Source: a virus
Virus record (IMG/VR): IMGVR_UViG_3300032285_001722
Location: 1-31,163 of that record
Reading direction: 5' to 3' (one strand)
DNA: 31,163 nt
Part shown: in pieces, positions 1 through 31,163 of the stretch
Layout of the letters: each line of letters starts with the position of its first letter
Position numbering within the stretch: the first letter of the stretch is position 1
Position numbers and translations under genes: made by a program
Notes under the pieces: generated by a model
Database searches by the model: none
The model's input: the letters and a program-made list of their open reading frames with translations, nothing else
Told to the model about the DNA's origin: nothing

Positions 1-123
1 TGCTGTACCAGACCCAGATCAAAAATATCCTCAAATAGAAAAATATTGGATTAGCGATGGTTGGGAAAAATTAGATAAGTATCCAGCTGTACTTTATGAT
101 GGCTTTTCTACCTCTGATAAGAA
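1..123. repeat. Terminal direct repeat, left copy (circular assembly overlap)
   Basis: These 123 bases are identical to 31041-31163. The repeat lies inside the portal coding sequence, and joining the two ends restores one open reading frame. That is what an assembler leaves at the ends of a circular or circularly permuted molecule. A true packaged terminal repeat is less likely because it would interrupt an essential gene. Confidence 0.93.
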
Positions 124-913
124 AAATAGAAGTCAAATACTTTATGTTAAAGAATATAGACCAGGTACTGAATGGTATGCTAAACCAGAATATGGCGAAG
201 CTGGTATGAGATGGATAGAAACTGAATATGAAATTGCTAATTATCACTTAAATAACATTAAGAATGGCTTTCATCCTTCTATGCATATTAATTTTCCAAT
301 TGGACAACCATCTGTTGAAGAAGCAGGTGAAATTATAAGAAGATTGAAAAATCAATATCAAGGTTCTGATATGGCTGGTAATGTAATGGTTACATTCTCT
401 GATAAGCCAGAAAGTTCTGCTACATTTAATGCTATTGAGTTAAATAGTTCTGATGCAAGATTTATAATGTTGAATGAACAAGTTACTGATGGTATTTTAA
501 AAGCACATAGAGTTACTAATCCAGCATTATTTGGTATTGAAACACCTGGTGCTTTAGGTTCAAGAAACGAAATGTTAGAAAGTTTAGAGATTTTCCAAAC
601 TCAATATACTGAACCAAAACAAAGATTAATAGAAAAGATTTTTAATTGGATTAGAAGAATAAATGGTATTAAAGATCAGATTTTAATCAATAAATACTCT
701 CCACAATTCTCTAAATTACATACTAATTTAAATGATGTATTGAATATATTACAATCTAATATAACACCAGAACAAAAGTATTACCTTTTAATACAAAATG
801 ATTATGACCACCAAACTGCTATGAAGTTATCAGGATTTGTAGATGGTAATAATTTAAAAGAAGCAACACCAATTGCGCCAACAACTGACGCAACACAAAA
901 TAACAACCAATAA
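2..913 (+). CDS. Phage portal protein, C-terminal part (gene wraps the window ends)
   Basis: This is the 3' part of the portal gene whose start is at 30625. The frame is open from base 2 with no start needed, because codons run on from the other end of the circle; the ATG at 206 is internal. Joined across the 123-bp overlap the protein is 442 residues, normal for an HK97/SPP1-type portal. The portal is the dodecameric ring at the capsid vertex that docks terminase and the connector. The C-terminal tail is Asn/Gln/Thr-rich and low in complexity. The head-tail connector gene follows after 2 bp. The identification rests on the N-terminal half (see 30625-31163) and on position beside capsid and connector genes. 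Confidence 0.85.
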   Translation, partial: AVPDPDQKYPQIEKYWISDGWEKLDKYPAVLYDGFSTSDKKNRSQILYVKEYRPGTEWYAKPEYGEAGMRWIETEYEIANYHLNNIKNGFHPSMHINFPIGQPSVEEAGEIIRRLKNQYQGSDMAGNVMVTFSDKPESSATFNAIELNSSDARFIMLNEQVTDGILKAHRVTNPALFGIETPGALGSRNEMLESLEIFQTQYTEPKQRLIEKIFNWIRRINGIKDQILINKYSPQFSKLHTNLNDVLNILQSNITPEQKYYLLIQNDYDHQTAMKLSGFVDGNNLKEATPIAPTTDATQNNNQ

Positions 914-915
914 TT

Positions 916-1515
916 ATGCTACAAAATGTTTACTTTATTACTGTTGATTATATCAAGAAGTATTTAAGTGGTTATTTAGATCAAAATATAGATGCTGATG
1001 CATTAGATAGCTTTATTTTAATCGCTCAATCAGTTAGAACACAAAATATATTAGGTTATGACCTTTATACTAAATATCAAAATGATATTAATACTTTTGG
1101 TTCACCACAAGGCGCTCAATATATTTATTTAATGAACAATTATATTCAAATAGAAACTGCTTTATGGACTGTATATGAAGCATTACCTTCATTAAACTTT
1201 AAATTAACTAATAAAGCTCTTTCTACTAAATCTTCTGACTATGGACAACCATCAACAAGAGATGATGTTGAATATATTAGGCAACAAATCAGCAATCAAG
1301 CACAATTCTATGACGCAAGAATAAGAGAATATATCACAAACTATCCTTCTGATTTCCCAGAGTACTTCACAACTACTGGTGTTAATAGAGTAAGAGCAAA
1401 AGAAAATCCATACTTTGGTGGATTATATTTACCAGACAGAATGACGCCAAGAAAAGGTGCTGGTAGTAGAATAGATGGTGGTCCAGGATGCTGCGGCGCT
1501 GGATATTATTTATAA
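916..1515 (+). CDS. Head-tail connector / adaptor protein
   Basis: This 199-residue protein directly follows the portal, the usual place for the gp6/gp15-type adaptor that binds under the portal ring. It looks mostly alpha-helical in the first 145 residues (for example YIKKYLSGYLDQNIDADAL and a later helical stretch around 45-75), as in head-completion adaptors. It ends in a Gly-rich tail with a GGPGCCGAGYY motif near residues 188-198. It resembles uncharacterised connector-like proteins of Bacteroidota phages, but the specific family is not certain. The leader is only 2 bp, so it is probably translationally coupled to the portal. Confidence 0.7.
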   Translation: MLQNVYFITVDYIKKYLSGYLDQNIDADALDSFILIAQSVRTQNILGYDLYTKYQNDINTFGSPQGAQYIYLMNNYIQIETALWTVYEALPSLNFKLTNKALSTKSSDYGQPSTRDDVEYIRQQISNQAQFYDARIREYITNYPSDFPEYFTTTGVNRVRAKENPYFGGLYLPDRMTPRKGAGSRIDGGPGCCGAGYYL

Positions 1516-1530
1516 ATATAACCTATTATA

Positions 1531-1968
1531 ATGAGAGGAGATAAAGATATAATTATAAAGTTTATAGAAAAAGGTTGGACATATAATCCAGAAACAGGAG
1601 ATATATATTCACACACTGGTAGATTAATATCAGCTAAATCCAATAAACATATACAAGCGGCTATATTACAAACTAAAGTATTAGCACACAGATTGGCTTG
1701 GTATTTAACATATGGAGAGTTACCAGAAATTATTGACCATATAAATAGAAATAGAAATGATAATAGATTATGTAATCTACGAAATGTCACTACGCAACAA
1801 AACGCCTTTAATACAAATGCAAAGGGGATAAGAAAAATTAAAAATAAAGATACTTGGACTGCTCAAATAACTATAAATAATAAACAAATATATTTAGGTT
1901 CATTTAAATCAGAAGAAGAAGCACAAACCGCATATCTAAATGCTAAAAAAATATACCACAAAATATGA
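1531..1968 (+). CDS. HNH homing endonuclease with C-terminal AP2-like DNA-binding domain
   Basis: Residues about 50-95 form an HNH nuclease core: H53-R54, D69-H70 followed by N73, the N-D-N-R-L-x-N-L-R block at 76-84, and N91 in the third metal/catalytic position. Residues about 98-143 read as an AP2-type DNA-binding module (W109, then YLGSFKSEEEAQTAY). This architecture is typical of free-standing homing endonucleases in phages. It lies between the connector gene and an unknown structural-region gene, and its stop overlaps the next start (ATGA at 1965-1968), so the host operon stays intact. No intron or intein was seen around it. Confidence 0.9.
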   Translation: MRGDKDIIIKFIEKGWTYNPETGDIYSHTGRLISAKSNKHIQAAILQTKVLAHRLAWYLTYGELPEIIDHINRNRNDNRLCNLRNVTTQQNAFNTNAKGIRKIKNKDTWTAQITINNKQIYLGSFKSEEEAQTAYLNAKKIYHKI

Positions 1969-2342
1969 AAATAACAATACAAACAATACCACACAATCTA
2001 CAAAGATATCCAACAGTTGGAGATTGGTTATTCAATGAAAATGGAGATTTAGATATATGGGTTAGCGAAACAGGTAATGATGATTACACATTTTTAGTTG
2101 GACTGCACGAGGCTATAGAAGCATATTTATGTGAAAAAAGAGGCATTAAAGAAGAAGATATATCTAAGTTCGATATTGAGTTTGAAAAACAAAGAGAAAC
2201 TGGTAATACAGATGAACCAGGTGATAATCAATATGCACCTTATAAGAAAGAACATTTTTTTGCAACAAGTATAGAAAGATTAATCTCTACCGAATTAGGT
2301 GTTGATTGGACTACTTATGATAATGATTTAAATAACCTATAA
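1965..2342 (+). CDS. Conserved-looking hypothetical protein with LHEAIEAYL motif
   Basis: Unknown function. This 125-residue, acidic protein has an N-terminal beta-rich part (MKITIQTIPHNLQRYPTVGDW) and a central helix with H-E-A-I-E followed by an LCEKRGI segment, which superficially recalls a metal-binding HExxE helix. Similar small proteins occur in phage head-tail regions without a known role. The start overlaps the HNH gene stop by ATGA. Before the endonuclease inserted, this gene probably followed the connector directly. It may be a minor virion or early host-interaction protein; the sequence does not decide. Confidence 0.6.
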   Translation: MKITIQTIPHNLQRYPTVGDWLFNENGDLDIWVSETGNDDYTFLVGLHEAIEAYLCEKRGIKEEDISKFDIEFEKQRETGNTDEPGDNQYAPYKKEHFFATSIERLISTELGVDWTTYDNDLNNL

Positions 2343-2374
2343 AAGATAATTAAAATAAAAAATATATACCAAAT

Positions 2375-2815
2375 ATGAGAACTTGGATTATGAACCACAT
2401 TAACAGTTTATTTATAGCTACATTAGCTGTATTCACACCTGTATTACCACTATTATTAACAACAGGGTTTCTTATAATCGCTGATTTTTTATTTGGTATA
2501 TATAGAGCATTTAAAAAAGGTGAAGTTATAACCAGTCGTAAGATGGGTAATACCATTTCTAAAATTGTTTTATATAATTTAGCTATATTATCTGTATATT
2601 TTCTTGATCATTATGTTATAAAAAGTGGTTTAAATCTAGAAAAAATAGCAGCTGGATTAATAGGTATAGTAGAAATAAAAAGTTTAGACGAATCTTTTAA
2701 AACATTATTTGGATGGTCTATATGGGACAAATTAAAAGTTATTTTACAAAGAGGTAGTTCAACTACAAAAGATTTATTAGATGATATAGATACAAAAGAT
2801 ACTAAAGATATATAA
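2375..2815 (+). CDS. Holin (phage holin family, multi-spanning membrane protein)
   Basis: The 146-residue protein has hydrophobic segments near residues 10-28, 28-45 and 62-82 and a weaker one near 90-103, then a charged hydrophilic tail rich in Asp, Lys and Thr. This matches the Bacteroidota/Firmicutes holin family with 3-4 membrane segments, including the FLIIADFLFGIYRAFKKGE loop after the second segment. Its role would be to form lesions in the inner membrane so that the cytoplasmic lysozyme (3616-4059, which has no signal peptide) reaches the cell wall. It is the last gene of the rightward block and is followed by a strong terminator. Confidence 0.85.
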   Translation: MRTWIMNHINSLFIATLAVFTPVLPLLLTTGFLIIADFLFGIYRAFKKGEVITSRKMGNTISKIVLYNLAILSVYFLDHYVIKSGLNLEKIAAGLIGIVEIKSLDESFKTLFGWSIWDKLKVILQRGSSTTKDLLDDIDTKDTKDI

Positions 2816-2860
2816 CGCCTATAGGATCGTTATAGTTATACCACACAGGTATTAAATAAT

Positions 2861-2887
2861 ACCCTCACCATTCGCTACGGTGAGGGT
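2861..2887. terminator. Bidirectional intrinsic terminator between holin and lipoprotein genes
   Basis: A 9-bp stem (ACCCTCACC at 2861-2869, GGTGAGGGT at 2879-2887) with a 9-nt loop is followed by TTTTGTTT on the plus strand. The convergent gene on the minus strand ends at 2893, so the hairpin serves both sides. Confidence 0.88.
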
Positions 2888-2892
2888 TTTGT

Positions 2893-3225
2893 TTAATAAT
2901 ATCTTGCGTATATATAATAAGTTACATATCTACCATCTAAAGAATAAATATCATTTAGATTAAGTGGATGATATACAGCTTTTATAAACGAATCAGCTGA
3001 TGCTTTATTACTGAAAGTATAAGGCACTCTATCTATTCTATAAGTTGAATACTCATAATACTCTGGAAATGCCAATACTCTTGTTATACCTACTATTGAG
3101 TCAGTATATAACACATTATAAGTAGTAGGTGTTAATTGTGTTGTACCTGGAGCTATATTCTTTTGTTTAGTACAGCTAAATAAGGTTGTTAATGCTGCTG
3201 CGATAATTAAAATTGTCTTTTTCAT
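2893..3225 (-). CDS. Small lipoprotein, probable moron or spanin-like
   Basis: The 110-residue protein begins with a signal peptide (MKK, then a hydrophobic core ILIIAAALTTL) ending in the lipobox LFSC with Cys18, and would be lipid-anchored. The mature part has a Thr-rich linker and then a Tyr-rich beta-like domain with no recognised family. It has a private host-type promoter (3248-3278) and terminator and runs opposite to the structural genes, the hallmark of a moron expressed from the phage genome. Candidate roles are superinfection exclusion at the envelope or an outer-membrane spanin subunit, since it lies beside the lysozyme operon. Neither is shown by sequence. Confidence 0.75.
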   Translation of the reverse strand: MKKTILIIAAALTTLFSCTKQKNIAPGTTQLTPTTYNVLYTDSIVGITRVLAFPEYYEYSTYRIDRVPYTFSNKASADSFIKAVYHPLNLNDIYSLDGRYVTYYIYARYY

Positions 3226-3247
3226 ATTCTTTTCGTTTTTTGTTACA

Positions 3248-3278
3248 CAAAGATACGATAATTATTTCAATCTACAAA
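3248..3278 (-). promoter_or_regulatory. Bacteroidota-type promoter of the lipoprotein gene
   Basis: On the minus strand, TTTG (3275-3278) is followed by 19 nt and TATCTTTG (3255-3248), matching the TTTG / TAnnTTTG consensus of Bacteroidota primary sigma factor promoters with normal spacing. The -7 box ends 22 nt upstream of the ATG at 3225. It is the clearest host-type promoter in the genome. Confidence 0.72.
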
Positions 3279-3291
3279 ATAATTATCGTAT
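3253..3291. promoter_or_regulatory. Perfect 15-bp palindrome overlapping the promoter (operator candidate)
   Basis: ATACGATAATTATTT (3253-3267) and AAATAATTATCGTAT (3277-3291) are exact inverted repeats with a 9-nt spacer. The arms overlap both the -7 and the -33 promoter elements, so a dimeric repressor bound here would block transcription. Read on the plus strand the hairpin is followed by ATTTTTT, so it could instead end antisense transcription. No repressor gene was recognised in the phage, so a host regulator is possible. Confidence 0.6.
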
Positions 3292-3296
3292 ATTTT

Positions 3297-3458
3297 TTAG
3301 TCTAATTCGTCTCTATTATCAGATAAATGCCATTCTCTTTCTATAAACTCATCCTCTGTTTCTTTACAATCATTTTTTAATTTCTCATATTTCAATATGA
3401 AATAATCATTCCAATCAAAATAAGGTCTTTCTGTTTTTATTATTGATGCTGTACTCAT
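3297..3458 (-). CDS. Small hypothetical protein, 53 residues, acidic
   Basis: A short frame beginning MSTASIIKTERPYFDWNDYF and ending in WHLSDNRDELD. It is rich in Glu, Asp and Lys with no membrane segment and no recognised family. Its ATG overlaps the stop of the upstream gene (ATGA at 3458-3455), which supports real, coupled translation. It is the last gene of the leftward lysozyme operon before the lipoprotein promoter. Confidence 0.6.
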   Translation of the reverse strand: MSTASIIKTERPYFDWNDYFILKYEKLKNDCKETEDEFIEREWHLSDNRDELD

Positions 3459-3616
3459 TTATTAATTGGTAATTTTCTTGCAGCTAAATAACGCTGTATT
3501 AATTTACCAATTTTAATAGATAGTCTTTCTATCTCATCATATTCATCTTTATGTATAGCAATACCTAAATCAGCTTGTAATGGTAATATCCTTTCTATAA
3601 ATTCTTCTTTACTCAT
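3455..3616 (-). CDS. Small hypothetical helical protein, 53 residues
   Basis: It begins MSKEEFIERILPLQADLG and ends in RYLAARKLPINK, and is predicted to be almost fully helical. The start overlaps the lysozyme stop by one base (TAATG at 3618-3614), and its stop overlaps the next start. Function unknown; the position suggests an accessory of the lysis/late leftward operon. It is too small to assign. Confidence 0.6.
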   Translation of the reverse strand: MSKEEFIERILPLQADLGIAIHKDEYDEIERLSIKIGKLIQRYLAARKLPINK

Positions 3617-4059
3617 TAACTTATAAAATTTTTATATTCGGCATTTCTGCGATTTAAAAGTCCTTGAACTTGTTTACCACCTGCTCTTGACCACGCTTGA
3701 AATTGTAATTCAATTGCTGGATCGTTTGGATTTTTATTTACTAATCTTAAAAGAGTAGAAGCACTAAAATTACCTTTACCTATATTATAACATATACTTA
3801 CTAAACTATCAAATTGGTTTTGTGTTAACTTAACTGTAACCAACTTATTAATATGCTCACCAAATGATGTAGCAATCAATTTTAATAAACTATCAGCTCT
3901 TTCTTGTGTTATAACATCACCTTTTTTAACTGGTGTATGGTCTTCATAATAAGTATTACCAACACCTATCGTCCAAATACCAACACTATCTTGATATGCT
4001 TGTAATTTTACGCCTTCAAACCTCTTTAAAAGGTTAATTGTAGATTGTTCTATATTCAT
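3616..4059 (-). CDS. Endolysin, T4-type lysozyme (GH24 muramidase)
   Basis: The 147-residue protein has the GH24 catalytic triad in canonical spacing: E15, D24 and T30 (E-x8-D-x5-T), in the context RFEG...AYQDSVGIWTIGVG. Further conserved elements are the LTQNQFDSLVSICYNIG helix and a C-terminal RRNAEYKNF (usual RRxxExxLF). It cuts the peptidoglycan glycan chain. No signal or anchor sequence is visible, so release depends on the holin at 2375-2815, which is encoded on the opposite strand in a different transcription unit. The start overlaps the upstream zinc-ribbon gene stop by ATGA. Full length for the family. Confidence 0.93.
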   Translation of the reverse strand: MNIEQSTINLLKRFEGVKLQAYQDSVGIWTIGVGNTYYEDHTPVKKGDVITQERADSLLKLIATSFGEHINKLVTVKLTQNQFDSLVSICYNIGKGNFSASTLLRLVNKNPNDPAIELQFQAWSRAGGKQVQGLLNRRNAEYKNFIS

Positions 4060-4319
4060 TTATTTTTTGTTTTTATATATAACTGATCAAGTTCTTTTAT
4101 TACCTCTGTCATAAAATCATCCATTCTTTGTCTCCATCCTTTTCTAAAGAATAAGTCAAGATTTTTAAACTTTAAATCTGTTTTCTTTTTATTATTTTTT
4201 AATTGTTTATTTTTATGATAAGAATTGCGGTTCTGTATATTTACACAAAGTTTGCAAGCATTTCTACCTTTATAGAAATGTCCTTCATTTTTATTTTCAC
4301 CGCAATTTATACATATCAT
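4056..4319 (-). CDS. Zinc-ribbon miniprotein
   Basis: The 87-residue basic protein starts with a CxxC (C3, C6) and a second CxxC (C22, C25) about 15 residues apart, a likely zinc ribbon resembling the N-terminus of many phage HNH/endonuclease VII-like proteins. No nuclease core follows; instead there is a Lys/Asn-rich helix (about 35-87) ending in a Glu/Lys helix. It may bind nucleic acid or a host protein. It overlaps the lysozyme start by ATGA. It is one of three short zinc-ribbon proteins in this operon (see 4598-4843 and 4836-4982). Confidence 0.72.
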   Translation of the reverse strand: MICINCGENKNEGHFYKGRNACKLCVNIQNRNSYHKNKQLKNNKKKTDLKFKNLDLFFRKGWRQRMDDFMTEVIKELDQLYIKTKNK

Positions 4320-4336
4320 ATCTTATATATTAAATT

Positions 4337-4558
4337 TTATTTATCTGATTTTTTTAATCTACTAATAGTATTTTTTACTTTATAATTTCTTTCTAATATA
4401 TCACCATATTTTTGGTAATGTTGTATTGCTTCTTCATCTGTTGTAATATCAACATTACAATCTACTCTTGAGTATGTACCATCTTTAAAATAAAGAAAGA
4501 TTGCTTCTTCATCATAATTTCTAACTATACCTATTAATGTTCTTGTTCCTTTTTTCAT
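4337..4558 (-). CDS. Small hypothetical protein, 73 residues
   Basis: Unknown. The N-terminal 40 residues look like a small beta-barrel (TLIGIVRNYDEEAIFLYF, then DGTYSRVDCNVD), followed by a helical basic tail (LERNYKVKNTISRLKKSDK). It sits 17 bp upstream of the zinc-ribbon gene at 4056-4319 and 39 bp downstream of another at 4598-4843, in the same leftward operon. A small RNA- or protein-binding fold is possible but not supported by a known motif. Confidence 0.6.
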   Translation of the reverse strand: MKKGTRTLIGIVRNYDEEAIFLYFKDGTYSRVDCNVDITTDEEAIQHYQKYGDILERNYKVKNTISRLKKSDK

Positions 4559-4597
4559 ATCTTTTTTGTTGTTTTTATTAAAGTATATATTTATTTT

Positions 4598-4843
4598 TTA
4601 AAACCTAAAATCATCTATTTTAAAAAGTGCTTTAATACATTCTAATCTAAACTCTAATTCTTCTTTTAATTCAAGCTTTTGTTGAGATGTTAATTTACCA
4701 CTCTTTTTTTGTTTATAATCACTTTTCTTTTTCTTGTTAAAGCAAGTTTTACAATTAGGAAAATATGCTAATGGTTGTTTTGTTCTAACATAGAAATCTT
4801 CTATTGGTTTTTCTTCTTTACAAGTTTTACATTTTTTACTCAT
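4598..4843 (-). CDS. Zinc-ribbon miniprotein
   Basis: The 81-residue protein has C5xxC8 and C31xxC34 in a pattern (KKCKTCKEEKPIEDFY then NCKTCFNKKKK) typical of zinc ribbons at the N-terminus of phage and bacterial HNH-type or unknown proteins. The remainder is a Lys/Glu-rich helix ending ALFKIDDFRF. No catalytic core is present. The start codon lies inside the 3' end of the preceding zinc-ribbon gene (8-bp overlap). Likely a small nucleic-acid or host-factor binder; function unknown. Confidence 0.7.
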   Translation of the reverse strand: MSKKCKTCKEEKPIEDFYVRTKQPLAYFPNCKTCFNKKKKSDYKQKKSGKLTSQQKLELKEELEFRLECIKALFKIDDFRF

Positions 4844-4982
4844 TTTTTAATTTACCTTTTAATTCTTTAATTAAAGCATAATTAATTTTACTATAATATG
4901 CCATTTTACATCTTTTACAACAAAACTTTCTCTGATTGCCAGTAAGTATTGTATCACATCTTAAACATTTTCTTTCTATCAT
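4836..4982 (-). CDS. Zinc-ribbon miniprotein, 48 residues, first gene of leftward operon
   Basis: A short frame starting MIERKCLRCDTILTG. Cysteines at C6xxC9 and C21/C22-x-x-C25 (KFCCKRCKMAYYSK) form a zinc-ribbon or treble-clef-like knuckle. This is the first gene of the leftward operon, transcribed away from the divergent region at 4983-5186. It overlaps the next zinc-ribbon gene by 8 bp. The conserved cysteine spacing and the overlap support coding. Function unknown. Confidence 0.65.
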   Translation of the reverse strand: MIERKCLRCDTILTGNQRKFCCKRCKMAYYSKINYALIKELKGKLKNE

Positions 4983-5071
4983 AAATATTATATTATAATA
5001 ATTTAAAATGTTTATAAACTTTTTTTAAAAAAAGAGCAAACAAAGCCACATATTTTTTATATATATTATAT

Positions 5072-5101
5072 GTTAAGAAATTAAGCGAAGCTTTCCTTAA
5101 C
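5072..5101 (+). promoter_or_regulatory. Imperfect hairpin upstream of the replication gene
   Basis: GTTAAG (5072-5077) pairs with CTTAAC (5096-5101), and AAGC (5083-5086) with GCTT (5090-5093) around a GAA loop, with short internal bulges. No T-run follows, so it is not a standard terminator. It forms the 5' edge of the structured leader. Confidence 0.45.
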
Positions 5102-5102
5102 A

Positions 5103-5183
5103 AAGAGGATTTGGTAGTTTAAAAATGAGTGGATGTCGACAATCCACTCAACCTCTTAAAAACTACATAAAAATAAAACTACC
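5103..5183 (+). promoter_or_regulatory. Structured leader of the replication gene with competing helices
   Basis: A 9-bp perfect stem (TGAGTGGAT 5126-5134, ATCCACTCA 5142-5150) has a self-complementary loop (TGTCGACA). AAGAGG (5103-5108) can pair with CCTCTT (5152-5157). GGTAGTTT (5113-5120) can pair with AAACTACC (5176-5183), just 3 nt before the ATG, or with its first seven bases' partner at 5160-5166. The AAGAGG helix and the GTAGTTT helix interleave, so together they would be a pseudoknot. This may be a translational control element or part of an origin. Confidence 0.5.
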
Positions 5184-5186
5184 GTT

Positions 5187-6380
5187 ATGAATATAACAAT
5201 TCCAACACCTTTGGTTGATATAATCTTCCAATCAATAAATGTAGACGCTACATTTTCATCTTTAACCGAAACACAAAAACAAAAAGTATTTAATAATTGT
5301 ATCGAATTATGGTTATATATCTTCTCACAACAAGATGATGATAAGTATATAAATATACACAATTCAACATTGGATAAGTATTATGTTAAATTAGATAAGA
5401 AATATGGTTATAAATATATTCTTAATATATTAGAAGAAGCTAAAATATTAGAAATTAATAATAAGTTTAAATATGGTAATAATATTGGCAACTTTCCAAA
5501 ATCATATAGAGTTCTTTGTAACTTTACAACTGATAAAAATACCACAGAAATTAATATCAATCTTGATAAAGTATTTAATAATATACAAGATAAACAATAT
5601 TGGATTGCTAAATATCCACAATATGCTCACCTTATTGAAGATTGTTACAAAACAAAAATAGAATTAAATGATTGGGTTTCTTTTTTATATGCTAATGAAA
5701 ATATGAAGTTAAAATCAAATATTAAAAATGGTTTCTTTAAAGAAAGATATTTAAATACTAATAGAATTATGGATTATATTATGAGAGCAATAAAAATTAA
5801 TGTTAATAATCTTTGGTTTGGTATGTCAGCGCAAGGTCGTTTTTATTCTTCTGTTGCATCATTACCATCAATAATTACACCATTTATTAGATTAGATAAC
5901 CAACCTGTTGTATCAATCGATATACCAAATTGTCAACCACTTTTATTATCATCTATTATTAATAATAAAGATTATAAAAAAGATGTAGAAAATGGCGTTT
6001 TTTATGAAAAATTAGGTAAAATAATTTATGGTGAATGGAACGATGATATAAAACAAAAAGTTAAATTACAAGTAATGATAAGATTTTTTAATGAAGACCA
6101 ATTAAAAACAGGTGATTTTTTTACTGCCCTTAATTTTTTATATCCAGGATTTATTAAAGAATTAAATCTTCTAAAAGAAACTAATAAAATCGCCCATATA
6201 ACACATAAAATGGAATCATTAATAATGGTTGATGGAGTAGGGTCATTAAATATGAATAAGTTGTTGAAACACGATGAAGTTATGATTTATAAAGAAAACT
6301 TTGCTATAGTTAAGAGGTTTATTGAGAATAAGATATTTAATATTTTTTCGGTGAAGGTAAATATTAAAGATAATAAATAA
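5187..6380 (+). CDS. Putative replication protein: winged-helix N-terminus plus family A polymerase-like palm
   Basis: A 397-residue protein. Residues about 30-110 resemble a winged helix of replication initiators (helices, then a Y-I-N-I strand and a NFPKSYRVL wing end). Residues 217-370 show a compact family A polymerase-like series. GRFYSS at 217-222 resembles the TGRLSS box. Motif A is VVSIDIPNCQPLLLS with D245. Motif B-like is KVKLQVMIRFF (291-301). YPGF at 319-322 and MES at 341-343 parallel the Y-P and Q-R-x-E elements. Motif C is HDEV with D363. Both catalytic aspartates are thus present. Exonuclease and large fingers/thumb regions are absent, so it is far shorter than Pol I. Inferred role: initiation and/or synthesis of phage DNA. 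The family assignment is from motif reading only. Confidence 0.65.
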   Translation: MNITIPTPLVDIIFQSINVDATFSSLTETQKQKVFNNCIELWLYIFSQQDDDKYINIHNSTLDKYYVKLDKKYGYKYILNILEEAKILEINNKFKYGNNIGNFPKSYRVLCNFTTDKNTTEININLDKVFNNIQDKQYWIAKYPQYAHLIEDCYKTKIELNDWVSFLYANENMKLKSNIKNGFFKERYLNTNRIMDYIMRAIKINVNNLWFGMSAQGRFYSSVASLPSIITPFIRLDNQPVVSIDIPNCQPLLLSSIINNKDYKKDVENGVFYEKLGKIIYGEWNDDIKQKVKLQVMIRFFNEDQLKTGDFFTALNFLYPGFIKELNLLKETNKIAHITHKMESLIMVDGVGSLNMNKLLKHDEVMIYKENFAIVKRFIENKIFNIFSVKVNIKDNK

Positions 6381-6481
6381 TAAAATACAACAACAAATCA
6401 ACAAAAGTAATTTTTATTTATTCAATGCCAGAACCATAATAAATACTACTATCTCCAGAGAAAAAAATACACATTTAAATG

Positions 6482-6518
6482 AAAAAGCACACCATTATTA
6501 GTTAATGGTGTGCTTTTT
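6482..6518 (+). terminator. Strong intrinsic terminator after the replication gene
   Basis: A 16-bp perfect stem (AAAAAGCACACCATTA at 6482-6497; TAATGGTGTGCTTTTT at 6503-6518) with a 5-nt loop is followed by more T (to 6521). The A-tract and T-tract make it usable from both strands. Confidence 0.92.
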
Positions 6519-6536
6519 TTTCTTAATGAAGCAATA

Positions 6537-6583
6537 ATCCTAACGAGGACTGTCTGCGCTCTCCAGCAGCGCAAGGACGATGA
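6537..6583. other. GC-rich structured island, possible small RNA or cis element
   Basis: In an otherwise very AT-rich genome this non-coding stretch is GC-rich. TGCGCT (6554-6559) pairs with AGCGCA (6567-6572) around a 7-nt loop. A flanking GTC pairs with GAC across a small bulge, and CCT-AACG-AGG forms a mini-hairpin upstream. It lacks tRNA features and a T-run. It may be a small RNA, a packaging (cos/pac) site upstream of the terminase block, or an origin element. Confidence 0.4.
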
Positions 6584-6676
6584 CTAATTATTTCGTAAAT
6601 AAAAACAATAAACCATCCTACTTACCAAAAATGCCTTTTTAAAGCTAATATATATCTTATAAAACAACAAGATATT

Positions 6677-7108
6677 ATGAATAACTTTACAAAAGCATCA
6701 GAAAAAGAAAGAGTAGCATTACAAACAATTCTACCATTAACTACAAACTATACAGATACTAATTCATTTAAACCATATGACGCCGTATCTTTAATAAACG
6801 GCAAAAAATATATTATAGAAGCAAAAGTTAGAGATAGGCATTATAATGATTTATTATTGGAGACAAAAAAATATAATTCTTTATTAGAATTATCACAAAC
6901 TCATTCTTGTGCGATTCTATACATAGTTTTTACACCAGTAGGTACTTATATATTTAACTTAACAGAGCTTAAAGAAACACATCCAGAATTGTTTAAAACA
7001 TCTATTTTAAACTGCCCAAAACAAACTATGGGTAATAACCAAAAAATAGACAAATCAGTAATACTTTTAGATATACAATATTCTAAACAAAAACCTTCAA
7101 TATTTTAA
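6677..7108 (+). CDS. PD-(D/E)XK superfamily nuclease
   Basis: The 143-residue protein has the PD-(D/E)XK core pattern: Y34-D35, then a beta hairpin, then the I-I-E48-A-K50 motif (D-x12-E-x-K). An N-terminal helix carries acidic residues and a following helix (ETKKYNSLLEL) is in the usual position. The size fits a single-domain Holliday-junction-resolvase-like or small restriction-like nuclease. It lies between two strong terminators as a single-gene unit, downstream of the polymerase-like gene, so a role in phage DNA processing (resolution of branched DNA, recombination or host DNA degradation) is reasonable. The precise subfamily cannot be told from sequence alone. Confidence 0.7.
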   Translation: MNNFTKASEKERVALQTILPLTTNYTDTNSFKPYDAVSLINGKKYIIEAKVRDRHYNDLLLETKKYNSLLELSQTHSCAILYIVFTPVGTYIFNLTELKETHPELFKTSILNCPKQTMGNNQKIDKSVILLDIQYSKQKPSIF

Positions 7109-7112
7109 AATT

Positions 7113-7144
7113 AAAAATGCCTCTAAATAATTAGAGGCATTTTT
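7113..7144 (+). terminator. Intrinsic terminator after the nuclease gene
   Basis: A perfect 14-bp stem (AAAAATGCCTCTAA 7113-7126, TTAGAGGCATTTTT 7131-7144) with an ATAA loop. It has A- and T-tracts on its two sides and lies just after the nuclease stop. Confidence 0.92.
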
Positions 7145-7300
7145 AATAAAAACAAGTTTGATTATGGAACCACTAATAAACGAACAAAAGCAAGTAATTT
7201 ATTAATGATACTATTATATAAAATAATTAATAAAAAGTTTAAAAAAGATTAATTTACACTTTTTATTTTTTATATATATAATATAAAAGAAACGAAATAT

Positions 7301-7471
7301 ATGTTAAGAACAAGCAAAGAAATTAAACAAGAAATTAGTGAAGTAAACCTTAAAATGACTAAATGGAAGAATGTGCCTTTAGTTAATATCTATTATAAAA
7401 TGAAGTTTGATAAATTAGTAAGACAATATGCCTTAACAATCCAATTTGAACTAAAACATAAAAAGAAGTAA
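7301..7471 (+). CDS. Small basic hypothetical protein, 56 residues
   Basis: A short frame MLRTSKEIKQEISEVNLK to FELKHKKK, Lys-rich and helical. It begins 156 bp after the nuclease terminator, downstream of a TATATATAATATAA-rich leader, and is the first gene of the six-gene block leading to terminase. No known family. Its placement at the head of an operon suggests a small regulatory or host-takeover protein, but that is inference. Confidence 0.55.
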   Translation: MLRTSKEIKQEISEVNLKMTKWKNVPLVNIYYKMKFDKLVRQYALTIQFELKHKKK

Positions 7472-7505
7472 TCAACAATAATATATACCAAAAAATATAT
7501 ATTAT

Positions 7506-7904
7506 ATGAAGAAGAAAAGAAAACAAGATACTGATATGATTAAACAATATTGGAAAGATGTAGAAATGATACCATTGTTTATAGATAGTAAGAAGTTTAC
7601 TCATAAAGAATGTAGAGATATAGCATTAGAGATGTTTGGTAATTTAAGTGTTTTACTTGAACCAACATTCTTAGATATAGAATCCATTAAGTTTCTATAT
7701 TCTATTGTAGTAAAATGCCTTGAAGAAATGATTTATATAGATGTAAATATATGTGCGTGTTATACTAATTATGTGGCAGAATTATTATCATATTATAAAG
7801 CACAGTCTAATAAAGAAGAATTTTACGAGGTATCTAATAATATATATCTTTTTTTAGAAGAATATAAAATAATTTACAAACCATATTATGAACAAGATAG
7901 TTGA
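7506..7904 (+). CDS. Hypothetical helical protein, 132 residues
   Basis: Unknown. After a strongly basic N-terminus (MKKKRKQD) the protein reads as an all-helical bundle with several aromatic/hydrophobic repeats and a Cys pair near residues 83-85 (NICACYTNYV). No catalytic motif is seen. Two copies of the AT motif TAATATATA-like lie upstream (7479-7487 and 7493-7501), the second 4 nt before the ATG. The 3' end overlaps the next small gene by 17 bp. Confidence 0.65.
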   Translation: MKKKRKQDTDMIKQYWKDVEMIPLFIDSKKFTHKECRDIALEMFGNLSVLLEPTFLDIESIKFLYSIVVKCLEEMIYIDVNICACYTNYVAELLSYYKAQSNKEEFYEVSNNIYLFLEEYKIIYKPYYEQDS

Positions 7905-8016
7905 GATAATAGATTTAATTAAAATCTACGCACAAAGAGGTGATATAAAAGCGGTTGAAATACTAACTGCTGAACTACATTCTCTTATAAAAAAATACAA
8001 AAAAAATGGAAAATAA
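7888..8016 (+). CDS. Small hypothetical helical protein, 42 residues
   Basis: A short frame MNKIVEIIDLIKIYAQRGDI to KKYKKNGK, an amphipathic helical hairpin of about 42 residues. It overlaps the upstream gene by 17 bp and the downstream gene by 11 bp, a compact arrangement typical of phage operons that supports real translation. Function unknown. Confidence 0.5.
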   Translation: MNKIVEIIDLIKIYAQRGDIKAVEILTAELHSLIKKYKKNGK

Positions 8017-8230
8017 CGAAATTATACCAGATAGAAACGAAATCATCACAATCACATATAAAGAAATGAGGTTTGAAATAGATATGTTTAACGACATTAT
8101 GATGATTGAAGATGAGGTTGTAGATATTATAAACTCAGATAACGCAGAAACATTACCAGCTAATTTATTCTTTAGAAGATTAATAGATGGTTATGAACTA
8201 TTACATAAAAATAATACAATTAAGATATGA
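8006..8230 (+). CDS. Small acidic hypothetical protein, 74 residues
   Basis: Unknown. The protein begins MENNEIIPDRNEIITITYKE and is acidic with mixed beta/alpha character and several Met residues in its centre (FNDIMMIEDEVVD). It overlaps both neighbours (11 bp upstream, 4 bp ATGA downstream), so it belongs to a translationally coupled string of small genes before the terminase. Confidence 0.6.
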   Translation: MENNEIIPDRNEIITITYKEMRFEIDMFNDIMMIEDEVVDIINSDNAETLPANLFFRRLIDGYELLHKNNTIKI

Positions 8231-8508
8231 TTTACTTAATGCTACAAACATTCCTACTATCCTTTATTATAACTAAATATGAACCTATACTTTGGACAAT
8301 GGATGCTATATCACCTTTATTTAACAAAAACGCCTTAACTAAATTAATATATAATAGTCTATTATTAGCATTAACTTGCTTAAAATGTTGTAGTTTATAT
8401 GTAGGATTTATAATAGGTGGCTTTTGGTGTGGTATATTTACAAGTGCATTTGCTTATTTATATATGCAAGTATTAGCACCAAAAATAGACAAAATAAGAT
8501 TTAATTAA
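8227..8508 (+). CDS. Small membrane protein
   Basis: The 93-residue protein has a hydrophobic N-terminal segment (about 2-16) and a long hydrophobic region at about 43-85 that can form two membrane helices with a small Gly-rich turn (GFIIGGFWCGIF), ending in a short charged tail. A Cys-Leu-Lys-Cys-Cys cluster sits at about 52-56. It is next to no lysis gene, so it may be an envelope-directed protein of early infection or a second holin-like protein. No family is recognised. Confidence 0.6.
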   Translation: MIYLMLQTFLLSFIITKYEPILWTMDAISPLFNKNALTKLIYNSLLLALTCLKCCSLYVGFIIGGFWCGIFTSAFAYLYMQVLAPKIDKIRFN

Positions 8509-8509
8509 A

Positions 8510-8749
8510 ATGGCAAAGACAACACAACCAACACAAAAAGAATTAGACAAAATAGAATTAACAAGATTACTTCGTATTATATCACCTACTGGTGCTGATA
8601 TGGATAGTATAGAAACATTATACAAAAGATATATTGACGCAAATGCAAGACCAGCAAGAAGAGGTGGTTGTAATACTTGTGGCAATTCTATCGTAGTATA
8701 TTGGAGAAATTTAACAACTTGGTTTCAGAAAAACATAGGTAATTTCTAA
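8510..8749 (+). CDS. Small hypothetical protein with C-terminal CNTC motif
   Basis: The 79-residue protein has a helical N-terminal half (TQKELDKIELTRLLRIISPT) and a Gly/Arg/Cys segment (ARRGGCNTCGNSIVVYW). Proteins of this pattern are seen just upstream of terminase in Bacteroidota phages, but their function is not known to me. The single CxxC could bind metal in a multimer. It starts 2 bp after the membrane protein stop. Confidence 0.62.
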   Translation: MAKTTQPTQKELDKIELTRLLRIISPTGADMDSIETLYKRYIDANARPARRGGCNTCGNSIVVYWRNLTTWFQKNIGNF

Positions 8750-8796
8750 TTACTTTTTTTGCCTTATCAGGTGTAAAACAACGAAAAAAATGAATT

Positions 8797-9195
8797 ATGA
8801 AGTATAAAAAGGAAGAATTAGTACAAATGGTAATCAAAATGAGGTTAGAGCATATGGCTGCTACTAAAACTTGTTTAGATTTCTTAATGAATACTTTAGG
8901 ATATGGTCAAACATATTCTTATGAGGTATTAAGAGATGCGAGATTACAGATTAAAGAATACTATAAAGATATGAACCAATCTTCTTTAGAAGAAGCTTTA
9001 GGACAATTAGAAGAATTGGCTGAGGATGCTAAAAAGAAGAAAGATTATAAGTTAGCATTTGAAGTTAGAAAAGATATATCTAAACTACAAGGTTTATATA
9101 TCGATAAAGTTGATTTAACTTCTAATGGTAAAGATATAACAGAAATAAAATTAATACACATCACAAATGGCAGCACTGGAAGTCAAAATGACTAA
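8797..9195 (+). CDS. terS: Terminase small subunit
   Basis: The 132-residue protein lies immediately upstream of and overlaps the large terminase gene, the standard terS position. The first 60 residues contain a helix-turn-helix-like segment (AATKTCLDFLMNTLGYGQTY, then a helix) for binding packaging DNA. Residues 65-105 form a charged coiled-coil/oligomerisation helix pair (ALGQLEELAEDAKKKKDY). A short C-terminal strand region LQGLYIDKVDL is typical of small terminases. It would form a ring that recognises phage DNA and loads TerL. Confidence 0.8.
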   Translation: MKYKKEELVQMVIKMRLEHMAATKTCLDFLMNTLGYGQTYSYEVLRDARLQIKEYYKDMNQSSLEEALGQLEELAEDAKKKKDYKLAFEVRKDISKLQGLYIDKVDLTSNGKDITEIKLIHITNGSTGSQND

Positions 9196-10342
9196 TGTGT
9201 TTAAGTGGAACTGGGAAGCTTTAAACGATAAAGAATATAAATATATTCTAAATCAAGGTGGCACCAGATCCTCTAAAACATATTCATTATGTCAAGTACT
9301 TATTGTTTATTGTTTAACTAATCCAAAGACAGCAGTGTCAATGGTTCGTATTAGTTTGCCTTTATTAAAGCGTTCTATAATGCGAGATGTAATAGGTATT
9401 CTAAAAGATATGAACTTATATGATGTTAACAACCATAATAAAACAGAACAAGTTTATACTTTTGGTAATGGTTCTTCTATTGAGTTCTTATCAGCTGATA
9501 GTTCTGATAAGTTAAAAGGTCCTGGTAGAGATATATTAGTTCTTAATGAAGCTACTGAACTACCACATTCTTCTTATATGCAATTAGCAATGAGAACAAG
9601 AGGTAAGATTATAATAGATTTTAATCCAGAAGATATGGAGCATTGGGTATATGATTTAATTAAAGACCCAAAATCTATTCTAATTAAAAGTACTTATAAA
9701 GACAATCCATTCTTACCACAAGAACAAGTAGATTTTATTGAAGATATGATTAATGTGGATGAGAATTATTATAAGACTTATGTATTAGGTGAGCGTCCAA
9801 CAAGCACAACCAGAATATATACACACTTTAAACAATATACAGACCAACCAGAAGTAGAAGATTATTGTTATGGATTAGACTTTGGTTTCAATCACCCCTG
9901 TGCTTTAGTTAAAACAAGTTTTAGTGGTAATAAAGTATATATAGAAGAGCTTATTTATAAATCAAAGTTAACAACGGCTGATTTAATAAAAGAAATGAAT
10001 ATATTAGGTATTGATAAGCAAAGGAAAATATATTGTGATAGTGCAAGACCAGAGGTTATTGAAGAATTAAAGCGTGCTGGATATACCAGAGCAGATTTAT
10101 CAGACAAATCAGTTAAAGCAGGTATAGATAAGGTTAAATCTATGGAAGTATTTATACATTATGAAGCAACAAACCTATTAAAAGAGTTTAAATTATATTC
10201 TTGGAAGACATCAAATGATGCTATTTTAGATGAACCAGTTAAATTAAATGATGATGGTATGGATGCGTTAAGATATGCGATACATACTCATCATAAATCA
10301 GGTGGTTTTAATAAGTTTTATACTCAGGTATTCACATTTTAA
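9167..10342 (+). CDS. terL: Terminase large subunit (packaging ATPase and nuclease)
   Basis: PBSX/Terminase_3-like. The ATPase part has the Walker A variant GGTRSSKT (31-38) and a Walker B with catalytic glutamate, ILVLNE (123-128, E128; N in place of D is usual in this family). A motif III-like region includes IIIDFNP (148-154). The RNase H-like nuclease carries D238 (YGLDFGFNHP), D291 (IYCDSARPEV) and the DDGMD cluster at 362-366, completing the acidic triad. Length 391 residues from the first ATG; an ATG at 9188 (residue 8) would shorten the overlap with terS from 29 to 8 bp and is equally plausible. It packages DNA into the prohead through the portal. Confidence 0.96.
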   Translation: MAALEVKMTNVFKWNWEALNDKEYKYILNQGGTRSSKTYSLCQVLIVYCLTNPKTAVSMVRISLPLLKRSIMRDVIGILKDMNLYDVNNHNKTEQVYTFGNGSSIEFLSADSSDKLKGPGRDILVLNEATELPHSSYMQLAMRTRGKIIIDFNPEDMEHWVYDLIKDPKSILIKSTYKDNPFLPQEQVDFIEDMINVDENYYKTYVLGERPTSTTRIYTHFKQYTDQPEVEDYCYGLDFGFNHPCALVKTSFSGNKVYIEELIYKSKLTTADLIKEMNILGIDKQRKIYCDSARPEVIEELKRAGYTRADLSDKSVKAGIDKVKSMEVFIHYEATNLLKEFKLYSWKTSNDAILDEPVKLNDDGMDALRYAIHTHHKSGGFNKFYTQVFTF

Positions 10343-10389
10343 AAAGAATTAGTTTAAAAATTAATATATATAAAAAATAAAATTAATAA

Positions 10390-12270
10390 ATGGCGGCAAA
10401 TACACCATCTTTAAATAAATTAGTTGAACTTATACAATTAGTAAGCCAAAATCATATGATGGTGGCAGACTTTCGCTTTGGTCCATTATGGAACAGAAAT
10501 GCTTTAAAGGATTTAAAGACACCTTATGTCTGGTTAGAAGAAGCAGGTAGCAGAATTACTATGGGTAATGGTTCACATAAGACAGCATTATATACATTCA
10601 ACCTTTATTGCTTGGATAGAATACAAAAAGATGAAACCAACTATGATGAAATATTATCTGATACTAAGTTTATATTAGATACTATTGTAACAGAATTGGA
10701 TCAACATCCATTATTTGTTGATTTAGGTTTATCTTTTGATGCTAATAGTGATGTTAGCTTTGAACCTGTTTATGAAGAAACAGATACTAATGCTAATGGA
10801 CATTCTTGTCAAATTACTTTAAGATTTCCAATTAGATATACTCCTTGTAATGTACCTATCAACCCATTAGGTGGTTATACTTATTCATTAAATAATAATG
10901 TATTCAATTATACATTAACTGGCGTTACTGGTCCACAGGGCCCAATAGGTCCACAGGGTCCAATCGGTGCACAAGGTGCACAAGGTGCTACTGGTGCAAC
11001 TGGTTCACAGGGTCCAATAGGTACACAAGGTGCAATTGGTGCTACTGGCGCAACTGGTGCAACTGGTTCACAAGGTCCACAGGGTGAAAGTGGTACTATT
11101 GGCGCAACTGGACCACAGGGTAATACGGGTCCACAGGGTATAAGGGGTTCCACTGGTTCACAAGGTCCACAGGGTGAAAGTGGTACTATTGGCGCAACTG
11201 GACCACAGGGTAATACGGGTCCACAGGGTATAAGGGGTTCCACTGGTTCACAAGGTCCACAGGGTCAAGTAGGTGGCACTGGTGCTGGTGGTGCGTTGGG
11301 TTATTATATATCAGCTTATGATACAACAACACAGACAAACCCAACTGCTTCAACACCTAATATAATTTATATTAACTCAACAGCTGAAGCTAATGGTATA
11401 AATACTGATGGTGGTAATAAAATTGTATTCCTAAATGGTGGTGTATATAACATTCAGTTTTCGGCTCAATTTGATAGAACAAATAGTGGAACAGATATAA
11501 TAGATATATGGTTAAGAAAAAATGGCACTGATGTAGTATGGAGTAATACAGAGGTTGTAATGAGTGGTGGTGTAGCATCAAGTGCGATAGTTCCTTCTTG
11601 GAACTTTATGCTTACATTAGCCGCTAATGATTATATACAATTAATGTGGAGTGGAACAGATACACATATTAGATTATCATCAGTAGGTACGCAATCAGCT
11701 CCATTAAGACCTGCAATACCTTCTGTTATATTTACTGCTCAACAAGTAATGTACACACAACTTGGTCCAACAGGTTCACAGGGTCCACAAGGTAATACTG
11801 GTTCTACTGGTGTTCAAGGTGCAGTTGGTCCACAGGGTAATACTGGTTCTACTGGTATTCAAGGTGCTACTGGTCCACAAGGTAATCAGGGTGTTGTAGG
11901 TCCAATGGGTGCCTCACAGGGTTCAATATCTGTAATGTTTAATGGTAATGGTGCTAACATAACACTTGGTTCAAAAGGTTATGTGACTGTACCTTATAAT
12001 GCGACTATAACACAATGGAGTTTAGTGTCAACAGCTACTGGTTCTATTACAATAGATGTTGAAAAAGGTAGTTATGCAGCATTTCCTTCAAATGCGAGTA
12101 TAACTGGTACTGATACACCTAAATTAACAAACCAAAATAAAAACTTATCAACTTCTTTAACTGGATGGACTACTTCTGTTGCAGCAAATGATATTTTAGA
12201 ATTTGTAGTATTAAGTAATTCAGGTATAACTTGGTGTAATCTCAATTTAAAATTAACTAAATCAGTATAA
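10390..12270 (+). CDS. Tail terminator-like protein fused to collagen-like fibre and jelly-roll domains
   Basis: The 626-residue protein has distinct parts. Residues 1-155 look like the tail terminator/completion proteins of Bacteroidota phages ([33 protein letters not shown]). Residues about 178-301 are collagen-like Gly-x-y repeats (GPQG, GATG). Residues about 302-455 resemble a C1q/TNF-type jelly roll ([27 protein letters not shown]). A second collagen block spans about 458-508. A C-terminal beta domain (509-626) resembles the tip domain of other collagen-like phage fibres. A tail-end or neck protein carrying a trimeric fibre is implied, perhaps a head or collar fibre for adhesion. No stop or frameshift separates the domains. 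Confidence 0.8.
11062..11265 (+). repeat. 90-bp perfect tandem repeat in the collagen-like region (2.27 copies)
   Basis: Units at 11062-11151 and 11152-11241 are identical at the base level, followed by a 24-bp partial third copy (11242-11265). Each unit encodes 30 residues, that is ten Gly-x-y triplets. Exact identity including silent positions indicates recent duplication and a length-variable fibre. Confidence 0.95.
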
Positions 12271-12276
12271 AAAATT

Positions 12277-12285
12277 TAATATATA
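12277..12285 (+). promoter_or_regulatory. TAATATATA start-proximal motif
   Basis: TAATATATA followed by CAAT and the ATG at 12290. It is one of several exact copies placed 4 nt before start codons; see also 15401, 17358, 22494 and 29696. Confidence 0.5.
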
Positions 12286-12289
12286 CAAT

Positions 12290-12532
12290 ATGGAGTACAT
12301 AATCAATTCAACAAGACAAGAAAATGAGGTATTAATAACTAATGTAACTATAACACTTGATAGTGATAATATAATTACTTGCGATATTTCGCATTTTTTA
12401 CCACAAAATTTTAATGATATTAATCAAGGTATAATTAATAGAGCAATAAGTGAACAATTTAAAATAAACACTATTAAATCACTTGAAAATTTAATAAACG
12501 AAATACCAACTAACCAAACAATAATAATTTAA
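12290..12532 (+). CDS. Small hypothetical protein in fibre cluster, 80 residues
   Basis: Unknown. The N-terminal half is beta-rich (EVLITNVTITLDSDNIITCD) and the C-terminal half helical (IINRAISEQFKINTIKSLENLINE). It lies between two fibre-type genes, so it may be a chaperone or a small subunit of the fibre complex. A TAATATATA motif precedes the start by 4 nt. It is followed by the next gene after 1 bp. Confidence 0.58.
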   Translation: MEYIINSTRQENEVLITNVTITLDSDNIITCDISHFLPQNFNDINQGIINRAISEQFKINTIKSLENLINEIPTNQTIII

Positions 12533-12533
12533 A

Positions 12534-13787
12534 ATGCCACTTAATTACTTTACAGGTTCAGCCGCATCAGTTAACTGGTCTGCTACATCATCTTGGACAT
12601 TAGGTAGAATACCTACTTCTGTTGATGGTGATACGGCATACTTTGGACCTACAAGTCCAACTTGTTCTTTTGATGTTAGTAATGGTACTTGCTATAATTT
12701 TGATATTTCAACATATAATAGAACATTTACTCTGCTTCAAAGCCTTTTTATATATGGCACATATTCTAACTTTGGTTCTGGTGTAATGAAATTTAATGCT
12801 AGTTCTGGTCTTCCAGGTTCTTTGATAACATTTATGGGTACTTGTAGTATAACTTCTAATGGATATGTTTTTAAGAGAGAAGGTAATAATAATCCAGGTA
12901 CATTAAGATTTGGATATAACTCTGTTTCTACTACAATAACTCTTTTAGATCAATTTGAGGCAACAAATATAACGGTGTCACCACAAACAGGTACACCTAC
13001 TACTACATTTAATGGAGCTACTTTATCTGTAAGAGAAAGTTTTACTACAACTACTAATGGTGTTGTTAGTGGAACTTCTAATATACAATTAAGAGCAACG
13101 GCTTCAAGTACAACTACAACTATGAATACTGCTACAAATCCTATATCTAATAGTATTTATGTTAATAGTCCAGGTATAGTAAATATAACAACTTTAATTA
13201 TGTTAAGTAATAATAATACTTTTAGGTATATTAGTGGTAGTTTAAGTATAACTTCGTTTTCAATACAACCGAATAATTCAACATTTACTTATGATAATTC
13301 AGCAAATACATTAATAAATACCACTACTTTTGCTGTTAATAGTAATAACCCTATGACTTTTAGTTGTGTATATCCACTGAATACAACTACATTAACTATG
13401 AACGGTGGTGGTGGTTCAACTACAACTAACTATTTTATTTATGGTGGATTTAGTTGCTCTACTTTTACATCTACTAATGGTAACTCTAATACAAATTTAA
13501 TTATATCATTAAATCCTACCAGTTCATATTTTATTAACGGTAGTTTTAATTGTAATAGTTTTTTAAGTTTAACAAGAACTGAATTCAAATCAACCGCATC
13601 AACAGCCTCTTTAATAATAAACTATAATGCTACTCAAACTATATTTGATACTTATTTTACTAATATAGATGCTTCTGGTGGTGCTACAATATTACCATAT
13701 TTAAAATTTGCTACATTAAGTAGCACATCAAATATATTAGATTTAAAATCTTGGTATATAATGAATAATCAAATACAAATAAACTAA
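12534..13787 (+). CDS. Beta-rich fibre/adhesin-like virion protein (paralogue A)
   Basis: The 417-residue protein is dominated by Ser, Thr and Asn, with strand-turn repeats that suggest a beta-solenoid. The N-terminal about 70 residues (NWSATSSWTLGRIPT, then CSFD...GTCYNFDIS.YNRTF) match the start of the next gene (13787-15382), so the two are paralogues sharing an N-terminal attachment domain. It lacks a signal peptide, fitting a virion protein. Likely a tail fibre or capsid decoration used in host or mucus adhesion. The downstream gene starts at its stop codon (TAATG). Confidence 0.68.
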   Translation: MPLNYFTGSAASVNWSATSSWTLGRIPTSVDGDTAYFGPTSPTCSFDVSNGTCYNFDISTYNRTFTLLQSLFIYGTYSNFGSGVMKFNASSGLPGSLITFMGTCSITSNGYVFKREGNNNPGTLRFGYNSVSTTITLLDQFEATNITVSPQTGTPTTTFNGATLSVRESFTTTTNGVVSGTSNIQLRATASSTTTTMNTATNPISNSIYVNSPGIVNITTLIMLSNNNTFRYISGSLSITSFSIQPNNSTFTYDNSANTLINTTTFAVNSNNPMTFSCVYPLNTTTLTMNGGGGSTTTNYFIYGGFSCSTFTSTNGNSNTNLIISLNPTSSYFINGSFNCNSFLSLTRTEFKSTASTASLIINYNATQTIFDTYFTNIDASGGATILPYLKFATLSSTSNILDLKSWYIMNNQIQIN

Positions 13788-15382
13788 TGGCTACAATAAC
13801 ATTTTTAGGTACGACTATATCTAACTGGTCTGCTACATCTTCTTGGTCTACTGGTACTATACCTACTCTTGGTGATTTAGTTATATTTACCTCATCATCA
13901 GCTACTTGCTCGTTAAATACTATTGGTACTTGTTCGGCTATTGACTTTTCTAACTATAATAAACAATTTAGATTTAATGCTAATATCCTGTATGTTTATG
14001 GCACTGTAAGTTTTGGACCTAATATGGGTTATTCTTTTTCTACCTCTACAACTACATACAATTTATATCAATTAACTAATACTACATCAAATGTTAATTT
14101 AAGCATAATAAGTAATGGTGCTACGGTAGGTGTGCCTTTTGTAATATATGGTGGTAATTTAACTACTACACATAATATAACAGGTAATTTAAATATGACC
14201 GAAAATCTTTCTGTAAGTGCTGGTGGTGGTGCTATAACACAAGTAGTTAATGGTTCAACTATAAGTTGCTCTAAAAGTCTTAATTTTAATAATGTAGGTG
14301 GTAATTCATCAGCAAGTGGTACAACTGGTTCAGCTACATTTTTAATGACTGGTACAGGTAATCTTGTTTATGCTGGTGGTAATACTAATGGTTTAGGTAA
14401 TTCTTTAACTATAAATACATCTGGTACTATTACATTAACATCTACATTTTATATTAAAAATAATCTAAACTGGATTTCTGGTAATGGCACTGGTGCTTTT
14501 AACTTCTTATGGATTGGTGCTGGTACATTTACTAATATACCATTTAATAGCGGCACTTATGCTGCTTTTGGTATAGGCACTAATGGTGCTAACGGTATAG
14601 TCACATTATCAAATGATTTTTATACCGTAAGACAAATTAGTACTTCTGGTGGTCAATTAAATACAGGCAACATTTATACTTATGGTGGATTAAGTAATGC
14701 TAATAATACTTTGAGTGGTTCGTCATTAATAACTATAACAGGTACAAGTTCATCCTCTTCTGCTACTATTAATGCCTCTACTAACTATAATTTAAATACA
14801 GTAATTAATACACCTGGTATAGTTGCTTTATCTGGTATATGGGGTGGTTCTACTTTTGTTTATACAGCAGGTAATGTTAACCCAACAACTTTTACGGTAG
14901 CAGGTGCTAGTTCAACAATAACTATGCCTTCAAGTAAATTTACAACGGTAAGTATAGGTACTTTAAATCAAACAATAAGTTTATTATCAAATTGGAATAT
15001 GACTACTTTATTGCTTGGTAGTAGTAATGTAACTTTTACTGGTTCTAATGTATGGACTACTGATTTATTCAATAATGTATCTACTTCTGCTATTAATATT
15101 TTAACTTTAAAAGAAGGTTTAACTTATTCAATAAATACTTCATTTGTTATAACACCACAATCTTATAATAGTAATATAACTATTCAATCAGGTTTATCTG
15201 GCTCTTATACAAATTTATATACAGCACCAGGTGCGACTCAAACAATAAATAGTATATTATTTAAAGATGTTAATAATGTAGGAACACCTTTGTGGGTATA
15301 TAACCCTACATATTCTAACTCTACTAATATATGGCCCTTAAATTGGCTATCAGTACAACAAACAACTATATCTGGATTTTAA
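13787..15382 (+). CDS. Beta-rich fibre/adhesin-like virion protein (paralogue B)
   Basis: The 531-residue paralogue of the preceding gene has the same N-terminal pattern (NWSATSSWSTGTIPT, D-x-V-x-F, C-S-L-N, GTCSAIDFSNYNKQF) and a longer Gly/Thr/Asn-rich body with irregular beta-solenoid repeats. The C-terminal 60 residues (around 470-531, NITIQSGLSGSYTNLYT and ILFKDVNN) also resemble the end of paralogue A. The start overlaps the stop of paralogue A by one base, so the two are probably made together, perhaps forming a heteromeric fibre or giving two receptor ranges. Confidence 0.68.
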   Translation: MATITFLGTTISNWSATSSWSTGTIPTLGDLVIFTSSSATCSLNTIGTCSAIDFSNYNKQFRFNANILYVYGTVSFGPNMGYSFSTSTTTYNLYQLTNTTSNVNLSIISNGATVGVPFVIYGGNLTTTHNITGNLNMTENLSVSAGGGAITQVVNGSTISCSKSLNFNNVGGNSSASGTTGSATFLMTGTGNLVYAGGNTNGLGNSLTINTSGTITLTSTFYIKNNLNWISGNGTGAFNFLWIGAGTFTNIPFNSGTYAAFGIGTNGANGIVTLSNDFYTVRQISTSGGQLNTGNIYTYGGLSNANNTLSGSSLITITGTSSSSSATINASTNYNLNTVINTPGIVALSGIWGGSTFVYTAGNVNPTTFTVAGASSTITMPSSKFTTVSIGTLNQTISLLSNWNMTTLLLGSSNVTFTGSNVWTTDLFNNVSTSAINILTLKEGLTYSINTSFVITPQSYNSNITIQSGLSGSYTNLYTAPGATQTINSILFKDVNNVGTPLWVYNPTYSNSTNIWPLNWLSVQQTTISGF

Positions 15383-15400
15383 AAAATAAAAATAAAAATA

Positions 15401-15409
15401 TAATATATA
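15401..15409 (+). promoter_or_regulatory. TAATATATA start-proximal motif
   Basis: TAATATATA, then CATT, then the ATG at 15414 of the ATP-grasp-like gene. Same spacing as the copies at 12277 and 17358. Confidence 0.5.
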
Positions 15410-15413
15410 CATT

Positions 15414-16712
15414 ATGAGATTAAAGTTTAATAAGTTTAAAGCCGAAGCAGAAATGTCGGTGTGTGTAGTTGACAACATAGGTGGCTGCTACATCAATGTA
15501 GCGCAAGCTCTTTCTAAAGTTTTTAAGAAAGTTTATTACCACTCTGTCAACCAAAATCCATTCCCTATGATTAGTATGCAATCAATTGGTACTGGTTATA
15601 ATAATATAGAAAGAGTAAATGAGTTCTGGTCTAATATTGACCTTTTTGATATTATAATCTTTCCTGATATTTATTTTATGGATTGGGGTAATCATTTAAG
15701 AAAGATGGGTAAATTAGTTTGGGGTGGTTGTCCTTCTGAACAATTAGAAACAGATAGACACATTTTTAAAGACGAATTAGCATCTAAAAATATGGCTGTT
15801 GCACCAACAAAATATATTGTAGGTATAACAAACTTAATTAATTATTTAAAGACAACAGAAAATAAATGGTTAAAGATTTCTTATTTTAGAGGTAATATGG
15901 AGACATTTCATCATATCAATATGAATCAATCTGCTATATGGTTAGAATCATTGAAAGTAAGTATGGGACCTTTAGGTCAAAATATAGAATTTATTGTTGA
16001 AGATTCAATTGAAAGTGTAGCAGAAGTTGGTTATGATGGTTTTACAGTTAATGGTTTAATGACTAATAATCAAATTTGGGGTATTGAAACTAAAGATTGT
16101 TCTTATATTGGTACTGGTACAACTAAAGATTTAACACCTAAACCAGTTCAAGAAATAAACAATAATTATCAATCTATTTTACAGAAATATCATCACATTG
16201 GTTTCTATTCTAATGAAATAAGAGTAGGTAAAGATGGTAAAAACTACTATACAGACGCTGCTATGAGAGCAGGTTCACCGCCATCAGCAACTTATTTAGA
16301 TTTAATTTCTAATTGGAATGAAATAATTGTTGCTGGTTGTAAAAATGAGTTAGTTGAACCAAAGTTTGCTGCTAAATATGGTTGTGAGTTGATATTAAAG
16401 TCTAATTATTGTTATAAAAATTATTTACCTATCACTATTCCAGACGAATATAGAGATAATGTTAAGTTAAAAGGTTCATTTAGATATAATAATCAAGATT
16501 TTATTGTACCATTTGACCAAGGTGGTGTTATGGAAATGGACGCATTTGGTTCTGTTGTCGTTATAGGTGATAGTGTAGATGCTATTTTAAGTCAAGCCAT
16601 TAAGATAGCAGACTCACTTGAAGCATATGGATTAAATTATGATAAAGATGCTTTAAATCGCACTAAAAAGTCTATTAATGATATAACAACAACACTTAAT
16701 GTTAAGTTTTAA
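15414..16712 (+). CDS. ATP-grasp-like ligase (phosphoribosylglycinamide-synthetase-like)
   Basis: A 432-residue, soluble, enzyme-like protein among fibre genes. The N-terminal part (about 15-100) looks like a pre-ATP-grasp alpha/beta domain (MSVCVVDNIGGCYINVAQAL, then DIIIFPD). Residues about 105-330 follow the GARS/carboxylase ATP-grasp pattern: a LETDRHIFKDELASKNMAVA segment, WLKISYFRGNMET, a strand FIVEDSI, then the FYSNEIRVGKDGKNYYTDAAMR region with candidate metal ligands E268 and D281. The C-terminal third is likely the lid/biotin-carboxylase-C-like part. Members of this fold join a carboxylate to an amine with ATP. The substrate here is unknown; modification of a virion protein or a host metabolite is possible. 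The start could also be M14. Confidence 0.68.
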   Translation: MRLKFNKFKAEAEMSVCVVDNIGGCYINVAQALSKVFKKVYYHSVNQNPFPMISMQSIGTGYNNIERVNEFWSNIDLFDIIIFPDIYFMDWGNHLRKMGKLVWGGCPSEQLETDRHIFKDELASKNMAVAPTKYIVGITNLINYLKTTENKWLKISYFRGNMETFHHINMNQSAIWLESLKVSMGPLGQNIEFIVEDSIESVAEVGYDGFTVNGLMTNNQIWGIETKDCSYIGTGTTKDLTPKPVQEINNNYQSILQKYHHIGFYSNEIRVGKDGKNYYTDAAMRAGSPPSATYLDLISNWNEIIVAGCKNELVEPKFAAKYGCELILKSNYCYKNYLPITIPDEYRDNVKLKGSFRYNNQDFIVPFDQGGVMEMDAFGSVVVIGDSVDAILSQAIKIADSLEAYGLNYDKDALNRTKKSINDITTTLNVKF

Positions 16713-16866
16713 TGCCGGCACAATAAACTCTTACTGCGTCTTCGCCAACTGGTAGTTGTGTTGCTCGCCGCTACAAGAATTATGTGAAGGTAAGGTGAAT
16801 AGTAATAATTAATAATAATATATATCATTATAGTGTGGCTCACTTATAAAATTAAAAAAAAACAAT
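16713..16866. other. Intergenic GC-rich island and AT-rich leader
   Basis: The left part (16713-16795) is markedly richer in G and C than anything nearby, with GCCGGC and a small CAACT-GGT-AGTTG hairpin (about 16747-16759), but encodes no convincing peptide. The right part (from about 16800) is AT-rich with AATAATATATATCATTAT, then a weak AGTG/CACT hairpin and the A-rich leader of the next gene. No T-run terminator and no tRNA-like fold were seen. Confidence 0.4.
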
Positions 16867-17352
16867 ATGCCAGAAAATAAGATACAACATAACGAATTAT
16901 ATAAAGCACTTAGAAAGATAGGTACTGAATCTGTCCAATTCTTAACACAATTGTTAACAGAAGAAGGACATTACGCTACTGGTAATTTAATCAAATCATT
17001 AGATTATGATGTTATTAAAGATGTAGATGATTTATTATTAAAGTTAACTGGTGCTGATTATTTTAAATATGTAGATAATGGTAGAAAGCCTGGTAAACAA
17101 CCACCAATAAAACCTATTCTATCGTGGGTTAAACATAAACATATAAAGTTTAAAAATTATAGTGATAAACAAACAGCATTTGTAATAGCAAGAAGTATAG
17201 GTAAGAAAGGTATAAAACCATTACACGCAACAGACAAATTAATAAATAATATAATACAAAAAAAGACACAATTATTATTAAATGCGTCAGCACAAGACAT
17301 AGGTCTATATTTAGATAAAATAATAAATGACTTTAATAAAAAACAAGAATAA
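16867..17352 (+). CDS. HK97 gp10-like neck/tail completion protein
   Basis: The 161-residue protein has the gp10-like pattern: an N-terminal helix (KALRKIGTESVQFLTQLL), a central Y-x-x-Y-V-D-N-G-R-K-P-G-K-x-P-P motif at about residues 67-81, then ILSWVKHKHIKF, and an I-A-x-x-I-x-x-K-G-I-K-P segment near 112-123. Proteins of this family join the head to the tail terminator. It is separated from the connector at 916-1515 by much of the genome, while its usual partner, the tail terminator-like domain, sits at 10390-12270, upstream of the fibre genes. Confidence 0.78.
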   Translation: MPENKIQHNELYKALRKIGTESVQFLTQLLTEEGHYATGNLIKSLDYDVIKDVDDLLLKLTGADYFKYVDNGRKPGKQPPIKPILSWVKHKHIKFKNYSDKQTAFVIARSIGKKGIKPLHATDKLINNIIQKKTQLLLNASAQDIGLYLDKIINDFNKKQE

Positions 17353-17357
17353 AAATA

Positions 17358-17366
17358 TAATATATA
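17358..17366 (+). promoter_or_regulatory. TAATATATA start-proximal motif
   Basis: TAATATATA, then GAAT, then the ATG at 17371. The motif lies only 5 bp after the previous stop codon, so it is a start-proximal signal within an operon. Confidence 0.5.
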
Positions 17367-17370
17367 GAAT

Positions 17371-18822
17371 ATGGCAATAGCAAACGTAACATTAGTTACA
17401 ACACCAAATTTATTGAGTCCTGTAAATGATATATGGGGCAATTATTATTATTTAAGTTCAGCACAATCTAGTTTAACTAATTTTAAATATCTAACTAGAT
17501 TACAAGCGTTTAATAATTTTTCTGCTTATATAGTTACTGAATCACAACCACCTAGACCTACAACAGGTTATGGTTTATATTCACCATACAAAACATTATT
17601 AACAGGTTTATCTTATGATATAAATTTACGATTAACAGGCGCTACAACTTGTCCTAATTCTTTAACAAATTATAGAATAAATTATGGATTAGAATATAAT
17701 CCAGGTTTAACAATTTCGTCTGTTTTACAAGTTTTACCAGGTAATAATTTCGGATTTAGTTGCTCTTCAACAACTAATTTAGTCGTTGGTGATTTAATTA
17801 CTATACAATCTCAAAATCCATATTATAATGGTCAATCAACTATTATTCAAATTTTAGGTTCAAGTTCATTTGCTACTAACTTAACATTTACAACTGCTTC
17901 TAACGTATCAACCGGAAATATAACTGATGTTCAAAGATATATTACTAACTCAAATATTTACTGGGCTTATAATGGTGTTAGACAATATGGTAATCAAAAT
18001 ATAAACTACTTCAATTTAATTGTTCAGGGTTTAGTCCCAGGCGTTACAAGCTCAACACAATTTTTAACTGATTATCCAACAACAAGTGCTACAAATGCTA
18101 AATATATTTTACCAAATCAACAAGAAAATTTATCAGTCTTTTTACAAAATGTAGGATTTTCTTATTCATCTGGTTTTGTTAAATATACTTATTATAATTC
18201 AACAGGTGCTACATTATCAACTAATAGTGTAACATTTTCTACGGTTAATGCTGGTGACGTTCAGAGATGGGACATACCAGTTGGAACAAATTATATCTCA
18301 ACTTTACCTTCTTATCCTTTAACAACATCATATTATAGTGTTCAATTACATAGATCGGCGGCACCTTCTATAAGATATAGCGAGATAAGATATTTTTATA
18401 TAGATACATCTTGTTCGTTATATACTAATGTTAGAGTAATGTGGTTGAATACTTATGGTGCGTTTGATTATTTTAACTTTAGATTAGATGATAAACAAAC
18501 TTATAATATAGTTAGAAATGAATATAAACAAGAATTATCACCAACATATAATACTGGTGATAGACAGAGAACTGCTTTAAGTCAAAAAGTAACAGAGCAG
18601 CATACTATAAATACTAACTTTATTAGTGAAGATAATTATGCCTTTTTAGGAAATTTATTTACAAGTCCAGAGGTTTATATAGTTGATGAAACATCTTTAT
18701 TGGCATATCCTATAATTATTGTTGATTCATCTTATGAATTCAAAACAGCAAATAGAGATAAATTATTTAATTTAACAATAACTTACGAAACAAGTTATGA
18801 TTATGAAACACAAAATCAATAA
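17371..18822 (+). CDS. Tail tip / distal tail structural protein
   Basis: The 483-residue beta-rich protein has a C-terminal region resembling distal tail proteins of Bacteroidota phages: RVMWLNTYGAFDYFNFRLDD (about 353-372), an N-I-V-R-N-E-Y-K segment, then TEQHTINTNFISEDNYAFL and a C-terminal beta hairpin. The N-terminal about 340 residues are Ser/Thr/Asn/Tyr-rich and may carry carbohydrate-binding or fibre-attachment domains. The next gene starts 5 bp downstream and encodes a partner of the tail tip. Likely at the baseplate, between the tape measure end and the fibres. Confidence 0.68.
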   Translation: MAIANVTLVTTPNLLSPVNDIWGNYYYLSSAQSSLTNFKYLTRLQAFNNFSAYIVTESQPPRPTTGYGLYSPYKTLLTGLSYDINLRLTGATTCPNSLTNYRINYGLEYNPGLTISSVLQVLPGNNFGFSCSSTTNLVVGDLITIQSQNPYYNGQSTIIQILGSSSFATNLTFTTASNVSTGNITDVQRYITNSNIYWAYNGVRQYGNQNINYFNLIVQGLVPGVTSSTQFLTDYPTTSATNAKYILPNQQENLSVFLQNVGFSYSSGFVKYTYYNSTGATLSTNSVTFSTVNAGDVQRWDIPVGTNYISTLPSYPLTTSYYSVQLHRSAAPSIRYSEIRYFYIDTSCSLYTNVRVMWLNTYGAFDYFNFRLDDKQTYNIVRNEYKQELSPTYNTGDRQRTALSQKVTEQHTINTNFISEDNYAFLGNLFTSPEVYIVDETSLLAYPIIIVDSSYEFKTANRDKLFNLTITYETSYDYETQNQ

Positions 18823-18827
18823 TAAAA

Positions 18828-21638
18828 ATGACAAGATACGAATTAATAGTTGATATAAATGGATATACTGGCGTAAGTGGATTATCTACTATAAATATAG
18901 TATATGGTGGTTACGCTTGGGCAGTTGGTAATACATTTTCTATTGGAACTACTGGTGCTGTTGGTGTTGTAACAGGAGTAACAACACCAACTGGTACTGG
19001 TTTTAGATTTGAGATAATATCTGTTGATAGTAGTAATGGTATAATTGCAACAAATTTAGTTACTGGTGGTTCTGGTTATGTTGCTGGCTCTTATTTTTTA
19101 GTTGATGGTGGTGTAGGTTCATATGGAGAAATTTTAACCGTTGATGGTTCAGGTGCTGTCTTAACATATAATATATTAACACCTGGTTCAGGTTATGTTT
19201 TAAATGATATTGATATAGTTTATATACAAAGTTCAGTTACAAGTGCGGATGTAATAATATCTGGTGTAGGTTACACAACTGGTATAACATATGCTACAAG
19301 CGGTGTTGGATTTTCATTAACTGTTAGTGGAGTAACTTTAAATATTATTAAAAATCAATATTTAGATACTTATGATGATATAGGTATTGCTTTAAATTAT
19401 CAAATTTCAGATATAAATGATATAAGCACTAGTAATACTTCTTATTCTAAAACAATTAATTTACCTGATACAAAATTAAATAGAACAACATTTGAATATA
19501 TTTTTGGTTTAAATAGTTATTCTACGTTTGATCCAACAAAGAAAAGTAGATGTTGGATTGTAAAAGATACTTCAACTCAATTTACAGGTTATATACAATT
19601 AACTAATATAATTTATAATAGAAAGACTAATAAGAATGAATATCAAGTGACTATCTATGCTGATAATGATACTTTATGGACTAATATAGGTGAAAAATAT
19701 TTAAGTGATTTAAACTTAAATTCTTATAACCATACTTATACAAATACTAATGTAATTAATTCTTGGAATAATAATTATTCTTCTGGTTATTATTATCCAT
19801 TAATAGATTATGTAGGAAATATGGATTATAATTTAGTAAGTGGTGCTTCTTCGTCTTTAAATATTTTTAATTTTAAACCAGCGATTTATACTAAGGTTAT
19901 ATTAGATCAAATATTCATAGAAGCAGGTTATACATATACATCAGATTTCTTAAATTCTTCTTTGTTTAAGAATTTAGTTATACCATTAAATAATGCTTCT
20001 TTAATACCTACTTTAATAACTCCTATTATATCATCAGCCTCGGTATTATCATCATTTAAATCAAATGTAGACGTAAATACGAATAGTAGACAGCCTATAA
20101 GTTCTTCATCAACCGCAACTCAAGAAGTTGCTTGGAACTCATTTGCTGCGAATATTAATATATATAATCCTAATGGTTATTATAACACCACAACTCACGA
20201 ATATATCCATAATAACACTGACTTATTTTATGAAAATATAACTATCAATTTGGATATAGTACTAAATAATGGTGCATATTCAACAACAACAGCACCTTGG
20301 ACACAAGCTATAGATGATGTTTATATTATGATTAGAAGAAGTTATACATCATCTGGATCATTAGTACCAGGCTGGACAGATACACCTAGTTTAACCCAGT
20401 TAATAACACCAGATGTAAATGGTACTCCAATTAATAATGGTGTATTTCCTGCTATATCAATTAATGGTACTTATAATTATTCTTTAAGAAATGCTATAAA
20501 TGACAATGTAGTATCAATAACAGCTACTGGATCTAACTTCCTAATAACAGGAGTTATAACAAGTGATAATCTTATAACTAATCCATTAAGAAATGGTGAA
20601 GCTGTAAGAGTATATTTTTATAGAGGACCTTATCTAAGACCAGTTTCAGGATCTCCAGTATATCCGACAACTAAATTAACTACAACTCATTATACATCAG
20701 TATCATATAATCCAAATATATTAGTATCTGGTTCATATTTAACTATGAATAATATTGTACCTAATAATGTTAAACAAAGAGACTTCTTATCTTCAATTGT
20801 TAAAATGTTTAATCTTTATATTGAACCAGATAAATTAAAATCCAATAGCTTTAGAATCGAACCAAGAGATACATATTATTCTAAATATAAAGTAATAAAG
20901 AATTGGAGTAAAAAATTAGACGTGTCGCAACCTATTGATAGCCAAATTGCTTCTAATACACAGAATAGAAAGAATATTTTTAGTTATAAAGCAGATAAAG
21001 ATTTTTATAATACGGTTTATACTAATGAAACTTCTCAAATATTCGGTCAATATGAGTGGGATATTAACAATGATTTCATTTCAAGTGAAAAAAAGATAGA
21101 ACCTATATTTAGTCCAACACCTTTAGATCAATTATTGGGTAGTAATAATATTTATATACCAACTATTATAAATAATAATGCGTCTACATCAACTAGTAAT
21201 GGTATGAACATAAGAATTTTATATAAAAATATATTATCTTTACCTACTAGTGAGCATTTTTATTATAATTCAACAAATTATAATTTTTATCCTTATGCTG
21301 GTCCTTTTGATAACCCATTAAATCCAAATATATCATTAAATTATGGACAAATTGCGACATTTTATCCTAATTTTAATGATACTATTAATAATTTATTCTA
21401 TGGTTATTGGCAAGATACTATGCAAGAGTTAAGTGATCCAACATCAAGAATAGTTACAGCTTATTTTTATTTAAATTCTGTTGATATATCACAATTTTAT
21501 TTTAGTGATTTAATATTCTTTACGTTAGATGGACAAGATGGATATTATAGAGTGAATAAAATTATAGATTATGACCCATCATCAACAAACTCAACCAAAG
21601 TTGAGTTGTTGAAAACAAAATATTACAGCATAAATTAA
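18828..21638 (+). CDS. Large baseplate/tail hub protein with N-terminal Gly-rich repeats
   Basis: A 936-residue virion protein. Residues about 20-165 contain repeats of the type GGSGYVAGSYFLVDGG / PGSGYVLNDI, a short beta module found in phage structural proteins. From about residue 180 it shows the Bacteroidota tail-hub pattern: ALNYQISDINDISTSNTSYS, K-T-I-N-L-P-D-T-K-L-N, YIFGLNSYSTFDP, TGYIQLTNI, YADNDTLWTNI and a following YNHTY. Residues about 655-760 (QRDFLSSIVKMFNLYIEPDK) and a later SYKADKDFYN segment resemble hub domains. The likely role is closing the tail tube and organising the receptor-binding complex. It is translated almost coupled with the neighbours (5 bp and 1 bp gaps). Confidence 0.72.
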   Translation: MTRYELIVDINGYTGVSGLSTINIVYGGYAWAVGNTFSIGTTGAVGVVTGVTTPTGTGFRFEIISVDSSNGIIATNLVTGGSGYVAGSYFLVDGGVGSYGEILTVDGSGAVLTYNILTPGSGYVLNDIDIVYIQSSVTSADVIISGVGYTTGITYATSGVGFSLTVSGVTLNIIKNQYLDTYDDIGIALNYQISDINDISTSNTSYSKTINLPDTKLNRTTFEYIFGLNSYSTFDPTKKSRCWIVKDTSTQFTGYIQLTNIIYNRKTNKNEYQVTIYADNDTLWTNIGEKYLSDLNLNSYNHTYTNTNVINSWNNNYSSGYYYPLIDYVGNMDYNLVSGASSSLNIFNFKPAIYTKVILDQIFIEAGYTYTSDFLNSSLFKNLVIPLNNASLIPTLITPIISSASVLSSFKSNVDVNTNSRQPISSSSTATQEVAWNSFAANINIYNPNGYYNTTTHEYIHNNTDLFYENITINLDIVLNNGAYSTTTAPWTQAIDDVYIMIRRSYTSSGSLVPGWTDTPSLTQLITPDVNGTPINNGVFPAISINGTYNYSLRNAINDNVVSITATGSNFLITGVITSDNLITNPLRNGEAVRVYFYRGPYLRPVSGSPVYPTTKLTTTHYTSVSYNPNILVSGSYLTMNNIVPNNVKQRDFLSSIVKMFNLYIEPDKLKSNSFRIEPRDTYYSKYKVIKNWSKKLDVSQPIDSQIASNTQNRKNIFSYKADKDFYNTVYTNETSQIFGQYEWDINNDFISSEKKIEPIFSPTPLDQLLGSNNIYIPTIINNNASTSTSNGMNIRILYKNILSLPTSEHFYYNSTNYNFYPYAGPFDNPLNPNISLNYGQIATFYPNFNDTINNLFYGYWQDTMQELSDPTSRIVTAYFYLNSVDISQFYFSDLIFFTLDGQDGYYRVNKIIDYDPSSTNSTKVELLKTKYYSIN

Positions 21639-21639
21639 T

Positions 21640-22476
21640 ATGGCAAGAGATCAATATATACAATCAGCAAGCATACCAACATTAAGTCAAAATAATAATT
21701 ATAAAGCAACAATAGGTAATATTAATTTAGATCCTTCTAATATAGTAAATAGTAAAGGAAATGTTGTTAACGGTATTAATAATACTATTAGTGGTATTAA
21801 TAATATTATTAATGGTAATAATCATATTGTTAATTCTTCTAATAATTTTATAACAGGTAATAATCATATTGTTAATTCTTCTAATAATTTTATAACAGGT
21901 AATAATCATACCATAATATCAGATAATAATATAATTTTAGGTGGTTCTAATTTAACAATATCAAATGGTTCAACTGCAAGTAGTATATTTGCTAATAATA
22001 TTAATGTAAGTAATTCTATTGTAGATAGAACATTAGCTGTATCAACTACAACTTCACCATTAGTATCTACTGGTATTTATGGTGCTGTGTTGTTTACTAA
22101 TTCATCGGCACTTGTTAATATAACTGATAGATTAACACTTGATTGGTTTTTTACAACAAATACGGTAGGTTTAACAATAACTTTTCAATTTCAAGCACAA
22201 CCTGCTGGTGGTGGTACACCAGCTCAACGTACAATAGGTTCATTTGCACCTGGTACTGGTTTAATAAGTTCAGAAGCTGTTATTAATATAGTTAAATCCT
22301 CAGCAACATCTGTTAGAGCAACTTTATCTGTTAATAATGTTATTACAATAACTGATGTAACTGGTATTGATCCATCAACAATTGTAGCCGTTGGTTATAC
22401 TACATCTGCTTTTACTGGCACTGGTGATCAAATTATGTTTATAGCACAATTTAAAGGTGCGCCTATTTTACAATAA
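21640..22476 (+). CDS. Asn-rich beta-roll fibre/tail spike protein
   Basis: The 278-residue protein has three parts. The N-terminal about 35 residues (MARDQYIQSASIPTLSQNNN) probably attach it to the tail. Residues about 40-115 are repeats of N-x-I-x-G-x-N-N type (GNNHIVNSSNNFIT repeated), as in left-handed beta-rolls of trimeric adhesin heads. The C-terminal domain (about 130-278) is a beta sandwich (LTLDWFFTTN, TFQFQAQPAGGG, IMFIAQFKGAPI) probably binding the receptor. It lacks a signal peptide and sits between tail hub and tape measure. Confidence 0.68.
   Translation: MARDQYIQSASIPTLSQNNNYKATIGNINLDPSNIVNSKGNVVNGINNTISGINNIINGNNHIVNSSNNFITGNNHIVNSSNNFITGNNHTIISDNNIILGGSNLTISNGSTASSIFANNINVSNSIVDRTLAVSTTTSPLVSTGIYGAVLFTNSSALVNITDRLTLDWFFTTNTVGLTITFQFQAQPAGGGTPAQRTIGSFAPGTGLISSEAVINIVKSSATSVRATLSVNNVITITDVTGIDPSTIVAVGYTTSAFTGTGDQIMFIAQFKGAPILQ
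21814..21909 (+). repeat. 42-bp perfect tandem repeat in the beta-roll region
   Basis: Units at 21814-21855 and 21856-21897 are identical, with a 12-bp partial third copy to 21909. Each unit encodes 14 residues, one beta-roll turn pair. In-frame copy number changes would lengthen or shorten the spike. Confidence 0.92.
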
Positions 22477-22493
22477 AAAACATTTTAACTTAA

Positions 22494-22504
22494 TAATATA
22501 TATA
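22494..22504 (+). promoter_or_regulatory. TAATATATATA start-proximal motif
   Basis: The motif is followed by CAAT and the ATG at 22509 of the tape measure gene, as at 12277. Confidence 0.48.
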
Positions 22505-22508
22505 CAAT

Positions 22509-24689
22509 ATGGCAGACAATAAGAAAATAATAATAGATGTAGAAACCAATATTAATGATAAAGATCTTGATAAAGTTTCGAGTAATATAGATAAGATTGG
22601 TGATGGTATTGAGAAAGCCCAGAAAGGACTTAAAGGTATGTCACACGGTGCTAAAAAGCTAACCTCTTCTTTCAAAGAGGTTGCTAAAGCTATGGGCTTC
22701 GTTAAACTTTTAGAAATGCTTAAAGATGTCTTTATGCAGAATCAAAAGGTTGCTGACCTTTTTGCTACTGCTATGGGTACTATTAATATAGTATTCAATG
22801 AACTTGTTGAAGCTATTGCTCCTGTTATAGAGAAAATTGCTGCAACAACTAATGGCTTTGAGGGTATAACTAATCTTGTGAAGGGTGCTTTCGGTGTAGC
22901 TTTAAATACTATAAAACTTGCTTTTAATGGTATTGCTTATATTTTAACTTATATACAAAAAGCTTGGGAAGAGTCACCTTTTGGTAATGGCGATCCAAAA
23001 AAGATAGAAGAATTAAGTAAAAGACTTGAAAAGTTTGGTGATAAAGTAGGCGAAGCTGGTGATAAAATTGTCCAAAATGGTAAATTGGTTGTTGATAATG
23101 TTGGTAAAGCATTAGATGAGGTTGGGCAAACTGCTGAGGGTGTTTCTGATGCTGTTGATAAAACATTATCTGAAGATAAAATTAAAAAAGCTAATAAAAA
23201 AGCTAAAGCACAAGTAGCTGCTTTAAAAGCTGTTAAAATTGCTACTGCGCAATTAGGTGGTGTTGTTGCTGAATATGAAAGAAAAGAAGAAAAATTAAGA
23301 CAAACCAGGGACGATGCAACCAAATCTATTCAAGAAAGGAAAGAAGCGAGTGACAAATTAAAACTTGTAATAGAGGAAGAATCTAAGGCACAATTAGAAT
23401 TAGTTAAACTTGGTGTAAGAGCTGCTGAACTAAATTATTCTATAAATAAATCTGACGAAAATAGAATTGCTTTAATAGAGGCTAAGAATAAAGTTAAAGA
23501 AGTTGAAGCACAAATAGAAGGTAAAGTTACTGAACAAAAAATGGCTGATATCGCTGTTACCAGAGAAGGTATTGATTTAGAAAAATCTGCTATTAAATAT
23601 GCGCAGGATAGAGCTGCTAAACATAGAGATGCTACTGCTTCTTTAATCGAGGATGATTTAAAAAGATTACAAGCGCAAGAAGATAATTTAAAGGAATCAC
23701 AGGTTAGTGAACTCAAAAATCTTAAAGACAATATAGATAGATTTAAAGAAGGTACACAAGCAAGGTTAGATGCTGAAAATGAATATTATTCAAGAAAACA
23801 AGAAATAGAAGATGGTATTTTAGCAAAAGAAAAAGAAATATCTGATAAGAGAAAAGAACTTAATAACAATTTATTAAAGGCTAAAGAAGATGCTAATAAT
23901 TTAGAAATCGAAGCAGATAAGAATAAATTAGCGGCTATTACTGGTATTGAAGTTGAACAAAAAACAGCTTTGATGCAGCAAATAAATGATTTAACTAACC
24001 AAAATCTTATTACACAAAGAGATATAGAATTAAGTAATGTTAAATTAACACAAGAAGAAAGAGCCAATATTATAAGAAAGTATAATGATCAAATAATACA
24101 AAATAATAAAGATACTGAAAAAGCTATTTTAGAAGAAAGGATTAGTTCAGCACAAAAAGGCTTAGATGTTGCTGGTTCATTTACTAATGCTGTTGCAAGT
24201 TTAGGTGATGCGTTAAGTAATATGCATCGTAATAATCTTAAAAAAGGTTCAGAAGAAGATATTAAAGCACAAAAAGCAGCATTTAAAAGACAAAAAGCAT
24301 TGAGTATTGTGATGGCTGCTATTGATGGTGCTAAAGCAGTAACATCTATATTAGCTCAATATCCAAAGTTTGATGGTGGTATAGCTATGACAGCAGCTAT
24401 AGTAGCTACTGGTGTTTCTGTTGCAGCTCAAATTGCGGCAATATCATCCAAACAATTTAATCCAGAAACTGGAGATGCTTCTGCGCCTTCTTCTGATACC
24501 AAAACTAATATACCAACACCAACTTCAAACGCATTAGGTGCTGGTTCAACTATTGGATTAGGTCAAGCAACTCCTTTAAAATTACAAAATGGTTCTTTAC
24601 AATATATAAAAGTATATGTATCAGAAACTGATATAAGAGGTACTATGGCTAAAGTTGATGTTATAGAAAATAGATCCAGAATAAAATAG
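22509..24689 (+). CDS. Tail tape measure protein
   Basis: The 726-residue, mostly helical protein is rich in Lys, Glu, Ala and Asp with long coiled-coil stretches (about 240-560). It has a hydrophobic region near residues 115-152 (ALNTIKLAFNGIAYILTYIQ) and a second hydrophobic helix pair near 600-650 (ALSIVMAAIDGAKAVTSILA and MTAAIVATGVSVAAQIAAIS). It ends in a low-complexity Gly/Thr/Ser linker and a short beta tail. This is the classic tape measure layout. At about 0.15 nm per residue it would set a tail of roughly 110 nm. The chaperone genes lie downstream rather than upstream, the reverse of lambda. Confidence 0.9.
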   Translation: MADNKKIIIDVETNINDKDLDKVSSNIDKIGDGIEKAQKGLKGMSHGAKKLTSSFKEVAKAMGFVKLLEMLKDVFMQNQKVADLFATAMGTINIVFNELVEAIAPVIEKIAATTNGFEGITNLVKGAFGVALNTIKLAFNGIAYILTYIQKAWEESPFGNGDPKKIEELSKRLEKFGDKVGEAGDKIVQNGKLVVDNVGKALDEVGQTAEGVSDAVDKTLSEDKIKKANKKAKAQVAALKAVKIATAQLGGVVAEYERKEEKLRQTRDDATKSIQERKEASDKLKLVIEEESKAQLELVKLGVRAAELNYSINKSDENRIALIEAKNKVKEVEAQIEGKVTEQKMADIAVTREGIDLEKSAIKYAQDRAAKHRDATASLIEDDLKRLQAQEDNLKESQVSELKNLKDNIDRFKEGTQARLDAENEYYSRKQEIEDGILAKEKEISDKRKELNNNLLKAKEDANNLEIEADKNKLAAITGIEVEQKTALMQQINDLTNQNLITQRDIELSNVKLTQEERANIIRKYNDQIIQNNKDTEKAILEERISSAQKGLDVAGSFTNAVASLGDALSNMHRNNLKKGSEEDIKAQKAAFKRQKALSIVMAAIDGAKAVTSILAQYPKFDGGIAMTAAIVATGVSVAAQIAAISSKQFNPETGDASAPSSDTKTNIPTPTSNALGAGSTIGLGQATPLKLQNGSLQYIKVYVSETDIRGTMAKVDVIENRSRIK

Positions 24690-24729
24690 AGATTGATAAT
24701 TTAATATATATTAAAAAGATTTAAAAGAT

Positions 24730-25302
24730 ATGATTACAAAAATAATGAACCAAAAAGAGGTTAATATAATAGAAAATTGGAGTGAAATTACAACAGGACA
24801 ATATAATGAACTAGTTGATTTATATGAAAAAGTAGATGATTTAACAGAAGAATTATTTTTATTAAAGTTTATACAAATCCTAAGTAATTTAACAGAAGAA
24901 GATATATATGCTTTATATGATGAAGACTTATTAATTTTTACCGAATTAATGTCTAATTTTAATTTAGTTAATTTTAAACCTGAAAAAAAGGATAGTTTTA
25001 TATTAAATGGACAATTATATTCTTATAATTTACCATCTAAATTAACATTTGGTGAAAAAATATCTATTAGTTTATTACAAAAAAGAGCTAAAACAAAATA
25101 TGATGAATGGTTGAATATTTTAAGTATATTTATTAGACCAGCAACTGAAACACAAAATGAGTTCGGTGATAAAAAATATATTGTAGAAGCATTTAATGGT
25201 GATATTGATATTATTTTAAAAAGAAAGGAATTGTTAAAACAAATACCAGCAATTAATACTCTTTGGATATTAACGGCTTTTATGAATGGGAACGCATCAT
25301 AA
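24730..25302 (+). CDS. Tail assembly chaperone, upstream frame (gpG-like)
   Basis: The 190-residue acidic helical protein adjacent to the tape measure has the WSEITTGQYNELVDLYEKVD start and LTEELFLLKFIQIL and LTEEDIYALYDEDLL helices characteristic of chaperones of Bacteroidota siphophages. It would coat the tape measure before the tube polymerises around it. Its last 40 bases overlap an open -1 frame leading into the downstream ORF (see 25263-25553), the arrangement expected for a G/GT-type frameshift. The start at 24730 is followed by another Met at residue 6. Confidence 0.78.
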   Translation: MITKIMNQKEVNIIENWSEITTGQYNELVDLYEKVDDLTEELFLLKFIQILSNLTEEDIYALYDEDLLIFTELMSNFNLVNFKPEKKDSFILNGQLYSYNLPSKLTFGEKISISLLQKRAKTKYDEWLNILSIFIRPATETQNEFGDKKYIVEAFNGDIDIILKRKELLKQIPAINTLWILTAFMNGNAS

Positions 25303-25553
25303 GTATAAACTATGATATCCTATGGAGTAGAAGTTCCCCTGCTCAAGAAAATAGGGTTGCGGTTGATGAGATGCCAGAAGATTTAAATTGGATTGCTATG
25401 GTTGATAAACTTGCTGGTGGTGATATAACAAAACATAATCAAATATATGATATAAATTATGTTGAATGTTTAAATCTTATGGCGTATTGGCATCATAGAG
25501 ATAAGCATATAGAACAAATAAACAAGGCAATTGCCAAAAAATATAATAAATAA
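25263..25553 (+). CDS. Tail assembly chaperone, downstream -1 frame (GT-like extension)
   Basis: The frame is open from 25257, directly after a stop at 25254-25256, and overlaps the chaperone gene in the -1 frame. It has no ATG before 25371; 25263 is a TTG. The region from 25371 (MPEDLNWIAMVDKLAGGDIT, then Y-V-E-C-L-N-L-M-A-Y-W-H-H-R-D) resembles the second part of split chaperones in related phages. Either a -1 ribosomal frameshift near CTTTTATG (25278-25285) makes a fusion, or the protein starts at TTG 25263 or ATG 25371. A canonical X-XXY-YYZ heptamer was not found, though tRNA-Phe can re-pair perfectly at TTTT. Confidence 0.6.
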   Translation: MDINGFYEWERIISINYDILWSRSSPAQENRVAVDEMPEDLNWIAMVDKLAGGDITKHNQIYDINYVECLNLMAYWHHRDKHIEQINKAIAKKYNK

Positions 25554-25555
25554 AA

Positions 25556-26152
25556 ATGTTAGTATATAGGCATATAAGATTAGATAAAAATGAACCATTT
25601 TATATTGGTATTGGTAATGAAAAAAGACCATATGAAAAAAGAAATAGGAATAAAATATGGAATAATATAGTTTCTAAAACTGATTATGAAGTGGAGATAC
25701 TTTTTTACGATTTAAATGTTGAAAAAGCTTGCGAAAAAGAAATAGAGTTTATTAAATTATATGGTAGAATAGATTTAAAAACTGGTATTTTAGCAAATCT
25801 TACAGATGGTGGAGATTATTATGGGTGTAGTGGGTATAAACACACTAAAGAACATAAAGAATATATAAGTGATAGGCTTAAAGGTAAACCAAAAACAGAA
25901 CAATGTAAAGAGAGGCTAAGAAAAATAAATACTGGTAAAAAGTTATCACAAGAAAGTAGAGATAAAATTAGTAAAGTGCATAAAGGTAAATTAAAAACAG
26001 AAGAGTTTAAGAAATCTGTTTCAGAAAATAATAAAACCAGAAATAAAATAATTATTGATGGTATTTTATACAATTCTATAAAAGATGCCGCTTTTAAATT
26101 AAATATACCATATATTAATTTATGGAGAAAAATTAAAAATAATAAAATATGA
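25556..26152 (+). CDS. GIY-YIG homing endonuclease with NUMOD3-type repeats
   Basis: The 198-residue protein has a GIY-YIG nuclease fold in the first about 90 residues: a VYRHIRLDKNEPFYIGIGNE hairpin, Arg-containing helix (RPYEKRNRNKIW), catalytic-type Glu in KEIEFIKLYG and NLTDGGDY. Residues about 93-150 contain NUMOD3-like DNA-contacting repeats (YKHTKEHKEYISDRLKGK, SQESRDKISKVHKGK). The C-terminus (about 160-198) resembles a NUMOD1-like helix-turn-helix (YNSIKDAAFKLNIPYINLWR). It is free-standing between the tail chaperone and protease genes; its stop overlaps the next start by ATGA. Confidence 0.9.
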   Translation: MLVYRHIRLDKNEPFYIGIGNEKRPYEKRNRNKIWNNIVSKTDYEVEILFYDLNVEKACEKEIEFIKLYGRIDLKTGILANLTDGGDYYGCSGYKHTKEHKEYISDRLKGKPKTEQCKERLRKINTGKKLSQESRDKISKVHKGKLKTEEFKKSVSENNKTRNKIIIDGILYNSIKDAAFKLNIPYINLWRKIKNNKI

Positions 26153-27300
26153 GTAAAAAATTAATACCAAGAGATATGACCGATTTGCCAGTTTACGATA
26201 TAACTATCGAAGAAGATGGTAATCAAGGCATACAATTAGTATCTTTAGTTAAAGATCCTGCTATTGAAGTTAAAGGTATGTACTTTTCATCAGAAGATTT
26301 AGCAAAAGAACAATCTTATGAGTTTAAAGCAATACCAGAACAACAAATTGTATGTGGTCCTGCTATGATACCTGGTAAAAAAATACTTCGTAGAGATCAG
26401 AATGACAATATGTATTATGTTAGGTTTAGTGAAGAAGTAATCACGCAAATGGTTGATAAGTTTAACAGAGAAAATAACAATAAGGCTATCAATGTAGATC
26501 ATACTAATCAAATGGCACCTGCTTTTATAAGAGCTAACTGGCAAATAGAAGATTCTAATTATGATAAGTCTAAAATATATGGATTTAATCTACCTAAAAA
26601 GTCTTGGTTTATTGAAGTTAAAATAGAAGATAAAAACTTTTGGGAAACAGAAGTAAAAGATGCCAATAGGTTCTCATTCTCAATAGAAGGTATGATGGGT
26701 CAACAATTAGTTGAGATGATTGAAGAACAATTCTCATTTAATGATATTATAGACTCTTTAACGGAACAAGAATTATTGCATTTATTTGCTGACGAACCTT
26801 ATCTTTTACCACCAGATAATCCAGATTCATCTTGGCACACACATCCTAATTGTAAATGTACTTTTAAAGGTTCAACTTGGACTACTGTACCGTCAGGTGA
26901 TGGTAAATATCCTTGTGATATTTGTTTAAATATGGCTAAAAAGTATAGACAAGCACAAAGAAGTGGTAAAAGAAGTGGTTATAATTTCTCAGCTGAAAAA
27001 AATATATCATTTGACTTTGATGGTACTTTAAGTGAACCAAATGTTCAAGCTATAGCCGAAGAATATATTTTAGATGACAATAATGTTTATATTATAACTA
27101 AAAGAACTCCAACTGATAGTAAAGAAGTTTATGATGTAGCTATGAAATTAGGTATTAAAAAAAGTAATATAATTTTTACAAATGGACAACCAAAATGGAG
27201 TTTCTTAATAGAATGTGATATAGATATTCATTATGATGATATGCAGGATGAGATAGAAGAAATGAAACAAAAAACGAATATAAAATTAATTAAGGTTTAA
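26149..27300 (+). CDS. Prohead protease (XkdF/S78-like) fused to a Cys-rich linker and HAD-like domain
   Basis: The 383-residue protein has an N-terminal half (about 1-190) with the XkdF/S78-type phage serine protease pattern: VYDITIEEDGNQGIQLVSLV, DPAIE, then a INVDHTNQ segment with candidate catalytic H118, a W-F-x-E-V-K-I strand and RFSFSIEG with S176/S178. Residues about 228-262 are Cys/His-rich (HTHPNCKC and PCDIC). Residues 286-370 look like a HAD hydrolase: FDFDGTL (D289, D291), IITKRT (T317), K349 and HYDDM (D363, D364). The protease would cut scaffold and capsid subunits; the HAD part could be a phosphatase or a repurposed structural domain. No stop or frameshift separates the halves. 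Confidence 0.78.
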   Translation: MSKKLIPRDMTDLPVYDITIEEDGNQGIQLVSLVKDPAIEVKGMYFSSEDLAKEQSYEFKAIPEQQIVCGPAMIPGKKILRRDQNDNMYYVRFSEEVITQMVDKFNRENNNKAINVDHTNQMAPAFIRANWQIEDSNYDKSKIYGFNLPKKSWFIEVKIEDKNFWETEVKDANRFSFSIEGMMGQQLVEMIEEQFSFNDIIDSLTEQELLHLFADEPYLLPPDNPDSSWHTHPNCKCTFKGSTWTTVPSGDGKYPCDICLNMAKKYRQAQRSGKRSGYNFSAEKNISFDFDGTLSEPNVQAIAEEYILDDNNVYIITKRTPTDSKEVYDVAMKLGIKKSNIIFTNGQPKWSFLIECDIDIHYDDMQDEIEEMKQKTNIKLIKV

Positions 27301-27360
27301 TTACAAAAGAGAACCAAAATACAGATATATATAATATATCATAAAAAAATAGAAGAAATA

Positions 27361-27987
27361 ATGAATAGAAACGAAACAATCAAATCTATTAAAGAAAGTT
27401 TGAAGAAGTTATTTGCTGCGGAAGCAAAACAATTCTCTGACTTTGTTTTAACAGATGGTACTAAAATTACTTCTACTGCGTCTGATTTAGAAATTGGTGT
27501 TGAAGTTTATGCTGTTGATGATATGGGTAACCAAACTCCATTAAACGATGGTGATTATGTGTTAAATGATGGTAGAACAATTACTGTTGTTGGTAATTCA
27601 ATCACAAACATCGCAGGTGGTTCTGATACAACAGAAGCTGAAACTCCAGTATCTGATGCAAATGTTGCAAACACAGCTATGGCTGATGGTTTAGCAGATA
27701 CTCCAGCAGATGAAAGTAATTTAGCAAGTAGAGTGACTGATTTAGAAGCACAATTAGAGGAAATCTTAAATATGCTTAAAACTATGTCAGAAGGCACAGC
27801 ACAAGCACAATCACAAATGATGAGTGCAGTAGAAAAAATTAGCGGCGAACCTGGTGCCGAAGCAATTAAACCTGCTAAAAAAGGTTATGAAGAATATAAT
27901 TCTAAAAAGATTAATTCTAGAATAAATATGTCTGAAATAGAAGAACTTAGGGCTCTAATCAGCAATAAAAACAAAATAAACTTTTAA
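27361..27987 (+). CDS. Capsid scaffold-like protein
   Basis: The 208-residue acidic protein lies between protease and major capsid genes, the scaffold position. Residues about 25-85 repeat a small beta motif (DGTKITSTASDLEIGVEVYA, DGRTITVVGNSITNI). The segment to about 115 is Ala/Asp/Thr-rich and disordered. Residues 120-155 form a coiled coil (VTDLEAQLEEILNMLK), and the C-terminal 40 residues are helical and basic (KKGYEEYNSKK), fitting a capsid-binding tail. It would be removed or cleaved by the protease during maturation. Confidence 0.75.
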   Translation: MNRNETIKSIKESLKKLFAAEAKQFSDFVLTDGTKITSTASDLEIGVEVYAVDDMGNQTPLNDGDYVLNDGRTITVVGNSITNIAGGSDTTEAETPVSDANVANTAMADGLADTPADESNLASRVTDLEAQLEEILNMLKTMSEGTAQAQSQMMSAVEKISGEPGAEAIKPAKKGYEEYNSKKINSRINMSEIEELRALISNKNKINF

Positions 27988-28014
27988 GTTTAACAATAAA
28001 AAAAATAAATAAAT

Positions 28015-29031
28015 ATGGCTTTTAATTCAACAATTGTAACAAGTGCCCTTACTAAATATGTAGATCAATTATCTATGGACTTAGTTAGAGAAATGGTACT
28101 TCAAGGTAGAACACAACAATTCATTAGTGTTCAAACAGGCGTAAAATACGCAGATGCATTAAATATTATGACATCTAATTTAGTCGTTCAACCAGCTGGT
28201 TGTGGACTTATTAATGCTACTGGTTCAGTAACATTAACTCAAAATAACTTACAAGTTTGTCCATTAATGGTAGAAGAACAAATCTGTATGAACGGTAATA
28301 ACTCTTTAGAGCAATACTGGACTGGTATGTCAATGAAAGCTGGTTCTTATTACGATGAGTTAGGACCAGAAATGTTCGCTAAACAATATGTTGCGGATAA
28401 AGTAGATAAAATACAAGGTGTTATTGATGACCTTATATGGGTTGGTGCTTCAACTGGTACTCCATATTCAAGCGACCCAAATATGGCACAGTGTAATGGT
28501 TTCTTAAAACTTTTAGATGGTTCTTATGCTTCATCTATTTATACAGTAGGTGCTACTAACTCTACATACCCAGTTTCTAATGGTTATACATTCTCTGGTG
28601 CTATAACAGTTAATAACGCTATTGATGTAGTAGATGCTATGGCTTCTGTATTACCTCAAGACCTTTGGGATCAAGACGATTTAACTTTATTCTTGTCTTA
28701 CGCACAGTTCAGAACTTATGTAAGAGCATTAAGAGGTTCAAATCCAATCGCTTATAACTTCCCAGCGTTAGAGTCTGATGGTACTTTAGCTTACTCTATT
28801 TACCACCCAGGTACAAACATTAGATTAATTGCAACAAGAGGACTTAAAGGTTCTAACAGAATGATTTTAACATCAGCTAAAAATCTTTACTTCGGTACTG
28901 ATATGCAGTCTGATTATGAATCATTCAGAATATGGAAATCAGAAGATTTCAATGCTATCTTCTTTAGAGCTATCTGGAAGCAAGGTGTTCAAATCGCTTA
29001 TCCTCAATACATCGTTTCTTATAACGGTTAA
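28015..29031 (+). CDS. Major capsid protein (HK97-fold)
   Basis: The 338-residue protein follows protease and scaffold, has an N-terminal helix (SALTKYVDQLSMDLVREMVL), a G-rich beta region and a late FRIWKSEDFNAIFFRAIWKQ segment of the type seen in Bacteroidota phage capsid proteins (a strand pair near the C-terminus). Length is normal for an HK97 fold. Codon choice differs from neighbours: more C-ending codons (TTC, AAC, TAC, GAC), as expected for a very highly expressed gene. A UUCG hairpin lies just downstream (29053-29072). Confidence 0.88.
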   Translation: MAFNSTIVTSALTKYVDQLSMDLVREMVLQGRTQQFISVQTGVKYADALNIMTSNLVVQPAGCGLINATGSVTLTQNNLQVCPLMVEEQICMNGNNSLEQYWTGMSMKAGSYYDELGPEMFAKQYVADKVDKIQGVIDDLIWVGASTGTPYSSDPNMAQCNGFLKLLDGSYASSIYTVGATNSTYPVSNGYTFSGAITVNNAIDVVDAMASVLPQDLWDQDDLTLFLSYAQFRTYVRALRGSNPIAYNFPALESDGTLAYSIYHPGTNIRLIATRGLKGSNRMILTSAKNLYFGTDMQSDYESFRIWKSEDFNAIFFRAIWKQGVQIAYPQYIVSYNG

Positions 29032-29052
29032 TAAAAAAAATAAAGAATATGC

Positions 29053-29072
29053 GGGTGAACTTCGGTTCACCC
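29053..29072 (+). promoter_or_regulatory. UUCG-capped hairpin between capsid and tail tube genes
   Basis: A perfect 8-bp stem (GGGTGAAC 29053-29060, GTTCACCC 29065-29072) with a UUCG tetraloop follows the capsid stop by 21 bp. The sequence after it (TATTATTC) has no T-run, so it probably protects the capsid mRNA 3' end or partly stops transcription rather than ending it. Confidence 0.75.
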
Positions 29073-29105
29073 TATTATTCATAAAAAAATAATAAAACTA
29101 AAACT

Positions 29106-29627
29106 ATGGCTTGTATATTAACATCTGGTTACACATTACCTTGTAAGGGTATTGCTGGTATTCAAGAAGTTTACATTGGTACTTGGAACGATGGTTCTTT
29201 AGCATACACAGTGGGTACTGGTTCTAATCTTAATCAGATTACTGCCTTCACTGGTGCTACTGTATCATTCTACAAATTTCAACAAACTATTGAAACTGGT
29301 TCTCTTACCGAAACTGGTAACTATAACGAACAAAATGGTACTGCATACTACGATCAAGTAGTAGAAATTACTGTTCATAATGTAAACCAAACATTAAACG
29401 ATCAAATAAATATCTTAGGTAGAGGTCGTTTCAGGATCATCGTGCTTGACTCCAATGGTAACTACTTCTTAGTAGGTAAAGTAAATCCTGTATCTGTTAC
29501 AGCTGTAACAGGTGGCTTAGGTAAAGCATATGGTGACTTAAATGGTTACACAATTACCTTCACCGGCAAAGAATACGATGTACTTACACAAGTAACATCA
29601 GCGGCTGCGGCTTCTGTAATTTCTTAA
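29106..29627 (+). CDS. Major tail tube protein
   Basis: The 173-residue beta-rich protein is placed right after the capsid gene. It begins MACILTSGYTLPCKGIAGIQ then V-Y-I-G-T-W, the I-P-C/L-P-C-(R/K)-(D/G)-x-x-G-I pattern of Bacteroidota phage tube proteins, followed by a FYKFQQTIETGSLTE segment, NGTAYYDQVVEITVHNV and a GRFRIIVLDSNGNYFLVG hairpin typical of tube subunits. It uses the same C-ending codon bias as the capsid gene. A terminator follows at 29654-29680. It would polymerise into the tube set by the tape measure. Confidence 0.85.
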   Translation: MACILTSGYTLPCKGIAGIQEVYIGTWNDGSLAYTVGTGSNLNQITAFTGATVSFYKFQQTIETGSLTETGNYNEQNGTAYYDQVVEITVHNVNQTLNDQINILGRGRFRIIVLDSNGNYFLVGKVNPVSVTAVTGGLGKAYGDLNGYTITFTGKEYDVLTQVTSAAAASVIS

Positions 29628-29653
29628 TTCATATCTTTTAAAAAAGAAGCAAC

Positions 29654-29680
29654 AAAAACACCTCTAAAAAAGGTGTTTTT
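29654..29680 (+). terminator. Intrinsic terminator after tail tube gene
   Basis: A 10-bp stem (AAAAACACCT 29654-29663; AGGTGTTTTT 29671-29680) with a 7-nt loop and trailing T-run (TTTGTGTTT). It ends the capsid/tube transcript. Confidence 0.88.
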
Positions 29681-29695
29681 TGTGTTTATATAATT

Positions 29696-29704
29696 TAATA
29701 TATA
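29696..29704 (+). promoter_or_regulatory. TAATATATA start-proximal motif
   Basis: TAATATATA, then TATT, then the ATG at 29709. It lies immediately after the terminator at 29654-29680, so here it could be part of a promoter restarting transcription. Confidence 0.5.
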
Positions 29705-29708
29705 TATT

Positions 29709-30056
29709 ATGAAAAAATATAAATATAAAGTTTGTTCTCTATGTAAACAACACAAAATAGAAAACAGAAATCCTTATTGTAGAGGTTGTAGTAAGACTTA
29801 TAGTAAAAATTATAGGCTTATTAAGAAATTAAAACCAAATGTTAATCTAATAGGACTTGGTAATTTTATAAAAAAGGTACAATCACAAAGACATTTTATT
29901 GATTTTAGTGATATAAATAATATAATTTTCTTTTATGAAATCATAACGACAAACATTAATGAATACGATCAATATAAAAGTGGTAAACAAATAGTATTAA
30001 TGTGGCAAAGAATTAACAAGTATTATAAAAGACACAATCAAGAAAAAAATATATAA
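29709..30056 (+). CDS. Zinc-ribbon-like hypothetical protein
   Basis: The 115-residue basic protein has C9xxC12 and C25xxC28 (VCSLCKQHKIENRNPYCRGC), the same zinc-ribbon layout as the miniproteins at 4056-4982, followed by a Lys-rich segment and a C-terminal helix-strand-helix region without catalytic motifs. It lies after the tail tube terminator and before small structural-region genes. It could be a truncated or diverged HNH/endonuclease VII-like intruder or a DNA-binding regulator. Function unknown. Confidence 0.65.
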   Translation: MKKYKYKVCSLCKQHKIENRNPYCRGCSKTYSKNYRLIKKLKPNVNLIGLGNFIKKVQSQRHFIDFSDINNIIFFYEIITTNINEYDQYKSGKQIVLMWQRINKYYKRHNQEKNI

Positions 30057-30060
30057 GAAG

Positions 30061-30240
30061 ATGCTTAAACTAAAAGAACAATTTTTGGATATAAATATAT
30101 TCGATCCATTAACTAGAAAAGAAATCTTAGTAAGATTTATAGAAACAGAATTATATGATTATTACTTTAACAACGGTTATTCTTTTTTATTTGAGAAAGA
30201 AATTAAAAATAAAAAAATAAAGAATGATATACCTAAATAA
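30061..30240 (+). CDS. Small hypothetical protein, 59 residues
   Basis: A short frame beginning MLKLKEQFLDINIFDPLTRK and including LYDYYFNNGYSFLFE; helical and aromatic-rich. It starts 4 bp after the zinc-ribbon gene and overlaps the next gene by 17 bp. Small proteins of this type accompany capsid/tube genes in Bacteroidota phages, but I know no function. Confidence 0.6.
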   Translation: MLKLKEQFLDINIFDPLTRKEILVRFIETELYDYYFNNGYSFLFEKEIKNKKIKNDIPK

Positions 30241-30619
30241 TGGTGTTAATGTAATCACATTAACTTTATATGAGAAAACTACACAATTTCCACCTTATTA
30301 TACATTCGAGATGGTTAGAAAAGGCACATTTGATAGTGTTGTATTCTATCAAGAAGATAGTTCACCTATACCTTACTATTGGAATTCATTTACTATATCT
30401 ATTGCTACACCAGTTGGTTTAACAGCAGGTATTATAAATGCAAATAGTGGCGAATGGACTTATAATGTATATCAAATGGCTAAGCCGTATGATTTACATT
30501 TGAATAATTCATTAGGATTAGTTGAAACAGGTATATGTATAGTTAATGGCACTTATTCTTCTAACGAAAGTTATACAGGTACTATGAATAATACAATCAC
30601 TTACTATAAAAATATGTAA
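30224..30619 (+). CDS. Probable minor virion protein, 131 residues, beta-rich
   Basis: Unknown function, but the pattern is familiar from Bacteroidota phage structural regions: an N-terminal LNNGVNVITLTLYEKTTQ, a PYYTFEMVRK strand, a D-S-S-P-I-P-x-Y-W-N-S-F-T-I block, GEWTYNVYQM and a C-terminal TGICIVNGTYSSNE. All-beta, no signal peptide. It lies directly before the portal (gap 5 bp), so it is probably co-expressed with head genes as a decoration or neck component. Confidence 0.65.
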   Translation: MIYLNNGVNVITLTLYEKTTQFPPYYTFEMVRKGTFDSVVFYQEDSSPIPYYWNSFTISIATPVGLTAGIINANSGEWTYNVYQMAKPYDLHLNNSLGLVETGICIVNGTYSSNESYTGTMNNTITYYKNM

Positions 30620-30624
30620 AAAAT

Positions 30625-31163
30625 ATGAACTTACAAAATAATAATGAAAAAAAGACAATAGAATCCTTTCAGTTCGCATCATTTAATATGCCTACGGCTA
30701 CTGAGAAGGTAAATAGAACTAAAAAGTGGATAGAATTTGGAAATGATAACTTATTTCCTAATTATTTAATTAGTTTATTAAATAAATCCTCATTACATTC
30801 TGCTATAGTTAAACAAAAATCTATGTTAATAGGTGGCAGTGGTATTGCTAAAACTAATTTAAGTCCAGAAGCACAATTATTCATTAAAAATGTTTATAAT
30901 GAAGATGATTTGGATGAAATATTATTTAAAATAGCTGTTGATTTAGAAGTTTATGGTGGTTTCTTTTTAAACTTAATCTGGTCTAAAGATAGAGAAAGAA
31001 TTGCAGAAATTAATTATATAGATCCTTCTAAAGTTAGAATTGCTGTACCAGACCCAGATCAAAAATATCCTCAAATAGAAAAATATTGGATTAGCGATGG
31101 TTGGGAAAAATTAGATAAGTATCCAGCTGTACTTTATGATGGCTTTTCTACCTCTGATAAGAA
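30625..31163 (+). CDS. Phage portal protein, N-terminal part (gene continues at 2-913)
   Basis: The first 179 codons of the 442-residue portal gene; the frame runs off the window and is continued in phase at base 2 because of the 123-bp end overlap. Diagnostic features are KKWIEFGNDNLFPNYLISLL, a following AIVKQKSMLIGGSG helix-loop, a FKIAVDLEVYGGFFLNLIW segment and EINYIDPSKVRIA, all typical of Bacteroidota phage portals (SPP1/HK97-like clip and stem regions). The ATG at 30625 is 5 bp after the upstream stop and is preceded by an A-rich leader. Confidence 0.88.
   Translation, partial: MNLQNNNEKKTIESFQFASFNMPTATEKVNRTKKWIEFGNDNLFPNYLISLLNKSSLHSAIVKQKSMLIGGSGIAKTNLSPEAQLFIKNVYNEDDLDEILFKIAVDLEVYGGFFLNLIWSKDRERIAEINYIDPSKVRIAVPDPDQKYPQIEKYWISDGWEKLDKYPAVLYDGFSTSDK
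31041..31163. repeat. Terminal direct repeat, right copy
   Basis: Identical to bases 1-123. Removing one copy gives a circle of 31,040 bp with an uninterrupted portal gene. Confidence 0.93.

Follow-up and report, generated by a model that had tools for sequence, protein, structure and literature searches.

The window analysed here, an entire virus record of 31,163 bases from IMG/VR, carries on its plus strand (5187-6380) an uninterrupted open reading frame of 397 codons, and the 397-residue product almost certainly contains a palm polymerase resembling those of family A. This general kind of enzyme, the TV-Pol-like minimal family A polymerase, has been known since 2008; the branch to which the protein belongs, with a winged helix and glutamine at the position of Klenow E710, is an undescribed variant of it. 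In the literature consulted, whose coverage is incomplete, no description was found of this branch, with its winged-helix head, its signature D-I-x-N-S-Q-P, and Gln in place of E710, nor of a small tailed phage in which it appears to be the only replication enzyme, nor of the exchange of remote homologues between near-identical phages.

Gene, Protein, and Fold

Chance alone would hardly produce so long a stop-free run: among 300 simulated sequences of 31 kb (first-order Markov, with the composition of the 3.3 kb around the gene), the longest reached 163 codons. An earlier note, made from the sequence alone, had recognised in the translation a series of Pol I-like landmarks, and every one of them is found at the residue named: G217-R218 (GRFYSS), D245 (IDIPNCQP), K293 (KVKLQVMIRFF), E343 (MES), and H362-D363 (HDEV). 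The same note was right about what the protein lacks, namely the exonuclease and more than half of the usual size, its 397 residues amounting to 43% of those of E. coli Pol I.

As for the fold, AlphaFold2 was supplied with the window protein and 24 relatives, and the resulting model has pLDDT values mostly of 80-90 for residues 200-390. The elements expected of a family A core follow one another along the chain. The first is a β-hairpin (residues 211-221; 5817-5849) with the invariant R218, the counterpart of Klenow R668 in the TGRLSS box. It is followed by the motif A strand (239-251; 5901-5939), which bears D245 and an N-(S/C)-Q-P signature whose Q250 occupies the position of Klenow E710, and by the fingers helix of motif B (286-301; 6042-6089), where K289xxxK293 stands for RxxxK and the usual Y-K-V-L-F-G is absent. 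The motif C β-hairpin with H362-D363 (358-368; 6258-6290) comes last. All four are supported by the model, by profile alignment, and by conservation among 47 proteins, while model and conservation define a further helix with the invariant E343 in an LQ-x-x-ES element (335-353; 6189-6245). In the model, D245 closes the strand 239-245 and D363 lies within the hairpin 358-368.

The palm proposed in the earlier note was borne out by the fold search, since every one of the best 50 Foldseek matches in the PDB is a family A DNA polymerase (lowest E 3e-5, probability 1.00), among them the apicoplast polymerase, Bst, Taq, Klenow, and M. smegmatis Pol1. In the viral structure library BFVD, the closest neighbours come from phages and match it in size (400-435 residues), for example A0A8D9FR19, "Putative DNA polymerase I [uncultured marine phage]"; none of these was found to be characterised. 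The relation to PolA at the level of profiles is fainter: the match is weak (P 0.01-0.04; 0.011 when the window protein is left out), but its register is right. D245 is aligned with D705 and the RxxxK element with R754/K758 (K293 with K758), and VHDSI pairs separately with VHDEL. None of 200 column-shuffled profiles reached the observed score (27.9, against at most 21.5). Compared with canonical PolA, the fold, the order of the motifs, and the pair of catalytic aspartates are shared, whereas the protein is under half the size, has no exonuclease, gives no match to the PF00476 profile, and is only about 10-15% identical in structural alignments.

The N-terminal part deserves separate mention. 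The earlier reading of it as a winged helix is supported by a confident model in the relatives, but not with comparable confidence in the window protein itself. There, residues about 28-110 (5268-5516) are modelled as helix-helix-helix-strand-strand, and pLDDT is about 30-60 across most of the first 130 residues. When the relatives' domain was modelled by itself, from an alignment that included the window sequence, pLDDT rose to 91.5 and the order was helix, strand, helix, strand, strand. Foldseek retrieved mostly winged-helix domains with this model (MarR-type, cullin WHB, ScpB, eS25); none of the matches is significant, so that no specific DNA-binding family is claimed.

A Family of Stand-Alone Proteins

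Single-sequence searches of Pfam, NCBIfam, and the PDB with the window protein gave no real match, a scan of IMG/VR with this protein alone gave no relatives, and a PDB profile search gave spurious matches only. A PHROG match to a "minor tail protein" (residues 115-213, E 0.0014) was put down to chance: the conserved core lies outside it, and it is not seen in any relative. The way into the family was offered by weak tblastn matches to metagenomic phages of 634-735 kb, whose counterparts are stand-alone genes of about 400 codons and, once aligned, reveal motifs in common with the window protein. This alignment led to 37 loci in IMG/VR and to 10 in GTDB, in genomes of Bacteroidota, Ignavibacteria, and Verrucomicrobiota; one of the latter lies directly 3' of what appears, by inspection, to be a tyrosine integrase gene.

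The relatives, from phages, megaphages, and Bacteroidota-type mobile elements, are about 325-470 residues long and stand alone, and Pfam does not recognise them. A family HMM built without the window protein retrieves it at E=1.3e-23, and hhalign, comparing profiles, links it to the family with 99.0% probability (E 2e-18). R218, D245, Y273, K293, E343, and D363 are invariant in the alignment of 47 proteins. In the RxxxK element the first position is Arg in 32 and Lys in 15, the window protein being one of the latter, and Gln is found at the Klenow E710 position in 46. With regard to existing families, phrog_4756, of unknown function, gave weak matches to other members and none to the window protein. 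One member from a 32-kb phage contig (446 residues; L018, 9251-10591) has S-S-H-A in motif A in place of N-S-Q-P, and it is possibly a bridge to the TV-Pols that have His at this place.

Comparison with Known Minimal Polymerases

In 2008 Iyer, Abhiman, and Aravind defined the TV-Pols, minimal polymerases of the family A type found in viruses and mobile elements, and predicted primase as well as polymerase activity for them (PMC2579912). The earlier note had mentioned uncharacterised mobile-element proteins with an IDI-N-S-Q-P motif; such proteins do exist, but the kind had already been described, both as TV-Pol (PMC2579912) and in CcPol (PMC7581432). With TV-Pols the family shares the nuclease-less minimal core, the hairpin arginine (R218), the two palm aspartates (D245, D363), and the RxxxK of the fingers, together with the type of carrier, mobile elements and viruses, and relatives that adjoin integrases. 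The apparent TV-Pol of Microcystis phage LMM01 also has an LLQRIE element in common with the family, although a direct profile link to this single protein failed, as the alignment covered LLQRIE only.

There are also differences. The N-domain is an α+β winged helix here and all-helical in TV-PolN, the signature is D-I-x-N-S-Q-P, and no D5 helicase partner was found. TV-Pols have neither a fused nuclease nor a conserved nuclease neighbour; a fusion is likewise absent here, and the neighbouring gene conserved in the related phages G003 and G005 encodes a PD-(D/E)XK-like pattern, by motif only.

The best functional model is CcPol of SCCmec, another family A core without exonuclease encoded by a mobile element. 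It has been characterised biochemically: it elongates primers unaided, and together with a partner, MP, it initiates strands de novo (PMC7581432, PMC10061031). CcPol differs in working with this SSB-like protein, in adjoining a helicase gene, and in keeping the Glu of Klenow E710, which is Gln here. No MP-like OB-fold SSB partner was recognised near the window polymerase, the small early genes tested giving no Pfam match, nor was a D5 helicase recognised there.

The Phage Genome and Its Candidate Origins

The first and last 123 bases of the record are identical, and this exact overlap closes the map into a complete circle of 31,040 bp, with the portal gene crossing the junction. Among phage terminases, the best matches to that of the window belong to phages of Bacteroides and Parabacteroides, and Flavobacterium phages are frequent among the matches too, which makes a host in the Bacteroidota probable. 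The earlier note had seen no other polymerase, primase, or helicase in this genome, and the profile searches agree: PF00476, PF00136, PF03796, PF08706, PF01695, and PF01807 have no match in the complete genome, while control genomes do match, which leaves no DnaB, D5, DnaC-like, DnaG, PolA, or PolB recognised by those profiles. Replication enzymes of unknown families may still be present. Most of the other open reading frames above 250 residues resemble structural, packaging, or tail genes, partly by inspection. Within the tail gene cluster lies a 432-residue protein (15414-16712) that reads as ATP-grasp-like and is 91% identical in the sister phage G003. Elsewhere, a small gene on the minus strand, of unknown function, contains an imperfect direct repeat of 36 nt (4337-4558, 4403-4513).

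Where might replication begin? Two hairpin-bearing regions flank the polymerase gene, and either could hold the origin. On the 5' side, the divergent intergenic region 4844-5186, with a strong hairpin near 5127-5149, folds as DNA more stably than its shuffled versions (z -3.2; none of 100 was as stable). On the 3' side, between the polymerase gene and the next one, a conserved non-coding block of 148 nt (6517-6664, plus strand) combines a GCGCT/AGCGC hairpin with a 20-codon open reading frame and is 86% identical in G003. In this relative (L061, 23367-23513) the 20-codon frame is conserved and the hairpin loop differs in sequence and length, and the block has been kept although the polymerase was replaced. 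We regard it as a candidate origin or leader. The block has no match in Rfam, and the idea of a wider element was dropped because other IMG/VR matches to its core were judged to be due to chance. GC skew was rejected as the sole locator of the origin, as it tracks the gene strand.

The next gene (6677-7108, plus strand) encodes a protein of 143 residues with counterparts in G003 and G005. Its D35...E48-x-K50 pattern, which both counterparts keep, is a motif alone and possibly compatible with a PD-(D/E)XK nuclease; Pfam gave no match for this product or for the other small early genes tested.

Exchange among Sister Phages

The IMG/VR relative G003 has the same gene order as the window, and its major capsid protein, terminase, and portal are 91-92% identical. 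Its polymerase locus holds something else: a protein of 325 residues, encoded on the opposite strand and 20% identical to that of the window, which is placed in the same family by profile-profile comparison (98.9% probability, E 2e-17). G009 has a version of the G003 type, 39% identical, and G005 has a third type, located in the structural region. An initial view that G005 had no polymerase gene was rejected when the HMM located the gene there. A homologue is thus found in all four group members that can be checked, in three divergent types and three arrangements. The G003 type also occurs in a prophage-like record of 37.5 kb that derives from an isolate (L071), behind an apparent tyrosine integrase recognised by inspection.

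Near-identical phages with different DNA polymerases at one locus are known among Caudoviricetes, where PolA has been exchanged with PolB (PMC11348598). The present phages show the same pattern, except that the enzymes exchanged are distant members of a single minimal family and that the gene has been inverted or moved elsewhere. The substitution of one equivalent for another suggests that the gene serves replication (compare PMC11348598), and we consider it likely that the polymerase takes part in the replication of the phage DNA. G005 also has genes (L062, 11996-15736) that read like FolE, QueE, QueD, QueC, and a Tgt/DpdA-like protein and are absent from the window; their presence suggests a deazaguanine modification of the G005 DNA.

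Probable Function of the Polymerase

Small tailed phages usually take over the host replisome by means of an initiator or a helicase loader. How would a lone minimal polymerase fit into this scheme? The explanation that we favour, with somewhat better than even confidence and by analogy with the systems above, is that a TV-Pol-like polymerase with a winged helix starts replication at the phage origin, after which the host replisome takes over. The enzyme would consist of a thumb, palm, and fingers core without exonuclease, headed by the winged helix. The latter would bind the origin, for which the hairpin-bearing intergenic regions flanking the gene are the candidates; at this site the core would then begin a DNA strand de novo or lengthen a short primer, and synthesis would be continued by the host replisome. 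The N-terminal domain of T7 RNA polymerase recognises promoters and orients the template (PMC10061031), and a fused winged helix could by analogy bring the enzyme to an origin. We infer DNA synthesis activity itself, just as we do priming, origin binding, and the hand-over to the host. That the protein is a starter, primase or initiator, rather than the sole replicase is given an even chance. Several points count against the favoured explanation: the weak profile relation to PolA, the poorly modelled N-terminus of the window protein, the lack of a recognised MP-like or D5 partner, Q250 in place of Klenow E710, and the unusual motif B.

A full replicative polymerase, copying the 31-kb genome without proofreading and with helicase and primase borrowed from the host, is unlikely, yet it is the alternative that survives best. 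The enzyme is the only polymerase detected in a complete genome, and each of the four checkable phages has a homologue. Against this stand the minimal core, which has no exonuclease or recognised processivity factor, and the extension products of CcPol-MP, which are shorter and less abundant than those of Klenow (PMC7581432). The large phages also speak against it: among 12 large-phage records with a family member, PolB matches are found in 10 and DnaB matches in 7, and this coexistence with PolB disfavours an obligatory replicase of whole genomes and favours a starter or accessory role. The most ambitious version, in which one protein of 397 residues recognises the origin by its winged helix, starts without a primer, copies all 31 kb, and is exchanged as a module among sister phages, appears doubtful.

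The same large phages are an argument for an accessory repair or gap-filling polymerase in a phage replicated by its host. In several of them, where PolB and DnaB are present, the family member may serve a repair or accessory job, and the flexible position and strand of the gene would suit such a role. This explanation is somewhat less probable than a full replicase: the polymerase is retained or replaced by a homologue in every checkable member of the group, the winged helix suggests a specific site, and relatives reside in integrase-bearing elements with few other genes. Least probable is an RNA-synthesising enzyme, either an RNA primase or a T7-like single-subunit RNA polymerase, for despite the fold shared with T7 RNA polymerase and the Gln in place of Glu at the E710 ribose gate in nearly all members, Foldseek places DNA polymerases well ahead of RNA polymerases for the window model, no T7-type promoter-recognition domains are present, and the one characterised relative prefers dNTPs (PMC7581432).

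If the group does rely on a lone family A-type starter polymerase, it would add a way of starting replication to those of tailed phages. It would also offer minimal, naturally swapped versions with which to test what the Pol I fold requires for de novo DNA synthesis, a question standing since the TV-Pol prediction. For annotation, a profile of this family, which Pfam misses and PHROGs mostly leave without a name, would give an identity to many proteins of phages and mobile elements.

In several of the large phages (among G022-G028 and W01-W03) the PolB matches fall in two separate open reading frames of about 400-515 residues, and two of the large-phage PolB frames contain one in-frame stop, so that a split PolB or recoding is possible.
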